A stretch of DNA of 64,000 nt from Winogradskyella vidalii (GTDB lineage Bacteria; Bacteroidota; Bacteroidia; Flavobacteriales; Flavobacteriaceae), in contig NZ_JABFDG010000006.1 of NCBI RefSeq assembly GCF_013403955.1, positions 124,001-188,000 of the forward strand, given 5' to 3'. Position 1 is the first letter of the stretch; each line of letters starts with the position of its first letter. The notes below the pieces were generated by a model that saw nothing but the letters and a program-made list of their open reading frames with translations, did no database searches and was not told the DNA's origin. The position numbers and the translations under genes were made by a program. Shown in pieces: positions 1 through 64,000 of the stretch.

Positions 1-1
1 C

Positions 2-1099
2 GACTTACGAGAAAGCTTCCATACCAAAGCGTTTTTTATTGGTGGAAATGTTCGAAAAATGGTGGGGAATACCGTAGATTATATTCCTATTTTTTTAAGC
101 GATATTCCAAGTTTATTTCGTGAAGGCTATATGGACTTAGATGTCGTTTTAGTAAACGTTTCTCCACCAGATAAACATGGTTTTTGTTCCTTAGGAATTT
201 CAGTAGATATTGTTATTTCTGGTATTGAACAGGGTAAAAAAGTGATTGCACAAATCAATCCAAAGATGCCAAGAACTTTTGGTGATGGTTTGGTTCATTT
301 AAACAAATTTGATGCTTGTGTTTTAGTCGAAGATGATATACACGAAATGAAATTTGTTGCGCCTACTAAAGAAGAGCAAGCTATTGGTAAGCATATTGCC
401 GGCATTATAGATGATGGTGCAACGCTTCAAATGGGAATTGGTGGTATTCCAAATGCCGTATTAACCTATTTAACCAATCATAAAGATTTAGGGGTTCATA
501 CAGAAATGTTTTCTGAAGGTATTGTAGATTTAGTTGAAAAAGGTATTGTTAATGGTTCTCAGAAAAAAGTAAATCCGTTTAAAATCATTTCAGGTTTTGC
601 CATGGGAACACGTCGATTATACGATTTTATGGATGACAATCCAGAGATAGAAATGAATGACATCGCCTATGTAAATGACACCTCTATTATTCGTCAAAAC
701 CCAAAAGTCACGGCAATCAATTCTGCTATAGAAATTGATTTAACAGGTCAGGTTTGTGCGGATTCTATCGGAACACGTATGTTCTCTGGTGTTGGTGGTC
801 AAATGGATTTTATGCGTGGTGCTGCTTTATCTAAAGGCGGAAAACCAATTATCGCTATCCCATCGATGACTTCAAAAGGTGTTTCAAAAATAGTATCTTT
901 GTTAAAACCCGGGTCTGGTGTTGTAACTACCAGAGCACATGCAAGATATGTTGCAACAGAGTATGGTATTGCAGAATTGTTTGGTAAAAGTTTAAGAGAA
1001 CGTGCAGAATCACTTCGAGATATCGCACATCCAGACAGTAGAGAAGAATTAGATAAAGCTATTTTTGAACGATTTGGAAGTAGTTTAACGATAAAGTAA
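2..1099 (+). CDS. Acetyl-CoA hydrolase/CoA-transferase family protein (5' end outside window)
   Basis: The reading frame is open from the first bases of the window, so the true start lies upstream; about 365 C-terminal residues are visible against roughly 430 for the family. The protein matches the acetyl-CoA hydrolase/transferase family (4-hydroxybutyrate CoA-transferase type), which exchanges CoA between short-chain acids. Seen: a glycine-rich MGIGGIPNAV segment followed by HTEMFSEGIVDL, a conserved acidic stretch of the family, and a C-terminal part with ARYVATEYGIAELFGK typical of the second domain. It lies 20 bp before the methylmalonyl-CoA mutase genes and is probably co-transcribed with them. 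By analogy with ScpC of the E. coli sbm cluster it may move CoA from propionyl-CoA to succinate; that substrate is an inference, acetate is equally possible. Confidence 0.85.
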   Translation, partial: DLRESFHTKAFFIGGNVRKMVGNTVDYIPIFLSDIPSLFREGYMDLDVVLVNVSPPDKHGFCSLGISVDIVISGIEQGKKVIAQINPKMPRTFGDGLVHLNKFDACVLVEDDIHEMKFVAPTKEEQAIGKHIAGIIDDGATLQMGIGGIPNAVLTYLTNHKDLGVHTEMFSEGIVDLVEKGIVNGSQKKVNPFKIISGFAMGTRRLYDFMDDNPEIEMNDIAYVNDTSIIRQNPKVTAINSAIEIDLTGQVCADSIGTRMFSGVGGQMDFMRGAALSKGGKPIIAIPSMTSKGVSKIVSLLKPGSGVVTTRAHARYVATEYGIAELFGKSLRERAESLRDIAHPDSREELDKAIFERFGSSLTIK

Positions 1100-1119
1100 T
1101 TTTAAGAATACGAAAGATT

Positions 1120-2919
1120 ATGAATAATAAAAACAAACCTCTTTTTTCAGAATTCTCACCAGTTTCTAAAGAACAGTGGATGGAACGCGTGACTGTAGAT
1201 TTAAAAGGTGCTGATTTTGATAGAAAACTCGTATGGAAAAATTTAAGTGGAATTGATATTCAACCGAGCTATACAAGTGAAGATAATATCACTCAGCTTA
1301 AAAATACAGGCGAAAACGCTCAAGCATTAGTCAATTATAGAAGTATTATAGTTACCTCTGCAGTAGAGAGTAATACATTAGCTCTTAAAGCTATTGAAGA
1401 AGGTATTAATGGTCTCATTTTTCAAGTAGAAAATCATGTCGCTGTAGCAGATCTTTTAAAAAATATCGACTTAGAAACTATAACGGTATCATTTAAATTA
1501 AAGTCAGATGCAACGGTTTTTACCAAGGAATTAGTCGCTTTTGCTAAAGGAAAGCACCTCAAAGGCTACCTAGACACAGGTTTATTTTCTAATTATGTGA
1601 CTACAGGCACTTTTGATGAGCAACAGATTGAGGTCGCTGCAGAATTGGTGAAATTAACGGCTGATTTTCCTAACTTTAAAGCACTAACAGTTTCAGGAAC
1701 GGAATATTTAGATTCTGGAGCTAATCAAGTGCAAGAGATTGCTTATACTTTAAATGCTTTAGTCTTTTTAGTTGAAAAGCTAAGAGTTAAGGACATTAGC
1801 ACGCAAGAGATTTTTAATAATTTAAATTTTCTTCTAGCTATTGGTTTAGAATATTTTGTTGAAATCGGAAAATTTAGAGCCTTCAACAATCTATTAACTG
1901 AAGTCGCTGCAAAATATGAAGTTGCGGATTTTTCTAATGTAATAACGGCTAAAACGTCTATATGGAGTAAATCTATAACCGATGCAGAAACTAATTTATT
2001 GCGTTGTACAACAGAAGCTATGGCTGCTATATTAGGTAATGTCAATGGAGTTTTAATTGACCCTTATGACAAAGAATTTAAAACCCCTTCTGATTTTTCA
2101 AGTCGTATCGCCGGAAATATCACTACGATTTTAAAAGAAGAATCTTATTTTGGAAAAGTAAATAATCCTGTTGATGGCTCTTATTATATTGAAGAAGTCA
2201 GTTCTAAAATTGCAGAAAAAGCTTTAGAGTTATTTAAAACTATTGAACAAGAAGGTGGATTTTACAAGGCTTTTGAAAACGAAACGATTCAACAACAAAT
2301 TGCTGAGATTCGTCTTAAAAAACTAAAATTAATAAGTCAACGTCGTACAGCTATGGTTGGGATTAATAAATACCCGAACCTCATGGAAAAAGTAGATAAA
2401 AATTTATTATCTAACTCCAATGCATCCAATCCAAAAGTACTGACACCAAGGCGTGCTTCTTTAGAAATTGAAGCGATGCGTCGGGTAACAGAAACATTAG
2501 TTGAAGAAACTAACATACGTCCTATTGTGCAATTAGCGAGTTATGGTAATTTAACTATGCGAAAAGCGCGAGCAGCATTTGCTTACGATTTTATTGGCGT
2601 TAGTGGTTTTGATGTGCACCAAGAAGAAAGCTTTGAAAACGCTACTGTTGCTGCTTATGAAAGTGCAAAATCAGAGGCTCATGTTGTAGTTATTTGTAGT
2701 TCTGATGACGATTATGATGCTACTGCACTCGACTTTGTAAACACATTTAGAGCAATTAATAAGGATAAAGTATTGTTATTAGCAGGAGCACCTAAAAATA
2801 TGGAAGAATTAACTGAAGCTGGTTTAGATGGTGTGGTTAATATGAGAACTGATGTTCTTGTAACCCTTTCTGCTATTCAGGAAAAAATCCAAAAAACCTT
2901 TACATCTTTAGAAGTATAA
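1120..2919 (+). CDS. mutA: Methylmalonyl-CoA mutase small (beta) subunit
   Basis: 599 residues, close to the usual 600-640 for the non-catalytic subunit of heterodimeric methylmalonyl-CoA mutase, which interconverts methylmalonyl-CoA and succinyl-CoA with adenosylcobalamin. The TIM-barrel part covers roughly residues 20-430 and a Rossmann-like B12-type domain the last 130. Unlike MutB, that last domain has no DxHxxG cobalamin ligand motif (the corresponding area reads GFDVHQEESFENATV), which is the hallmark of the small subunit. It sits between the CoA-transferase (20 bp upstream) and mutB (48 bp downstream) in one direction, so an operon is likely. The assignment is firm from the family pattern and the neighbour. 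Confidence 0.93.
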   Translation: MNNKNKPLFSEFSPVSKEQWMERVTVDLKGADFDRKLVWKNLSGIDIQPSYTSEDNITQLKNTGENAQALVNYRSIIVTSAVESNTLALKAIEEGINGLIFQVENHVAVADLLKNIDLETITVSFKLKSDATVFTKELVAFAKGKHLKGYLDTGLFSNYVTTGTFDEQQIEVAAELVKLTADFPNFKALTVSGTEYLDSGANQVQEIAYTLNALVFLVEKLRVKDISTQEIFNNLNFLLAIGLEYFVEIGKFRAFNNLLTEVAAKYEVADFSNVITAKTSIWSKSITDAETNLLRCTTEAMAAILGNVNGVLIDPYDKEFKTPSDFSSRIAGNITTILKEESYFGKVNNPVDGSYYIEEVSSKIAEKALELFKTIEQEGGFYKAFENETIQQQIAEIRLKKLKLISQRRTAMVGINKYPNLMEKVDKNLLSNSNASNPKVLTPRRASLEIEAMRRVTETLVEETNIRPIVQLASYGNLTMRKARAAFAYDFIGVSGFDVHQEESFENATVAAYESAKSEAHVVVICSSDDDYDATALDFVNTFRAINKDKVLLLAGAPKNMEELTEAGLDGVVNMRTDVLVTLSAIQEKIQKTFTSLEV

Positions 2920-2967
2920 AGTGCTTTTGCAATTTATATAACTAATGAAATCTTTAAATAAAACGAC

Positions 2968-5103
2968 ATGAAACCCGATTTTTCAGATATAACATTAAAC
3001 GCAACTGTAAAACCTACAGTTGAAACTAAAGCGCAGTCTCAAGACGTTTGGAATACACCCGAAGGTATCCCTGTTAAAAAACACTTTACAAAAGACGATA
3101 TTTCAGAAGCAGAACATTTACAGTTTACAGCTGGTATACCGCCTTTTTTAAGAGGACCATACTCAGCCATGTATGCTATGCGTCCTTGGACTATTCGTCA
3201 ATATGCCGGATTTTCAACTGCAGAAGAGTCCAATGCATTTTACAGAAGAAACTTAGCGGCAGGTCAAAAAGGACTATCCGTAGCATTTGATTTAGCTACA
3301 CACCGTGGTTATGATTCGGATCATCCACGTGTAACAGGTGATGTTGGTAAAGCAGGTGTGGCTATCGATTCTATTTTAGACATGGAGATTTTGTTCGATC
3401 AAATTCCCTTAGATAAAATGTCGGTATCTATGACCATGAATGGTGCTGTATTGCCAATTATGGCTTTCTATATTGCTGCGGCTAAAAAACAAGGTGTACC
3501 TTTAGATAAACTTTCCGGAACAATTCAGAATGATATTTTAAAGGAATTTATGGTGCGTAACACTTACATTTATCCTCCATTGCCTTCTATGAGAATCATT
3601 GGTGATATTTTTGATTACACCACTAAATACATGCCTAAGTTTAATTCCATTTCCATTAGTGGTTATCACATGCAAGAAGCAGGTGCAACCGCAGATATTG
3701 AATTAGCATACACCTTAGCTGATGGCATGGAATATATTAGAACCGGTTTAAAATCGGGATTAAAAATTGATGAATTTGCGCCGCGTTTATCCTTCTTTTG
3801 GGCTGTGGGTATGAATCACTTTATGGAGATTGCTAAAATGCGTGCTGCACGTATGCTTTGGGCAAAAATCATAAAATCATTCAATCCAAAGAATCCAAAA
3901 TCGATGGCTTTACGTACACATAGTCAGACATCGGGTTGGAGTTTAAGTGAGCAAGATCCTTTTAATAATGTAGCGCGTACTTGTGTTGAAGCTATGGCAG
4001 CAACATTAGGAGGCACGCAATCGTTACACACTAATGCTTTAGATGAAGCTATTGCTTTACCTACCGATTTTTCAGCAAGAATTGCACGTAATACACAGAT
4101 TTTTATTCAAGATGAAACCCAAATGACAAAGTCAGTAGATCCTTGGGCTGGTTCTTATTATGTGGAATATTTAACACAGGAAATTGCTAAAAAAGCTTGG
4201 AAACTGATTGAAGAGGTTGAAGAACTTGGTGGTATGGCCAAAGCGATTGAAACTGGCGTTCCTAAATTAAGAATTGAAGAAGCTTCTGCACGTAAACAAG
4301 CACGATTAGATTCTGGACAAGATATTTTAGTTGGAGTAAATAAGTACAAAACCACTGAAAAATCTAATATTGAAATTTTAGAGGTTGATAATACCGTGGT
4401 GAGAGAGTCACAAATTGCACGTTTAAACAAGATGAAATCTGAACGAGATTCTGAACTTGTTGCAGCAAACCTAAAAGCCTTAGAAGATTGTGCTGGCGGT
4501 AAACAAGGTAACTTATTAGAATTGGCTGTAGAAGCTGCAGAGAATTTTGCTACATTAGGTGAAATTTCAGATGCTTTAGAAGTGCACTTCGGTAGACATA
4601 AAGCAGCAACAAAACTAATAAGCGGTGTTTATGGTAGTGAAGTAAATAATGATACCACTTATGAACGCGCTCAAAAATTAGCCGATAAATTTGCTGAAAT
4701 TGAAGGACGAAGACCAAGAGTAATGATTGCTAAAATGGGGCAAGATGGCCATGATCGTGGTGCAAAAGTGGTCGCTTCAAGTTTTGCTGATTTAGGCTTT
4801 GATGTGGATATGGGATCCTTATTTCAAACACCAGAGGAAGTGGCTAAACAAGCCATTGAAAATGATGTGCATTTTGTAGGTGCTTCAAGTTTAGCTGCGG
4901 GACATAAAACCTTAATTCCACAATTAATAGGCGAATTAGAAAAATTAGGTCGACCAGATATTATGGTGTTTGCAGGTGGTGTAATTCCTGCTCAAGATTA
5001 TGACTTTTTATTAGAACGAAAAGTGGTCGCAATTTTTGGTCCTGGTACAGTGATTTCAGAATCAGCTATTACCATTATGGAAAAATATTTAGAGAAAGAA
5101 TAA
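2968..5103 (+). CDS. mutB: Methylmalonyl-CoA mutase large (alpha) subunit
   Basis: 711 residues, the expected length for the catalytic, adenosylcobalamin-binding subunit. The N-terminal half carries the substrate-binding TIM barrel with the conserved [20 protein letters not shown] stretch near residue 60; the C-terminal B12 domain carries the cobalamin ligand motif DGHDRG (Asp593, His595, Gly598 of DxHxxG). All parts of a functional mutase are present. It follows mutA closely and ends before a strong hairpin terminator at 5221-5257. The matching chaperone GTPase MeaB is on the opposite strand at 6055-7059. Together with the CoA-transferase the module suits propionate or branched-chain amino acid breakdown; the epimerase and propionyl-CoA carboxylase are not in this window. 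Confidence 0.97.
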
Positions 5104-5220
5104 TCGAAGCATATAAATACTATCAGTTTGGGTACAGGAGAAACTAAATTTTTAATTAGGGTGTAAATTCTTTTCGATTGTGCACAACTGGCTTTTGCTA
5201 TGTAGGAATATAGCAATTGA

Positions 5221-5257
5221 AAAGCCTAAATATTTCAATATTTAGGCTTTTGTTTTT
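5221..5257. terminator. Bidirectional hairpin terminator between mutB and the thioesterase gene
   Basis: A perfect 14-bp inverted repeat (5221-5234 with 5237-5250) is followed by TGTTTTT on the + strand and is preceded by A-rich sequence usable as a U-tract on the - strand. It lies between two convergent genes, the place where a shared terminator is expected. Confidence 0.8.
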
Positions 5258-5266
5258 AGTTGCAGG

Positions 5267-6019
5267 TTAATGCTTTTTCCATATCGTTGTAGCCGTAGCA
5301 CAAACTTTATCACTACCTTCAATTGTTATGGTATGATGAAATTTATTTGGAGTTTCAAGTTCCTTAGTTAAAGAGATGACTGTATCTCCAAATTGTGCTT
5401 CAGAAATAAAACGGCCATCAATAAGATGTAAAAAGTGCGTGTTTATAATGTCTTCAGGAATAGACTCTAAAACCCATTGCAAATACCGAATATTATTAAC
5501 ATGCTTATTCATGTCGGTATCAAAGCGGTTTACTTTAAATTGTCCTATATAATCAGCCTGATCAACGGCTTCAATTTTTTGCTTTATGTTTAGTTCAATT
5601 GAACTTTCATTAAAAAGCGACCATTTCTCTTTTATGTCAGTAAAAATAGGGGTTGGTCGTCTCTTTTCGATATCAAAAAACACCCATAAGCCTTTAGCTC
5701 GGCCTATAATATTTTGGTGTTCGTCTAAAATTAAATTTTCACGAAAGCCTTTAATCGTGGAATAACTAGATAGCCAAGTTCTAACGGTTATTTTTTCTTT
5801 GTAATTGGGATAACGGTCCATTTGTAATCCACCAGAAAATAAAACCCAACCAATGTTTTTTTTTAACAAATCAAATAAACTATAATCAATAGCATAACAA
5901 TGTTCTGCTGCAGTTTCTTCTAATAAGGCTAACATAATTGCTGGTGTTGCTAAACCTAACTCATTCATTTCAAAATAGCGTAATTCAAACTGCTTATCAA
6001 AATATTTGTCAAAGGCCAT
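5267..6019 (-). CDS. Acyl-ACP thioesterase (FatA/FatB-like)
   Basis: 250 residues, the usual size of bacterial FatA-type acyl-ACP thioesterases, with two hot-dog folds in tandem. The second fold holds the family active-site signature DTDMNKHVNN, with Asn171 and His173 in the positions of the plant FatB catalytic Asn and His. The N-terminal fold contains YFEMNELGLATPAIML and a long helix. The enzyme would release free fatty acids from acyl-ACP in the cytoplasm. It starts 35 bp downstream of meaB on the same strand, so the two may share a transcript, although no functional link to MeaB is obvious. No signal peptide is seen. The ATG start gives a full-length hot-dog domain. Confidence 0.87.
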   Translation of the reverse strand: MAFDKYFDKQFELRYFEMNELGLATPAIMLALLEETAAEHCYAIDYSLFDLLKKNIGWVLFSGGLQMDRYPNYKEKITVRTWLSSYSTIKGFRENLILDEHQNIIGRAKGLWVFFDIEKRRPTPIFTDIKEKWSLFNESSIELNIKQKIEAVDQADYIGQFKVNRFDTDMNKHVNNIRYLQWVLESIPEDIINTHFLHLIDGRFISEAQFGDTVISLTKELETPNKFHHTITIEGSDKVCATATTIWKKH

Positions 6020-6054
6020 AGTTCATATTTATCAAAGGTTAGCGTAAGTTGTTT

Positions 6055-7059
6055 TTAAAATGAATTTTTAAATTTTTCAATAATCTGAAGTGCCGCTTTT
6101 ACAGGAGAAATTTCAGAAGACACAATAGCGTTTTCTAATTGAGAAAGTTCACTTTTTATATGTTTAGAACCATAAAACATATGCTTAAGCTCTTCATTAA
6201 TGTTATTGTACATCCATTTGATTTGTTGGTGATTTCTATTTTTTACAAAATAGCCATTTTCATCAACTAAAGCTTTGTATTTTAAGACTTGCTCCCAAAC
6301 ATTAGAGATTCCGATGTTTTTTGTAGAGGAAGCAGTGCTTACCACAGGACTCCATCCGGATTCAGATAACGGAAATATATGTAAGGCATTTTGGTATTGC
6401 CGCTTAGCAATCTTACTCTGTGTAACATTGTCGCCATCTGCTTTATTAATAACGAGCATATCGGCCATTTCCATGATGCCTTTTTTAATGCCTTGTAATT
6501 CATCACCAGCACCAGACAACATTAAAAGTAAGAAGAAATCCGTCATGCCATGTACTGCGGTTTCGGATTGACCAACACCAACGGTTTCAATTAAAATAAC
6601 ATCATAGCCTGCAGCTTCACAAAGCAACATAGTTTCACCTGTTTTGTTGGCAACACCACCCAAGGTGTCTCCTGAAGACGATGGTCTAATATAGGCTTCA
6701 TCTATGTTTGCTAATTCTTCCATTCGTGTTTTGTCACCAAGAATACTACCTTTAGAACGCTGACTACTAGGGTCAATTGATAAAATAGCAACTTTATGAC
6801 CTTCTTTTACAAGGTATAAACCAAAGGCTTCAATAAATGTACTTTTACCAACACCAGGTACACCAGTAATACCAATACGAATAGAATTTCCAGAATTTGG
6901 TAATATGGCCTGAACAATTTCTTTTGCTAAGATTTTATCACTTTCCAAATTACTTTCAATAATGGTTATCGCTCGAGACAACATAACACGATCTTCCGCT
7001 AAAATCCCATCGATATAAGCTTTTGATGTTAACCTGTTTTTGGGTTTGTAATTTTTCAT
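6055..7059 (-). CDS. meaB: Methylmalonyl-CoA mutase-associated GTPase MeaB
   Basis: 334 residues, a G3E-family P-loop GTPase that gates cobalamin loading and protects methylmalonyl-CoA mutase from inactivation. Seen: Walker A GVPGVGKS at residues 66-73, the SIDPSSQRSKGSILGDKTRM switch region typical of ArgK/MeaB, the ETVGVGQSE motif that replaces DxxG, and NKADGDN as the guanine-specificity NKxD motif. It faces the mutAB operon tail to tail rather than being in it, with the thioesterase gene downstream. A perfect -7 box on the - strand lies at 7107-7114, about 45 bp before the start codon. Confidence 0.95.
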   Translation of the reverse strand: MKNYKPKNRLTSKAYIDGILAEDRVMLSRAITIIESNLESDKILAKEIVQAILPNSGNSIRIGITGVPGVGKSTFIEAFGLYLVKEGHKVAILSIDPSSQRSKGSILGDKTRMEELANIDEAYIRPSSSGDTLGGVANKTGETMLLCEAAGYDVILIETVGVGQSETAVHGMTDFFLLLMLSGAGDELQGIKKGIMEMADMLVINKADGDNVTQSKIAKRQYQNALHIFPLSESGWSPVVSTASSTKNIGISNVWEQVLKYKALVDENGYFVKNRNHQQIKWMYNNINEELKHMFYGSKHIKSELSQLENAIVSSEISPVKAALQIIEKFKNSF

Positions 7060-7387
7060 TTTTGTGATATTATGCTTCGTAAATTCCTTAAGATGGTCAC
7101 CTCAAACAAAGATACAGATAATGCAAAAAACAGCATAGTTTATATGACGCTTTTAAATGGTTTTTTCAACAGGGAATTAAATGGTAATACGCTAGTAAAA
7201 CAGTCGCCAAACACGAAGCTTTACACAACCTGATTCATGATAAAAATTATATCAAAATCCTAAACTCATAAAAATCTCGTCGATACAATTAAGGGTTTTG
7301 TATAGAGAAGATCAACAACTATATATTACAGTTTAATAACATAACATATCGTTTCATCTTTGAAGTGTTAATTAAAAACACGGTAAA
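7060..7387. other. Divergent intergenic region between meaB and the TolC operon
   Basis: 328 bp without a convincing gene. It must hold the promoters of both divergent units. On the - strand there is an exact TATCTTTG (7107-7114) for meaB; on the + strand CATCTTTG near 7348 is a 7-of-8 match for the TolC operon. No repeat, RNA gene or riboswitch was recognised. Confidence 0.5.
7107..7114 (-). promoter_or_regulatory. Candidate -7 promoter box for meaB
   Basis: On the - strand these bases read TATCTTTG, an exact match to the Bacteroidota -7 consensus TAnnTTTG, about 48 bp upstream of the meaB start codon. No TTG -33 box is found at 17-23 bp spacing, so support is partial. Confidence 0.4.
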
Positions 7388-8719
7388 ATGAAATCATACC
7401 TATACATCATAGTTCTACTTCTAGCAAAGCTTAGTTTTGCTCAGGAAGAGACAACGACTTCATCACAAAAAATATGGTCTTTAGAAGATTGTATAAACTA
7501 TGCCATAGAAAACAACATTACGGTTAAAGAGGCAACTTTAAATAAAGAACTTGCAGAAGTGGATTATAGCGCCACAAAATCATCTCGATTACCAAATTTA
7601 TTTGGGAGTGCATCGCAAAGTTTTTCTAGTGGGAATACTATTGATCCTATAACAAGTGACTATGTAACGGATCAAATCCACAGTACTAATGTGGGAATTA
7701 ATAGTTCTATGACTCTGTTTCAAGGTAACCAAATTAACAATCAAATTAAGCAAAGCAAATTGTTATTTGACCAAAGCATTTTACAAGAAGACGTTGAAAA
7801 AAACAATATCATTTTAAATATTTTAGAAATCTACTTACAAACTTTATACAGTAAGGAAAGCATAACGGTTGCTGAAAATAATTTTGAAGCTTCAGAAAAT
7901 GAAGTCGCTAGAGCAAAAGCGCGTTTAGATGCTGGTACTATAGCGTTAAGCGATTACACAGAAGCACAAAGTCAGGCTGCAACAAACCGATACAATATTA
8001 TCGCGGCTAAAAATGACTATCAACAAAACATTATTACACTTAAACAATTATTAGAATTAACACCTACCGATAATTTAGAAATTGAAACTATTTCTGAAAA
8101 CATGAATGTGGTAAATCTTGAATTAAACAAACTAGATATTTACAACAAGGCGCTGGGAATTTTACCAGAAGTAAAAGCGAGCGATCTTAATATTGAAGTA
8201 AATGAAAAAGCATTAGACATCGCTAAAGGAGCTTATTTACCAACCTTAACGTTATCTGGTAGTGTGGGTTCTGGTTATACAAGTATTAACGACAATACCT
8301 TTTCAGACCAGTTTGATATAAATTTTAATCAACGACTCGGTTTATCGTTAAACATTCCAATTTTTAATAGAAATCAAACCAAAGCAGCGGTTCAATCGGC
8401 ACAAATTAATATAGAAAAAGCCCAAATTCAGAAACAATCTACTGAAAAAGACCTCTACAAACGAGTAGAAACAGCATATCAAAATGCCGTATCTGCTCAA
8501 GAACAAGTTATAGCGGCAGAGGCCTCAATGGTTGCTGCAGAGCAATCTTATCAACTGGCACAAAAGACCTATGAATTAGGAGCGCTAAGCACAACTGATT
8601 TAGTAATTAGTCAAAATACATACACTAACACGCAACAAAATTATTTACAAGCAAAATACCTCAATGTGCTATACCACCAACTCTTACAATATTACCAAGG
8701 AAACGATATTAAACTTTAA
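7388..8719 (+). CDS. TolC family outer membrane efflux protein
   Basis: 443 residues with a clear signal peptide (about residues 1-18, ending LSFAQ). Two similar halves with long alpha-helical coiled segments and beta-strand stretches match the outer membrane efflux protein (OEP) family; the first half opens with WSLEDCINYAIENN and the second with KALDIAKGAYLPTLTLSGSV, the usual repeated motifs. It would form the trimeric outer-membrane channel for the downstream adaptor and ABC genes (65 bp downstream), giving a complete tripartite exporter. The order TolC, adaptor, ATPase, permease is common in Flavobacteriaceae. The exported substrate cannot be read from sequence. Confidence 0.92.
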   Translation: MKSYLYIIVLLLAKLSFAQEETTTSSQKIWSLEDCINYAIENNITVKEATLNKELAEVDYSATKSSRLPNLFGSASQSFSSGNTIDPITSDYVTDQIHSTNVGINSSMTLFQGNQINNQIKQSKLLFDQSILQEDVEKNNIILNILEIYLQTLYSKESITVAENNFEASENEVARAKARLDAGTIALSDYTEAQSQAATNRYNIIAAKNDYQQNIITLKQLLELTPTDNLEIETISENMNVVNLELNKLDIYNKALGILPEVKASDLNIEVNEKALDIAKGAYLPTLTLSGSVGSGYTSINDNTFSDQFDINFNQRLGLSLNIPIFNRNQTKAAVQSAQINIEKAQIQKQSTEKDLYKRVETAYQNAVSAQEQVIAAEASMVAAEQSYQLAQKTYELGALSTTDLVISQNTYTNTQQNYLQAKYLNVLYHQLLQYYQGNDIKL

Positions 8720-8783
8720 TCTGGTAATTAAGAATTAGTGCGACACTTAGAGCCATTCAAATAATCATAAAATACAAACCATC

Positions 8784-9989
8784 ATGAAAAATAAAAAGAA
8801 AATAATTATCGGTAGTTTGGTCGTAATCGGACTAGCCATTGTGGCCTTCAGCTTCTTAAGAGGCGATGATGCTATTATTATAGAACCAAAAACGGTAGCT
8901 GCTAAAAATGCCAATGTTACTACTATGGTTACAGCAACAGGAACCATTGAGCCTATTAATCAGGTTGATGTAGGAACGCAAGTTTCTGGTGTGGTAGAGA
9001 AAATATATGTAGACTATAACAGTGAGGTAAAAGCCGGACAACTTATCGCCGAGTTAGATAAAACAAACCTTAAAGCCTCGCTTACGCAAGCCCAAGCATC
9101 TTATGATAATGCCGTAAGCCAAAGAAATTACACGCAAACCATTTATGAGCGACAAAAATCATTGTACGATAATCAAGTCATTAGCAAATCAGATTTTGAC
9201 GATGCATCATACAATTACCAAACCGCTAAAGGCACCGTAACGCAACGTTTATCTGATTTACAATCTGCTAGAACTAATTTGGGTTATGCTAATATTTATT
9301 CACCTATAGATGGTGTTGTACTCTCTAGAGCTATAGAAGAGGGGCAAACCGTTGCGGCTAGTTATAGCACACCAACCTTATTTACGATTGCCCAAGATTT
9401 AAAACAAATGCAAGTAGAAGCAGATGTTGATGAAGCAGATATAGGGCAAGTTAAAGAAGGACAGCGTGTAGAATTCACCGTTGATGCTTATATCGGAGAA
9501 ACCTTTAATGGTGTCGTAACACAAGTACGATTAGACCCTACGGTTACTTCAAATGTAGTGACCTATACAGTTGTAATTAAAGCAGATAATGAAGATTTAA
9601 AACTAAAACCCGGACTAACAGCAACCATTTCAATTTTTACTTTAGAATTAAATGATGTCTTAACAGCTGAAGCCAAAGCTATCAATTTTAAACCTGAAGC
9701 TGAAACGCTAGCAACTTATAATGAGCATCATAATTTACAAGACGGAACAACAAGTACATCAGGAAATAGTAAAACACTTTGGGTCTTAGGAAAAGATAGA
9801 AGTATTACTGAAAAAACAGTGACTTTAGGTGCTAGTGATGGTGTAAATGTTCAAATTTTAAGTGGCATTTCTGAAGGTGATGAATTAGTGTACAGTTTAA
9901 AGGGCATTTCTAAAGCAGAAGCCGCAGGTCCTGGAGGATCTAACGAAAGTCCATTTATGCCACAACGACCAGGAGCTAAAAAAAAGTAA
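8784..9989 (+). CDS. MacA/HlyD-type periplasmic adaptor protein
   Basis: 401 residues. Residues about 5-25 form a membrane anchor or uncleaved signal. The biotinyl-lipoyl-like domain (TGTIEPINQVDVGTQVSGVV near residue 55) is followed by a helical hairpin (LTQAQASYDNAV to RLSDLQSARTNLG), the second lipoyl half (YANIYSPIDGVVLSRAIEEG) and beta-barrel domains, the standard order of membrane fusion proteins. It ends with a Gly/Pro/Lys-rich tail. The next gene, the ATPase, starts 6 bp after its stop. This is the adaptor joining the MacB-like transporter to TolC. Confidence 0.92.
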   Translation: MKNKKKIIIGSLVVIGLAIVAFSFLRGDDAIIIEPKTVAAKNANVTTMVTATGTIEPINQVDVGTQVSGVVEKIYVDYNSEVKAGQLIAELDKTNLKASLTQAQASYDNAVSQRNYTQTIYERQKSLYDNQVISKSDFDDASYNYQTAKGTVTQRLSDLQSARTNLGYANIYSPIDGVVLSRAIEEGQTVAASYSTPTLFTIAQDLKQMQVEADVDEADIGQVKEGQRVEFTVDAYIGETFNGVVTQVRLDPTVTSNVVTYTVVIKADNEDLKLKPGLTATISIFTLELNDVLTAEAKAINFKPEAETLATYNEHHNLQDGTTSTSGNSKTLWVLGKDRSITEKTVTLGASDGVNVQILSGISEGDELVYSLKGISKAEAAGPGGSNESPFMPQRPGAKKK

Positions 9990-9995
9990 GCAATC

Positions 9996-10739
9996 ATGAC
10001 TAAAGAAATAATTAGAATAGAAGACCTTAAGCGTGAGTTTACTATGGGAACGGAGACCGTTCACGCCTTACGTGGTATCTCTTTTAGCATTAATGAAGGA
10101 GAGTTTGTAACCATAATGGGATCTAGTGGATCAGGTAAAAGTACCATGTTAAATATTTTAGGATGTTTAGATCAACCAACCTCAGGATTATATGAGATTG
10201 ATGGCTTAAAAGTAAAAGATCTAAGCAGAAATGAATTAGCGACCATTAGAAATGAAAAAATTGGATTTATTTTTCAATCATATAATTTATTAGCCAGAAC
10301 ATCGGCAATTGAAAACGTAGAATTACCCTTATTATATAATAGCAAAGTGACTTCTGAAGAGCGAAGGGATCGAGCAGTCAAAGCCTTAGAGATGGTTGGA
10401 TTAGGCGAACGATTGCATCACACCCCTTCGCAACTTTCAGGGGGACAGCAACAGCGTGTTGCTATTGCAAGATCATTGGTAAATAATCCGGTTATGATAC
10501 TCGCTGATGAAGCTACTGGGAATTTAGATACTAGAACATCTTACGAAATTATGGCGTTGTTTCAAGAATTAAACAAACAAGGTATCACCATCACCTTCGT
10601 AACACACGAACCCGATATTGCTACGTTTAGCAACCGAACAATTGTATTAAAAGATGGTGAGATTATGCAAGATTACAAAAACCACAATGTGTTATCTGCA
10701 GCAGAACAACTGGCACAGTTACCTAAACAAGACGATTAA
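9996..10739 (+). CDS. ABC transporter ATP-binding protein (MacB/LolD type)
   Basis: 247 residues, a single nucleotide-binding domain. Walker A GSSGSGKS (residues 42-49), the ABC signature LSGGQQQR, Walker [10 protein letters not shown] with its catalytic Glu, and the H-loop FVTHEPD are all intact. In E. coli MacB the ATPase and permease are fused; here they are separate genes, as in many Bacteroidota. The tight 6-bp spacing to the adaptor gene supports co-translation. An imperfect inverted repeat (10742-10752 with 10787-10797, 10 of 11 paired) lies in the 89-bp gap before the permease and might modulate expression of the two genes. Confidence 0.94.
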
Positions 10740-10828
10740 TTATGAAATGCCAATCATAGACTCTAATATGAACCTATATGTAATTATGGCATTCCATATG
10801 ACCTTAAAAAAACAATAAATATAAACAG

Positions 10829-12049
10829 ATGAGACTATTTAATTTATTTAAAATTGCGACTAAAGCTATTGTTCTTAATAAAACGAGAACCTTACTTACC
10901 ATGCTAGGTATTATTATAGGTGTAGCCTCTGTAATTGCTATGCTAGCTATTGGCGAAGGCTCTAAAGAAAGCATAAGAACAACCATTTCAGCGATGGGAT
11001 CTAATATGATTACTATAAGACCGGGATCAGACGATAGAGGCCCGGCTAGAGGAAGTGGTGGTAATGTACAAACATTAACGCTAGATGATTATAATCAAAT
11101 TAAAGCGGAAGCGTCGTTATTGAGCTATATAACACCTGTTGTAAATGGAGGCGGACAAGTTATTAATGGCTCTAATAACTGGCCAAGTACAATTTATGGT
11201 GTTAATCCCGATTACTTAAATATCAAGGTTGTCGATTTACAAAGCGGAAGCATGTTTACCGATGTTGAAGTTCAATCGGCTTCTAAGGTGGCATTAATTG
11301 GTCAAACCGTAGTAGATAACGTGTTTCCAGATGGCCGAGACCCAGTAGGTCAAATGATTCGTTTCGATAATATTCCGTTTAAAGTGATTGGTGTTTTAGA
11401 AGAAAAAGGTGAAAATACATTTGGTCAAGATCAAGATGATGTTGTCATTGCGCCTTACACGACAGTTCAGAAACGTATTTTAGCAATTGATTATTTAAAT
11501 CAAGTTATGGCATCTGCAGTAAGTGAGAATGATGCACCAGAAGCTGTAATTCAAGTCACTGAAATTCTGCGAACGCAACACAAATTAATGGATAGTGAAG
11601 ACGATGATTTTACAGTGCGTTCTATGGAAGAGTTAATTTCAACATTTAGTTCAACTAGTGAGATGTTAACTATTCTATTGGTGGCAGTGGCGAGTATTTC
11701 ATTATTAATTGGTGGCATCGGAATTATGAATATTATGTATGTCTCGGTAAAAGAACGAACCAAGGAAATAGGATTACGTATGGCGGTTGGCGGAAAAGGT
11801 TCAGACATCTTAATGCAATTTTTGATTGAAGCTATTCTCATAAGTATCACAGGAGGACTTCTTGGTGTCATCTTAGGCCTTGGCGCAACGGTCTTTATAG
11901 AGAAATTCCTAAACTGGCCTACAAGTGTTGCGTTATATTCGATAGTGGTTTCCTTTGCCGTTTGTGCAGTCACGGGAATCTTTTTTGGATGGTATCCTGC
12001 ACGAAAAGCATCGGCTTTAGATCCTATTACAGCATTGCGTTACGAATAA
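10829..12049 (+). CDS. MacB-like ABC transporter permease (FtsX family)
   Basis: 406 residues. One membrane segment near residues 18-40 (TMLGIIIGVASVIAMLAIGE), a large periplasmic MacB_PCD domain of about 220 residues, then three C-terminal membrane segments (about 280-305, 330-355, 370-392) ending PARKASALDPITALRYE, the classic FtsX/MacB tail. This is the mechanotransmission permease that works with the separate ATPase just upstream, the MacA-like adaptor and TolC. Likely substrates are antibiotics, lipopeptides or envelope lipids; not determinable here. Confidence 0.94.
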   Translation: MRLFNLFKIATKAIVLNKTRTLLTMLGIIIGVASVIAMLAIGEGSKESIRTTISAMGSNMITIRPGSDDRGPARGSGGNVQTLTLDDYNQIKAEASLLSYITPVVNGGGQVINGSNNWPSTIYGVNPDYLNIKVVDLQSGSMFTDVEVQSASKVALIGQTVVDNVFPDGRDPVGQMIRFDNIPFKVIGVLEEKGENTFGQDQDDVVIAPYTTVQKRILAIDYLNQVMASAVSENDAPEAVIQVTEILRTQHKLMDSEDDDFTVRSMEELISTFSSTSEMLTILLVAVASISLLIGGIGIMNIMYVSVKERTKEIGLRMAVGGKGSDILMQFLIEAILISITGGLLGVILGLGATVFIEKFLNWPTSVALYSIVVSFAVCAVTGIFFGWYPARKASALDPITALRYE

Positions 12050-12079
12050 AAAAAAAGTTTAATTCTAATATTTTGTAAA

Positions 12080-13375
12080 ATGAAAACGCTTATTAATAAA
12101 CCGATGTTAAAAGCTGCATTTTTGGTATTCCTTTTGATTTCAATGGCATCATGCAATGACAAAAAAACGAATGCTAGTACGGTTGCAGTTACGGAACGTA
12201 ATTATACACAAATAGCTACAGGACAAGTTGTAGCCTATGGAGAAGATGGTGAGATTTTAAATGATTTAAAACCTGGGGATTCTCTCTACGGACAAGATGC
12301 TACGTATTTAAAAGGAAATGAAATGTCTTTTAAAAAAAATGAAGACGGAACAATTTCAGATTTAAATTCAGGATTAATGTGGCAAGAAGTGCCTACCACA
12401 GAAGGCTTTGATTGGCAAGGCGCAAAAGATTATGTCGAAAATTTAGAATTAGGAGGCTATGATGATTGGAGAATGCCAACCTTAAAAGAATTATTTTCTA
12501 TTAGCGATTTTAGCGAAGGTTGGCCGTACTTAGATACCGCTTATTTTTCGTTAGTTAATAATGAACATGTCGATAAGAGCGAACAATATTGGGCCGATAA
12601 TCCATACGTTGGTCATACTGAAGAAGGTAGATACACAGCTGCTTTTGGAGTCAATCATGCCACAGGTCATATTAAAGCCTATCCTGGCGAGGAGCCTGAA
12701 GATAGAGGAGACCGCAAAGGTCCACCTCCAGGAAATCAAAACCCACAAGGGCAACAGGGAGAACAAAAAGATGACAATCGACCACCACCGCCAGGAAATG
12801 GAGAGCGCCCAACGGGTAATCCGATGTTAAAACATGTACGAGCTGTTCGTGGTAATATTTACGGAACAAATGATTTTGTAGATAACGACGATCAAACCAT
12901 TACAGACAAAGCTACTGGTTTAATGTGGTCTAAAAACGATAGTCAACAAGGGTTCGATTGGAAAAATGCTTTAGTATATGCTGAAGAATCAGACTTAGCT
13001 GGTTATACCGATTGGCGTTTGCCTAATGTTAAGGAGTTGCAAGGTATTGTAGATTATGATTACGCACCTGGTGCAAAAGATTCCGATTTTAACAGCGCTG
13101 CAATACATCCTATTTTTAATATTTCTGAAATTAAGAATGAAAATGGTGATAAAGATTATCCCTATTTCTGGACGAGTACTTCGGCAAGATTTCAAAAAGG
13201 AAAACCATATTACTATGCTTGGTATGTCGCTTTTGGTAGAGCTGTTAATCCAATGGGATTAGATTTTCATGGCGCAGGTGCTGTGAGATTTGATACTAAA
13301 CATGAAAATGGCCCCGCAGGAGAAGGTGGAGAACGGTATTATAATTATGTACGTTTGGTTAGGAATGTAGAATAG
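12080..13375 (+). CDS. Lipoprotein with two DUF1566 (Lcl C-terminal-like) domains
   Basis: 431 residues with a signal peptide and lipobox (SMASC, Cys about residue 26). Two related DUF1566 domains are seen: one with LNSGLMWQEVPTTEGFDW and DWRMPTLKEL, one with KATGLMWSKNDSQQGFDW and DWRLPNVKEL. A hydrophilic linker of about 45 residues rich in Pro, Gly, Asn and Gln separates them. DUF1566 is found in surface and adhesion proteins such as Lcl of Legionella. The gene follows the MacB-like permease by 30 bp on the same strand and is probably the last gene of that operon, so the exporter and this surface lipoprotein may be linked. Exact function unknown. Confidence 0.8.
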   Translation: MKTLINKPMLKAAFLVFLLISMASCNDKKTNASTVAVTERNYTQIATGQVVAYGEDGEILNDLKPGDSLYGQDATYLKGNEMSFKKNEDGTISDLNSGLMWQEVPTTEGFDWQGAKDYVENLELGGYDDWRMPTLKELFSISDFSEGWPYLDTAYFSLVNNEHVDKSEQYWADNPYVGHTEEGRYTAAFGVNHATGHIKAYPGEEPEDRGDRKGPPPGNQNPQGQQGEQKDDNRPPPPGNGERPTGNPMLKHVRAVRGNIYGTNDFVDNDDQTITDKATGLMWSKNDSQQGFDWKNALVYAEESDLAGYTDWRLPNVKELQGIVDYDYAPGAKDSDFNSAAIHPIFNISEIKNENGDKDYPYFWTSTSARFQKGKPYYYAWYVAFGRAVNPMGLDFHGAGAVRFDTKHENGPAGEGGERYYNYVRLVRNVE

Positions 13376-13395
13376 ATTATTCTTTAATTGATAAA

Positions 13396-13662
13396 TTATG
13401 TAGCTGTCATTCCTGTATTTGGTTTGAAAAACTGATTAAAATTAGCCGTTTCATTAAAATCTAAAGCATAAGCAACATCAGCAACTGTTTTATCTGCTTG
13501 ATGTAAGCGTGTTTTGGCATATAATATTTTATAATCGATAATTACTTTTTGCACGCTTTTACCTGTTGCTTTTTTAACACATTCCGTGAGATAAATAGGG
13601 CTAATGTGCATTTTTTTAGCATAGTCGTTTACAGATAAAAAAATGGTGATTACTAGAGAACA
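13396..13662 (-). pseudogene. Remnant of an AraC-family regulator (DNA-binding domain only)
   Basis: Reading the - strand, the frame LSVNDYAKKMHISPIYLTEC continues into KKATGKSVQKVIIDYKIL and ADVAYALDFNETANFNQFFK, an unmistakable AraC two-helix-turn-helix domain. The frame is closed upstream by a stop at 13663-13665, before any ligand-binding domain, and the C-terminus ends early at GMTAT where family members run on with PTxFR. Only about 85 residues remain of a typical 290. No plausible start codon precedes the first helix; an internal ATG at 13611 would give just 71 residues. It is best read as a decaying fragment. Confidence 0.75.
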
Positions 13663-13763
13663 TCACATGTTCAAATTTAGATATAATCACTTCAAAACAA
13701 ATCATGGTAACCCTACCTTTATTGGCATGTGTGGCGCATTTCACTTTGTACAATAAAATGAGG

Positions 13764-14098
13764 AGTAAGGAGCGTACAATTCTTCTACAACAGCAAGCGT
13801 TTTATGATTATAAATCTGCTTGGTTATCGGCAGGTGGAAAATATCAGATGCTTTATTTTGCTATCAAAAAGCTAAAGAAAAGCAAGCGTCTAGATCACAT
13901 CAAATTGTAGCTTTAGAAAAATCTGTAGAGTTTACGCAAGCACTTCTAGAATATACATCAACTACAAATTATACAGATGTATTAACGTCACAGAATAACC
14001 TACTATCAGCACAATTAAATAGCATTAGTGATAAACAGCAAGAATTACAAGCGGTAATTCAATTATACCGAGCACTAGGTGGAGGTTGGAAAAAGTAA
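13764..14098 (+). pseudogene. Frameshifted C-terminal remnant of an RND-type TolC/OprM efflux gene
   Basis: Two overlapping frames together rebuild the end of an RND outer-membrane factor. The first frame gives QQQAFYDYKSAWLSAGG (about 13788-13838); the match then jumps one frame to KISDALFCYQKAKEKQASRS and runs to the end through LEYTSTTNYTDVLTSQNNLL and QLYRALGGGWKK. A frameshift near 13835-13842 is needed to join them. The remaining 80% of the gene is missing upstream, where sequence between here and the AraC remnant is not recognisable. The relic keeps its own terminator at 14111-14141. Together with the adjacent AraC fragment it suggests a lost regulator-plus-RND efflux locus. Confidence 0.75.
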
Positions 14099-14110
14099 TA
14101 ACAGAACGTA

Positions 14111-14141
14111 AAATGCCTTAATTAAGTTTAAGGCATTTTTT
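14111..14141 (+). terminator. Terminator of the TolC remnant
   Basis: A perfect 11-bp stem (14111-14121 with 14128-14138), 6-nt loop, then a T-run to 14141. It follows the stop of the decayed TolC gene by 12 bp and has outlived the gene. Confidence 0.75.
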
Positions 14142-14238
14142 GGTTAATAAGGTTAAATTCCAATCGATATAAACGTCGTTTTGGTATAGTAAATTGTCCA
14201 AACTATCTATTACATTAAAAATATAGAATAATTAAATT

Positions 14239-14246
14239 TACCTTTG
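14239..14246 (+). promoter_or_regulatory. Candidate -7 box of the DoxX-LytS-LytTR operon
   Basis: TACCTTTG, an exact TAnnTTTG match 60 bp upstream of the DoxX start codon. No TTG was found at suitable -33 distance, so confidence is limited. Confidence 0.4.
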
Positions 14247-14306
14247 ATAGGAAAAGTAAAACCAAAAATAGATTTCCGGTGTCGCGGAAAATAAAATAAA
14301 ATTTTT

Positions 14307-14705
14307 ATGAAAAAGAACACCGACTTAGGTTTATTACTATTACGCATAACTGTAGCAGGATTAATGCTGTTTCATGGTGTTGCTAAACTTAGCCATCTCG
14401 ATGGTATTAAAGGGATGCTAAGCGCTAATGGGCTTCCGGAATTTATGGCTTATGGGGCCTATATAACAGAGTTAATAGCACCAATTTTAATGATTATTGG
14501 GTTAAGAACACGTTTAGCTTCAATTACTTTTTTTCTTGGTATGGTAACTGCTTTATTTTTGGCACATTCAGAAAACATGTTTGCGCTATCAAAAACAGGA
14601 GGTTTAGAAATTGAACTCATTCTTTTATATGCTTTTGGAGCTTTAGTATTATTCTTTACAGGATCAGGAAAATACGCTGTATCCAAATCAAATACATGGG
14701 ATTAA
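14307..14705 (+). CDS. DoxX family membrane protein
   Basis: 132 residues with four predicted membrane helices, the DoxX-like pattern: LLLLRITVAGLMLFHGVAKL at the N-terminus, a short loop, then YITELIAPILMIIGLRTRLA and a last helix LILLYAFGALVLFFTGSGKY. DoxX proteins are inner-membrane proteins of unclear role, sometimes tied to oxidative stress or thiosulfate oxidation. The gene starts an apparent operon with a LytS-type kinase 15 bp downstream and a LytTR regulator, so it may be an output or co-sensor of that system; this is inference from position only. Confidence 0.85.
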   Translation: MKKNTDLGLLLLRITVAGLMLFHGVAKLSHLDGIKGMLSANGLPEFMAYGAYITELIAPILMIIGLRTRLASITFFLGMVTALFLAHSENMFALSKTGGLEIELILLYAFGALVLFFTGSGKYAVSKSNTWD

Positions 14706-14720
14706 ATTAAACATAGTAAA

Positions 14721-15755
14721 ATGCATAAAAATAAAAATATAACAATCCTCTCTCATTTGCTCGTGTGGCTTATGCTTTTAAGCATGCCGTATTTATTGTC
14801 TTACGGACAGGAGCAAGATATGTATAGATTAATTGCACATTTCTGGATTCCTTTAGTGTTTTCAGCAATCATATTTTACAGCAATTATTTTATCATTATC
14901 GACCGATTTTTATTTTCTAAAAAAATGGTTTTGTTTATTACAATCAATGTAATCATGATTGGTTGTGCAATATTTTTAAAAGAATTTATAGAAACTATTT
15001 ATTTTCAAGATTTAATAAGTAAAGGCTCTGAAGAGGAAAGTAAAAGACCACCTTTTGAAATGTTCCTTTATATACAACTACTGATGTATATGGCGCCTTT
15101 ATTGTTTTCGATTGCAGTAAAAACCACAAAACGTTGGGTAAGAACAGAAGCAGAACGAAAGGAAGCAACAAACTTTAAATTACAGTCTGAGTTACAGCAT
15201 TTACATTATCAATTGCAACCGCATTTCTTTTTTAATTCGTTGAATAACATATACGCCATGGTCGATATTTCCCCAGATCAAGCAAAAACATCGATTCACA
15301 GTTTAAGTAAACTAATGCGTTATATGTTGTACGAAACCAATGTAGAATCTATTCTTTTATCGAAAGAAATCGATTTTATGAAAAAATATATCGACCTCAT
15401 GAAACTGCGTGTTTCAGATAAAACGGTGGTTAATTATAGCTTTCCAGTAAAAGAAACAGGTATAAAAATTGCACCATTATTATTTATATCGTTAATTGAA
15501 AATGCGTTTAAACATGGCGTATCTGCTAGTAAAGAAAGCTTAATTTCTATAGATATGACCAGTAATGATAACACGGTAACATTTAATATAGAAAACGATA
15601 ATTTCCCAAAACTTAATGAAGATAAAAGTGGGTCTGGTATCGGTTTACAGAATTTAGTAAAACGGTTGGAATTATTATATCCGGAGAAACATGAATTTAA
15701 AACACGGCTGAAAGCTGATCGTTTTTCTGTACATTTAGACATTGAAACCAGCTAA
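14721..15755 (+). CDS. LytS/YehU-type sensor histidine kinase
   Basis: 344 residues. Four membrane helices fill about the first 135 residues, then the His_kinase domain (PF06580 type) with the phospho-acceptor region QLQPHFFFNSLNNIYAMV (His168) and an ATPase domain with LISLIENAFKHGV and SGSGIGLQNLVKRLELLYP. There is no separate extracellular sensor domain, so the membrane helices probably sense the signal. It is 15 bp downstream of DoxX and 5 bp upstream of the response regulator, a classical two-component operon. Confidence 0.93.
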   Translation: MHKNKNITILSHLLVWLMLLSMPYLLSYGQEQDMYRLIAHFWIPLVFSAIIFYSNYFIIIDRFLFSKKMVLFITINVIMIGCAIFLKEFIETIYFQDLISKGSEEESKRPPFEMFLYIQLLMYMAPLLFSIAVKTTKRWVRTEAERKEATNFKLQSELQHLHYQLQPHFFFNSLNNIYAMVDISPDQAKTSIHSLSKLMRYMLYETNVESILLSKEIDFMKKYIDLMKLRVSDKTVVNYSFPVKETGIKIAPLLFISLIENAFKHGVSASKESLISIDMTSNDNTVTFNIENDNFPKLNEDKSGSGIGLQNLVKRLELLYPEKHEFKTRLKADRFSVHLDIETS

Positions 15756-15760
15756 ATAAA

Positions 15761-16492
15761 ATGAGTAGTATAAAAATAAGTTGTGTGGTTGTAGATGATG
15801 AGCCAATGGCGCTTAATCTTGTAGAAAGTTATGTTGAAAAAACACCGTTTTTAGATTTTAAAAAGAAGTGTAGTAGTGCCATTGAAGCTATGGAATACAT
15901 AAAATCTAATCCTGTAGATTTATTGTTTTTGGATATTCAAATGCCCGACTTAACTGGCATTGAGTTTTCAAAAATGCTACCCAAAGAAACCCGTGTTATT
16001 TTTACTACCGCTTTTGATCATTATGCCTTAGAAGGGTTTAAAGTGGAAGCTTTAGATTACCTTTTAAAACCCTTTGATTATGCTGAATTTTTAGCTGCGG
16101 CCAATAAAGCCAATACCTGGTTTGAATTAGTAAAAGGTAAACGTCAAAGTATCTTATCGGAGGAAAAAGAATTCCTTTTTGTAAAATCCGAATACAAACA
16201 ATTGCGTATTAAACTTGCCGATGTTCTATATTTTGAAGGTTTAAAAGACTATATAAAAATTTGGGTAAAAGACAAGTCCAAACCCATTCTTACGTTAATG
16301 AGCTTAAAATCATTAGAAGAAGAATTACCAGCTACACAATTTATGCGTGTACACCGTTCATTTATTGTTGCACTGAATAATATAGATGTTGTTGAGCGGA
16401 GTCAAATTATTATTAATGAACAGCGCATTACAGTATCAGAACACTACAAACCTAAATTCTTAGAGTTCATTAACAATAACTCATTATCCTAA
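15761..16492 (+). CDS. LytTR family response regulator
   Basis: 243 residues: receiver domain (about 1-120) with acidic pocket Asp12-Asp13, phospho-acceptor Asp58 in LLFLDIQMPD, conserved Thr and the KPF lysine (LLKPFDYAEF), then a LytTR DNA-binding domain (about 140-238) with FVKSEYKQLRIKLADVLYFE and FMRVHRSFIVALNNI. It is the cognate partner of the kinase encoded 5 bp upstream. LytTR proteins bind direct repeats; targets are unknown here. Confidence 0.94.
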   Translation: MSSIKISCVVVDDEPMALNLVESYVEKTPFLDFKKKCSSAIEAMEYIKSNPVDLLFLDIQMPDLTGIEFSKMLPKETRVIFTTAFDHYALEGFKVEALDYLLKPFDYAEFLAAANKANTWFELVKGKRQSILSEEKEFLFVKSEYKQLRIKLADVLYFEGLKDYIKIWVKDKSKPILTLMSLKSLEEELPATQFMRVHRSFIVALNNIDVVERSQIIINEQRITVSEHYKPKFLEFINNNSLS

Positions 16493-16584
16493 TTTAAGAA
16501 TTAATTTCATCTATAGATTTACAGTTTTAAGAGGTAAAAACTAAGGGTTAGTATATTGTTTTTTCTGTTATTGGTGGTTAATAG

Positions 16585-16592
16585 TACGTTTG
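16585..16592 (+). promoter_or_regulatory. -7 box that fixes the start of the EF-hand lipoprotein
   Basis: TACGTTTG matches TAnnTTTG exactly and lies 30 bp before the ATG at 16622. An upstream in-frame ATG at 16556 would precede this promoter element, so the shorter lipoprotein form is preferred. Confidence 0.5.
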
Positions 16593-16621
16593 CACCAACA
16601 TTAATAATTAAACTTTATCAA

Positions 16622-16921
16622 ATGAAAAAAATCGTACTATCCTTAGCTATAGTTATTACAATGTTGAGTTGTAATAGTGTAAAAAATGTTAACACATCAA
16701 CGCTTACAGAAGCGACAACTTTACTAAGCTCGTTAAGTTCTAATTCTACTATTCAGCAAATCTCTACATTATTTAATTTGTTAGATACAGATAATAATGA
16801 CGCAATTAGCACTTCAGAAGCTATTGGGTCTGTATCAGAAAACTTTAATGTATTAGATGCAGATAACAATTCAAGTTTAAACCTAACCGAGTTAACTGGT
16901 TTACTTGATATTTTAAAATAA
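16622..16921 (+). CDS. Small lipoprotein with two EF-hand-like calcium loops
   Basis: 99 residues from the ATG at 16622, which begins a good lipoprotein signal (MKKIVLSLAIVITMLSC, lipobox Cys17). The mature part has two 12-residue EF-hand loops: DTDNNDAISTSE and DADNNSSLNLTE, each with Asp/Asn at positions 1, 3 and 5 and Glu at 12, so calcium binding is likely. A longer frame starting at 16556 exists but lacks a sensible signal and overlaps the promoter. It is monocistronic, following the LytTR regulator by 129 bp with its own -7 box and terminator. Role unknown; EF-hand lipoproteins of this size are common in the family. Confidence 0.8.
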   Translation: MKKIVLSLAIVITMLSCNSVKNVNTSTLTEATTLLSSLSSNSTIQQISTLFNLLDTDNNDAISTSEAIGSVSENFNVLDADNNSSLNLTELTGLLDILK

Positions 16922-16945
16922 TTAATTTTGAGTTAGTCTAAAAGA

Positions 16946-16980
16946 AAAAAGGTATACTTTAAACGGTATACCTTTTTCTT
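16946..16980 (+). terminator. Terminator after the EF-hand lipoprotein
   Basis: A 12-bp perfect stem (16946-16957 with 16966-16977), 8-nt loop and a T/C-rich tail. It lies 24 bp after the stop codon. Confidence 0.75.
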
Positions 16981-17173
16981 ATATATAAGCATAGTTGATG
17001 AAATCCAATATCTTAAAATCTACAAAAACACCTGGTTTGTAGATACAATTCAAGCACTGGTCTATTTGTTTTTTTTAAGGATACAATTACAGATACCTTT
17101 ATACTATCAAAACAATACAATGGTAACGTATTGATGTAAAACGAAGTTTAATCTATTTTAAATTTTAATTATT

Positions 17174-17782
17174 ATGAAAGTATCTCTTAAAGCATATGTA
17201 GCAGCTGTAACTTTTATATTGGCATTTGTAGCCCAAGTTCCTGCACAAACTAGTCGAAATACAAAAGAAAAAACAACAACAAAAACTACTACTAAAAGAA
17301 CTACGGCAGTTAGCAATAACACGACGACAAGGAGAATTTCTAGTACAAAAGTTACGTATAAAAAACCAACAAAAAAAGTGGTTTCTGTAAGATCGGTACC
17401 CAATAGAACGGTTATAAAACACAACGGACAAAACTATTATTACGCAGATAATAAATTTTACACACAGTCTAGAGGTCGCTACATTGTGATTGCCCCTAAA
17501 GTAGGATTCAGAATAAATGTATTACCTCAAAATTATAAAAACATACGTTTTAATAATCATAATTATTACAACGTAAATGGGACATTTTATATAGCATATA
17601 ACAACGGATATGAAGTTGTTGAGCCTGAAGTTGGAACCGTAGTTTATGAGTTGCCAGACGATTATGAAAAAGTAACTATCGATAACCAAACCTACTACGA
17701 ATACGCTAATGTTTTATATGAAAAAGTACAAGTAGACGGCACAAGAGCTTACGAAGTGGTTGGTATTATTGATATGGAGTAA
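17174..17782 (+). CDS. Secreted DUF6515-like protein
   Basis: 202 residues. A signal peptide (about residues 1-25, ending VPAQ) is followed by a Thr/Lys-rich low-complexity segment and then three related aromatic-rich units: NGQNYYYADNKFYTQ, NNHNYYNVNGTFYIAYNNGY and DNQTYYEYANVLYEKVQVDG, each followed by a stretch such as VLPQNY or ELPDDYEK. This pattern matches a family of secreted Bacteroidota proteins I know as DUF6515; the assignment is from memory of the pattern. Location would be periplasm or cell surface. Function unknown. It stands alone between two terminators. Confidence 0.7.
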   Translation: MKVSLKAYVAAVTFILAFVAQVPAQTSRNTKEKTTTKTTTKRTTAVSNNTTTRRISSTKVTYKKPTKKVVSVRSVPNRTVIKHNGQNYYYADNKFYTQSRGRYIVIAPKVGFRINVLPQNYKNIRFNNHNYYNVNGTFYIAYNNGYEVVEPEVGTVVYELPDDYEKVTIDNQTYYEYANVLYEKVQVDGTRAYEVVGIIDME

Positions 17783-17824
17783 CAAAGAAAATAAAGTTAG
17801 ATTGTTAGATAGATTGATTGATGG

Positions 17825-17862
17825 AAAAGGGGCTTAGTTGTAATGACTAAGCCTCTTTTTAT
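17825..17862 (+). terminator. Terminator after the DUF6515-like gene
   Basis: A 14-bp stem with one G-U pair (17825-17838 with 17846-17859), 7-nt loop, then T-rich sequence. Confidence 0.78.
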
Positions 17863-17940
17863 TTTACGGCTTATAATTTTTACAACAAGAATTCATTCAT
17901 AAATAAATGTTATTAGAAATTTCTAAACCATAAATGTCAT

Positions 17941-17948
17941 TATTTTTG
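17941..17948 (+). promoter_or_regulatory. Candidate -7 box for the luciferase-like gene
   Basis: TATTTTTG, an exact TAnnTTTG match about 75 bp before the start codon at 18024; a TTTC sequence 17 bp upstream is a weak -33 candidate. Confidence 0.4.
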
Positions 17949-18023
17949 TAAAACGATAGAAAAAATACGACTAAAGCATCGTGTTCTTCTTGGACTCAAA
18001 TTTCAAAAAAGATAATAGCATTT

Positions 18024-19049
18024 ATGAAAACCCAACCTACAGTGTATTCCATATTAGACCTTGCTTTAGTGTCTGAAAATCACTCGCTAAAACAAACTTA
18101 TAATAACGCTTTAAAATTAGCTCAAAATGCAGAAACTTATGGTTATACGCGTTTTTGGTTAGCAGAACACCATAATGCTGAAAATATTGCTAGTAGTGCA
18201 ACAGCAGTTTTAATTGGTTATGTTGCTCAGGGCACAACAACGATTCATGTTGGCTCAGGAGGCATTATGTTACCCAACCATTCTCCTTTAATTGTAGCTG
18301 AGCAGTTTGGAACATTAGGCGCATTGTATCCTAACCGTATTGATTTAGGCTTAGGAAGAGCACCAGGAACCGATAGAGAAACGGCAGAAGCCATTCGTTC
18401 TGACTTTATGCATGCAGCACATTCGTTCCCCAATGAAATAGAAAAAATTCAACGATACTTTTCTATAGATAACGAAGATGCACAAGTCCGTGCAACTGTT
18501 GCAGAAGGCGTAGAAGTACCACTTTATATTTTAGGATCTAGTACTGATAGTGCACATCTAGCAGCAAGCAAAGGTCTCCCTTATGCTTTTGCTAGCCATT
18601 TTGCAACCACGCATTTATGGGAGGCTATAAATACGTATCGAAAAGAATTTAAACCGTCAAATGTTTTAGAGCAACCTTATGTAATGGCTGGCGTTAATAT
18701 AATTATAGCCGAAACCGATGAAGAAGCCGAGCGTTTAGCCACCTCTTTAATCCGAATGATTGTCGGGATATTTACAGGTAGACGTGCAAAAGTACAACCA
18801 CCCACAGAAATGACAGAGGATCTAAAGGATATTATGAGAAATCCGCAAGTGCATCAAATGTTGAAATATTCCTTTATTGGGAGTAAAGCCACTGTAAAAG
18901 CTCAGGTTAAAGAATTTTTAACGCAAACCAAGGCCGATGAATTAATTGCGGTAACGCATATCTATGATATTGATGCTAGAATCCGTTCTTATGAGTTATT
19001 TGCGGAAATTATGACGGAATTAAATGAAACTTCTCAAATAACAAAATAA
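18024..19049 (+). CDS. LLM-class flavin-dependent oxidoreductase (luciferase-like, MsnO8 type)
   Basis: 341 residues forming a single luciferase-like TIM barrel that would bind reduced FMN and use oxygen. Seen: the opening SILDLALV, the RFWLAEHHN motif after the first helix, HVGSGGIMLPNHSPLIVAEQ and RIDLGLGRAPGTD, all typical of the MsnO8/YhbW group. Its substrate is unknown; E. coli YhbW is not fully characterised either. It is monocistronic with its own -7 box at 17941 and a terminator shared with the convergent beta-barrel gene. Confidence 0.9.
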   Translation: MKTQPTVYSILDLALVSENHSLKQTYNNALKLAQNAETYGYTRFWLAEHHNAENIASSATAVLIGYVAQGTTTIHVGSGGIMLPNHSPLIVAEQFGTLGALYPNRIDLGLGRAPGTDRETAEAIRSDFMHAAHSFPNEIEKIQRYFSIDNEDAQVRATVAEGVEVPLYILGSSTDSAHLAASKGLPYAFASHFATTHLWEAINTYRKEFKPSNVLEQPYVMAGVNIIIAETDEEAERLATSLIRMIVGIFTGRRAKVQPPTEMTEDLKDIMRNPQVHQMLKYSFIGSKATVKAQVKEFLTQTKADELIAVTHIYDIDARIRSYELFAEIMTELNETSQITK

Positions 19050-19070
19050 AAATTTTACTACCATAAACAA

Positions 19071-19107
19071 AAACGAGGCTTTCTAAATGAAAGCCTCGTT
19101 TTTTTAT
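19071..19107. terminator. Bidirectional terminator
   Basis: A perfect 13-bp stem (19071-19083 with 19089-19101), 5-nt loop and a run of seven or more T on the + strand, with A-rich sequence on the other side. It separates convergent genes. Confidence 0.85.
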
Positions 19108-19125
19108 AACTAGTTTTTATCTGAC

Positions 19126-19989
19126 TTACATATTGTCAGAACTTGATTTCTTAAACTTATAAGTAATTCCGAAGTTTATTCCGAATGAAGAATAAGGTAC
19201 TTTTACAGCTAATTCTTTAGAGCTATCTGTGTTAGTGTTAGAAATATCATCAACATAAGTTGTTGTTCTATTATATCCTGGAGGTAAGTTATCTAAATTA
19301 TAATTAGCAACTTGAGTACCATCTGGTAAAAAAACATCCATATTAAATTCTGTAATTTCAGAATCTTTACGCTTTAAGCTAATCCCGTAATATTCAGCTT
19401 CAGCAAAAACACTAAAGTTATCATTTAATGGATATTCATAACCGATAGCAGCTACAAAACCTAAAGGAAATTGACCATGAAAATCTTCTACATAATCGAC
19501 TTCGTAATTAGAGCCCTGAGGAAGAAGATTTTCCGATAATTCATCTGGAGTAAAAAGAGCATTACTACTAACTACAGCTTCTGTCTTACCACCTAATTTT
19601 ACTAAGGCCCCTAAACGTCCATAAACGTTATTATTAAATTTATAGACCAAAGAGATGGCAGCACCAAAAGCACGTGCTCTAGCAATTGCTTCCGTTTCAT
19701 TAAAATCAGCTATATTCACCTCTCTTACTGTTTGGTCAGAACCGTGTAAATAACCTAAACTTAAATCAGCGCCAAACGTGTCATTAAAGAAATAAGTTCC
19801 TCTAATTTGTCCGTTAAAACCTTCACCATAACTGCCATAAGCATTTTCTGTTTCGGTAGCATTAGTTATTTCTCCGGTTTTCATTCCTGCACTTCCAATG
19901 GCATAACCACCACTGGCCGAAATTTGAAATTGTGCATAAGATGCTGTGCTTAATAATAAAGCGGTTAGTATAATAATTGATTGTTTCAT
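19126..19989 (-). CDS. Outer membrane beta-barrel protein
   Basis: 287 residues with a signal peptide (MKQSIIILTALLLSTASYAQ). The rest consists of alternating hydrophobic and polar strands (for example QIRGTYFFNDTFGADLSLGY and FSVFAEAEYYGISLKRKDSE) separated by polar loops and ends in the strand SSFGINFGITYKFKK, typical of OmpW/PF13505-like barrels. It probably spans the outer membrane; no ligand or enzymatic motif is visible. It stands alone on the - strand. No close functional assignment can be made. Confidence 0.82.
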   Translation of the reverse strand: MKQSIIILTALLLSTASYAQFQISASGGYAIGSAGMKTGEITNATETENAYGSYGEGFNGQIRGTYFFNDTFGADLSLGYLHGSDQTVREVNIADFNETEAIARARAFGAAISLVYKFNNNVYGRLGALVKLGGKTEAVVSSNALFTPDELSENLLPQGSNYEVDYVEDFHGQFPLGFVAAIGYEYPLNDNFSVFAEAEYYGISLKRKDSEITEFNMDVFLPDGTQVANYNLDNLPPGYNRTTTYVDDISNTNTDSSKELAVKVPYSSFGINFGITYKFKKSSSDNM

Positions 19990-20286
19990 AATAGATTGTT
20001 ATTTGTTGTTTTTAGAGTTAATGAAGGGGTTATACTTCAATTTGCAATAATAATAGTTTTAAAGTTTTATTTTGCTAATCTTAACATAAATATTGCTTAT
20101 TTATACGAAATTCATAATGTTTAAATTGTTTAATCAGTAGCTATTTAATGCATTGGCTTATGATAATAGCATCAACTTTACGGTAAAAAACTACAGTTAG
20201 ATGAGGCAATATCGGTTTTGTTATTAATATGTTAGCTATGTTTTTTTTTGAAATTTCAGTCGATATTAAAATTTACAAAGAACGTC

Positions 20287-22626
20287 TTAATTAGAACGGT
20301 TGAAATGTATTCCTATACCGATAAAAAAACGCACCTTGTTGGTATTATTAACCCAAGAAATATCAAAATCAACAGGCCCTAATATAGAACTATATGAAAC
20401 CGTAGCGCCTGCAGAAGCTAAAATACTAGCCTCGTTAGAGTCGGACCAATGACCTTGCGAAGAAAGTACTTCTTCTAAGTAAGATTCAATATTACCAAAA
20501 CCAACAGAGGCAATATCAACATGAGGCGTCACATATAACTTATGGAAGGCCTGCATTTGCAAACCTAAATTTAACCTCATAAACTGACTTGCGTTGACTT
20601 CATTTTCATTCAAACCAGGAAAAACATAACTATCTTTTCTTGGATTGGTAATATTCCCCCCAAGAAAGTAATTTGCGCCTACACCATATTCTGATAATTC
20701 CACAGTATTGTCTCTAAAATTATCTTCAATAATAAAAGAAGAATTAAAACCAATAATACCAACAGTTTTAGGTTTTAGACGAAGACGTCTTTCATAATTA
20801 AATCCTAATTTGGTAAAGTTATTGGTTGATCCATCAACATCAGCGATGTTATCATCTGAAAACTGAATAGCAATAGAGTTATGCAACGACCGACGTATAT
20901 CGGCTTGAATAAACGTTCCTTCAGTAGGGTAGAACACGTGGTTTAAGGTATTATATACATACTGAATATAAAACTTAAACGCATTGAAATTGTACTTTTC
21001 TAAACTAAATACATTTTCATTGAATTCAGGGTCTATTGTAGGTCTTAAGTTTGTATTCACATATTTTACACCGATGCCTACATAACTTTTAAAAGCGCTT
21101 AAATTCCTATTAAATTGGTTATCAAACTCAAAAAAACGGTATTTCATATTATCTACATTCTCGCCGCCAATAAATACTTTTTGTTTTAATTGTTGAGCAA
21201 AAGCTTCAGAGCGCCACCACCAATTTCTATCATGACTAAAATTTCGCTGGTATTGCAAACGAAATTTAGGCTGCTCGGCAACGTCAATAGTAACAAGCGT
21301 ACGCGATGCACTTCCTAAAATGTTTCTTCCGGTATAGTTAAAAATGATGCCAGCACCATTGTTACCATCATAATGAAGTGAACCTCTTACTTGGTGATTC
21401 GATTTTTCAAATCCTTGAAGTTCCAGACCTAAAGTGTCACCTTTAATTGAAGGCGTATAGGTCATTTGACTAAATAGCGTGGTTCCCATGGCTCTATTTA
21501 TACCTTCAACAATTTCTTCTCGTGTGTAGGTTTGATTGGTCTTAATATTTGTTCTAGCTTTAACAAGTGACAGATTTGCTTTACTAATACCATTATAGAT
21601 AATAGTGTCTAAAACAAATTCATCTTTTGTCTCAGGCAATTGATGTGCGCGTTGTTGATAGGGTTTTAAACTATCGGCCAATACGGTTAATGCGGCGATA
21701 TTATCTTTTAGAGCTATTTTACCTTCATCATAAATTGGACTAATTCTTGAAAAATCGCCTGTAGTAAAAGTCAAGTGTTCACTGTGGTCAATTAAGATAT
21801 TGCAGAGTTTACGATTTTCTGGTGTTTTTGAATTGCTCCCCATCATACCAGCCTGAAAAAGCAAAGCACTGATATTGTTTAGTTTTTCTTTAGTAACCAT
21901 ACCACTTCCAACATCACTTCCAATAATAATATCGGCGCCCCATTTCTTGGCCACATCTACAGGGAAATTATTAAGCAAACCTCCATCTACTAAAAGCGTG
22001 TTTCCATAAGGAACTGCTGAAAAAGCACCTGGGATAGACATACTGGCACGCATAGCAAAAGACAGCGACCCTTTATCTAATATCACTTCTTTACCGTTTA
22101 CAATATCTGTTGCTATCGCTCTAAAAGGAATCGCTAAATCATCAAAATTATTAATAGCATAAGTAGAGTAGGTGAGCGTGGTTATAAACTCTCTTATATT
22201 TTGGTCATTGAGCAAATATGATCCCGTATCTATTTTCCCATCTTTCCAATCTAAGCTAATCAAATACTTGTTGTATTCACTTTTTTCTTCAACACTAACC
22301 GATTTTAGAGAAACATTACCACCAATAAGTTCATCCCATTTTGCATTTAAAGCAATACTGGCAATACTATCGCCAGAGTAGCCCATAGCATACAAACCAC
22401 CAACAATACTTCCCATACTATTACCAACCACCAAATCAGGTACAATACCTAACGAATCTAACGCTTGAAGTGTTGGAATATGAGCAACTCCCTTGGCACC
22501 ACCACCGCTTAAAACTAAAGCAACTTTGGGCTTTTTATTTTGTGCTATCGTGCTTTGAAATCCCAATAGTAATAAAGCGACCAAGAAGAGCTTTAAATAG
22601 GACGGTCTTACTGAAATTTTAAGCAT
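20287..22626 (-). CDS. Patatin-like phospholipase fused to POTRA and Omp85 barrel (type Vd-like)
   Basis: 779 residues. After a signal peptide (about 1-29) a patatin domain shows the oxyanion loop GGGAKG (41-46), the nucleophile Ser70 in GNSMG and the dyad Asp214 in DGG, so the lipase site looks intact. A POTRA-like domain follows (about 345-415), then a 16-strand BamA/Omp85-type barrel to the end. This is the architecture of PlpD-type autotransporters (type Vd) and of a widespread Bacteroidota patatin group. In the latter it is unclear whether the patatin domain is exposed outside or stays periplasmic. Monocistronic; 297 bp without genes follow downstream. Confidence 0.92.
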   Translation of the reverse strand: MLKISVRPSYLKLFLVALLLLGFQSTIAQNKKPKVALVLSGGGAKGVAHIPTLQALDSLGIVPDLVVGNSMGSIVGGLYAMGYSGDSIASIALNAKWDELIGGNVSLKSVSVEEKSEYNKYLISLDWKDGKIDTGSYLLNDQNIREFITTLTYSTYAINNFDDLAIPFRAIATDIVNGKEVILDKGSLSFAMRASMSIPGAFSAVPYGNTLLVDGGLLNNFPVDVAKKWGADIIIGSDVGSGMVTKEKLNNISALLFQAGMMGSNSKTPENRKLCNILIDHSEHLTFTTGDFSRISPIYDEGKIALKDNIAALTVLADSLKPYQQRAHQLPETKDEFVLDTIIYNGISKANLSLVKARTNIKTNQTYTREEIVEGINRAMGTTLFSQMTYTPSIKGDTLGLELQGFEKSNHQVRGSLHYDGNNGAGIIFNYTGRNILGSASRTLVTIDVAEQPKFRLQYQRNFSHDRNWWWRSEAFAQQLKQKVFIGGENVDNMKYRFFEFDNQFNRNLSAFKSYVGIGVKYVNTNLRPTIDPEFNENVFSLEKYNFNAFKFYIQYVYNTLNHVFYPTEGTFIQADIRRSLHNSIAIQFSDDNIADVDGSTNNFTKLGFNYERRLRLKPKTVGIIGFNSSFIIEDNFRDNTVELSEYGVGANYFLGGNITNPRKDSYVFPGLNENEVNASQFMRLNLGLQMQAFHKLYVTPHVDIASVGFGNIESYLEEVLSSQGHWSDSNEASILASAGATVSYSSILGPVDFDISWVNNTNKVRFFIGIGIHFNRSN

Positions 22627-22753
22627 AAGTATTTAATATTAAATCTGGGATATTTTACAATAGTAATTAAATATATCAAGTTTTACATTATGCTATGATT
22701 TTTTAATCATTAGGAGGTGTATATTTTAAGTGTTAACTTGTAATTGCGCCTTA

Positions 22754-23062
22754 TTATTTTCCATCCTGAGAACCCCAAGCATCCAAACGTCTTAAAATAT
22801 CTTCAAGCGATTGTCCGCGTTTACTAAGTTGATATTCAACTCGAGGTGGTACAACAGGAAATACTTTTCGTGTTAAAAGACCATCTTTTTCCAATTCTCT
22901 TACGGTTTGAGTAAACATCTTGTTTGAAATCCCAGGAATTTTCTTCTGTAACACACCAGATCGCAATGCACCGTCTAAAAGATGAAATAAAATCAATGGT
23001 TTCCATTTTGTGCCAATTAAATTCATGGTGTAATGTAGTGGACAATGATTAGCTGTAGTCAA
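22754..23062 (-). CDS. HxlR family transcriptional regulator
   Basis: 102 residues, the typical length of a HxlR winged-helix regulator. Seen: the N-terminal redox-prone Cys in CPLHYTMNLIGTKWKPLIL, the recognition region ISNKMFTQTVRELEKDGLL and the wing with VVPPRVEYQLSKRGQSLEDI. HxlR proteins often respond to aldehydes, quinones or electrophiles through the N-terminal cysteine. It is transcribed divergently from the VOC-family gene 120 bp away, which is the most likely target. Confidence 0.92.
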   Translation of the reverse strand: MTTANHCPLHYTMNLIGTKWKPLILFHLLDGALRSGVLQKKIPGISNKMFTQTVRELEKDGLLTRKVFPVVPPRVEYQLSKRGQSLEDILRRLDAWGSQDGK

Positions 23063-23133
23063 AATTTAATTATATTATATTAAAAATCAGTATTTTACTC
23101 GTTTAGGTAACTATAAGACATTTTGGTAAGTTA

Positions 23134-23164
23134 TTGCCTAATAAGCAAATATAATTTAATTTTG
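23134..23164 (+). promoter_or_regulatory. Promoter of the VOC gene (TTG-N20-TAATTTTG)
   Basis: TTG at 23134-23136, a 20-bp spacer and TAATTTTG at 23157-23164 fit the Bacteroidota -33/-7 consensus in both boxes and spacing. Transcription would start near 23170, which excludes an in-frame ATG at 23123 and supports the start at 23183. It lies inside the HxlR/VOC divergent region, so a HxlR operator probably overlaps it. Confidence 0.65.
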
Positions 23165-23182
23165 TATTCTAAATTGAAAATT

Positions 23183-23695
23183 ATGACAACGAAAACAACA
23201 TATCCAAAATCCTTTTCACATATCGGACTAACGGTTCCAGATATTAATAAAGCTGTAAAGTTTTATTCTGAAGTGATGGGCTGGTATATTATTATGGAAC
23301 CTTCAACCGTAAAAAAAGAATCAGAAACTGCAATTGGTCAAATGTGTATTGATGTATTTGGTGAGGATTGGGAAACTTTTGAAATTGCCCATTTAGCAAC
23401 ATCGGATGGTATAGGTATTGAGTTATTTTCATTTCCACATGGCGTTAAAGAAGCTCCTGAATTTAATCCTTTTAACACCGGATTATTTCACTATAGCATT
23501 CAAGATCCAAATATTGAAGCGCTTATTGAGAAGATTGTGGCTTATGGCGGCAAACAACGTATGCCTATTAGGTCTTATTATCCCAACGAGAAACCTTTTA
23601 AGATGTGTTATGTAGAAGATCCTTTTGGCATTGTATTCGAAATTTATACACATAGTTATGAATTAACGTATTCTTCGGGTGCTTATGCTAAATAG
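23183..23695 (+). CDS. VOC (glyoxalase/bleomycin resistance) family protein
   Basis: 170 residues from ATG 23183, chosen because the promoter lies just upstream and the first strand FSHIGLTVPDINKAVKFYSE begins at once. The vicinal oxygen chelate pattern is seen: a metal-ligand His in the first strand (FSHIGLTV), a conserved Glu in GIGIELFSFP, a second His near FNTGLFHYSIQDPN and a terminal Glu in DPFGIVFEIYTHSYE. Such metal enzymes act on lactoylglutathione, ring-cleavage or fosfomycin-type substrates; the true substrate is unknown. Divergent to the HxlR regulator, which suggests inducible expression by an electrophile. Confidence 0.85.
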   Translation: MTTKTTYPKSFSHIGLTVPDINKAVKFYSEVMGWYIIMEPSTVKKESETAIGQMCIDVFGEDWETFEIAHLATSDGIGIELFSFPHGVKEAPEFNPFNTGLFHYSIQDPNIEALIEKIVAYGGKQRMPIRSYYPNEKPFKMCYVEDPFGIVFEIYTHSYELTYSSGAYAK

Positions 23696-23719
23696 ATAGC
23701 TTAAGCGACAATGACTAAG

Positions 23720-23754
23720 AAAGAGTTTACTTAAAAAAGTAGACTCTTTTTTTG
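23720..23754 (+). terminator. Terminator after the VOC gene
   Basis: A 12-bp stem with one G-U pair (23720-23731 with 23738-23749), 6-nt loop and a T-run directly after. Confidence 0.78.
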
Positions 23755-23871
23755 TTTAAAATCACCGTAATTCTGTCAATTATTTTACTTTTATAAGAAT
23801 GAAGTAAAATATAAAAAAGACTAAACCTTCAAAATGAGAACGGTAGCGTTAATAGAATTAGGTTTAATACA

Positions 23872-25701
23872 ATGACTGGAAGTTTACTTTTTGTAGCTAT
23901 AGTGTTGCTTACAGCAGCTGTAATTTGCGTTTCTATTGCCAAACGCTTAGGATTGAGTTCTGTATTAGGGTACTTGTTGGCTGGTATTGTAATTGGACCT
24001 TACGTTTTGGGTATTATTGGTGAAGAAGGCCAGGATATTATGCACTTTGCTGAATTTGGAGTGGTTATTATGCTCTTTCTAATCGGTCTAGAAATTGAAC
24101 CTAAAAATTTCTGGAACATGCGTAAAACCATCTTAGGAATGGGTGGCATACAAGTAGCGCTTACCATGCTATTGTCTTATCTGCTTTTTACAACATTAAA
24201 TTACGAATCTAGTGTGGCCTTAGTGATTTCAATGGCAGTTGCGCTTTCATCTACAGCTATTGTACTACAAACCATAAAAGAAAAAGGCTTAATGGCCACA
24301 ACGTCTGGGACCTCTTCATTTTCTATTTTATTGTTTCAAGATATTATAGTCATCTTTATGATTGGTGCAATTCCATTATTAGCCGGTTCGGACGTTGTAA
24401 TAGAAAGTGGTCATAATGGCAATCATGTTAACCTATTAGACAATCTGCCAATGGGACTCCAAACTTTGGCTATTATTCTATCTGTAGTGCTAATTATAAT
24501 CGCAGGACGGTATTTAATTGTTCCTATGTTGCGTAAAGTCGTCAAATCGGGTGTGAGAGAGCTTTTAATTGCAGCGGCATTTTTGATTGTTTTTAGTATT
24601 TCGTTTTTAATGGAATATGTAGGATTGAGTCCGGCTTTAGGGGCGTTTTTAGGTGGTGTAGTACTTTCAAATAGCGAATTTAAGCACGAGTTAGAAAGCA
24701 CTTTAGACCCTTTTAAAAACCTGATGTTAGGACTGTTTTTTATCGCTGTTGGTGCCTCCATTAACTTTATTGTAATCACCAATAGTCCACTTACAATTGG
24801 AGGTATATTAATAGCTGTAATCGTCTTAAAAGCCTTAGTGCTATTTATTACAGGACTTATTTTTAAATTAAAAATAGATCAAAATTTAATATTGAGCTTT
24901 AGTTTATCACAAATTGGAGAATTTGCCTTCATTGTATTGTCTTTTGCATTTCAGTCTAATATTATAGAACAAGAACAATTAGATATTATGTTGGTTATAA
25001 CAGCATTATCTATGGCAGTTACACCTATTGTTGGCTTACTCAATGAACGGGTTTTACTTCCAAGAGTCGGAACAAAGGAAGCTGTTAAAAGACCCATGAA
25101 TCAGGATACAAAGGCTAAAAAAATCATTATTGTAGGTTTTGGACATTTTGGAAACACCATAGGGCGTTTTTTAAGAACGCACGATATAGAAACAACCATA
25201 TTAGACCATGATTCTAATCGCGTGGATTTTCTAAGGAAAATGGGCTTTGAAGTTTACTACGGTGATGCAACACGTATTGATTTATTAGAATCTGCTGGGA
25301 TTGCAGATGCTAAAATTTTAATTTGTGCGATTGACAATCCTGATGCCACCTATCAAATCACTAAAAATGTTAAGGAAAAATACCCGCATGTGGAATTAAT
25401 GGTAAGAGCACGAAACAGATATGATGCTTATAAGTTAGTCAATTTAGGCATTAAACATATTTATCGCGAAACTTTAGAAACCTCATTAACCTTAGCTAGT
25501 GATGTTTTAGCGCATATAGGTTTTGAAAAAACAACACTTAAAAAACAAGTAGAAAACTTCATTAAATACGATGAAGAAAGTTTAATACGTTTAGCTGCTG
25601 AACCCGAAATTAATGACAATTATATTTTTAAAGCACGAGAAGAATTAGAGCAGCAAGAAAAATTATTAAATGAAGATTTTAAACGTGATAGAACGGATTA
25701 A
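23872..25701 (+). CDS. Kef-type K+/H+ antiporter (CPA2) with RCK domain
   Basis: 609 residues. About 11-13 membrane helices cover residues 1-395, matching the CPA2 sodium/hydrogen exchanger fold (LGYLLAGIVIGPYVLGIIGE, FGVVIMLFLIGLEIEPKNFW). A cytosolic TrkA-N/RCK domain (about 415-535) has the nucleotide-binding GFGHFG motif followed by the acidic Asp of TILDHDSNR and the GDATR loop. A short C-terminal tail replaces a full TrkA-C domain. It would exchange K+ for H+ with NAD(H) or glutathione-type control, as KefB/KefC do. Monocistronic. Confidence 0.92.
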   Translation: MTGSLLFVAIVLLTAAVICVSIAKRLGLSSVLGYLLAGIVIGPYVLGIIGEEGQDIMHFAEFGVVIMLFLIGLEIEPKNFWNMRKTILGMGGIQVALTMLLSYLLFTTLNYESSVALVISMAVALSSTAIVLQTIKEKGLMATTSGTSSFSILLFQDIIVIFMIGAIPLLAGSDVVIESGHNGNHVNLLDNLPMGLQTLAIILSVVLIIIAGRYLIVPMLRKVVKSGVRELLIAAAFLIVFSISFLMEYVGLSPALGAFLGGVVLSNSEFKHELESTLDPFKNLMLGLFFIAVGASINFIVITNSPLTIGGILIAVIVLKALVLFITGLIFKLKIDQNLILSFSLSQIGEFAFIVLSFAFQSNIIEQEQLDIMLVITALSMAVTPIVGLLNERVLLPRVGTKEAVKRPMNQDTKAKKIIIVGFGHFGNTIGRFLRTHDIETTILDHDSNRVDFLRKMGFEVYYGDATRIDLLESAGIADAKILICAIDNPDATYQITKNVKEKYPHVELMVRARNRYDAYKLVNLGIKHIYRETLETSLTLASDVLAHIGFEKTTLKKQVENFIKYDEESLIRLAAEPEINDNYIFKAREELEQQEKLLNEDFKRDRTD

Positions 25702-25942
25702 AAAAGAACGGTAAAGCGTTCTGCTAACGGGCTAATTCATTTTATATACTCCACAAAGTCAATCGATATATGAGACCCTAATCAACAATTAATAGGCTTA
25801 TTGTTAATAAAACTAGTAACGATATTTTGCGATTATAATGCTAAAGCACCGTTAATAAATAAGTATTAACGTACAAATAATTGTAACTTAGCACCATTAA
25901 TTTAGACGAGTTCTTTATTAATACAAAATCAATAATAAGGCA

Positions 25943-27739
25943 ATGAACTACAAACATTTAGTAGAAGAAATAAAAGAAAACAGCCAACGTTTTACAACTA
26001 AAAATGCGGTCTATTACAAAAATAACGAACGCAATACATGGGAAGGTATCACGTGGTTAGATTTTGAATCTCGAATAGAGATATTGGCCAAAGCACTCAT
26101 AAATTACGGGATAGCAGAACAACAAAACGTCGCTATTTTTTCAGAAAATATGCCGAATTGGATTATTGCAGATTCAGCTATAATGCGGATTAGAGCTGTA
26201 ACGATACCAATCTATGCCACCAATTCAAAACAAGAAGTCGCTTATGTCATTAATGATGCAGAAGTTAGTGTCCTCTTTGTTGGTGATCAAAATGAATATG
26301 ATAAAGCTTACGAATTATTAGAAACTTCTAAGCATTTAAAATTAATTGTAGCCTTAACTAAAACAATTCAACTTCAACCTTCTGATAATTCTATTCATTT
26401 AGAAGATTTTGTTGCTTTTACACCTTCTGAGCAAGTTACTCTAGAACTTCAGAAAAGATATTACGAATGTGATCTTGAAGACATCGCTAGTATCATTTAT
26501 ACCTCAGGAACTACAGGTGAACCTAAAGGCGTCATGTTAGATTATCATAATTTTGGGGGATCTTTAGCAGCGCACGATTTTGAATTAGACCTTACAGATC
26601 AAGATAAATCACTAAGTTTTTTACCCTTAAGTCATATCTACGAACGCAGTTGGGTGTTTTTTTGTCTGAAAAACGGTATTGAGGTCTACTTTAATCAAGA
26701 TCCTAAAAAAATTGTGGATGTCATTAAAGAGGTTAAACCCACAGTAATGTGTACCGTACCTCGGATATTTGAAAAAATATTTGCTGCAATTCAAGATAAA
26801 AGAAAAGAAGCGTCGCCTACCAAAATGAAACTCGCTAGTTGGGCATTAGGCATCGGTAATAATTATTACAACAAGCACAAGCGACTCGAAAAGAAAGTAC
26901 CACTAGCTTTAAAATTAAAGTATATAATTGCCGATAAACTAGTATTGAGCAAATTACGCGATGTATTTGGTGGACGTGTAAAGTTTATGCCTTGTGGCGG
27001 TGCACCTTTAGCGGCAGATTTAGTGTCGTTTTTTCATTCATTTGGGCTTAATATTAAATGTGGTTATGGGTTAACCGAAACTACAGCAACTGCAACCCTT
27101 TTTGGCGATACTCAATTTGAATTTAATTCGGCCGGAAAACCTATTGAAGGCACTGAGATTAAAATAGGAGATAATAATGAGGTCTTAGTTAAAGGACCTG
27201 GGGTAATGAGAGGTTATTATAAGAAACCTGAAGCCACCGCTGCTGTCTTTGAAAACGGATGGTTTAAAACAGGAGATGCCGGTCAGATAGACGAAAAAGG
27301 CAACTTAATTATTACGGATCGAATTAAAGATTTAATGAAAACTTCGGGCGGTAAATATATTGCGCCTCAGAAATTGGAAAACGCCCTTATTACAGACTCA
27401 TTTATAGAGCAAATTGCAGTTATTGGTGACCAACAAAAATATGTGACCGCCTTAGCTGTTCCTAGTTTTGATAATTTAAAGAAGTACGCTCAAGAGTATA
27501 AAATTAGCTTTAAAGATGTTGAAGATTTAATTACCCATAATCAAATTTTAGATCTTTTTGAAAAGCGATTTGAAGAATTACAGAAAGAGTTTTCAAAATT
27601 TGAAAAAATTAAAAAATTCACTTTATTACCTAAAGAGTTTAGCATTGAAACTGGAGAAATTACGGCAACTTTAAAACTCAAACGAAAAGTGATTCAAGAG
27701 AAACACAAAGCACTTATTGATAAAATGTACGATGAATAA
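25943..27739 (+). CDS. Long-chain acyl-CoA synthetase (AMP-forming)
   Basis: 598 residues, the usual size of bacterial long-chain fatty acyl-CoA ligases. The P-loop motif IIYTSGTTGEPKG, the FLPLSHIYERSWVFFCL stretch characteristic of long-chain AMP-forming synthetases, the adenine motif KCGYGLTETTATATLF, GWFKTGDAG and the hinge DRIKDLMKTSGGKYIAPQ are all present. It would activate fatty acids for beta-oxidation or lipid synthesis in the cytoplasm. It is monocistronic, ends before a shared terminator, and may use the free fatty acids released by the acyl-ACP thioesterase elsewhere in the window. Confidence 0.93.
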   Translation: MNYKHLVEEIKENSQRFTTKNAVYYKNNERNTWEGITWLDFESRIEILAKALINYGIAEQQNVAIFSENMPNWIIADSAIMRIRAVTIPIYATNSKQEVAYVINDAEVSVLFVGDQNEYDKAYELLETSKHLKLIVALTKTIQLQPSDNSIHLEDFVAFTPSEQVTLELQKRYYECDLEDIASIIYTSGTTGEPKGVMLDYHNFGGSLAAHDFELDLTDQDKSLSFLPLSHIYERSWVFFCLKNGIEVYFNQDPKKIVDVIKEVKPTVMCTVPRIFEKIFAAIQDKRKEASPTKMKLASWALGIGNNYYNKHKRLEKKVPLALKLKYIIADKLVLSKLRDVFGGRVKFMPCGGAPLAADLVSFFHSFGLNIKCGYGLTETTATATLFGDTQFEFNSAGKPIEGTEIKIGDNNEVLVKGPGVMRGYYKKPEATAAVFENGWFKTGDAGQIDEKGNLIITDRIKDLMKTSGGKYIAPQKLENALITDSFIEQIAVIGDQQKYVTALAVPSFDNLKKYAQEYKISFKDVEDLITHNQILDLFEKRFEELQKEFSKFEKIKKFTLLPKEFSIETGEITATLKLKRKVIQEKHKALIDKMYDE

Positions 27740-27783
27740 ACGTGTTTTTTTAGCGCTATAAAACACTAAAGCATTAAAATAAG

Positions 27784-27818
27784 AAAGCGGCTATCTTTAT
27801 AAGATAACCGCTTTTTTT
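27784..27818. terminator. Bidirectional terminator
   Basis: A 14-bp stem with a single C-A mismatch (27784-27797 with 27801-27814) and a T-run to about 27818. It separates the convergent acyl-CoA synthetase and T9SS-protein genes. Confidence 0.78.
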
Positions 27819-27849
27819 ATTAAGTAATGTTTTAAAGTTAACGCTTCAT

Positions 27850-29685
27850 TTAATGAGAAAAGATTCGTTTTACAACGCTACCTTCACTTGTTGTAAAGCG
27901 CACAAACAAGATTTGTTTTTCTATATCATGATCACTTAAGTCTAGTTCTACAACACCGCCTTCTGTGTTTTTCGTTATAGGATTTTGTGTACGTTTTAAT
28001 AAACGTCCACTAACATCAAATACTTCGATAGTAGCGTTTGTTGCAGACGTTGATGTATACTCTAAGTTAACAACGCCTTTAAAAGGAATAGGATAAGCAT
28101 CTACATTAAAAGCACCTCTATAACTAGCGCTTCCGCCTCCTGGAGTATCACAAACATCACCAATACCATTGCCATCAGCATCTAATTGATCGGGATTATA
28201 ATGATAAATACAATTATCAATACAATCGGCAACACCATCACCATCAAGGTCTTCAAAACCTTCATCAATTAAACCATCGCCATCATTATCGATACCATCG
28301 CAAATTTCTTCAGGATCAAGTTCCTCACAAGCATCACCAACGCCATTGTTGTTTGCATCTGTTTGGTCAGGATTATAAACTTCAGGACAATTATCAATAC
28401 AATCGGCAACACCATCACCATCAAGGTCTTCAAAACCTTCATCAATTAAACCATCGCCATCATTATCGATACCGTCACAAATTTCTTCAGGCTCAGGTTC
28501 GTCACAAGCATCACCAACGCCATCGTTGTTTGCATCTGTTTGGTCAGGGTTGTAAACTTCAGGACAATTATCAACACAATCCGCAACGCCATCACCATCA
28601 ACATCTTCAAAACCTTCATCTATTAAGCCATCGCCATCATTATCAATACCGTCGCAAATTTCTTCTGAAGGTGTTTCTGGAGGAAAATCAATAACCGTAT
28701 CAAATATATACGGGTGAACTTCACCTGAATTTTGTTCGAATATAGCAGATATAATCTGTCCATCAATATTGAAGTGACTACGATTATTAAATCGTGCTTT
28801 CGGAGCGTAAATAGTACCGTAAATTTGTGCACCTCCTGTATAATTAATTGTAGAACTAACAGCTGAAAAATTATGCAAGATATATGGTGCATAATTTAAA
28901 GGACTTCCAACAATATTTGGCCAACTATTAATTGTTATCTCATCGGGACTCACACTAACATCGGTAATGTTTATGATAAATGGTGTCGATTCAGAAGGCT
29001 CTAAAGTATTAAACTTAATTTCTTGTAATCCATTAAATTCGGCTACAGTTAAGTTAATAACATTAGTGGTATTTGGTACCAAGTCTAACCATAGTTTCCC
29101 TTGATTAAATTCGTTTGCTGTCCAAGACACATTGGTGTCTAAAGCGCTTAAATTATCTGAAATAGTTTCAAACTGTTGAAAAGCAGCTTCAAAATCAATT
29201 TGGGTATCACCAGCAATTGACGTCGTATTTTGAGACGTAGTAAGTGTAATACTAGGCGTACTGTCATAAGTACCATCCGTAGGTGTGATTCTAGTATTAC
29301 TTAGCACATTATTCATATCGTATTCAAAAATAGTGCTCGTAGATAAATCGCCAATTTTAATATGGTTGTTATTTAGCACTTGTAAACGGCCAGAGACATA
29401 ATTTACCTTTCCGTTGACTACTAAAGCGGTTGGCTGATTATCGCCATTGTAATGGTTAACACCTCCAAAAATATTGAGGGTGCCATCTAGTGTAAAATCA
29501 CCACCAACAGCCCAAGAACCTTCAGATTCTGTTTTTACAGCTATGGCATCACCAGCGGTAAAAACATTAAAAGCGGTAGCGGCTTGAGTGGGATTAATAG
29601 GATTGTTCTGGGCTTCTAACATATGAGGGGCAGTACATAATAAGGCGCAGAGAACAAAATTTAAAAGTAAAATTCTTGTTTTCAT
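27850..29685 (-). CDS. Secreted choice-of-anchor A protein with calcium-type repeats and T9SS sorting domain
   Basis: 611 residues. A signal peptide (about 1-25, ending LEAQ) leads to a choice-of-anchor A domain (about 30-330) with AVGGDFTLDGTLNIFGGV and the QIYGTIYAPKARFNN segment. Residues about 340-515 are three copies of a 59-residue unit combining ICDGIDNDGDGLIDEG (MopE-like) and DLDGDGVADCIDNCPEVYNP (thrombospondin type 3-like), rich in Asp and Cys, likely calcium binding. The end carries a type IX secretion type A sorting domain (VDAYPIPFKGVVNLEY and KRIFSH). The product should be exported through the T9SS and fixed to the cell surface. Isolated gene, with an exact -7 box at 29713-29720. 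Confidence 0.88.
   Translation of the reverse strand: MKTRILLLNFVLCALLCTAPHMLEAQNNPINPTQAATAFNVFTAGDAIAVKTESEGSWAVGGDFTLDGTLNIFGGVNHYNGDNQPTALVVNGKVNYVSGRLQVLNNNHIKIGDLSTSTIFEYDMNNVLSNTRITPTDGTYDSTPSITLTTSQNTTSIAGDTQIDFEAAFQQFETISDNLSALDTNVSWTANEFNQGKLWLDLVPNTTNVINLTVAEFNGLQEIKFNTLEPSESTPFIINITDVSVSPDEITINSWPNIVGSPLNYAPYILHNFSAVSSTINYTGGAQIYGTIYAPKARFNNRSHFNIDGQIISAIFEQNSGEVHPYIFDTVIDFPPETPSEEICDGIDNDGDGLIDEGFEDVDGDGVADCVDNCPEVYNPDQTDANNDGVGDACDEPEPEEICDGIDNDGDGLIDEGFEDLDGDGVADCIDNCPEVYNPDQTDANNNGVGDACEELDPEEICDGIDNDGDGLIDEGFEDLDGDGVADCIDNCIYHYNPDQLDADGNGIGDVCDTPGGGSASYRGAFNVDAYPIPFKGVVNLEYTSTSATNATIEVFDVSGRLLKRTQNPITKNTEGGVVELDLSDHDIEKQILFVRFTTSEGSVVKRIFSH
28140..28670 (-). repeat. Three tandem 177-bp coding repeats
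   Basis: Equivalent points (the start of CAAATTTCTT on the + strand) lie at 28301, 28478 and 28655, exactly 177 bp apart, so three in-frame 59-residue units are present. The first two units in gene order are nearly identical in DNA as well as protein, pointing to recent duplication or gene conversion; the last is cut at its C-terminal side. Confidence 0.9.
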
Positions 29686-29712
29686 ATAAAGTTATTTGTA
29701 GGTTAAGTATAT

Positions 29713-29720
29713 CAAAAATA
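29713..29720 (-). promoter_or_regulatory. Candidate -7 box for the T9SS-secreted protein
   Basis: On the - strand TATTTTTG matches TAnnTTTG exactly, 28 bp before the start codon at 29685. No -33 box was found. Confidence 0.35.
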
Positions 29721-29840
29721 ACAATTTGAACGTAATTTACCTGTCGTTTGTCGGATATTCGATGAATAGCACGCTAAGTCATAAATCGATAGAGGAGAAT
29801 AATAAATAATGCTAAACGGACCTTAGGAGTTATGAGACAA

Positions 29841-30278
29841 CTAATGCTGTACCAAACTTTCTAAAGCGTAATACAAACGGTTTTGGGCATTGGCTTGAGA
29901 ACCAAATATAGACCGAAAAAGTTCGCCCTGCTCAGAAATAAGTAGCCATTGCGGTGTGCCTTCCGATTTAAATTGATCATAAACCTGATGTTGCTGATCG
30001 ATATAAATAGGAAACGGAATTTCACCACTAGTAAAAATGCTTTTTATGTTCGCCTTTGTAGCTGCTCTCCCAGGAAAATCGGCATGTATGCCTACAACTT
30101 GTATTTTAGGAAACGCCTGCTGTAATTCATATGCTAAGGGGATAGCACGCCCTGTACAACCCAAACAATCATTATTATAAATGATAAGCAATAGAATCTT
30201 GTGCTTATAGGTTTGCATTAAATCTACAGCGATACCGTCTAGATCTACAACAGTAATGGATGAGATAAGATTGGTCAT
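29841..30278 (-). CDS. Thioredoxin-like/redoxin protein with CxxC
   Basis: 145 residues with a thioredoxin fold. The active site CLGC is at Cys38-Cys41 after a hydrophobic strand (ILLLIIYNND), and the cis-Pro of EGTPQWLLI precedes the last strands. No signal peptide or lipobox is seen, so it is likely cytoplasmic, which is unusual because most CxxC redoxins of this type are exported. It may be a reductase or a small peroxiredoxin-like protein. It is encoded 54 bp downstream of the NUDIX-type regulator on the same strand, so the two might be co-transcribed; a link to polyol use is not evident. Confidence 0.75.
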   Translation of the reverse strand: MTNLISSITVVDLDGIAVDLMQTYKHKILLLIIYNNDCLGCTGRAIPLAYELQQAFPKIQVVGIHADFPGRAATKANIKSIFTSGEIPFPIYIDQQHQVYDQFKSEGTPQWLLISEQGELFRSIFGSQANAQNRLYYALESLVQH

Positions 30279-30332
30279 ATTATAAGGTATAGGCGAGAGT
30301 GAAGGTAGCTGTTTTTATAACATCAACAAACA

Positions 30333-31070
30333 TTAAATACTTATTAAATAATTTTTTTGAAAGACTTTATCATAGACCTCACGACTAAACATATATAACT
30401 GTGCCGGTTTTTTAGACACACCTACTTGCTTTTCATCAAGAGCAATAATGTATTTTTTATTGATTAGCTTTCTTCTAAAGTTTCGATTATCGATTTCAAT
30501 GCCTAATATAGACTGATATACATCTTGCACTTCATTTATGGTAAACTTGTCGGGGAGCAACTCAAATATAATAGGCTCCGATAAGCATTTCACTTTTAAA
30601 TCCTCGTAGGCTTCTAATATAATTTGTTCATGATCAAACCCTAATTCTGGTAAATTGTTTACAGGAAACCATCGCGCGTCATTTTTGTTAGTTTCTAAAT
30701 CAACATCCTCGGTGTTTAATAAAAAATAATAGGCTATGGTTGTGGTTCTTAAATTGAATTCCGCATTTTCAATCCAAATAATATCTTTAGGATGCAATAG
30801 ACGATCAGGGTCACCAAAGGCTTTAAACTGCTTTTTGTATTGCCCTGTTAAACCGGTTAATTCTTTTAATACCCGAGTCGCGGTGTCATCTAAAGTCTCT
30901 GTTTTATAGACATGATAGCCTGTTAAGACAAAATCATCCACCAAAACCTCATTGGTAGTTTTTGAGGCTAAGTAGCGTTTTATCAACAACACATTTAAAG
31001 ATTTTGTATTTGTATCATACCCAAAAACAACACAATCTACAGATATATTTAATATTTTTTCTGACTCCAT
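30333..31070 (-). CDS. NUDIX-domain transcriptional regulator (NrtR/AraR type)
   Basis: 245 residues: an N-terminal NUDIX-fold domain (about 10-150) and a C-terminal winged helix (about 160-235, DKFTINEVQDVYQSILGIEI and RNFRRKLINKKYI). The NUDIX box is degenerate (DTATRVLKELTGL where catalytic members have REUxEExGU), so it is likely a ligand sensor rather than a hydrolase. In Bacteroidota, regulators of this type control sugar use (AraR-like) or NAD metabolism (NrtR). It is divergent from the polyol cluster, and two related inverted sequences at 31137-31151 and 31290-31304 in the intergenic region are its probable operators. Confidence 0.85.
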   Translation of the reverse strand: MESEKILNISVDCVVFGYDTNTKSLNVLLIKRYLASKTTNEVLVDDFVLTGYHVYKTETLDDTATRVLKELTGLTGQYKKQFKAFGDPDRLLHPKDIIWIENAEFNLRTTTIAYYFLLNTEDVDLETNKNDARWFPVNNLPELGFDHEQIILEAYEDLKVKCLSEPIIFELLPDKFTINEVQDVYQSILGIEIDNRNFRRKLINKKYIIALDEKQVGVSKKPAQLYMFSREVYDKVFQKNYLISI

Positions 31071-31136
31071 AATGTAATTCTAACCCAAAAATAGAAATTT
31101 ATTTTTGATGGCATCTAAGATAGTATAATTTTTATT

Positions 31137-31151
31137 AAACGTCATATTTAC
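31137..31151. promoter_or_regulatory. Candidate operator A of the NUDIX regulator
   Basis: AAACGTCATATTTAC, whose complement recurs with one mismatch (14 of 15) at 31290-31304. It lies 66 bp upstream of the regulator start codon, suggesting autoregulation. Seen directly; binding is inferred. Confidence 0.5.
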
Positions 31152-31271
31152 ACTAATAATTAACACCAAACACATATGGTTTTAATATATGATTATATCA
31201 ATATAGTATAGATATTAAATAATTTAACACACATTTTTTTTGATTTATAGTGTTTTATGATTTTTTTATAA

Positions 31272-31279
31272 TACATTTG
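31272..31279 (+). promoter_or_regulatory. -7 box of the polyol operon
   Basis: TACATTTG, an exact TAnnTTTG match 56 bp before the barrel gene's ATG. No good -33 box at normal spacing, as is common for regulated promoters. Transcription would begin near 31286, inside the candidate operator that follows. Confidence 0.5.
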
Positions 31280-31285
31280 AAAAAT

Positions 31286-31304
31286 AAACGTAAAAATGAC
31301 GTTT
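31286..31304. promoter_or_regulatory. Candidate operator B of the NUDIX regulator
   Basis: A 19-bp near-palindrome with half-sites AAACGT (31286-31291) and ACGTTT (31299-31304). Its right 15 bases are the inverse of operator A. It covers the expected transcription start just 7 bp after the -7 box, the position of a repressor site. Confidence 0.6.
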
Positions 31305-31334
31305 GTAGTTTTTAAATGATTTGAATCTTGTAAA

Positions 31335-32210
31335 ATGAAAAATTCAAAACCCTTTTCGGTTAAAAACAAAGTAGACAACACGACTCAAAAATTGGGAAGT
31401 TTATTTTTATTAATGCTAAGTTGTGTATTCTTTTTTGGAGTTAATTTAATCTCAGCTCAAGAAAAAGAAGTAGAGTCGCAAGATGAGTATAAGCCATTTA
31501 GCATGAGTGCTCATATCAAAAACATGCACACTTGGCATGGATTTGTTGTGCATCCAGGCGCCATTTTCGCAACAAGTTTAGAGTATAATTCACGTAATTC
31601 TAAACTGACATTAGGATTATGGGGAGGCGCTGGCTTAACCAATATTGATGTTGTTAATATTAATACAGGAGACAATGTCAGTGCTAATTATCAAGAGGTG
31701 TCTATTTATGCCAAGTATCGCATTTCAGATAATGTCTTTGTTGAAGCCGTTTCACATAATAATTTCACAGGCGTTGAAGAACGAGGAGATAAATTACGCT
31801 ATTGGAGTTACGATAGAGATCAGGGGTACAATTTTGTGGATTTAAATTTTGGCCTTAATGTTTCTAAAAATACAGCATTATATCTTGCAACTATACTAGG
31901 AGGAGGCTCAGGAGATTATGAAATTAAAGCCAACGGTGAATTAGAAAACTCTTGGACACATTATTTTGAAATAAAAAGTAAAGTTTGGGAAAAAGACGAT
32001 TATAAACTAGCGCTTTTTGTCGGTGGCGCGTGGTCTTTTATTACAGATAAAACATTTTATACAGAAGCTCAAGGCAATATAATTAATGTAGGTGCTAGTT
32101 TAAATGACAAGATAAATTTAGGGAAGCTAAAAATCCCTGCAGAAGTTACGGCAATGTGGAATCCCGAAAAGCAAAAAACGGTTCTACAATTAGATATCAC
32201 AATTTTTTAA
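31335..32210 (+). CDS. Outer membrane beta-barrel protein of the polyol cluster
   Basis: 291 residues. A long signal region (charged to about residue 22, hydrophobic to about 42, ending ISAQ) is followed by amphipathic strands such as LTLGLWGGAGLTNIDVVNIN and NYQEVSIYAKYRISDNVFVE, ending in the strand KTVLQLDITIF, as in monomeric barrels. It is the first gene after the operator-bearing promoter and is 78 bp upstream of the permease, so it is a plausible porin for a small polyol. No SusC/SusD pair is present. Function inferred from position only. Confidence 0.75.
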   Translation: MKNSKPFSVKNKVDNTTQKLGSLFLLMLSCVFFFGVNLISAQEKEVESQDEYKPFSMSAHIKNMHTWHGFVVHPGAIFATSLEYNSRNSKLTLGLWGGAGLTNIDVVNINTGDNVSANYQEVSIYAKYRISDNVFVEAVSHNNFTGVEERGDKLRYWSYDRDQGYNFVDLNFGLNVSKNTALYLATILGGGSGDYEIKANGELENSWTHYFEIKSKVWEKDDYKLALFVGGAWSFITDKTFYTEAQGNIINVGASLNDKINLGKLKIPAEVTAMWNPEKQKTVLQLDITIF

Positions 32211-32288
32211 AACAAAATAAGGACTGCAATTTTTGCTATTTCTTAATATCAGTAAAGACACTAACTGCTAATTTCAATATATTATAAT

Positions 32289-34013
32289 ATGGACACATCC
32301 AATGATTTTCAACAGTTCCAAAACCTCAAAGTAGAACAATTACCAATAGCCAAAAATAAACTACACAATTGGACACACTTTGCTGGTATATATGCTGCAG
32401 AACACGTCGCTGCAACTGAATTTGTAATTGGAGCAACTTTTGTAGCTTTAGGAGCAACTACAAAAGATATCTTATTAGGCTTATTAATAGGTAACATATT
32501 AGCCGTTATAAGTTGGACCTTAATAACATCACCCATAGCTGTAGACACCCGTTTAAGTCTGTATACCTACCTCAATAAAATTGCAGGCGATTCTATGACC
32601 AAACTCTACAACTGGGCTAATGTCATCATTTTTACAGTCATTTCTGCAGCTATGATTACAGTGTCCGCAACAGCCGTTCGGTTTGCGTTTAATATTCCAC
32701 CACAATTAAATTGGCATCCTACCAATCCTTGGTTTGTACTTATTGTACTTATTGTAGGATCTGTTGTGGTTTCGATTGCCATTTATGGTTTTAAAGCCGT
32801 ATCCGAGTTTGCTGGTATTTGTGCACCATGGCTATTCGTCATGTTTACTTGTGGGGCTTTTGTATTATTACCAGCTTTATCTATTGAGGTTTTAGAAAAG
32901 ACCATCCCGAGTGGATGGAGTGATTTTATTGCCTTGGGTAACCAATCCATATGGACAGGGATTAACAGTGATGGCGAACCAGGAATTGGCCTTACCGAAG
33001 TGATTGGTTTTGCTTGGGCGGCAAATACGATCACCCACTTTGGACTTATCGATATGGCTTTATTCCGCTTCGCGAAAAAGAAATCATACGGACTGGCCAC
33101 AAGTACAGGGATGATGTTTGGTCATTATGTCGCTTGGATTTCTGCCGGAATTATGGGGGCTGGTGCAGCGGTAATCATTGGAAAATCTATCGTAGAACTT
33201 GATCCAGGTGACGTGGCCTATTATGCTTTAGGTTGGTCGGGATTTGTGATTGTTATCGTTGCAGGCTGGACTACTGCTGTAGCGAACTTGTATCGTGCGG
33301 GCTTAGCTGCACAGGCCATATTCACAAACCATTCGCGTAAAAAAACAACCATAATAGTTGGTTTAGTTACCATGATAGTGGCTTGTTTTCCTTTTGTATT
33401 TTCTCAAATGCTGCCCTTACTGACTTATGCAGGCTTATTAGTAGTTCCTGTAGGTGCTATTGTATTTGCAGAACATCAAATATTCCCTCGTATTGGCTAT
33501 ACCAGATATTGGTTACACTTCCGCCAATTAACATTTAGCACACCTGCTGTTGCCTCTTGGGCACTTGGACTTGTTTTTGGTTTTGGACTAAACGCACTAG
33601 ATGTCATGTCATTCTTCTATCTGTTTTTACCAACTTGGGTATTTACCATTATTATTTATACGGTTTTAGCGGGAAGATATGGGGCGAAAAACAAATATCC
33701 TGAAGCGGAAGCAAAAGAAAAATTACGCAATAGTAATATTCAAAAATTTCAAGAACAACAAGCAGAAAAGGATATTATTCCTGTTAAGGACAAATCCTTA
33801 CTTACTAAAGTATTGCATATCATCTCTTTATTGGCTTTAATCATTACTGTTGTTCTCGGCTGTATCGTCTTATTTGGAAGCGCAAACGAAGAGCTATACA
33901 TTCAAAACAGAGAACAATTCTATGATTACGCCTTCATTTGTACCATAATATATTTTATCTCTGCGTATTGGGCGCTCAAACGCGGAAAAACGAAAAACAT
34001 CGCATTATCATGA
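32289..34013 (+). CDS. NCS1-like permease, candidate mannitol/polyol transporter
   Basis: 574 residues with 12 or more membrane helices and a cytosolic loop before the final two. The N-terminal LHNWTHFAGIYAAEHVAATE and the general pattern match the purine-cytosine permease (NCS1) superfamily. Canonical members carry nucleobases, hydantoin or thiamine, but here the gene is followed with a 4-bp ATGA overlap by mannitol 2-dehydrogenase and then a sugar kinase, so it most likely imports the polyol. Flavobacteria are known to have either an ABC importer or a predicted permease ahead of the dehydrogenase-fructokinase pair. The C-terminal extension (about 100 residues) is longer than in nucleobase carriers. 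Confidence 0.78.
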   Translation: MDTSNDFQQFQNLKVEQLPIAKNKLHNWTHFAGIYAAEHVAATEFVIGATFVALGATTKDILLGLLIGNILAVISWTLITSPIAVDTRLSLYTYLNKIAGDSMTKLYNWANVIIFTVISAAMITVSATAVRFAFNIPPQLNWHPTNPWFVLIVLIVGSVVVSIAIYGFKAVSEFAGICAPWLFVMFTCGAFVLLPALSIEVLEKTIPSGWSDFIALGNQSIWTGINSDGEPGIGLTEVIGFAWAANTITHFGLIDMALFRFAKKKSYGLATSTGMMFGHYVAWISAGIMGAGAAVIIGKSIVELDPGDVAYYALGWSGFVIVIVAGWTTAVANLYRAGLAAQAIFTNHSRKKTTIIVGLVTMIVACFPFVFSQMLPLLTYAGLLVVPVGAIVFAEHQIFPRIGYTRYWLHFRQLTFSTPAVASWALGLVFGFGLNALDVMSFFYLFLPTWVFTIIIYTVLAGRYGAKNKYPEAEAKEKLRNSNIQKFQEQQAEKDIIPVKDKSLLTKVLHIISLLALIITVVLGCIVLFGSANEELYIQNREQFYDYAFICTIIYFISAYWALKRGKTKNIALS

Positions 34014-35509
34014 AAAACTTAATCCAACTTAACCAAAAGAATTTAGCTGAAATTTCTAAAGTAATCCCTTGTCCTACTTATAATAGAGGACAGCTAAAAA
34101 CAGGTATTGTTCATGTCGGTATTGGTGGCTTTCACCGTGCACATGAAGCGTTTTACACCGACCAATTATTACAAGATGAATCCATTACCGATTGGGGTAT
34201 CTGTGGGGTGGCTTTATTAGATTTCGACACCAAAATCTATAAGACCCTAAAGGAACAAGATGGTTTATATACCTTAATTATTAAAGAATTAGATGGTACA
34301 CATACCAAACGTGTAATTGGTGCTATTACAGACTATTTATATGCTCCCGAAAACCCCAATAAGGTTATAGAAAAAATGGCGAGCCCAGAGGTTAAAATCA
34401 TATCTTTAACCATAACAGAAGGCGGCTATAATTACAACGAAGCGACTAAGTCATTTGATTTTGAAAACCCCTTAATTCAACATGATTTAGAACATCCTAA
34501 TGCACCAAAAACCATTTTTGGTTATTTAACACAAGCCTTGAAACTCCGAAAAGAACGCGGATTAAAAGGGATTACCATTCAATCTTGTGATAATATCCAA
34601 GGTAATGGACACATGGCAAAAAGAATGCTAGAGAGTTATGTAACTAAAGCAGAACCTGAATTGTTAGACTGGATAGCAAGCAACGTCTCTTTTCCAAATG
34701 CAATGGTGGACCGTATTACACCAGCAACATCGGCATTAGACATTGAAACCTTAAAGCAAACCTCGGGTATTGAGGATGCTTGGCCAGTAGTTTGTGAACC
34801 CTTTAAACAATGGGTGATTGAAGATGATTTTATAGCAGGTAGACCCGCTTGGGAAACCGTGGGCGCGCAGTTTGTAAAAGACGTAGTACCTTATGAAAAA
34901 ATGAAATTAAGTTTACTTAATGCTGGGCACTCTGTATTAGGAATTCTCGGAGCCTTATATGGGTATTCTACTATTGATGAAGCAGCTAGCAATGCCGATA
35001 TCAGTTCGTTTTTAAGAATTTATATGGGTAATGAAGTGACACCAACCCTAGGAAATTTAGAAGGTGTTAACCTTAAAAATTACAAGTTCTCCTTGATTCA
35101 GCGTTTCGGAAATACCTATATCAAAGACCAAATAGAAAGAATTTGTTCGGAGAGTTCGGCTAAATTTCCCATTTTTATTTTACCAACCGTTTATGCACAA
35201 CTCGAACAAAACGGTGCTATTAATCATGCGGCTTTTATGGTAGCGGCATTTGCGGTATATAGCTTAGGGCAAAATGAATTTGGTACACAACTCATTATTA
35301 AAGATGCTATGGCATCGGAGTTAAACGAAAAAGCTATTGCTTCCCAAAATAATCCAACTGCTTTCTTAGAGATTGAAACCATTTTTGGTACACTTAAAAA
35401 CCAACCGAGCTTTGTTGAAGCCTATACTGCGGCGTATCAAAACATCGTTCAAAATGGTATTGAAAAATCCGTAAAGGACATGAATAGTAACGTTTTAAAT
35501 GACATCTAA
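34010..35509 (+). CDS. Mannitol 2-dehydrogenase (polyol-specific long-chain dehydrogenase)
   Basis: 499 residues from ATG 34010, which overlaps the permease stop (ATGA); an in-frame ATG 72 bp earlier lies inside the permease gene and is rejected. The Rossmann part opens with IVHVGIGGFHRAHEAFYTDQ, and the C-terminal catalytic domain has the family signature KxxxxNxxH as KLSLLNAGH (Lys299, Asn304, His307). It would oxidise mannitol to fructose with NAD+. Fructuronate reductase and altronate or tagaturonate enzymes share the fold, but the sugar-kinase neighbour and absence of uronate genes favour mannitol. Confidence 0.88.
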   Translation: MKNLIQLNQKNLAEISKVIPCPTYNRGQLKTGIVHVGIGGFHRAHEAFYTDQLLQDESITDWGICGVALLDFDTKIYKTLKEQDGLYTLIIKELDGTHTKRVIGAITDYLYAPENPNKVIEKMASPEVKIISLTITEGGYNYNEATKSFDFENPLIQHDLEHPNAPKTIFGYLTQALKLRKERGLKGITIQSCDNIQGNGHMAKRMLESYVTKAEPELLDWIASNVSFPNAMVDRITPATSALDIETLKQTSGIEDAWPVVCEPFKQWVIEDDFIAGRPAWETVGAQFVKDVVPYEKMKLSLLNAGHSVLGILGALYGYSTIDEAASNADISSFLRIYMGNEVTPTLGNLEGVNLKNYKFSLIQRFGNTYIKDQIERICSESSAKFPIFILPTVYAQLEQNGAINHAAFMVAAFAVYSLGQNEFGTQLIIKDAMASELNEKAIASQNNPTAFLEIETIFGTLKNQPSFVEAYTAAYQNIVQNGIEKSVKDMNSNVLNDI

Positions 35510-35510
35510 A

Positions 35511-36413
35511 ATGAAAAATATAGTGTGTTTTGGTGAAGTGTTGTGGGATGTGTTTCCTACACACAAAAAAATAGGAGGAGCGCCTTTAAATGTAGCGTTA
35601 CGCTTGCAATCTCTAGGCAATAACGTGTCTATAATTACCCGAATTGGTGACGATCCCAAAGGGGAAGAAATTGCCGATTTTATTAAAGCCAATGGGGTTA
35701 ATACAAAAAATATTCAAATTGATGCAACACTAGAAACTGGTGAAGTCGATGTGATTTTAGACCAATCAGGCTCAGCAACCTATACCATTAATGTCAATCG
35801 TGCTTGGGACAATCTTCAAGTTACAGAAACGGCTTTAAAAACAACGCAGCAAGCCGATGCCTTTATATTTGGAAGCCTAGTAGCTAGAGATATGACCTCT
35901 CGGGCTACCTTATATAAACTACTAGAAGTGGCGAAGTATAAAATCTTAGATATCAATTTAAGAGCCCCGCATTATACCATAGAAGTTTTAAATGAATTAA
36001 TGTATGCAGCCGAATTTATAAAATTTAATGACGATGAGATTTTTGAAATTGCAGAAAGCATGCATTTCAAATCGGAAAGCCTAGAAGAGAATATACAGTT
36101 TATAGCTAAACAAATGGACACCGCAAGTATATGTGTTACTAAAGGAGGCCATGGTGCTATTTTATATTATAACGAGACCTTTTATTATAATAAAGGCTAC
36201 CAAATTAAAGTTGTAGATACCGTTGGTGCTGGCGATTCCTTTTTAGCCACCTTAATAAATAAACTACTCCAAAAAAATAGTCCACAAGAGGCCATAGATT
36301 ATGCCTGTGCTGCGGGGGCATTAGTGGCTGGCAGTGAAGGGGCAAACCCTAATATATCTCAAGAAGATATCGCAAAATTTATGACCCCTAATAATACGTT
36401 TTGTGATAAATAG
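35511..36413 (+). CDS. PfkB family sugar kinase, probable fructokinase
   Basis: 300 residues from ATG 35511, 1 bp after the dehydrogenase stop; an upstream ATG at 35499 overlapping that stop is possible but adds only four residues. Ribokinase-fold signatures: GEVLWDVFP and IGGAPLNVALRLQSLG at the start (fructokinase-like), and the anion-hole/catalytic motif DTVGAGDSF with Asp242. It would phosphorylate the fructose made by the dehydrogenase, feeding glycolysis. A PfkB fructokinase next to mannitol 2-dehydrogenase is a known flavobacterial arrangement (for example Zobellia). Confidence 0.9.
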   Translation: MKNIVCFGEVLWDVFPTHKKIGGAPLNVALRLQSLGNNVSIITRIGDDPKGEEIADFIKANGVNTKNIQIDATLETGEVDVILDQSGSATYTINVNRAWDNLQVTETALKTTQQADAFIFGSLVARDMTSRATLYKLLEVAKYKILDINLRAPHYTIEVLNELMYAAEFIKFNDDEIFEIAESMHFKSESLEENIQFIAKQMDTASICVTKGGHGAILYYNETFYYNKGYQIKVVDTVGAGDSFLATLINKLLQKNSPQEAIDYACAAGALVAGSEGANPNISQEDIAKFMTPNNTFCDK

Positions 36414-36437
36414 TTGATTAATAGCAGTTCAATTATT

Positions 36438-36473
36438 AAAAGCTTTAAGATGTTTCTTAAAGCTTTTTTCTTT
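36438..36473 (+). terminator. Terminator of the polyol operon
   Basis: A perfect 13-bp stem (36438-36450 with 36455-36467), 4-nt loop and a T-rich tail. Confidence 0.82.
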
Positions 36474-36651
36474 TTATAAAGAAAAAAAGCTCTCTAAAAC
36501 AGCCTCTAACAACCTCAATATATCTTCAACCAAACTCTAACAAATGCCATTTTTTATCATAAAAAAATGTTATTTATAAATCGAGGTTAATTTTAAGCGC
36601 TTATTATTACAGTATCAAAACCTTAACGGTCAATCCATCAATCCATCAATC

Positions 36652-39600
36652 ATGACATCAAAACCGCTTTTACTTTTGCTATTTATTATAGCGACTTTCG
36701 CCCAAGCGCAACACCAAAATCAACCAGCTAACAACACGCTTCCAGAAACTGTTACAGGAACTATAGTAGATAAAACCGACGGTACACCATTACCATATGC
36801 CTACCTAAAAATAGATAAAGTGGGTTTAGGAACCGTTACAGATGGCGATGGGAAATTTCAAATTACTATTCCTAAAAAGTTCGACACCTACACCATTACG
36901 CTAAGTTATTTAGGCTTTCAAGATTTAAACTTAAGCGTCACCAATTTTAAAGCAAAAAATAAACACGTCTTTGGTATGACACCGGAGGCGGTCTCACTAG
37001 ATGAAGTTTTAGTTGAAAAACAAAAGAAACTCCCAAGTGCCAAATCTATATTACGAAAAGCTATAAAAAACATACCCGATAATTACACTAGTAATCCCAT
37101 ACTGTTAACAGGCTATTATCGTGAAACCATGAAAGAAAATGGTGTCTACATTAAATATACCGATGCGGTTGGTGAGTATTACGAAGCACCTTATCGTAAA
37201 AAGAAATACAAATGGAGAGATTACCAAAGCCCTTACGATTTTTCAATGAGTGTAGGTACATTTAGCTTTAGTGATAATGCATTACACCGTATTCATTTTC
37301 ATCATCAAACCTTAAAAGACGAACAGGTAAACATCATCAATTCACGTTCAAGTAGTAATTTAAGTAAACGCAATTTTAACGCTAACATTCAAGGAGGTCC
37401 TTTAGGCTTGTTTGCTAGAAACAGAGTAAAATACCAACAGAGTTTTCTGGGTAAAAAAGCCACGCGTGACTTTGACTATACCGTTTCAGAAGAACTAGAT
37501 AGCGCTACCGGAAATTGGTTATACGTATTAGAGTTTCATACTAAAACCACCAAAGCAGACTTAGACGATTTAGCATCACCCAACCCAAGAAACCGAAGAC
37601 AATGGCTTAAAGCCAACAACCGCAAACTACTAAAAGGCAAAATTTATATCAACCAAACGGATTTAGCGATTGTACGTTATGAGTGTGTAGTGCCTAATCA
37701 ACTCAAAGAATACTTCTGTGGCTATAAATTTAACCAGGTAAAGCATTTTGATTTTAAACTAGATGTCCGCTTTAAGAAAAAAGGCCACCTGTATTATATC
37801 GATAATCTTCGCCATGAGGATGAGTTTATCTATAAAGACAGCATCAGCTTAGCCACAACCTATTATTCGGCAATTTCAGAATTTAAAACTACAGCAATTA
37901 CGACTGAAAACGTTAAGAAGTTTTCTAAGGACGATAATTTTGCCAATACCTCGTCTAATCAACTTTATGAATACCCCCTAGATTACGACACCAAATTCTG
38001 GACTAACTACAGCACTACAAACCCCATTTCAACCATAGATACCATCATCAGGAGCGATATGGAATTTGAGAAAACGCTTGAAACACAATTTAGAGATAAG
38101 CACCTCCGAAACGATACTATGCCAGCACCAATTGCTAAGATAGAACCGTATAGCTTCAAGATTCATGGGGAAACCTATACTGATAATTATGCTTGGTTAA
38201 AAGACACCAAAGCACCTAAGAACAATGAACCGGTAATGGATTATCTCCGTCAGGAAAACAACTTTACTGACAACTATACTATTCCACTAAAAAAAGCACA
38301 GCGGAACCTCTATAAACTACTTGTAAGTAAGGTTGAAAAAAACACCAGCTCGTTACCAGTAGAACGAAATGGTTATAGCTATTATGTTACTTATAGCGAA
38401 GAGGATGAGTATCCCATCTACTATAGAAAAGCTATTGCTAATGATACCCTACCCGAAGAACTACTCAACGTTAATGAACTAGCCAAAGAAAGAGATTATT
38501 ACAAGGCTAGTTTAGGGGCTGTGAGTCCAGATAACCAACGCGTAGCCGTCTACGAAAACACAACCGGAACGGATGAATACACTCTAAAAATAAAAGACCT
38601 TACCAACCGCGCTTTTTTAACCGATTCAATCACTGGTGTCGGTAGTATGACTTGGTTAGACAACAACACCTTTTTGTATGTAGACATTGAAAAAGGCACC
38701 TATAGAGCTTCAAAAATTATGCGCCATGTTTTAGGAACTGATGCTAAAACCGATGCCGTTATCTACGAAGAAAAAGACCCCATGTTTAGTGTTAGTATTC
38801 AGAAATCAAAGTCTAAAGATTATATATTCTTAAGTGCTAGCAGCAGCACGTCTTCAGAAATCTGGTATTTAAAAACGGCTGATCCCATGGGGGACTTTAA
38901 AGTTATTCAACCCCGAGAAAAAGACCATTTATATGGCGTGGCTCATTATCAAGATTTGTTTTATATCGTCACTAATAAAAACGCACTCAACTATAAAATT
39001 GCCACTGTTCCTGTAGCAGACTTGTCTAAAGGCAAATGGACCGACATTATTCCACATCAAAAAGGCGTGTTAATTCAAGGTTTACAGGTCTTTGACAACT
39101 ATCTTGTTATTAATGAAAAAGAAGACGCACAATCGCGCCTTAAAATCATAAATCAAACCACACAAAAGAGTCATGTTATTAAACTAAAAGAAGACTTTTA
39201 CAATATTAGCCTGGGTTATAATCCAGATTTCGCAACCGATAGCTTACAATTCAGCTACAGTTCTTTTGAAACGCCACTAACCACGTATAAGTATCATATG
39301 GGCACCAAAAAGAAACGCCTGGTTAAACAACACAGCAAACCCCTTGGCATACCATATTTTAAATATGTGGTAGAACGCAAATGGGTGACGGCTAAAGATG
39401 GCCAACGTATTCCGCTTACCTTAATTAGAAATAAATACAATAGCAACAAAAATAATAATCATAAGGTGTATTTAACCTCTTACGGTTCTTATGGCTCAGG
39501 ACAAAGTATTCCGAACGGCCCAACAGTGTACCATTTGGTTAATGCCGGATATGTGTATGCCATTGCACATATTAGAGGTGGTGACGATATGGGAAATGAA

Positions 39601-40179
39601 TGGTACGAAGACGGCAAGCTGTTTAACAAGAAAAACACCTTTTCAGATTTTATAGCCTGTGCCGACTATCTTATTGCAGAAAACTATGCCAAACCAGGTA
39701 GTATTGTAGCCCAAGGCGGAAGCGCTGGCGGTTTACTTATGGGAGCCGTGGTTAATGAACGCCCAGAACTATTTAACACCGTTATTTTAGATGTGCCGTT
39801 TGTAGATGTCATTAACACTATGTTAGATGAAAAACTCCCCTTAACTGTGGGTGAATTTGAAGAGTGGGGTAATCCTAAAATTAAAAAAGACTATAATTAT
39901 ATTAAGTCGTATAGTCCTTATGATAATGTAAAAGCACAAAACTATCCTCATCTATTGTTCTTCACGGGGCTCAATGATACTAGAGTAGGGTATTGGGAAC
40001 CTGCTAAAATGGTCGCTAAATTAAGAGCTACTAAAACCGATGATAACGTATTGTTACTTCAAACCGACTTTTCTAATGGCCATTCTGGTGGTTCGGGAAG
40101 ATTTGCTGGCTTTAGAGATAGTGCTTATAAATTGGCTTTAATTTTTGAGTTTGAGCAATTAAGTAAACGTTCAGAATAA
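36652..40179 (+). CDS. CarboxypepD_reg-like domain fused to oligopeptidase B-type S9 peptidase
   Basis: 1175 residues in one intact frame. After a signal peptide (about 1-20) comes a CarboxypepD_reg-like domain (about 34-110, VTGTIVDKTDGTPLPYAYLK), then an uncharacterised 370-residue region usual in flavobacterial surface proteins, and from about residue 500 a complete S9A protease: propeller, then hydrolase with Ser1024 in GGSAGG, Asp1109 in GLNDTRVGY and His1144 in NGHSGG. The spacings Ser-Asp 85 and Asp-His 35 equal those of E. coli oligopeptidase B. Stand-alone oligopeptidase B is about 690 residues, so the N-terminal 500 residues are an addition. Product probably periplasmic or surface-bound. 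Confidence 0.88.
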   Translation: MTSKPLLLLLFIIATFAQAQHQNQPANNTLPETVTGTIVDKTDGTPLPYAYLKIDKVGLGTVTDGDGKFQITIPKKFDTYTITLSYLGFQDLNLSVTNFKAKNKHVFGMTPEAVSLDEVLVEKQKKLPSAKSILRKAIKNIPDNYTSNPILLTGYYRETMKENGVYIKYTDAVGEYYEAPYRKKKYKWRDYQSPYDFSMSVGTFSFSDNALHRIHFHHQTLKDEQVNIINSRSSSNLSKRNFNANIQGGPLGLFARNRVKYQQSFLGKKATRDFDYTVSEELDSATGNWLYVLEFHTKTTKADLDDLASPNPRNRRQWLKANNRKLLKGKIYINQTDLAIVRYECVVPNQLKEYFCGYKFNQVKHFDFKLDVRFKKKGHLYYIDNLRHEDEFIYKDSISLATTYYSAISEFKTTAITTENVKKFSKDDNFANTSSNQLYEYPLDYDTKFWTNYSTTNPISTIDTIIRSDMEFEKTLETQFRDKHLRNDTMPAPIAKIEPYSFKIHGETYTDNYAWLKDTKAPKNNEPVMDYLRQENNFTDNYTIPLKKAQRNLYKLLVSKVEKNTSSLPVERNGYSYYVTYSEEDEYPIYYRKAIANDTLPEELLNVNELAKERDYYKASLGAVSPDNQRVAVYENTTGTDEYTLKIKDLTNRAFLTDSITGVGSMTWLDNNTFLYVDIEKGTYRASKIMRHVLGTDAKTDAVIYEEKDPMFSVSIQKSKSKDYIFLSASSSTSSEIWYLKTADPMGDFKVIQPREKDHLYGVAHYQDLFYIVTNKNALNYKIATVPVADLSKGKWTDIIPHQKGVLIQGLQVFDNYLVINEKEDAQSRLKIINQTTQKSHVIKLKEDFYNISLGYNPDFATDSLQFSYSSFETPLTTYKYHMGTKKKRLVKQHSKPLGIPYFKYVVERKWVTAKDGQRIPLTLIRNKYNSNKNNNHKVYLTSYGSYGSGQSIPNGPTVYHLVNAGYVYAIAHIRGGDDMGNEWYEDGKLFNKKNTFSDFIACADYLIAENYAKPGSIVAQGGSAGGLLMGAVVNERPELFNTVILDVPFVDVINTMLDEKLPLTVGEFEEWGNPKIKKDYNYIKSYSPYDNVKAQNYPHLLFFTGLNDTRVGYWEPAKMVAKLRATKTDDNVLLLQTDFSNGHSGGSGRFAGFRDSAYKLALIFEFEQLSKRSE

Positions 40180-40249
40180 GCGGGTTATAGTTAAAATTAT
40201 ACTAGGTTTAAAAGAGTTCGTATTTTTACATTAAATAAATTAAACCTTA

Positions 40250-41029
40250 ATGAGATATTTTTTTGCCCTAATATTAGCCTTTGGTTACAATTCGAAAACC
40301 ATAAGTCAGGAAGAACAAATCTTAGTTCAATGCGACCCGATCACTGGTCTTTGTGAAATACCAGATTTTGAAGCTACAGAAAAGGATATTGAATGGAACG
40401 ATGACGAAGAGCTCTTTTATATTGGTGACCCTATGTGCAGCTGGTGTTGGGGAATTTCTCCACAGATAAACGCTTTAGAACGTTATGCGACCCAAGAACA
40501 CATAAAATTCAATCTCGTTATGGGCGGCTTACGACCTGGTGGAGGTCAAGACTGGAGTAAATCTTTTAAGCGTTTTTTAGAACACCATTGGCATCAGGTT
40601 AATGAAACATCTGGTCAACCTTTTAATTTTTCCATATTTAAAAAAGACGACTTTAATTACGATACCGAACCCGCTTGTAGAGCCGTAATTACCGTTAGAA
40701 CAATAGCACCAGATAAAACTTTGACGTTTTATGAACTGGTACAGTATTATTTTTATGTAGAATCTAAGGATCCTAAGCAATTAGACTTTTATAAAGTGAT
40801 TTGCGAAAAACTAGATATCGATTTTAAGACCTTTAGTGATACATTTAGTTCTGAGAGCATGAAAGTGGCTACCCAAAACGATTTTATAAAAAGTAGAGAA
40901 TTGGGAGTCCGTGGATTTCCATCTATTATCTATAGGCATAACGATCAATTGTATACTATTGCTAGTGGTTATACCGAATTTGAAGACTTAAAAGCGGCGA
41001 TTCAAAAATTGAAAAGCAAAAACGATTAA
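40250..41029 (+). CDS. DsbA-family thiol oxidoreductase
   Basis: 259 residues with a likely signal peptide (about 1-19). The active site CSWC (Cys63-Cys66) follows ELFYIGDPM, and cis-Pro occurs in VRGFPSIIY; the helical insertion between them fits the DsbA/FrnE fold. Two extra cysteines (Cys28, Cys35) lie in the N-terminal extension. It starts 70 bp after the S9 peptidase and may fold or reduce exported proteins. FrnE-like proteins are usually cytoplasmic, so the signal peptide is a mild oddity. Confidence 0.83.
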   Translation: MRYFFALILAFGYNSKTISQEEQILVQCDPITGLCEIPDFEATEKDIEWNDDEELFYIGDPMCSWCWGISPQINALERYATQEHIKFNLVMGGLRPGGGQDWSKSFKRFLEHHWHQVNETSGQPFNFSIFKKDDFNYDTEPACRAVITVRTIAPDKTLTFYELVQYYFYVESKDPKQLDFYKVICEKLDIDFKTFSDTFSSESMKVATQNDFIKSRELGVRGFPSIIYRHNDQLYTIASGYTEFEDLKAAIQKLKSKND

Positions 41030-41141
41030 TACCCCTTATTACCTAGCAAGTACTCCTTATCCTTTTTTAATTCTAGATTCTTGGTTCTTGCTGCCCTCTT
41101 TTTTTTTACTAACTTGTAGGTGCTAAGCAACTTAACACCAG

Positions 41142-41936
41142 ATGTCTAGACAAAAGGGGATCTTAAAACTCGTAGGTACTTTAAATGGCCAATGCTTTTA
41201 CAAGCTGAATGGGCAATACATTGTGCGCAAAGCTGTTGGGCCGTCTCGCGAGCGTATTGCTAACGATCCGGCTTATGCCAAGGTAAAAGGTAATAACCAA
41301 GAATTTGCAGCAGCATCACAATTATCTAAAGCTTTGAGGAAAGGTTTAGGTGACAAGGCTATACAGTTTAAACACCAGCATATGGCAAGCCGTTTAACCG
41401 GTTGTTGCCGTAAAATTATTCAAAAGGGGAGTGGTGCATTAGGAGAAAGGGAGGCCCATCTTTTTAATAATCCGGCAGCGCTTATAGGCTTTCAACTGAA
41501 TAAGGACTTAGCGTTTGAGCAGTTATACCAGGCAACCCCCAAAGTGACGTCTAATACACAGCGGACTTTAGTTACAATAAGGTGTTTAGAAAGCTCAGCA
41601 CACTTACATTATAGTGTTCCCAAAAAAGCGAGCCATTATCAACTGACGGTAGCTATAAGTTGTGTTTCTAAATTACAATGGCAGCCAAGTTTACAGGCTT
41701 ACACAGCAGCACATCCCGAACAACAAAGCCTTGGTGGCACGGTACAAAGTCTAGCATTAGCAATAGATGCCGCCGCTACTGATCTTGAGCTACAATGGCA
41801 AGCGCCCACTATAAATGGCATTTTAACCGACGTGGCTATAACGGTATGGTTAGGCATTGCTTATTTAAAACAGCAAGACCAAGGCTATGCTTGTTACGCC
41901 ATACCACAAGCTATGCAGTGTATCGCTGTTATTTAA
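41142..41936 (+). CDS. Uncharacterised 264-residue protein of a Bacteroidota-specific type
   Basis: No enzyme motif, signal peptide or membrane segment is visible. The N-terminus (GILKLVGTLNGQCFYKLNGQ then RKAVGPSRERIANDPAYAKV) resembles a lineage-specific group of proteins from Bacteroidota genomes whose role I do not know; the assignment is from pattern memory. Residues about 45-100 look helical and basic, the rest beta-rich with many Ala, Gln and Thr. Base composition by eye is richer in G+C than the neighbours, especially the Gabija-like genes that follow, hinting at separate origin. A pyrimidine-rich stretch (about 41050-41110) precedes it. It is the last gene before the left repeat of the island. 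Confidence 0.6.
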   Translation: MSRQKGILKLVGTLNGQCFYKLNGQYIVRKAVGPSRERIANDPAYAKVKGNNQEFAAASQLSKALRKGLGDKAIQFKHQHMASRLTGCCRKIIQKGSGALGEREAHLFNNPAALIGFQLNKDLAFEQLYQATPKVTSNTQRTLVTIRCLESSAHLHYSVPKKASHYQLTVAISCVSKLQWQPSLQAYTAAHPEQQSLGGTVQSLALAIDAAATDLELQWQAPTINGILTDVAITVWLGIAYLKQQDQGYACYAIPQAMQCIAVI

Positions 41937-42180
41937 GGTGGTGGCTCTAGATTATAATTTCTTTTATTAATGGCTTTGATTTGAGTATCAAACGGGCTTG
42001 ATACGTGAATGACTTGGGTTAGCCATGGCTATGGTATGGCTAAGACACGGGTTAGCTACGGGTGAACCTTATATTTGGTATGGTAGTGAATTGGGGTTGA
42101 GCGCTTGTTATTACTGGTGTGAGGTGTGTTTTGGTGAGGTAGTTCTATTTTACATAATAATGGTTGTTGTTGCTGTTAAG

Positions 42181-42220
42181 AAAAGCGCTATTAGGCTAAT
42201 TGTTGTGATTGTCCTATAAT
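42181..42220 (+). repeat. Left copy of the island-flanking direct repeat
   Basis: 40 bp, matching 47877-47916 in the same orientation with only two mismatches (38 of 40). Shared bases begin AAAAGCGCTATTA and end CTATAAT. The two copies enclose the Gabija-like genes and two passengers. Confidence 0.85.
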
Positions 42221-42350
42221 ATTCTGCGTAATGTAACTTGAGCTTTATTCACAAGGTTTCTATTTTAAGGAACACGCTTTTTACGAAGCGACGATAGGAG
42301 CGTAGTGGAATGTGAATTAAATGGTAATATTCTCATTAATAATCAAATCA

Positions 42351-42366
42351 TTACGGAATACCGTAA
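42351..42366. promoter_or_regulatory. Palindrome upstream of gajA
   Basis: TTACGG and CCGTAA separated by AATA, 22 bp upstream of the -7 box, covering the -33 region. It could be a regulator site; no regulator gene is adjacent. Confidence 0.3.
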
Positions 42367-42388
42367 ACCTTTACTTGTTAAAATTTTA

Positions 42389-42396
42389 TATCTTTG
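42389..42396 (+). promoter_or_regulatory. Candidate -7 box for the Gabija-like operon
   Basis: TATCTTTG, exact TAnnTTTG match about 97 bp before the gajA ATG. A TTG at 42375 is too close to act as -33. Confidence 0.45.
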
Positions 42397-42492
42397 AGAT
42401 AGAGTTTTTGAGTTATTAACTTTTCCTAAACATTACCTCTAGTTTAACATCGTCTTATAGCTAATATCATAATAAGACACAATTATTTATTT

Positions 42493-44574
42493 ATGAAAAT
42501 CAAAAAGATTAAAATTGAAAATTATAGACTTTTAAAACAGTTTTCAATTGATTTAGAGGAAATAATGTCTTTAGTGATTGGAAAAAACAATACAGGTAAA
42601 ACCTCATTACTAACTGTAATTGATAATTTTCTGAATGGTCCTGATAAAAGCAAGTTTAAATTTGATGATTTTAATATTGATTTTAAAAATGAATTAAGAA
42701 CCTTAATTGAAGGAGATATTCCAAACCAAGAGAATTATAAATCAGTCGGTATTAAGCTTAAGCTTTTTATAGAATATAATGAAGATGACAACTTAGCTAA
42801 CCTTAGCAGAGTTATGATGGACTTAGACCCTGAAAACAAGTTTATTGTTTTAGGTTTTGAATATCATTTAACATACGATTCATTGGAGAGAATCAAACAA
42901 AAGTATACTGAATTTCAAGCTAAAGAAGTTGTAAAACTTGCTGAGGAAGTAAACTATAGACAGAAAGATATATTTTATTTTTTAAAAGTATATCAAGGGG
43001 AGTTCTTTAAATCTAGTCGAAAATCTATAGAATTCAATAGAGTAGATGAAATTGAAAATGAAGACAACTTCATTGATTTAGATGTTGAAAAAATATCAAC
43101 TAAAGATATTATAAGTTTTAAATTCATTAGTGCTAAAAGAAGTGTTACAAATAAGGAGAATGACAAAACTCTATCAGGTCAAACTTCAGAAATTTATAAT
43201 GCAACAGAAAAAACAGATGAGCAAAACGAAAAAATAGAGCAATTTAAAGACAAACTAATATCAACAGATTATACGCTATCAGAAATTTATGAAACTTTAT
43301 TCGAAGATGTTGTTGAAAAAGTTCGAAAATTTGGAGGTATAAAAAGTGATGATTCCACCATTAAAATAGAATCTTCTTTACAACATAGAGAATTATTATC
43401 AGGAAATACAACAGTTATGTACAAGCATAATGACACAACTTTACCTGAATATAATAATGGCTTGGGTTATATGAACTTGATTAGCATGATATTTCAAATT
43501 GAAATATTAAGACAAGAATTCAAAAAGAGTAAAGATGAAAGACCTGCCGATATAAATTTGTTATTTATTGAAGAGCCTGAAGCGCATACACATCCTCAAA
43601 TGCAGTATGTTTTTATTAAAAACATTAAATCTTTACTTGACCAAGGAATAGTTAGAGAAGATGGTGATAATAGAAAACTGCAAACAGTAATAACAACTCA
43701 TTCCTCACACATAGTTTCTGAAAGTAATTTTGATGATGTAAAGTATCTTAAAAAAGAAGATGAAAATAATGTAATTGCCAAAAACCTAATTGACCTTAAA
43801 AAAGAGTACGAAACTGATTCACCACAGTATCAATTTTTGAAACAGTATTTAACAATAAGCAGAGCTGAAATATTTTTCGCTGACAAAGCTATTTTAATTG
43901 AAGGAGATACAGAAAGAATTTTGATTCCTACATTAATGAAAAAACTAGATAAGGAGGAAGAAAGACGTTTTATAGCTTTGGCACAGAAAGACCCGAAACT
44001 TCCTTTATCTTCTCAAAATATATCTATAATTGAGGTTGGAGCATATTCACAAATTTTTGAGAAATTCATTGAATTCATAGGTGTTAAATCTTTAATAATA
44101 ACTGATTTAGATACAATTGGTGATGACACAAAAAAATGTAGAGTTGCTGTAGGAACTAACTACTCTAATGATGCGCTAAAACTATTTTTTAATAGTGCTA
44201 CTCTAAATCAGTTGAAAGGATTTACGATTGATGATAAAAAAATTTCCAAAAATGAAGAAACCTGGCAATCCGATAGCAACGGTAATCTTTGTGTTGTTTA
44301 TCAAACAGAAGAAAATGATATTACAGCGAGAAGCTTTGAAGATGCATTTATTCAAATTAATAGAGAATTTATTACACTTAAAAAAGATGATTTTAGAGGG
44401 TTAAAGAATAGAGATTTTTTTGATGTTGGAGCTAATGATTCTTATAAATTAGCAGAAGAATGTGTTAGAAAGAAAACACATTTTGCGTTAGATATTTTAT
44501 TCCATACAGACGAAGAATTTACTAATTGGGAAATGCCTCTATACATTAAAGAAGGATTATTATGGTTGAAGTAG
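42493..44574 (+). CDS. gajA: Gabija-like GajA: OLD-family ATPase with TOPRIM nuclease domain
   Basis: 693 residues. N-terminal ABC-type ATPase with Walker A GKNNTGKT (30-37) and Walker B IEEPEAH (359-365), then a C-terminal TOPRIM domain with EGDTE (Glu470-Glu474) and DLD (Asp538, Asp540), followed by SFEDAF near residue 620. This is a class 2 OLD nuclease, defined by a neighbouring UvrD-like helicase gene, the Gabija anti-phage arrangement. GajA of Bacillus cereus is about 580 residues, so this one is roughly 110 longer, mainly between the Walker motifs (an acidic-basic charged helical segment around 210-270). Catalytic motifs are complete, so it should be active. Confidence 0.85.
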   Translation: MKIKKIKIENYRLLKQFSIDLEEIMSLVIGKNNTGKTSLLTVIDNFLNGPDKSKFKFDDFNIDFKNELRTLIEGDIPNQENYKSVGIKLKLFIEYNEDDNLANLSRVMMDLDPENKFIVLGFEYHLTYDSLERIKQKYTEFQAKEVVKLAEEVNYRQKDIFYFLKVYQGEFFKSSRKSIEFNRVDEIENEDNFIDLDVEKISTKDIISFKFISAKRSVTNKENDKTLSGQTSEIYNATEKTDEQNEKIEQFKDKLISTDYTLSEIYETLFEDVVEKVRKFGGIKSDDSTIKIESSLQHRELLSGNTTVMYKHNDTTLPEYNNGLGYMNLISMIFQIEILRQEFKKSKDERPADINLLFIEEPEAHTHPQMQYVFIKNIKSLLDQGIVREDGDNRKLQTVITTHSSHIVSESNFDDVKYLKKEDENNVIAKNLIDLKKEYETDSPQYQFLKQYLTISRAEIFFADKAILIEGDTERILIPTLMKKLDKEEERRFIALAQKDPKLPLSSQNISIIEVGAYSQIFEKFIEFIGVKSLIITDLDTIGDDTKKCRVAVGTNYSNDALKLFFNSATLNQLKGFTIDDKKISKNEETWQSDSNGNLCVVYQTEENDITARSFEDAFIQINREFITLKKDDFRGLKNRDFFDVGANDSYKLAEECVRKKTHFALDILFHTDEEFTNWEMPLYIKEGLLWLK

Positions 44575-46457
44575 TAGAAGAAGAAGTGCTCGATGAATTT
44601 CAACAGATTATGAGCCATATTGGAAATGGCAATAACTTCTTATTGAGCGGTGGAGCTGGTAGTGGAAAAACATATACTTTAGTTCAAGTTATTAAAAAAT
44701 GCATTGAAGATTTTCCTACTTCAAAAGTTGCTTGTATGACATATACTAATGCAGCTGTGAAAGAAATTGAAGAAAGAGTAAATCATAAAAACTTAAATGT
44801 TACTACAATTCACGACTTCCTATGGGATAATATAAAGCATTTTCAAAAAGAACTAAAACAAAGTCTCATAGATTTAGCGAACAATGATTTAATTACTAGA
44901 ATTAAAATTGCAGATGTAGATACGGTTCCAAATGATTTTTTTGATGTATTGGAAAAAGAAATTCAATATAAAGAGTATTTACGCTTACAAGACGGCATAA
45001 TATCTCACGATGAATTATTGATATTGGCTAATCACTTATTTAAAACATACCCAAAACTAAATGACATACTAAAAGATAGATTTAAGTTCATTTTTGTAGA
45101 TGAATATCAAGATACTAGCAAATTAGTAATAGAGATTTTTTTAGAGCATTTTAAACTAAGTAATAAAAAAAATATCATTGGCTTTTTTGGAGATACAATG
45201 CAATGTATTTACGATAATACTGTTGGCAATTTAGATGCATATAAAGGCGCAGAAGATGACAAGGTTCGAGAAGTTAAAAAACAACAAAATAGAAGAAACC
45301 CAAAACTAGTTATTGATTTGGCTAATAGACTTAGAACAGATGATTTAGAACAAACTGAATCGGATGATAAAAATGCTCCAAATATGAATGAAGATGGCAC
45401 CTTAAAGGCTGGAGATATTCGATTTTTATACTCTGATATTGAGAATATTCAAACAGTAAAAGAACATCTTGGTTGGGATTTTAGTGATTCAAAAAACACA
45501 AAAGAACTTAATTTAACTCATAATCTAATTGCAGATAAAGCTGGAATTAGAAACTTAATGAATATCTATAATAGTGATGGTATATTAAAATATAAAAATC
45601 AAGTTCGCAAATACATTAAAGATAATGGAATTGATGAAGATTTCACGGCTATGACTTTTGGAGAAGTTTTAGATTTTTTAGTAGGAGTAAACCCTACAAA
45701 TAGTATGCGACGGTTTATTGATGATAATCCAGAATTATATGATAACGCCAGAAATCAAAATTGGGAAGTTTTCTCAAAGATATATGTAGATAAAGACCAA
45801 TTACTTGATGACAAGAAACAAAGTGAAGATGATGAAAATAAAAAAGGTTCAAAAAGGGATGCTTTAATTAGACATTTGTTTAAAATAGAAACCAATATTT
45901 TTCTCTATTCTAACAAACGTTATAATGAATTTCTAAGAGCTACAGATTATAGATTTAGCATTCGAAGAATAGAAGACAAAAGAGCCTTAAAAGCAAGTAT
46001 CGAATCATTAATTAATGTTGGAGAAAAAACTATTGAAGAAGTAATAAATGAAGCTAATGAAAATCGTGTTTGTTTAATTGATGATAAATTAGAAAGGTTT
46101 ATAATTGATAAGGAGTATTTGTTTAACAGAGTTAAGAATGTAAAATATAAGGAATTCCAAAAATTATTTATTTACTTAGAAGGTTTTACTCCGTTTTCAA
46201 CTCAACATAAAACCAAAGGAGCGGAATTTGATAATGTATTAGTGATTTTAGACAATGGAGGATGGAATAATTATAATTTTAAAAACCTCTTTTTAGTTGC
46301 AGGTTCTGAATCTGTACTAGAAAGAACTCAAAAACTATTCTATGTTTGTTGTACAAGGTCTAAAGAAAAATTAGCTATCTATTTCAATTCTCCAAGTGAT
46401 GCCGTAATTGCAAAGGCTAAAGAATGGTTTGGAGAAGATAATGTTATTCCAGTTTAG
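44562..46457 (+). CDS. gajB: Gabija-like GajB: UvrD/Rep-family superfamily 1 helicase
   Basis: 631 residues; the ATG overlaps the end of gajA by 13 bp, so the two are translationally linked. Helicase motifs: I GGAGSGKT (30-37), Ia YTNAAVKEI, II DEYQD (180-184), III FGDTMQCIY, V STQHKTKGAEFDNVLV and VI CCTRSKEK with Arg599. GajB of B. cereus is about 490 residues; here an extra 130 or so lie in a charged, Asp/Lys-rich region (about 390-470). In Gabija, GajB is thought to sense or process DNA and GajA to nick it, causing phage resistance. Identification rests on the gene pair and motifs. Confidence 0.85.
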   Translation: MVEVVEEEVLDEFQQIMSHIGNGNNFLLSGGAGSGKTYTLVQVIKKCIEDFPTSKVACMTYTNAAVKEIEERVNHKNLNVTTIHDFLWDNIKHFQKELKQSLIDLANNDLITRIKIADVDTVPNDFFDVLEKEIQYKEYLRLQDGIISHDELLILANHLFKTYPKLNDILKDRFKFIFVDEYQDTSKLVIEIFLEHFKLSNKKNIIGFFGDTMQCIYDNTVGNLDAYKGAEDDKVREVKKQQNRRNPKLVIDLANRLRTDDLEQTESDDKNAPNMNEDGTLKAGDIRFLYSDIENIQTVKEHLGWDFSDSKNTKELNLTHNLIADKAGIRNLMNIYNSDGILKYKNQVRKYIKDNGIDEDFTAMTFGEVLDFLVGVNPTNSMRRFIDDNPELYDNARNQNWEVFSKIYVDKDQLLDDKKQSEDDENKKGSKRDALIRHLFKIETNIFLYSNKRYNEFLRATDYRFSIRRIEDKRALKASIESLINVGEKTIEEVINEANENRVCLIDDKLERFIIDKEYLFNRVKNVKYKEFQKLFIYLEGFTPFSTQHKTKGAEFDNVLVILDNGGWNNYNFKNLFLVAGSESVLERTQKLFYVCCTRSKEKLAIYFNSPSDAVIAKAKEWFGEDNVIPV

Positions 46458-46561
46458 AAAATTCTGCTATGAATTAGAAAAATAAATTATTTTCAGCTTG
46501 TAGTAAAGACGATAATTGTGCGTAATGGTCAAGATATATACAATAATAATTGTAACTCCGA

Positions 46562-46595
46562 TAGCTCGACATAACTACTAGTCATATAAAACACT
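46562..46595 (+). repeat. Partial copy of the right-edge repeat after gajB
   Basis: 34 bp beginning TAGCTCGACATAACTACTA; 29 of 34 bases match 47804-47837 in the same orientation. Lies in the 209-bp gap between gajB and the lipoprotein gene, which holds nothing else recognisable apart from a TGCGTAATG also found after the left repeat (42225). Confidence 0.7.
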
Positions 46596-46666
46596 GACTT
46601 TTTGTTATTTGACGCAACCCTTTCGGAATTCCTGCATCTATAAGGTATCACTTAAAAACACATATT

Positions 46667-47122
46667 ATGAAATTAGGACCATTACACTTATTGCTATTTT
46701 TAGGGTTTATATTACTTTCGGGTTGTAGTAATGACGATGATTGTACGGATACGGTTATAAACACCACAAGTCTTGAGATTGCATACGGCTGTACGGATAC
46801 CAAATATCAAATGGATATAGAATTATCTGAAGATTTTATGATTATTAAAAACCAACTTGATTTTGCAGAATTTGTATCAGGTAGTTGCCAACCAACGATT
46901 GATTTTTCTATTTACGATTTGATTATTGGAAAAAAAGGACTTGCGAATGGGAATACTTCTATTGATTATGAGTTAATTAAAAATTGTGAGACTGAAAACG
47001 AAAACCTAATCGTAACTTTCAATCAAAATGAAACAGCTGAAGCCCCTAATTTGACATATCACGCTCTGATACCGAAACTTGAAGATGATCAAGAATTGCA
47101 TGTTGAAATCATAATTAATTAA
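46667..47122 (+). CDS. Small lipoprotein, island passenger
   Basis: 151 residues with a strong lipoprotein signal (lipobox LLSGC, Cys about 20) followed by SNDDDCTDT. The mature part has four more cysteines and no recognised domain. It resembles short lipoproteins of unknown function common in Flavobacteriaceae. It is separated from gajB by a repeat-containing gap and therefore probably not part of the Gabija transcript. It could be an independent cassette gene. Function unknown. Confidence 0.65.
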   Translation: MKLGPLHLLLFLGFILLSGCSNDDDCTDTVINTTSLEIAYGCTDTKYQMDIELSEDFMIIKNQLDFAEFVSGSCQPTIDFSIYDLIIGKKGLANGNTSIDYELIKNCETENENLIVTFNQNETAEAPNLTYHALIPKLEDDQELHVEIIIN

Positions 47123-47166
47123 AAACGTGCTACGACATTGTTGTTGTAAAACATAAAAAATAAACT

Positions 47167-47739
47167 TTGAATTTAATAACAACAATTACGAATATACTAC
47201 TTGAAGAAGGCGTTACTACAACTTATTCTGAAGACGATAATTGTTTAATATTTAGTGGCGTTTATAAGAATGAAACTCGTATTTTCTCAAAGGATATCGT
47301 TTTCAAAGACCATTTGATTGTATGGTTTCAAAAAGATGATTATGGAAATGCACTTTTGAGAAGTTTTAAAGGGAATTTAAATATCAACTATATTCCAGAA
47401 TCAAATCACTCTGATTATGGCGATGGAATTGAATGCCTATATTTAAAAATAATTGACCACTCAATTATCTTTGTGTACAGAGAAAAACATTCAGATTACA
47501 TTTGTTCAATTATGAATGGAATAGTTAAAAGAGAACGTCTTTATTTAGGAACTAAAAAAATTATTAAAGACAATATTCTTTACTTTAAAATTCCTGATTA
47601 TGCTGAAAAAAATATCGGGTTTATAAAAAAACTAAAATTACCTGAACTGGAATATGATAAGGATTTATCAGAAATAGAATTGAACAAACTTAATATTCAT
47701 TTAGAATCCAATTATTTTTTATATAACAGATTCAAATAG
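47167..47739 (+). CDS. Unrecognised protein with TTG start, island passenger
   Basis: 190 residues if translation begins at TTG 47167; an in-frame stop lies just upstream (47161-47163) and no ATG occurs near the N-terminus, so TTG is the best start. No signal peptide, membrane segment or known motif is visible; the sequence is mixed alpha/beta with many Ile, Asp and Tyr. Its TAG stop is embedded in the first repeat unit of the right edge (TAGCTTGACATAA), so gene and repeat abut exactly, a cassette-like feature. AT-rich like the Gabija genes. Function unknown. Confidence 0.6.
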   Translation: MNLITTITNILLEEGVTTTYSEDDNCLIFSGVYKNETRIFSKDIVFKDHLIVWFQKDDYGNALLRSFKGNLNINYIPESNHSDYGDGIECLYLKIIDHSIIFVYREKHSDYICSIMNGIVKRERLYLGTKKIIKDNILYFKIPDYAEKNIGFIKKLKLPELEYDKDLSEIELNKLNIHLESNYFLYNRFK

Positions 47740-47740
47740 C

Positions 47741-47786
47741 TTGACATAAATTATGTCAAATTTCACACAAAAACATTATTACGCTA
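47741..47786 (+). repeat. Right-edge repeat unit 1 with perfect palindrome
   Basis: TTGACATAA and TTATGTCAA (47741-47749, 47751-47759) form a perfect 9-bp palindrome around one base. The following 37 bp (47750-47786) match unit 2 (47858-47894) at 31 of 37 positions. It appears to be a copy that has lost the inner loop of unit 2. Confidence 0.8.
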
Positions 47787-47795
47787 CAAAATGAT

Positions 47796-47902
47796 ACAAC
47801 AATTAGCTTGACATAATTACTAACGATATAAAACACTAGCGTGTCGTTATATCTGCAATTATGTCAAATATCGCCCAAAAGCGCTATTACGCTAATTGTT
47901 GT
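47796..47902 (+). repeat. Right-edge repeat unit 2: long nested hairpin
   Basis: Outer arms ACAACAATTAGC (47796-47807) and GCTAATTGTTGT (47891-47902) are perfect 12-bp inverted repeats; inside, TTGACATAATT (47808-47818) pairs with AATTATGTCAA (47857-47867), and ATATAA with TTATAT further in. The whole can fold as one long cruciform or single-strand hairpin with an asymmetric bulge on the right side. Confidence 0.75.
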
Positions 47903-47916
47903 GATTGTACTATAAT
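47877..47916 (+). repeat. Right copy of the island-flanking direct repeat
   Basis: Matches 42181-42220 at 38 of 40 bases. It includes the right arm of the hairpin above. Downstream to the MFS gene (47917-48017) nothing else was seen. Confidence 0.85.
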
Positions 47917-48017
47917 TTATATTATGTAAAATAGACTTTTTGTAAAACCACAATCCCATCACATAATATATCAAACCATGTATACTTAAGACGACGACAC
48001 TAGAAATAAAAATACTT

Positions 48018-49208
48018 TTATACTTTCCGGTCTCTTCCAGCATCCAAACCAAGAATCAATTTCGCTACAGCAAATACAATCAATAATACTAAAGCATAAT
48101 TCCAAATACGAGTTACATCATAAATAACACCCACTAAAAATGGTCCTGCGGCTGCAATAAAATAGCCAATGGATTGTACAATCCCAGAAAGTTCTGCTGC
48201 AGTTTCCGAATCTTCAGATCGTAAAACAATTAATAACAAAGCCAAACCAAAAGTTCCTCCAAGCGCCACACCTAAAAGACCAATCCAAAGTCCAACCAAT
48301 CCAATATCAGGTAACATTAATCCAGCAAGAGCTATGATTTCCAAAATAGCTAAAACAGCAATAACTAAACGCTGATCTTTTCGGTAACCTGCCCATATAG
48401 GAACTAAAATAGCGCCTATAATTCCAGTCGTTTGCGATAAGGAAAGCATCCACCCTGCGTACGATGCGTCATAACCACGATCTAACAATATCGCTGGTAA
48501 CCAAGCTACAGTGACATAAAATGCCGCAGATTGCAGTCCCATATAAAAAGCTAATTTCCAAACTAGTAGCGAACCACTAAGTTTTTTCATAGCCACTTTA
48601 AAACTGCGACTGGGTTTGGTGCGTTTAATATTCTTTATACTGGGAATCCAAAACATAATAGCGAGTACGGCCAATATGGCCCATACAGCTAATGATCCTC
48701 GCCAACCGAGATCCATTTCTATCGCTAATGGCACACTTAGTCCTGCTGCAAAAGCGGCACCTAAAGACAATACACCAGAAAATAAACTCGTTACAAATCC
48801 TGCTCTTTCAGGGAAATTTCGCTTGATTAGTGCTGGAATCAACACATTACCAAAGGCAATTGCGACTCCTAATAAAATGGTTCCAAAGTACAAATTAAAA
48901 ACACCACCAACAGAACGAATACTGATACCTAAGGCTAATAAAATTAAAGATCCTAAAATCGTGTTTCCGATACCAAAACGTTTGGTAAATAAAGGCGTTA
49001 TGGTAGATACCACACCAAATGCAAGCAACGGTAAAGTAGTTAATAAACCTAATAAAGTATCCGATAACTTTACATCAAAACGAATCATGTCTATTAACGG
49101 CCCAATACTAGATAATGCCGGTCTTAAATTAACCGACACCATTAAGACACCCACAAGTAGTAATGTTCGAGCGCCTTTACTTAATCCATTTTCATCTAAT
49201 TTTGCCAT
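48018..49208 (-). CDS. MFS transporter (CynX/NimT-like)
   Basis: 396 residues from ATG 49208 (MAKLDENGLSKG); an in-frame ATG 33 bp upstream is possible but adds a non-typical polar tail. Twelve membrane helices fill the protein, with the conserved VSVNLRPALSSIGPLIDMIR near the start, typical of the cyanate/2-nitroimidazole permease (CynX/NimT) group. The substrate is unknown. The gene ends 101 bp from the right island repeat, so the island is inserted beyond its 3' end. Confidence 0.85.
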   Translation of the reverse strand: MAKLDENGLSKGARTLLLVGVLMVSVNLRPALSSIGPLIDMIRFDVKLSDTLLGLLTTLPLLAFGVVSTITPLFTKRFGIGNTILGSLILLALGISIRSVGGVFNLYFGTILLGVAIAFGNVLIPALIKRNFPERAGFVTSLFSGVLSLGAAFAAGLSVPLAIEMDLGWRGSLAVWAILAVLAIMFWIPSIKNIKRTKPSRSFKVAMKKLSGSLLVWKLAFYMGLQSAAFYVTVAWLPAILLDRGYDASYAGWMLSLSQTTGIIGAILVPIWAGYRKDQRLVIAVLAILEIIALAGLMLPDIGLVGLWIGLLGVALGGTFGLALLLIVLRSEDSETAAELSGIVQSIGYFIAAAGPFLVGVIYDVTRIWNYALVLLIVFAVAKLILGLDAGRDRKV

Positions 49209-49378
49209 ACTAATTGAATAATGGACACCAATATGCCCCATTGTAATGAAATAAAATACTTCGAAAAAGACAGCAAAAATAGGCGTTTGAGATGAGAAGT
49301 TACTTTTTTAACTAAGGAGATTTACAGGGATTAGCAAAAAGAAGGAAACAACATCAATTGTCCCCATTTTATTAGCGT

Positions 49379-50263
49379 CTACTCCCCTCCTGTTATATAG
49401 TCGCCTTTGACATACTTATCTGCATATTGTTTTGTAAAATGCGCACCATATAAAAGAATGAGACTGGTATAAGACACCCAGAGCATAATTAATATTATGG
49501 AGCCTGCTGCGCCATAGGTGGAGCCTGGTTCCATGGTATTAAAATACCACGCAAGCAAGTACTTCCCTATTAAGAACATAAAGGTTGTTAAGGCGGCGCC
49601 TGTACGTACGGATTTCCATGAGATTTTAGCAGACGGTAAATATTTGAACATGGTAGCAAAAAGGATATAGATAAAGCCTACCGAAATTAAGAAATCGAAA
49701 ACAAATAAATAATCGAACAGGTTTTCTGGTAAAATACGGTCGAGCTGTTTGCTAAATGTACTCAGTAACGAGGTTAGTACAAAACTGGTTAGTAGTAAAA
49801 ACCCTAGAATTAGAATAAATCCAAAACTCTTTACACGACTCATCAGCGTGGCAACCACGTCATTTTTATAAGACGGTTCTTGTTCCCAGATAGAATCTAA
49901 TGCCGATTGTAACTGAAAGAACACACCTGTAGACCCATAGAGCAAAGTTCCAATACCAATGATAGCCGCAAATACAGAGTTGTTTTTTCCACTCTGGTTG
50001 ACAATCATCGTTCTGATTGCGTCGGCAGCATCTGGCCCGATGGTCTGCGAAATTTCACTTAATAATTCACCTCTAACAATATCTTCGCCCCAAACACTAC
50101 CGACTACTTTTAAAATAATAATTACTAAAGCAGGTAGTGACAACACCGCATAATAAGCGACGATGGCACTGCGCTGAAAAGGCTCGCTTCCGAACCATGA
50201 TTTGAACGCCGCCACCAATAATTTGGGCAATTGTTTAATATTGAATTTTTGTGTTTCGCTCAT
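49379..50263 (-). CDS. YihY/BrkB family inner-membrane protein
   Basis: 294 residues with six predicted membrane helices, the whole-length pattern of the YihY/virulence factor BrkB family (formerly misnamed RNase BN). Typical stretches: SAIVAYYAVLSLPALVIIIL, GTLLYGSTGVFFQLQSALDS and GSTYGAAGSIILIMLWVSYT. Function unknown in general; suggested to act in envelope integrity or lipid transport. Spaced 68 bp from the peroxiredoxin-like gene on the same strand. Confidence 0.92.
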   Translation of the reverse strand: MSETQKFNIKQLPKLLVAAFKSWFGSEPFQRSAIVAYYAVLSLPALVIIILKVVGSVWGEDIVRGELLSEISQTIGPDAADAIRTMIVNQSGKNNSVFAAIIGIGTLLYGSTGVFFQLQSALDSIWEQEPSYKNDVVATLMSRVKSFGFILILGFLLLTSFVLTSLLSTFSKQLDRILPENLFDYLFVFDFLISVGFIYILFATMFKYLPSAKISWKSVRTGAALTTFMFLIGKYLLAWYFNTMEPGSTYGAAGSIILIMLWVSYTSLILLYGAHFTKQYADKYVKGDYITGGE

Positions 50264-50331
50264 TGACTACGATGTTGTTTTATACCTAATATATACTTAA
50301 TCTTCTTTTAACTAGTGCTTAACGCCTTGTA

Positions 50332-50838
50332 TTATGCCTCTCCTCTAGCCGGATAATCTTTAGATAATACAAATTTGATGGCATTAATAATATCATCTAA
50401 ACCAGGTCTTGCAAATGGCATGGTTTGAATAGATGCACAGTATAATTCTTGATTAGGACGTATAACAAATAAACCAGGTTCTATAAAGGTATCCGGTTCA
50501 TCTTTAATTCCTTTAGAAATGTATAAGCCCCATTTTCTGGCTTCTTCTATTGGAAATTCATAACCTAAAGGCACATCACCAATATCCCATTCCTTATAGG
50601 TTTCCTCGGCTGTTGCTTTGGTATCGCTGCTTATAGCTACGACGTTGACCCCTAACTCATCGAATTTTGATAATTTACCCTGTAATTCTTCTAAGTATTT
50701 TTTACATACCGGACAGTGTAAACCTCTGTAAACAATAACTAAGGTAAAGGCTTCGGGGTCTTGTTTGCTTAAGCGCCACTCGGTACCATTGATAAGATCT
50801 ATTGTTAATTCTGGTGTTTTCTCTCTTGGTTTTAACAT
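50332..50838 (-). CDS. Peroxiredoxin-like (AhpC/TSA) protein
   Basis: 168 residues, thioredoxin fold of the PRX-like2 group. The active-site area reads RGLHCPVCKKYLEEL with Cys42 and Cys45 forming CxxC, followed by VVAISSDTKATAEET. Unlike standard AhpC the peroxidatic motif PxxxTxxC is replaced by YRGLHCPVC, common in this subfamily. No signal peptide, so cytoplasmic. It probably reduces peroxides or disulfides. It may be co-transcribed with brkB downstream. Confidence 0.85.
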   Translation of the reverse strand: MLKPREKTPELTIDLINGTEWRLSKQDPEAFTLVIVYRGLHCPVCKKYLEELQGKLSKFDELGVNVVAISSDTKATAEETYKEWDIGDVPLGYEFPIEEARKWGLYISKGIKDEPDTFIEPGLFVIRPNQELYCASIQTMPFARPGLDDIINAIKFVLSKDYPARGEA

Positions 50839-51068
50839 GTTTATTCTTTTTAAGGTTTTGCAACTTAATTCTTAAGTCTGACAAGGTTTAAAATTATAAC
50901 GATCAGCATCTAATCATTGTCACATTTAATAATAATCTTAATGGTATTGAAAACTAAGCTCAAGTTTTACGTCTCACCACGCCCCTTTTCTTATATGGTC
51001 AATAATTATCACATTCGCGTTAATGAGGTTCTGTGAAATATTGCAATTTGGAGTCTTAAAAATAACTT

Positions 51069-52457
51069 ATGGAAACGAAACAACAAGATACATTTAAAAC
51101 CATTAACCCAGCCAACGGTAATGAATTGGCCTCCTATCAGTATATGACGGATGCGCAAGTTGAAACCACTGTTAAGACATCTCATGAAGCCTTTTTATTA
51201 TGGAAAACAAAATCGTTTGATGAACGTGGCCAAATTATCAAAGCAATAGGAAAAGCACTTCAAAAGCATAAAACGGAACTCGCCCAATTAATGACCGATG
51301 AAATGGGTAAACTACTCAAACAAAGTCATCAAGAAATTGACCTTTGCACTGGTATTTGTGATTATTCCGCAGAAAAAGCAACTGAAGTTTTAAAGCCTGA
51401 AGAACGTGAATTACAAAATGGAGGAAAAGGTATTATTAGCTATGCACCCATCGGTATTATTTATGGGATTCAACCATGGAATTATCCGGCTTATCAAGTG
51501 ATTCGCTATAGTATTGTTAATCTGATGGCAGGAAACAGTGTGTTGTTAAAACACGCCTCTAATGTAACGGGTACCGCCAAATTATTAGAATCTATTTATA
51601 AGTCTGCAGGATTACCTGAAGGATTATTTAGTGTTATGGTTATTAATCATGAGCAGTCAGACAAACTCATTACTCATAAGCATGTCCGAGGGATTACCTT
51701 AACTGGAAGTCCGGTTGTAGGTGAAGCCATAGGAGAAAAAGCAGGTAAAGCCCTAAAGAAATCGGTTCTAGAATTAGGGAGTAACGATGCCTATATTGTG
51801 CTTGAGGATGCCGATTTAGAACTCGCCATAAAAAAATGTGTTATGGGACGTATCTATAACAATGGAGAAACTTGTATTGCTGCCAAACGCTTTATTGTGG
51901 TAGATGCCGTTTACGATGCATTTAAAGCAGGCTTTGTTAAAGCTATGGAAGCGCTAAAATTAGGAGACCCTACAGATGATGCTTCTAAATTAGGCCCAAT
52001 GGCACGGGAAGATTTGCGAGAAACACTACATGAACAAGTTGAAAAAAGCGTTGCACATGGCGCAAAGATATTGTGCGGTGGTCAGATTCCTGAAGGCGAA
52101 GGTTTCTATTATCCGGCAACGGTGTTAGAATCGGTAACCAAAGGCCAACCGGCTTACGATGATGAGCTTTTTGGACCTGTAGCAGCACTGATTAAAGCCA
52201 AAGATGAAAGCGAGGCTATGGCGATTGCAAATGATAGCCGATTTGGACTTGGTGGTGGTATCTTCTCTACAAACGAACAACATGCCATTGAACTAGCTGA
52301 AACACAATTTGATACCGGAATGGTGTTTATTAATAAATTTGGATTAGCCGAACCTAATATGCCGTTTGGTGGTGTTAAAGATTCAGGATTTGGAAGAGAA
52401 CACGGTGGTTTTGGAATGAAAGAATTTGTTAATGCAAAAGCCATTATGATTGGCTAA
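51069..52457 (+). CDS. NAD(P)-dependent aldehyde dehydrogenase, succinate-semialdehyde type
   Basis: 462 residues, slightly shorter than the typical 480, of the aldehyde dehydrogenase superfamily. Catalytic Cys269 in NNGETCIAAKR and general-base Glu235 in LELGSNDAYIVLEDADLE are intact; the NAD-binding IQPWNYPAYQ region is present. Close pattern to bacterial YneI/Sad and GabD-like succinate-semialdehyde dehydrogenases, though the substrate is not certain. A palindromic hairpin without a T-run follows the gene at 52475-52521. Monocistronic. Confidence 0.87.
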   Translation: METKQQDTFKTINPANGNELASYQYMTDAQVETTVKTSHEAFLLWKTKSFDERGQIIKAIGKALQKHKTELAQLMTDEMGKLLKQSHQEIDLCTGICDYSAEKATEVLKPEERELQNGGKGIISYAPIGIIYGIQPWNYPAYQVIRYSIVNLMAGNSVLLKHASNVTGTAKLLESIYKSAGLPEGLFSVMVINHEQSDKLITHKHVRGITLTGSPVVGEAIGEKAGKALKKSVLELGSNDAYIVLEDADLELAIKKCVMGRIYNNGETCIAAKRFIVVDAVYDAFKAGFVKAMEALKLGDPTDDASKLGPMAREDLRETLHEQVEKSVAHGAKILCGGQIPEGEGFYYPATVLESVTKGQPAYDDELFGPVAALIKAKDESEAMAIANDSRFGLGGGIFSTNEQHAIELAETQFDTGMVFINKFGLAEPNMPFGGVKDSGFGREHGGFGMKEFVNAKAIMIG

Positions 52458-52474
52458 TGGTATCCTATAAACAC

Positions 52475-52521
52475 AGCGCAACTTATAACAGCCCTAAATA
52501 ATGCCTGTTATAAGTTGCGCT
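52475..52521. repeat. Perfect 17-bp inverted repeat after the aldehyde dehydrogenase
   Basis: AGCGCAACTTATAACAG (52475-52491) pairs perfectly with 52505-52521 around a 13-nt loop. No T-run follows (TATTATAATT), so it is not a canonical terminator, though it may stabilise the mRNA end. Confidence 0.8.
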
Positions 52522-52668
52522 ATTATAATTAAAATGATTAAAAAGGTATTCTTTAGATAACAACACGTCATGGCGTGCTAATGGTCCGATTTATAAACCT
52601 TTACAAACGTATAATCGATAAAAGATAGACGTACAACTTACAAATTAGACCCCCAATCACAAAGGTTT

Positions 52669-52676
52669 TAACTTTG
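52669..52676 (+). promoter_or_regulatory. -7 box for the 87-residue protein
   Basis: TAACTTTG, exact TAnnTTTG match 39 bp before ATG 52715; it makes an earlier ATG at 52685 unlikely as start because transcription would begin near it. Confidence 0.4.
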
Positions 52677-52714
52677 TAAATCAGATGTCCCTCTATCTAT
52701 TAAATCTAAATATT

Positions 52715-52978
52715 ATGGAAACAAAATTCTCTTTGTTTAACCAGGTTAATAGTTTATGTTACTGGTTATTAGTCTCAAGCGATTACAGAACGTCAGTGCA
52801 TTTGGATGCAGAAAAAGACACTTACAGTGTTTGTATAACCCATGGAGGTATAGAACTCTATAGTAATACAATTAAAGGCTTTAGTAAAAGAAATGCGACG
52901 TTTTTAGAACACGAGTTAGATGGTATGGTTGCTGGATTATTACATTTAAAGCAAAATGTAGAACAGAAATCAGCTTAA
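52715..52978 (+). CDS. Small uncharacterised protein
   Basis: 87 residues from ATG 52715, chosen over 52685 because the -7 box at 52669 leaves almost no leader for the earlier codon. A soluble alpha/beta sequence with no recognised domain, signal or metal motif. Contains two cysteines. It lies convergent to the beta-barrel gene with 22 bp between stops and no hairpin. Reality is supported by codon pattern and the promoter box only. Confidence 0.55.
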   Translation: METKFSLFNQVNSLCYWLLVSSDYRTSVHLDAEKDTYSVCITHGGIELYSNTIKGFSKRNATFLEHELDGMVAGLLHLKQNVEQKSA

Positions 52979-53000
52979 ACACTACTTGACGTTTCAATTA

Positions 53001-53753
53001 TTATTTAAACGTATAAGACACACCTAAAGTGGCATAATGGAATAAGGAGAAGTTATAAACTTCATCATTATCGGCACCACCTTCTAAGATTCTGTAGCCT
53101 AAACGCATTACGGCTTGGTCAGAAAATTTGTAGGTCCCCGCTAACATAACATCTTCTGCTCTGCCTTGCTTTGCGGCTAAGGCATCACCTTGAAAAAGCA
53201 GACCGATTTTTTCATGAAAGGCCCAATGAAGTCGAAAGTTAATCAGCGGTACAAAGCCCACATTCTCTTTTTTAGCGCTTAAGTTATCACTGACGAGTTC
53301 GATTTCAGCATCTCTAATTTTACCTGTTAATCCTAATCCAAATTGAAACTTAGGGTTTCTTACAAAATCATAACGGTACGTTATACGGTAAGAGTTGAAT
53401 TTATAGGATGCATCGAGTAATGTGTTTGCAGGAAATAATTCGCCTTCAAACGCAATAGGAAAATTAACCGAACCTGATGGTTTCACCGTTAAAGGCGCGT
53501 ACAACACTGAAATGGTATGTTTAGAATTGATGGTATAGCCTGCTCTAATTCTGTAAAAGACACTAGAATTCACATCTAAATCGGAAGTTAATGAGACCAA
53601 AGTACCCGCATCTCCAGGTATCCTTACATCATTATAACCTGGAAATAAAGCGCCTGTTTCTACATCAATAAAGGCTTGAGCATTGCTTGGTGTGGTATGA
53701 ATAAAAAATGCGATTGAAAAGACGGTGACTAGGGAAAGTAATCTATGTTTCAT
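53001..53753 (-). CDS. Outer membrane beta-barrel protein
   Basis: 250 residues with a signal peptide (about 1-26, ending SNAQA) and repeated amphipathic strands (for example YRIRAGYTINSKHTISVLYA, FNSYRITYRYDFVRNPKFQF) ending in YATLGVSYTFK, the aromatic terminal strand of outer-membrane barrels. The loops have several Asp and Gly. No known ligand. Likely a monomeric eight-stranded barrel. Confidence 0.8.
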   Translation of the reverse strand: MKHRLLSLVTVFSIAFFIHTTPSNAQAFIDVETGALFPGYNDVRIPGDAGTLVSLTSDLDVNSSVFYRIRAGYTINSKHTISVLYAPLTVKPSGSVNFPIAFEGELFPANTLLDASYKFNSYRITYRYDFVRNPKFQFGLGLTGKIRDAEIELVSDNLSAKKENVGFVPLINFRLHWAFHEKIGLLFQGDALAAKQGRAEDVMLAGTYKFSDQAVMRLGYRILEGGADNDEVYNFSLFHYATLGVSYTFK

Positions 53754-53963
53754 AAGAATTGAAGTATCATTGTTATTTAAGTAAGCCTAATATTCCACTA
53801 CTTATAGTTATAATAATATGCATACTTAAGCTTTATCTAAAATACAAAAAGCTTTATTTCAATTTAACTTAAAACAAACTAAGTTTAACCGAAATGAAAG
53901 CTTTTTTAAACTCCTTTATATTGAAACTATATTCTTACTTTTTATAAAAGCATAAGCAATATA

Positions 53964-54953
53964 CTAGCGTGCTAATTTACGAAGTGCCACCCATTGTTTT
54001 AACATCTCTCTAGAGTCAACTGCTGGGTAACCTAAAACTGTTTTTCCGGCAGCAACATCACCCATAACACCAGAGCCTGCACCTACTGTAGCACCAGAAT
54101 GAATGGTTGTATGATCTTTTATAGACGCCGAACCACCAATAACCACACCATCGCCTAGAGTTACTGAGCCTGCTAAGCCAGAGCTTCCAGCCATAATACA
54201 AGAACGGCCAAGCACACAGTTATGTGCTATTTGAACCAGATTATCAATCTTACAGCCATCACCTATAATGGTAGAACTAAATTTACCACGATCCACACAA
54301 GAATTGGCCCCTATTTCTACTCCATTTCCAATAACTACATTACCAATGTGTGCAATCTTAACTAAGCCTCTACCGTCATCACTTGGGCGGTATCCAAAGC
54401 CATCAGCGCCAATACTTACATTATTATGAAAAATACACCCGCTACCGACTTCAGTACGTTCTCTAATGATAGTGCCCGACCAAATAGTCGTATGCGCTCC
54501 TATAGTTGTATCATCTAAAATGGTGACGTTAGGATAAATTGTAACATGATCTCCTAAAACCACATTTTTACCGATATAGGATCCCGCACCAACACGACAG
54601 CCTTCGCCTATAGTAACAGATTTATCAATGGTAGCAGCCGGATGAATAGCCGTTTCAAAATGCGGTGCTTCAGGTGTAAAAGCCTCTAATAATTTAGCCA
54701 TTGCTAAATCGGCATTCTTTACTTTAATCAACACACGGTTGTCACCAGGTTCAATATCAATAGTATCATTTACAATTGCTAAACTGGCTTTAGAGTCGTT
54801 CCATAGTTTCGCAAATTTTCGACTCCCAATAAAGGTCGCCTGATTTTCAGTCGCTTTCTGAATTTGTTCTAAGCCTGTTATTTGATTTGTAGTTGTGCCT
54901 ATAATGGTGCCGTTAATAATGGCGTTAATATCTTCTATTGAAAATGATTTCAT
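53964..54953 (-). CDS. lpxD: UDP-3-O-acylglucosamine N-acyltransferase (LpxD)
   Basis: 329 residues. N-terminal uridine-binding domain (about 1-100), then a left-handed beta helix of hexapeptide repeats ([20 protein letters not shown] onwards) and a C-terminal helix, exactly the LpxD layout. The catalytic base His244 sits in the QIAHNC motif. It adds the second acyl chain in lipid A synthesis. Other lpx genes are not adjacent; flavobacteria often carry more than one LpxD-like gene, so this may be the second copy. Confidence 0.92.
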
Positions 54954-55043
54954 TGGTAAAAATTAGGTGTTAATTAATAAAAACACAAGATAGTATTAAA
55001 ATATGAAAAGGCCTTGCTATGAGGTTTGAAGAATTCTTACCAT

Positions 55044-56162
55044 TTACATGGTGATTTCTCTAAACACAATGCCTAACGCCTTTTGAGTCTCTAGGACTTT
55101 TTGCATTTCACCAGGAATAATTAAGGCAATAGATTGGCCTGTTTTCCCTGCTCTTGCTGTTCTTCCGCTTCGGTGCGTGTAGTAATCTAAATGTTCTGGT
55201 AATTGATGATGTAAGACAAAGGCTAAATTATTAACATCGATACCTCTAGCAGAAACATCTGTAGAGATTAAGACCTGTAAGCTTTCATTTTTGAACGCTC
55301 GCATTACTTTATCGCGTTCTTTTTGTTGCATATCGCCTTCTAAAGCACCAACAGCAAAACCTTCTTTTTGTAATTGTTCTGCTAAGGCTTTGGTGCCTGC
55401 TTTAGTTCTACAAAAAATGATACCGCGTTCTTCTGGGCGCTTATCCAAGATTCGGATAATCATATTCACTTTGTCTTTAATGCTCGTTTGGATATAATGG
55501 TGTGATATATTTTCGTTAACCAAAGCATTTTTGTTCACCTCTACTCTAACCGCATCTTTAGACATGTAATTCTTTATGATGCTTTTGATTTCCTCGGGCA
55601 TAGTTGCCGAAAACAACCAGGTTTGTCTTTTGGAAGTGTTGAATTTTAGTATTTTATTTAGGTCTTCTTTAAAGCCCATACTTAGCATTTCGTCAGCTTC
55701 ATCTAGAACTAGAGTTTTTACTTTTGAAATATCAATAGTACCACGCTCTACCAAATCGAGTAAACGTCCGGGAGTTGCCACAATGATATGCGTTGTTCTA
55801 GAGAGGTTTTTAATTTGCTTGTCTATTTTTTCGCCACCATATACGCCTTCAGCAAAAATCTTCTGATCTACGTATTTTGTAAATCGGAACAATTGCTTTT
55901 GTATTTGCTGTACCAATTCGCGTGTTGGCGCAATGATTAACGCTTGTATATCAGAATTGTTAGGATTTATAGCGTGTAAAACGGGCAACCCAAACGCTGC
56001 TGTTTTACCAGTTCCGGTTTGTGCCAGTCCTATTAAATCGGTTTTAGAATCTAATAAGATAGGAATAACTGTTTCTTGTATTTCGGTTGGGTTTACAATA
56101 TTAAGTTCTTTTAAGCCCTTTATGTAAGATTTGTGAACGCCGAGTTCTGAAAATGTTGTCAT
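55044..56162 (-). CDS. DEAD-box RNA helicase (RhlE-like)
   Basis: 372 residues from ATG 56162; an in-frame ATG 21 bp upstream overlaps a perfect -7 box and is rejected. Q-motif, motif I AQTGTGKT (47-54), motif II VLDEADEML, motif III SAT, and C-terminal GIIFCRTKAGTKALAEQL and HRSGRTARAGKTG are present. The protein lacks a long basic tail, so it is a minimal core helicase. It would unwind RNA during ribosome assembly or cold adaptation. Monocistronic. Confidence 0.93.
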   Translation of the reverse strand: MTTFSELGVHKSYIKGLKELNIVNPTEIQETVIPILLDSKTDLIGLAQTGTGKTAAFGLPVLHAINPNNSDIQALIIAPTRELVQQIQKQLFRFTKYVDQKIFAEGVYGGEKIDKQIKNLSRTTHIIVATPGRLLDLVERGTIDISKVKTLVLDEADEMLSMGFKEDLNKILKFNTSKRQTWLFSATMPEEIKSIIKNYMSKDAVRVEVNKNALVNENISHHYIQTSIKDKVNMIIRILDKRPEERGIIFCRTKAGTKALAEQLQKEGFAVGALEGDMQQKERDKVMRAFKNESLQVLISTDVSARGIDVNNLAFVLHHQLPEHLDYYTHRSGRTARAGKTGQSIALIIPGEMQKVLETQKALGIVFREITM

Positions 56163-56180
56163 AATAATTGAATTATAGTG

Positions 56181-56188
56181 CAAAGGTA
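56181..56188 (-). promoter_or_regulatory. -7 box of the DEAD-box helicase gene
   Basis: On the - strand TACCTTTG matches TAnnTTTG exactly, 19 bp before ATG 56162, which rules out the ATG at 56183 as start. A TTG 24 bp upstream (56213-56215) is a slightly distant -33. Confidence 0.5.
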
Positions 56189-56391
56189 ATTTGTTATTTC
56201 AATGAAATTCATCAATTCGAGTAAATTTTACGATTGAAAATGAGTGAAATTTGTATCGAGAATAAGAATTATTAATAACCATATTGTTCTCGATACGATT
56301 TTTCATCCTTCAAAATCACTCGAACTGACGTTTATATTTCCGATATAAGCTATAGTAATATTGTTAATGTTGGTCTTGTTTTTAGCTAGAA

Positions 56392-57942
56392 CTACCAGCT
56401 AATAGGACGGTAATCTTTTAAGAATTTACCCGACCAGTGTTTCCCGGTGTTTATGCCATCAAACAACGGATCCATTACACGTGCTGCACCATCCACAATA
56501 TCTAATGGAGGTTGAAAGTCGTGTAATTCTTGTTTGCGTTTGGCAAGTTCAGCAGGATCTTCATCAGTCACCCAACCGGTGTCTACAGCATTCATATAAA
56601 TGCCTTCTTTGGCTAAACTACCTGCAGCCGTATGCGTTAACATATTTAAGGCGGCTTTTGCCATGTTGGTATGGGGATGACGGTCTTCTTTAAAGAAGGA
56701 ATGAAACTTCCCTTCCATAGCTGACACATTGATAATGTGTTTTTTACCTGTGCTCTCCTTCTTCATTACTTCAGCTAGTCGGTTACACAAAACAAAAGGC
56801 GCTACGGAGTTTACCAATTGTACTTCAATCATTTCGGTGGTTTCAATTTCACCGAGTTTTAGTCGCCAGCTGTTGGTTTTTCTTAAATCGACTTGTTGTA
56901 AATCAGCATCTAATTTGCCTTCTGGAAAAACCTCTTGAGCCACCAAAGTATTATCGAAACTATAAGGAATTTGCGATAATTTAGCAGAGGCTCTTAAACC
57001 GATACCAGGTTCTGGTCCATGCCAAGTCACTGGCATATTTTTATTAGGAGATGCCCCAGACGTTAACTGTTGTAACTCTACCAAACATTCGGCGTGATCA
57101 TTTAATAAATCGCGAGCATATTTTGGTAATTCCTCAATTGGTCGTTCTTCATTAGGCATTAAATGGCTGTAGAAACCTGCAGGACGTCTTACGGTTTGTG
57201 CTGCATTATTAATTAGGATGTCAAGGTTCTCATAGCGTTGTTCTATAAAGTTACAGAAGATTTCTACACTTGGGATATGTCTTAAATCGAGTCCATGGAT
57301 TTTTAGTCGATGTCCCCATTCTGTAAAGTCTTCTTCTTGAGAAAAACGCAAAGCCGAATCTACAGGAAAACGTGTGGTTGCAATCACCGTAGCCCCACCA
57401 CGCAATAGCATAAGTGTAATATGGTAGCCAATTTTTAATCTTGAGCCTGTAATTACGGCCACTTGGCCTTTTACATCGGCTGTTTGAAACCGTTTCGCAT
57501 AGTTAAAATCGCCACATTCTTCACACATGGTATCATAGAAATGGTGCAGTTTGGTAAATAAGGTTTTACAAACGTAGCAGTTTCTTGGTGATTCTAGCTC
57601 CTGTTGCTCTTTAGCTTTTAAGTCGGCTTCGGCCAATAATTTAGGTGCTACAAAGACATGAGCTTCTCTAGCACTTCGGATACCGGTTTCTTTTCTGGCG
57701 TTTTTATCTCTTGCAGCCTGCTTTCGTTTGGCCGCTTTTTTGGCGTCTTTTTTACGTCGTGAAAACTCTTCGCGACTAGGACGAGATAATTGGCCAGAAG
57801 CTTTAATTAAAGCGGTACGTTGCGCCTTGGGAATCTCAAAAATTTGATCGGTATCAGCAACTAAACGTTCTAAAATAGAAATGCAGTTCTCAATCTCTTC
57901 AGAAGAAATGTCTTTAGATGCTTTGTTTGTGTCGTTGCTCAT
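56392..57942 (-). CDS. SDR-fold protein with zinc ribbon and missing catalytic Tyr
   Basis: 516 residues, far longer than the 250 of a normal SDR. A charged, Lys/Arg-rich N-terminal helix (about 50-120) leads to a four-Cys zinc ribbon CYVC and CEEC (Cys122, 125, 140, 143). Then a Rossmann SDR domain with TGSRLKIG (165-172), INNAAQ (244-249) and Ser407. The expected YxxxK is HTNMAK (Thr425-Lys429), so the catalytic Tyr is replaced by Thr. About 110 extra residues are inserted between NNAA and the Ser strand. It may be a non-catalytic NAD-binding or RNA-associated protein. It is 20 bp downstream of a J-domain/KTSC gene, probably co-transcribed. Confidence 0.8.
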
Positions 57943-57962
57943 AAGTACTTGTAAATAAAAGA

Positions 57963-58412
57963 TTAGGCGTCTTGAAGTTCTTTTTTAGACTTTCTATATA
58001 AATACGAATTAAAAATGCTTCGTCTAGCGAAACGCATTTGTTTATCTGAATTTATAAATTTAATAAAAACACCTTTAGGCACACCAAAATACTCATAAGT
58101 TGCGCCATCTAAAAAAGTAATTTCTAAAAGCTGCCCTTTGTGTTGGAAGTCAACAATACTAGAATCGGTAATAGTTGCCGTGTATTCTTCGAGGTTTGCC
58201 GCCTTAGTTTCTGGTGCAATACTCACTAAAAAATGATACCCATCAATGATTTCGACACTTTTTAACTCCGCTTCTTCTTGTCCGGCGTCACCATCCTGAA
58301 ATTTATCGGGATGCCATTCTTTTACTAGGTTTCTGTATGATTTTTTTAAAGTTTTTAAATCTATGGAATCTTCTACAGAAAATAACTTTTTGTACTGGTT
58401 GATGCGCTTCAT
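57963..58412 (-). CDS. J-domain protein with KTSC domain
   Basis: 149 residues: an N-terminal J-like domain with the HPD tripeptide (34-36 in [11 protein letters not shown]) and a C-terminal KTSC domain (about 83-142, [20 protein letters not shown] then [15 protein letters not shown]). KTSC is named for its occurrence at the end of some lysyl-tRNA synthetases and may bind RNA. The J domain would recruit a DnaK partner. It precedes the zinc-ribbon SDR by 20 bp in the same direction, suggesting a joint role. Function unknown. Confidence 0.82.
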
Positions 58413-58709
58413 ATTTAGTGCTTTATTTTGAGGCGCGAAATTACGTTAAAATATAAGATGTATGCTATTTATTTTTTAAGCACTTATATTCCTTTTTATA
58501 TCGCATCAGATTTATAAGCACAAAACATTTATAAAGATAGGTTTAACAGTAGGTTTAGTGAGGTTTTTAATTAATTAACAACTTCAACACACAGATGATT
58601 TAGCTTCAACTCAACCCCTTAATTAACATTTATTTAGGTTAAAGTTTTTTTAACGTACGGTCTATTTTGAGTTGAAACACGTTCCTTTATCACATCAATC
58701 AATCCAACC

Positions 58710-59474
58710 ATGCGTTTTTTTACATTAATAATCGTTCTGCTGTGCTTTCCTTTTCTCAATTTTAGTCAAACTTTAAATGGAAAGGTCTATGATGCAAAAG
58801 GCACTTTAAAAAACATTAAAGTCCTTAATAAAACTCAAAATATATTAACGGCAACTAATGACAACGGCAATTTTAGTTTAGAAGCCAAAGTAAATGATAC
58901 CATTGCGTTTGGTTCACTGTTTTATCATAATCAACAGGTTGTGTTAAGTGCGTTTCATTTTGAAGGTACTGCAGTTTTTGAACTTAAGGAAATCCTTAAC
59001 GAACTCGATGAAGTTGAGGTTATGGCAGAACCCGAGGAACTTGTTTTTAATGAAGAAACTTATAACGTTGATCTTCAAAATTTAATACAGACAGATATTA
59101 AAAATAATCCTGAAAAATATGCGCCTTTAGGCAGTAATCAAGGTGTTGATTTTGTGTATCTCGCCAAAAAACTTATTGACCTAATTAAGTCTAAAAAACC
59201 AAAAACTATTGAAGAAAGCACCATTACCTACGAGAACTTCACCCACCTTATTGAAAACAGTACATTTTTTAATAGTCGGCTGTTAACCGATGATTTAAAT
59301 ATTCCTGAAGCTCATAAAAACCTGTTTTTAGACTTCTGTGCAGCAAAACAAATGCCTTTAACACTCCTTAAAGAAGAAAATAAAATGCAATTGCTTGAAG
59401 AATTGGTCTTAAATAGTCAGCTGTTTTTGATTATTTTAGAGGAATATGGTGAGGCTAATGTTAACAAGGAATAA
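58710..59474 (+). CDS. CarboxypepD_reg-like domain protein
   Basis: 254 residues with a signal peptide (about 1-19, ending NFSQ). An Ig-like CarboxypepD_reg-like domain (about 20-90, LNGKVYDAKGTLKNIKVLNK) opens the mature part, followed by a helical region of unknown function. Without a TonB plug or barrel it is likely periplasmic. It precedes two exported proteins (59561 and 61205) on the same strand, possibly one transcription unit. Function unknown. Confidence 0.8.
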   Translation: MRFFTLIIVLLCFPFLNFSQTLNGKVYDAKGTLKNIKVLNKTQNILTATNDNGNFSLEAKVNDTIAFGSLFYHNQQVVLSAFHFEGTAVFELKEILNELDEVEVMAEPEELVFNEETYNVDLQNLIQTDIKNNPEKYAPLGSNQGVDFVYLAKKLIDLIKSKKPKTIEESTITYENFTHLIENSTFFNSRLLTDDLNIPEAHKNLFLDFCAAKQMPLTLLKEENKMQLLEELVLNSQLFLIILEEYGEANVNKE

Positions 59475-59560
59475 TTAGCATCTTATAATTTATAGCGTAA
59501 CTATACTAAATCCTAACTTCAAAAGTTATATTTTTAAAGCCTTAATTATATTTACGTTTT

Positions 59561-61144
59561 ATGAAGCGATTGCTATCATTTTTACTGTGTTTCGGAATCT
59601 TGATGTTTTGGAGTTCTTGCCGAGAAGATTTTGAATTTTCACCTAGCCAAGGTCAGTTAGAATTTGTCAAAGACACCATTTATTTAGATACTGTTTTTTC
59701 AACCATTGGCTCTAGCACTTACAACTTAAAAGTTTATAACCGTAGTGATGACGATATCGTTATCCCAACCATACAATTAGAAAACGGAGAAAGCTCACTT
59801 TACAGAATGAATGTAGACGGTTCTACCGGATTAGAAGGTGAAGGGCAAGTTGGTAAATTTTTTGAAGATGTAGAATTATTAGCTAATGATAGTTTATATA
59901 TATTTATTGAAACAACTATTGATATCGCTTCACCAGACTTAGGCGCTTTAGAAAATCAATTCTTATATACCGATCGTATTTTATTTGATTCTGGTAGTGA
60001 ACAGCAAGATGTTGATGTGGTGACTTTAGTTAAAGATGCTGTTTTTATTTATCCTGAAAAAGATGACGATACCGATATAATAGAAACCCTAACCTTTGAT
60101 GTTGATGGCGATGGTACACCAGACGAAACCACATTACAAGGCCGTTTTCTTGGTGATGACGAATTGACGTTTACCAATGAAAAACCATATGTTATTTATG
60201 GTTATGCTGGTGTTGGCGCAGGAAAAACCTTAACGATGGAAGCTGGAGCACGCGTACATTTTCATGCCGATTCTGGTATTATAATAACGAGTAATGGCTC
60301 ATTACAAATTAATGGGGAATTAAGTAACGACCAAGAACTTTTGGAAAATGAAGTGATTTTAGAAGGTGACCGACTTGAGCCGTTGTATGCGGATATTCCG
60401 GGGCAATGGGGCACCATCTGGTTATTTAATGACAGTGAAAATAACAGTATTAATTATACCACTATAAAAAATGCGACAATAGGAATTATTGCGGAAGGCA
60501 ACCAAGATGCAACCAATGCTAAATTAAGCATACGCAATTCGCAAATTTACAATACCAGTAGTTTTGGGATTAGAGCCACTGGATCGTCTATAACTGCAGA
60601 GAATTTAGTGATTAATAATTCCGGACAAGCCGCTTTTGCAGGTACCTACGGTGGAACATACAATTTTACCCATTGTACCATTGCTAATTATTGGAACAGT
60701 AGTTTTAGAGAATACCCTGCCCTACTCCTTAATGATTATGTGGTTGATGAAAACAACGTTGTTTATACTAACGCCCTAACTGAAGCTAATTTTAATAACT
60801 GTATTATCTATGGTAATGATAATCCGGAGTTTATTTTAGAAAGTGAAGGCGATATTTTTAATTATAAATTTACGAATTGTTTATTAAGATTTGATGATTC
60901 TAGTCTTGAAGGCAGCGGTAATTATAATTTTGATGACCCTACACATTACGCAAACAACGTATTTAATCTTAATCCACAATTTGAAGATGCTTTTGAAAAC
61001 AAAATGCGTATAGGCGACAATTCTGGTGCAGCAGGTATTGGTCTGTCTACGTTTGCGTCTCAAGTACCTGAGGATCTTTTAGGAGTAAGTAGAACCGCTT
61101 CGACAGATGCTGGTGCTTACCAGAGTATTGAATTTGAAGATTAA
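59561..61144 (+). CDS. Lipoprotein with right-handed beta-helix domain
   Basis: 527 residues. Lipobox WSSC with Cys20 after a signal peptide. An Ig-like N-terminal domain of about 130 residues is followed by a region of short repeated strands (ITSNGSLQINGE, NNSINYTTIKNATIGIIAEG, NAKLSIRNSQIYNTSSFGI) matching a pectate-lyase-like right-handed beta helix. No obvious catalytic Asp pattern, so a polysaccharide-lyase role is not claimed. Exposed on the outer membrane by its lipid. It sits 86 bp after the CarboxypepD_reg gene. Confidence 0.8.
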   Translation: MKRLLSFLLCFGILMFWSSCREDFEFSPSQGQLEFVKDTIYLDTVFSTIGSSTYNLKVYNRSDDDIVIPTIQLENGESSLYRMNVDGSTGLEGEGQVGKFFEDVELLANDSLYIFIETTIDIASPDLGALENQFLYTDRILFDSGSEQQDVDVVTLVKDAVFIYPEKDDDTDIIETLTFDVDGDGTPDETTLQGRFLGDDELTFTNEKPYVIYGYAGVGAGKTLTMEAGARVHFHADSGIIITSNGSLQINGELSNDQELLENEVILEGDRLEPLYADIPGQWGTIWLFNDSENNSINYTTIKNATIGIIAEGNQDATNAKLSIRNSQIYNTSSFGIRATGSSITAENLVINNSGQAAFAGTYGGTYNFTHCTIANYWNSSFREYPALLLNDYVVDENNVVYTNALTEANFNNCIIYGNDNPEFILESEGDIFNYKFTNCLLRFDDSSLEGSGNYNFDDPTHYANNVFNLNPQFEDAFENKMRIGDNSGAAGIGLSTFASQVPEDLLGVSRTASTDAGAYQSIEFED

Positions 61145-61204
61145 CGCGGTCTTTGGAATAATTGTTGATGGATTAAATGAGCAACGCTTACATCTCTAAA
61201 CATC

Positions 61205-61834
61205 ATGATTTCGAAAAAATTACACACCTGCTTATTCTTTTTGCTTTTAGTCATTAGCACCTTAAGTTCAAAAGCCCAAAATTTTGAGCTCATTAATGCA
61301 AGTTTACAACTATTGAATAGTGCTAACAGCAGTTGTAGCTGTGACTGCATTACTGAGCTAAATACTAAGGTCCCTGTTTATGAAGGTAAAATCACTTTAA
61401 AAGATCGTACTGTTTTAACAGGGGAAATCAGCGTTAATCAGCAATTTCAAAATAGATTAATTACCCTTTTTAAAAGTGATGATCAGTATGAAGCTATAGC
61501 CAACGCAACAATTAAAGACGTTAGTATATTTAATAGTGATACTATACTTACTGATGTCACAAAGTTTGTGAATATCAATGACGATGATAGGCTTTATAGA
61601 TTAGTTTATGACAATGCTGATGAAACACGTGTTTACGACAGCTCGAGCAAACTCACAGATACGGATTTAGTAGGCCGAATCTTTATTATAAAACACAACA
61701 CCTTAATAGATACTTGGAATTTTTGGTCATCGGGACCTAAAAAGGATTTGATTAATTACCTTAATGATAGAGACGACACAACTTACAAACGGCGAGATTT
61801 TGAAAGCTTAACAGATTTATTTGCTAAGCTATAA
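61205..61834 (+). CDS. Secreted protein of unknown function
   Basis: 209 residues with a signal peptide (about 1-24, ending SSKAQ). Near the mature N-terminus is a Cys cluster (SSCSCDC, three cysteines within five residues) that could bind metal or form disulfides, followed by two or three beta-rich segments (YEGKITLKDRTVLTGEISVN). No domain recognised. It is 60 bp downstream of the beta-helix lipoprotein and probably in the same operon, ending at a strong terminator. Confidence 0.72.
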   Translation: MISKKLHTCLFFLLLVISTLSSKAQNFELINASLQLLNSANSSCSCDCITELNTKVPVYEGKITLKDRTVLTGEISVNQQFQNRLITLFKSDDQYEAIANATIKDVSIFNSDTILTDVTKFVNINDDDRLYRLVYDNADETRVYDSSSKLTDTDLVGRIFIIKHNTLIDTWNFWSSGPKKDLINYLNDRDDTTYKRRDFESLTDLFAKL

Positions 61835-61848
61835 CACTTATGTAAAGT

Positions 61849-61884
61849 AAAAAGCCTTTCAATATAAATTGAAAGGCTTTTTGT
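61849..61884. terminator. Bidirectional terminator
   Basis: A perfect 15-bp stem (61849-61863 with 61868-61882), 4-nt loop. A-run and T-run at its ends allow use from both strands between the secreted-protein gene and glyA. Confidence 0.85.
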
Positions 61885-61926
61885 ATCATATATAAAGACC
61901 TAAATGGTTTTGAGGTCAATTATATG

Positions 61927-63201
61927 TTAAGCATTAAATAAAGGACGTCCGCCCATGAGCGTGTTTACTTTTTCGGCAACCCCTTCTAATACGGTTTCAT
62001 TATCGTGATTTGTTAATACTTCATCCACTAAATCTACAATGTATGGCATATCTGTTTCTTTTAAACCTCTTGTAGTAATAGCAGCTGTTCCTATTCTAAT
62101 CCCAGAGGTTACAAAAGGTGATTCTGTATCAAAAGGCACCATATTCTTATTCACAGTAATATCTGCTTTTACTAAAGCATTTTCAGCATCTTTACCCGTA
62201 ATATCTTTATTTCTAAGGTCAATAAGCATCATATGGTTATCCGTTCCGCCAGAAATTAAATGGTAATCTTTAGCAACAAAAGCTTTTGCCATAGCATCGG
62301 CATTATGTTTTACTTGTAACATATAGTGCATAAAGTCATCGGTTAATGCTTCACCAAACGCAATCGCTTTAGCAGCAATAATATGTTCTAATGGTCCACC
62401 TTGGTTTCCTGGAAATACACCAGAGTCTAATAAGCCCGACATTTTGCGAAGCTTACCACTCTTTAAAGTGATTCCAAATGGATTATCAATATTTTCGCCC
62501 ATCATAATCATACCACCTCTTGGTCCACGCAATGTTTTGTGTGTGGTTGTGGTTACCACGTGGCAATGCGGCATTGGGTCATTTAATATTCCTTTAGCAA
62601 TTAAACCTGCAGGATGTGAAATATCGGCTAATAAAACAGCGCCTACACTATCTGCAACCTCTCTAAATTTTGCAAAATCGATATCTCTAGAATACGCAGA
62701 AGCACCAGCAATAATCAGTTTAGGTTGTTCTTTTTGCGCTTGATCTGCTAACATATCGTAATCAATACGTCCGGTATCTTTCTTTACACCATAAAATGTA
62801 GGGCGGTATAATTTTCCAGAAAAATTAACAGGAGAACCATGCGTTAAGTGTCCACCATGAGATAAATCGAATCCTAAGATAGTATCCCCAGGTTTTAAAC
62901 AAGCATGAAAAACAGCGGTGTTTGCCTGACTCCCTGAGTGGGGTTGTACGTTAGCATAAGCAGCACCAAATAAAGTTTTAGCACGTTCAATGGCAATAGT
63001 TTCAACTTCATCTACTACTTCACAGCCACCGTAATAACGTTTACCAGGATAACCCTCCGCATATTTATTAGTTAACACAGAACCAGAAGCTTCCAAGACT
63101 TGGTTGCTCACAAAATTTTCTGAGGCAATCAATTCTATACCATCAGTTTGGCGTTCTTTTTCGGCTTTAATAAGTTCAAATATTTGTTCGTCGCGTTGCA
63201 T
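61927..63201 (-). CDS. glyA: Serine hydroxymethyltransferase
   Basis: 424 residues, full length. PLP-binding Lys222 in [11 protein letters not shown], the [11 protein letters not shown]-terminal motif, [15 protein letters not shown] and PHSGSQAN are all intact. It converts serine and tetrahydrofolate to glycine and 5,10-methylene-tetrahydrofolate in the cytoplasm. Expressed from the promoter at 63227-63260, divergent to fumarylacetoacetase. No riboswitch was seen upstream. Confidence 0.98.
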
Positions 63202-63226
63202 ATAAAAAGTGTTTGTTAAATCGATA

Positions 63227-63260
63227 CAAAAATAGTGAATACATTAGTTTAAATATCAAA
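63227..63260 (-). promoter_or_regulatory. Promoter of glyA (TTTG-N22-TATTTTTG)
   Basis: On the - strand TTTG (63260-63257), a 22-bp spacer and TATTTTTG (63234-63227) fit the Bacteroidota -33/-7 consensus. Transcription would start near 63220, 19 bp before the ATG. Confidence 0.6.
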
Positions 63261-63267
63261 AATTATG

Positions 63268-63275
63268 TAGGTTTG
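63268..63275 (+). promoter_or_regulatory. -7 box for fumarylacetoacetase
   Basis: TAGGTTTG, exact TAnnTTTG match 36 bp before the start codon at 63311; a TTTA 16 bp upstream is a weak -33. Confidence 0.45.
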
Positions 63276-63310
63276 AATTAATTTAATGAACATTTAATCA
63301 ACAATAATAT

Positions 63311-64000
63311 ATGCCATTATCCGCTAACAATCCCGATCGTACTTCTTGGTTACATGTCGGTAAAAATTCAGATTTCCCTATTCAGAACATTCCTTTTGGT
63401 GTTTTCTTAACTCGAGATGATATCATAACTATTGGAACTAGAATTGGAGATACTGCTATTGACCTAGGTGCTTTACATCAATTAGGCTATTTTAAAGGCA
63501 TCCCATTAACAGATGATATTTTTTTACAAGACACCTTAAATGATTTTATTGCAGACGGTAGAAAAACATGGCGTTTGGTGAGAAATAGAATTGCCGAGAT
63601 TTTTGATGCTGATAATGAGACTTTAAAGAATAACGTTCCACATAAGGAAACCATTTTATTTCGTTTAGATGAAATTGAAATGCAATTGCCAATACAAGTT
63701 GGTGATTATACCGATTTTTATGCCAGCAAAGAACACGCTACTAATGTAGGAACGATGTTTAGAGACCCCGACAATGCCTTAATGCCTAATTGGGTACATA
63801 TGCCAGTAGGCTACCATGGTCGAAGTTCTTCTATTATTCCTTCGGAAATTCCTATTTTTCGTCCACAAGGACAAACATTACCTGCAGATTCAGATCAACC
63901 AGTATTTGGTCCTTCTAAATTAGTAGATTTTGAATTGGAGATGGCCTTCATTACTACAGATGCTAATGATTTGGGCGAACCTATTCCGATTGAAGAAACT
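63311..64000 (+). CDS. fahA: Fumarylacetoacetase (3' end outside window)
   Basis: The frame is open from ATG 63311 to the window end, giving 230 codons of an expected 425 or so. The start MPLSANNPDRTSWLHVGKNS and the catalytic-domain motifs DFYASKEHATNVGTMFR and PVGYHGRSSS are those of FAH, which cleaves fumarylacetoacetate in the last step of tyrosine breakdown. The C-terminal metal-binding half begins with FELEMAFI. It lies divergent to glyA; the rest of the tyrosine pathway would be downstream. Confidence 0.93.
   Translation, partial: MPLSANNPDRTSWLHVGKNSDFPIQNIPFGVFLTRDDIITIGTRIGDTAIDLGALHQLGYFKGIPLTDDIFLQDTLNDFIADGRKTWRLVRNRIAEIFDADNETLKNNVPHKETILFRLDEIEMQLPIQVGDYTDFYASKEHATNVGTMFRDPDNALMPNWVHMPVGYHGRSSSIIPSEIPIFRPQGQTLPADSDQPVFGPSKLVDFELEMAFITTDANDLGEPIPIEET

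Follow-up and report, generated by a model that had tools for sequence, protein, structure and literature searches.

A long-form Gabija gene pair in Winogradskyella vidalii as the probable cargo of an integrase-less cassette at a putative dif site

The gajA-gajB pair and its relatives

The window, a stretch of 64,000 nucleotides from Winogradskyella vidalii, holds the two genes gajA and gajB within a set of repeated and palindromic features (Table 1). A sequence-only reading of this DNA had described a Gabija-type (class 2 OLD) pair whose reading frames overlap by 13 bp, and both frames were found on the + strand with exactly the boundaries it had given. GajA matches PF13175 (OLD ABC-ATPase, 226 bits) and PF20469 (TOPRIM, 56.6 bits), while GajB matches PF00580 (UvrD helicase domain, 81.8 bits). 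The catalytic motifs, which the same reading had considered to be all retained, are indeed kept: residues G35, K36, T37, S38, E360, E361, H403, E470, D538, D540, E616, and K661 of GajA are invariant in the 77 rows of an alignment of the window with 76 of the 78 full-length GajA proteins (L044 and L045 left out), and Walker A, DEYQD, GD..Q, NRR, HKTKG, and R599 of GajB are kept in 72-73 of 73 rows (the window and 72 of 76 GajB proteins, leaving out L044, L045, L057, and L078).

Table 1. Features of the gajAB block and its surroundings (positions in the window)
Feature	Position	Strand	Description
Chromosomal left neighbour, outside the cassette	41142..41936	+	264 aa; no family match
Copy of the 40 nt adjoining dif	42181..42220	+	95% identical to 47877-47916
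Second XerC arm, candidate left end of the cassette	42209..42236	+	TTGTCCTATAA, then divergent right half; attL-like, degenerate
Shortened copy of the conserved cassette head	42209..42365	+	Extent from the model that included the window
gajA	42493..44574	+	693 aa; OLD-type ABC ATPase (1-408) and TOPRIM nuclease (461-540 and beyond)
gajB	44562..46457	+	631 aa; UvrD-like SF1A helicase with long motif IV-V (2B-like) region
Decayed tail copy after gajB	46562..46608	+	79% to 47804-47850
Cassette gene	46667..47122	+	151 aa; lipoprotein-like N-terminus by eye; no Pfam/PADLOC match
Cassette gene	47167..47739	+	190 aa; TTG start; no Pfam/PADLOC match
Cassette tail	47796..47902	+	Imperfect palindrome adjoining dif
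Putative dif, candidate right end of the cassette	47905..47932	+	TTGTACTATAA-TTTATA-TTATGTAAAAT (XerC arm, centre, XerD arm)

The assignment to Gabija is supported by three lines of evidence. The best PADLOC matches, PDLC00079 for GajA (942 bits) and PDLC00135 for GajB (776 bits), run nearly end to end. A gajB gene lies directly downstream of gajA in all 80 relatives, which come from several phyla, so that the loss of the helicase, named beforehand as an argument against a Gabija system, is not seen; the two genes overlap in 79 of these loci, the exception being L057, where the gajA frame has only 435 aa and a 33-nt gap precedes gajB. Finally, the predicted fold of GajA, in one of two single-chain models (GajA and GajB), matches solved GajA chains over its entire length (Z 19.6 to 8x5i_D, 444 residues, rmsd 5.5). 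Judged by its sequence, the pair is an ordinary long-form Gabija anti-phage system, already modelled by PADLOC, from whose models the proteins show no notable difference. A conserved third gene of this branch was ruled out, as the largest two clusters of neighbouring genes (restriction-modification genes and HTH controllers) each cover only 13 of 81 loci, the window's own being counted in the 81.

Among known systems, the closest for comparison is the class 2 OLD Gabija of Bacillus cereus VD045 (PDB 8SM3, 8X5I, 8JQB), which shares the domain order, the catalytic residues, and the operon order, has a GajB related in sequence (profile E 1e-11) and, as far as the model goes, shares the GajA fold. 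However, B. cereus GajA was not found in the PDB by the GajA family profile even at E 10. Phylogeny, the other check named beforehand, places the window's GajA in a clade of 34 rows (SH-aLRT 100) whose sampled members are all helicase-linked, whereas B. cereus GajA falls in a separate clade (6 rows, support 97), in a tree with a weak backbone on which the helicase-linked label requires 12 changes. This tree comprised the query, 19 of 76 full-length GajA proteins, 86 other OLD proteins of at least 480 aa, and a partial B. cereus GajA; 8 duplicates or loci already in the family were left out, and some OLD proteins cut at the end of a locus were kept.

Both proteins are longer than those of B. 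cereus, as had been noted. The GajA frame exceeds 640 aa in 78 of 80 relatives (669-752 aa, median 698) and that of GajB exceeds 600 aa in 76 of 80 (611-710 aa, median 643). Because these relatives and the PADLOC models (702 positions for PDLC00079 and 603 for PDLC00135) share such sizes, the "enlarged" length is, by sequence comparison, the norm for this GajA branch. The charged insertions to which the excess had been attributed fare differently in the two proteins. Residues 210-270 of GajA are somewhat charged (33% D/E/K against 29% for the complete protein, the most charged 61-residue window beginning at 233 with 39%), but as an insert they are ruled out: segment 209-285 has 77 aa against 73 in B. 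cereus GajA, the equivalent medians in the same 107-protein alignment being 78.5 aa for solo and 81.5 aa for helicase-linked OLD proteins, and eight of its residues are invariant in 77 of 77 rows. Most of the extra GajA length falls instead at 96-208 (113 residues against 71, with helices at 128-151 and 160-171), followed by 37-95 (59 against 44) and smaller places. In GajB, region 390-470 does lie within a real excess, since motif IV to motif V spans 304 residues against 199 counted from the B. cereus GajB alignment, and it is charged (404-434 is 52% D/E/K, with a low-confidence loop predicted at 419-428); this region is, however, also present in the aligned relatives.

The block around the pair and the putative dif site

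The block that carries gajAB is AT-rich, with 28.3% G+C against 35.6 and 36.3% in its flanks. Its bounding by dif-like sites had gone unremarked in the sequence-only reading. These sites share the XerC arm at both ends of the block, the left one being degenerate here and in the relative G011. When a 91-base repeat query was searched in the whole genome at E 0.01, it returned only 42181-42220, a partial copy at 47749-47786, and itself. The right end, taken as 47796-47945, folds far better than its shuffles (z -6.2); the left end folded alone gives z +0.76. The tail remnant behind gajB is perhaps an older cassette border. Upstream of gajA lies a conserved head of about 160 nt, of which 42245-42343 was found (E 8.3e-6) with a model built without the window. 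No recombinase domain was found with Pfam among the four cassette proteins of the window, two of which have no match at all, nor among the scanned proteins of dif-located cassettes in relatives; Rfam at gathering score and a tRNA scan of the window gave no matches.

The site at 47905-47932 looks like the chromosomal dif site. In an alignment of the window with 21 relatives, whose sites each lie within 3 mismatches of the window's, 24 of 28 positions do not vary; among these are all 11 of the XerD arm, which is thus unchanged in 22 of 22 sites. In two near-complete relatives the distance from the cumulative-skew minimum to the site is 0.51 and 0.53 of the genome; because random positions reach the same skew contrast in 159 and 258 of 5000 cases, this terminus placement taken alone is modest evidence. 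Cumulative skew replaced dnaA as the origin marker, dnaA lying 0.4 Mb from dif and not opposite to it. Some genomes also have weaker, partial matches to the dif region at other places (such as G017 C48, G022, and G000 C22), and G001 and G015 have no match to it. Sequence conservation and skew both place the insertion at dif, and we infer that this is the working site.

Head-marked cassettes in relatives and their possible origin

Cassettes marked by the head are present at 6 of 18 well-covered dif loci in the genus, as well as in one other genus (G639) and in Aquimarina. This count leaves out G016, G012, and G008, with only 250-1118 bp left of dif, and likewise G009 and G023; a weak head match in G007 (L252, E 0.031) was not counted. 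A homologue of the window's left neighbour gene also lies left of dif in five relatives, and in G002 and G019 this conserved gene and dif are present and the head is absent. The DNA of gajAB is 85.7% identical to that of G011, against 75-79% for three flanking genes. The head model finds no match in 3.1 Mb of shuffled sequence. The head hairpin has a covariation score of 0.181, matched by none of 500 shuffles, with five of its eight pairs never varying and two of five structure measures not above shuffles (445 and 263 of 500).

The architecture of the sites is shared as well. A hybrid site, TTGTNCTATAATGTACTTGCGTTATGTA, accompanies dif on its XerC side: G003 and G005 (two sites each), G010, G017, and G639 have it with 0-2 mismatches, as has one site of Aquimarina L004, the other having 4 mismatches. 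G011's left site has 6 mismatches to it and the window's 12 when aligned without gaps, its right half looking one base short. In the window, G003, G005, G010, G011, G017, G639, and L004, the left site and dif have the same orientation and dif is the next such site rightward. Within arrays the tails are near-identical, and heads and dif alike follow a tail and an XerC arm. The cargo is varied and includes Gabija, AbiL, McrBC plus a methylase, and Pycsar, together with genes without an assigned system (an NB-ARC/TPR protein, a KAP NTPase, and a 1096-aa protein beside an ABC ATPase) and, in cassette G003a, a surface protein. A PDB search with the 874-aa protein of G010 and the 450-aa protein of L007 gave no matches.

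This arrangement suggests that the long-form Gabija is probably carried by an integrase-less cassette, which the host XerCD moved into the chromosome at dif. The single site of the cassette, presumably in a circular intermediate and composed of the XerC arm and a divergent right half, would recombine with dif through XerC and XerD, leaving the XerC arm plus cassette head at the left junction and the cassette tail, XerC arm, and chromosomal XerD arm at the right one. As the right junction would regain the chromosomal XerD arm, dif would be rebuilt and further cassettes could be added. Excision of the window's cassette may be dead because its left site is degenerate. The cargo itself would act as in B. 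cereus Gabija: GajA (OLD ATPase-nuclease) and GajB (UvrD-like) would form one complex that responds to nucleotide loss or abnormal DNA ends in the infected cell and cuts DNA.

Heads are not confined to dif. For the copies in L003, L007, and L298, no close dif lies in the available flanks (the best match has 8 mismatches in L003 and L007, and none is found at ≤4 in L298). In L003, a gene with plasmid relatives annotated as site-specific integrase ends 3 nt ahead of the head, and the head of L298 precedes a Tn3-type transposase, so that heads may also travel on other elements. Among the 80 GajAB relatives, 50 of whose loci hold at least 18 kb, a close dif match is found in the flanks of only two, L004 and L059, the latter having no hybrid site. 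That the searches of viral contigs, plasmids, and phages returned no copy also counts against the mobile-cassette reading. The heads away from dif, one of them next to an integrase-type gene, argue against Xer as the whole explanation and favour an unlikely alternative in which the head would be a promoter/leader, or the end of ordinary integrase-driven elements, common to defence genes, the block having reached a dif-proximal hotspot by homologous recombination with Xer uninvolved. In L003 and L007 the head stands upstream of gajA, as in the window, where TAnnTTTG occurs at 42389, which we take to be a Bacteroidetes-type consensus. A common leader would, however, leave the duplicated tails unexplained, and the XerC arm, within 1 mismatch, opens 11 of the 13 aligned head copies. 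The recurrence of tail and XerC arm before heads and dif, with dif as the next site in eight genomes, also counts against it.

It is also quite unlikely that the block is what remains of a small ssDNA prophage (inovirus or microvirus) which integrated at dif and then lost all but its defence cargo. The palindromic tail and the head hairpin would suit ssDNA folding, and dif is used by Bacteroidetes microviruses (PMC3091885) and by Vibrio filamentous or tailless prophages that carry defence systems (PMC11630473). Against this, the cassette proteins scanned with Pfam and PADLOC include no phage structural or replication gene, the site and head patterns have no match in viral contigs, and one head searched in plasmids and phages returned nothing. 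A Bacteroidota-specific Gabija subtype, with charged inserts that alter assembly or trigger recognition, is very improbable despite the length and charge described above, as the GajA stretch is no insert, the PADLOC models have the same length, and the long form also occurs in Desulfosarcina, Vibrio, Pseudomonas, Halomonas, Paenibacillus, Clostridium, Chlorobaculum, and others, which rules out the restriction to Bacteroidota that had been suggested.

Comparison with other Xer-associated elements

The cassette at dif, moved by host XerCD as proposed here, resembles the IMEX (CTXphi, TLCphi, VGJphi, GGI, EludIMEX-1) in its use of the host Xer proteins and in integration adjoining dif, as PMC5357621 describes for them. 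According to the same source, the TLCphi and GGI sites keep the XerC arm and diverge on the XerD side, as the cassettes do. Unlike the IMEX, the cassettes have no recognised phage or T4SS genes, carry a cargo of few genes between a common head and tail, stack in direct orientation, and belong to Flavobacteriaceae-type hosts. The pdif/dif modules of Acinetobacter are likewise small adaptive genes bounded by Xer sites and arranged in arrays (PMC6449649, PMC12907356). These modules are described as lying between XerC/D and XerD/C sites, mostly plasmid-borne or far from the main dif (PMC6449649), and as carrying resistance and other adaptive genes, whereas the cassettes hold several anti-phage cargoes at the main dif and their sites are direct in eight genomes or loci. 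The dif prophages of Vibrio with defence loci also make dif a hotspot that brings in defence genes (PMC11630473), but here no prophage is recognised and the cassettes consist of cargo, head, and tail. Integron cassette arrays, with attC sites and an IntI integrase, were compared by eye only, and the sites here match dif arms.

The best reading of the cassettes is as a new variant of Xer-exploiting elements. More tentatively, and as a possibility that we would not yet favour, they could form an integron-like system without an integron integrase in Flavobacteriaceae-type bacteria, in which short cassettes sharing a head and a tail are taken up serially at the main dif by the host XerCD, with dif rebuilt each time, from a cargo pool weighted to anti-phage systems, giving a terminus defence array exchanged between genera. 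The novelty is in the genomic context, on which the PADLOC Gabija models carry no information, the protein finding itself being ordinary. It is a standing question how small defence systems such as Gabija, AbiL, and Pycsar, for which no vehicle is evident, spread between bacteria. A cassette whose ends are the dimer-resolution site of the chromosome itself would offer them a concrete and testable vehicle. The head and the hybrid site provide a sequence handle for finding further defence genes, and dif would become a place to look for unknown systems.

The gajA-gajB pair and the position of its extra length

The two reading frames lie exactly where the sequence-only reading placed them, with an overlap of 13 bp. 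Pfam assigns AAA_15 and OLD-like_TOPRIM domains to GajA and a UvrD helicase domain to GajB. The best PADLOC models are PDLC00079 for GajA (942 bits, residues 1-693 on positions 1-700 of 702) and PDLC00135 for GajB (776 bits, residues 8-630 on positions 5-601 of 603), so a curated Gabija model of such size already exists. Relatives were taken as the best 80 of 120 confirmed stretches of a genome scan. The pairing, whose loss would have argued against a Gabija system, holds in all 80, with a GajB-like helicase immediately 3' of gajA, and the genes overlap in 79, the exception (L057) having a 33-nt gap and a gajA frame of just 435 aa. GajA frames exceed 640 aa in 78 of the 80 (669-752 aa, median 698) and GajB frames exceed 600 aa in 76 (611-710 aa, median 643). 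According to record titles, the Bacteroidota hosts are Flavobacteriaceae and others; the proposed Bacteroidota subtype does not stand, as relatives also occur in Chlorobaculum, Desulfosarcina, Vibrio, Pseudomonas, Halomonas, Paenibacillus, Clostridium, and MAGs of other phyla.

An insert had also been proposed at GajA 210-270, and the alignment of 107 proteins, in which B. cereus GajA is represented by residues 6-560, does not bear it out: segment 209-285 has 77 aa in the window's protein and 73 in B. cereus GajA, with medians of 81.5 in other helicase-linked OLD proteins and 78.5 in solo ones. Residues 214, 216, 220, 227, 228, 259, 266, and 270, all within the proposed insert, are invariant in 77 of 77 rows of a separate GajA alignment. 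The excess over B. cereus lies in 96-208 (113 vs 71 aa), which carries helices 128-151 and 160-171 in the AlphaFold2 model, in 37-95 (59 vs 44 aa), and in smaller segments besides. In GajB, where the insert was placed at 390-470, the span between motifs IV and V has 304 residues vs 199 in B. cereus, counted from the printed alignment, and is modeled as mostly helical. Domain 2B of SF1A helicases is located between these two motifs.

The GajA model (pLDDT 82.3, low at 216-240, 298-306, and 316-324) finds GajA chains as its best whole-length structural matches (8x5i_D, Z 19.6, rmsd 5.5, 444 aligned; 8sm3_A, Z 18.9, 435 aligned), followed by retron Eco8 OLD (Z 17.6) and Thermus OLD (Z 17.3); SMC and Rad50 heads give comparable scores over the ATPase part only. 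The GajB model (pLDDT 87.1) matches UvrD/PcrA (3lfu, Z 19.8, rmsd 9.2) and the GajB chain 8sm3_B (Z 17.6, rmsd 7.8). By sequence profile, GajA matches Thermus OLD, Eco8 OLD, and class 2 TOPRIM fragments, and B. cereus GajA is not reached even at E 10, whereas the GajB profile reaches B. cereus GajB at 1e-11. The OLD tree places the window's GajA in a 34-row clade (SH-aLRT 100) in which every row is helicase-linked, and B. cereus GajA in a 6-row clade (97) whose remaining five rows are also helicase-linked. Its backbone is weak and helicase-linked and solo proteins are intermixed, the label needing 12 changes, so that class 2 may not be a single clade and the class 1/class 2 split by neighborhood may not be phylogenetic. 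Two further OLD-type TOPRIM proteins are encoded in the window's own genome.

A cassette beside a putative dif site

The pair is flanked by two 95% identical copies of a 40-nt repeat; a 91-base query around it (E 0.01) finds, in the whole genome, just these and one partial copy. The right-hand copy ends in a site that is dif-like by sequence. Among this site and those of 21 relatives, chosen as best matches to it with at most three mismatches, 24 of 28 positions are invariant (11 of 11 in the XerD arm), and a wider query finds a match in 23 of 25 genomes of the genus, some with weaker partial matches elsewhere. The 28-mer is identical in an Aquimarina locus (L004), and in an Edaphocola locus (L059) it lies 233 bp from gajA, two bases off the genus consensus. 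In two near-complete relatives (40 sampled stretches of 20 kb each), G+C skew switches sign near the site, although random positions show at least as large a contrast in 159 and 258 of 5000 draws. The cumulative-skew maximum falls at 2.146 Mb vs 1.976 Mb for the site in one and 2.943 Mb vs 3.096 Mb in the other; measured from the minimum, the site lies 0.51 and 0.53 of a genome length away. In both, dnaA is 0.4 Mb from the site and is thus not a marker of the skew origin. Shortly before the left site of the cassette comes an inverted copy of the XerD arm; CTXphi uses inverted dif-like pairs.

Coordinates of the features of the window and of related loci
Feature	Location	Coordinates	Strand	Remark
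gajA	window	42493-44574	+	693 aa
gajB	window	44562-46457	+	631 aa
40-nt repeat, left	window	42181
40-nt repeat, right	window	47877
40-nt repeat, partial	window	47749
Inverted XerD-arm copy	window	42144-42171	-	TTATGTAAAATAGA
Left XerC arm	window	42209
Head match	window	42245-42343
Putative dif	window	47905-47932		TTGTACTATAA-TTTATA-TTATGTAAAAT
OLD-type TOPRIM protein	G000, C52	2647-2850
OLD-type TOPRIM protein	G000, C6	5157-5372
Integrase-type gene	L003, Pseudozobellia	6424-7677		416 aa
Gene pair after gajAB	L007, Dokdonia	12791-13545		147 and 103 aa
Second head	L007, Dokdonia	14285
Tn3-family transposase locus	L298, in G786	9594-12851

Hybrid sites, which are additional XerC arms with a different right half, TGTACTTGCGTTATGTA, lie on the XerC side of dif in relatives: two each in G003, G005, and Aquimarina, and one in G010, G017, and G639 (another genus). 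The hybrid site is followed by a conserved head, about 160 nt long. A model of eight heads, excluding the window's copy, matches the window (E 8.3e-6), the Pseudozobellia locus (ending 160 nt before gajA, E 4.7e-26), the Dokdonia locus twice (once before gajA), G786, and L117, there before a GajA of another clade. An enlarged model gives no match at E 0.1 once the letters of the 3.1 Mb searched are shuffled, nor any at E 10 in a 1.6-Mb sample of two relatives. For the head hairpin the covariation score is 0.181; shuffles give 0.059, with 0 of 500 reaching the observed value, and slid placements give no more than 0.098. Only two of its eight pairs change on both sides, five never vary, and two of five measures do not exceed shuffles. 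In the window's head the right arm of the hairpin has been lost. A tail precedes each site. In local alignments over 121 nt, where the highest possible score is 242, G011's last two tails reach 207, G005's reach 202, and a comparison of G003 with G005 gives 192. Next to dif, the window's tail forms a strong palindrome (z -6.2).

Cargo and carriers of head-marked cassettes

Head-marked cassettes occupy 6 of the 18 dif loci of the genus with at least 7.9 kb on the XerC side, three shorter loci being left out: those of the window, G003, G005, G010, G011, and G017. In G002 and G019 the conserved left gene (264 aa) lies 573 and 810 bases from dif, with no head. With two mismatches allowed, the hybrid site is found in 2 genomes among 395 searched in the order, the window's and G011's copies being too diverged for the pattern.

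Cargo was read, for most genes, in seven cassettes not chosen via GajA. Three carry recognized systems: AbiLi-AbiLii in G003b (PADLOC 258 and 67 bits), McrB-McrC with a C5 methylase in G005a (McrC by Pfam, the methylase by Pfam and PADLOC), and a Pycsar cyclase with E2/SEC-C and PycTM proteins in G639. Defence-type domains only are found in G005b (ABC/AAA protein and 1096-aa partner), G010 (NB-ARC/TPR), and G017 (KAP NTPase), and G003a holds, by domains, a secreted surface protein. The Gabija cassettes (window, G011, with NERD and HipA genes next, L003, L004, L007, and L117) were found through GajA/OLD searches and are thus not evidence for cargo enrichment. By eye, the gene pair after gajAB in Dokdonia resembles a HEPN/MNT toxin-antitoxin, and the second head beyond it accompanies an AAA-type ATPase.

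Heads without a close dif in the examined flanks occur in L003, L007, and L298. In L003 the integrase-type gene ends 3 nt before the cassette head; its plasmid relatives are annotated as site-specific integrases (46.6% identity over 92%). In L298 a head with a hybrid site directly precedes a Tn3-family transposase gene (E 2.4e-67 to Tn4430), with no dif at up to 4 mismatches within 19 kb, and this locus is possibly another carrier of heads.

Neighbor clusters, with domains read in one to three members each, include an Eco57I-type restriction-modification protein (994-1025 aa) upstream of gajA-gajB in L011, L038, L040, L042, L048, L050, and L051, together with a methylase (535-554 aa, split in L051) and, in all but L051, an HTH gene farther upstream. 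The same HTH family stands immediately before gajA in L025, L036, L037, and L043-L045; controller and Gabija genes seem to enclose a nested restriction-modification module. Downstream of gajB, L025, L037, L038, L040, L042, L043, and L044 share DUF3408 and ParA-like clusters, and most also have a relaxase, the domains having been read in L040. Bacteroidota mobilizable elements are among the carriers of this Gabija branch, too.

Probable acquisition and proposed mode of insertion

In G011, of the same genus, relatives of the window's dsbA and yihY flank the pair, whose proteins are 87.7% and 89.6% identical to those of the window. The gajAB DNA is 85.7% identical, and dsbA, yihY, and the gene after yihY 79.1%, 75.2%, and 76.9%; since gajAB is closer than its flanks, the pair looks acquired rather than co-inherited.

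The cassette most likely works by joining its site to dif at the XerC arm, with dif rebuilt. XerC, or perhaps XerD, would join the single site of the cassette to dif at the common arm, the left junction retaining the head and the right one rebuilding dif. The rebuilt dif would take the next cassette, giving arrays of the form tail-head-cargo-tail-head-cargo-tail-dif; two heads precede dif in G003, G005, and Aquimarina. The nearest known kinds are IMEX elements (PMC3091885, PMC5357621) and Acinetobacter dif modules (PMC12907356, PMC6449649), and Vibrio prophages integrated at dif with defence loci are already known (PMC11630473). Among the open-literature matches listed, judged by title and start of abstract, no description of such dif cassettes appears.

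The left site in the window is degenerate, so that this copy of the cassette may be fixed in place. Once there, GajAB would act as B. cereus Gabija, a class 2 OLD system, does in published work (PMC10568477, PMC10781630, PMC12407980).
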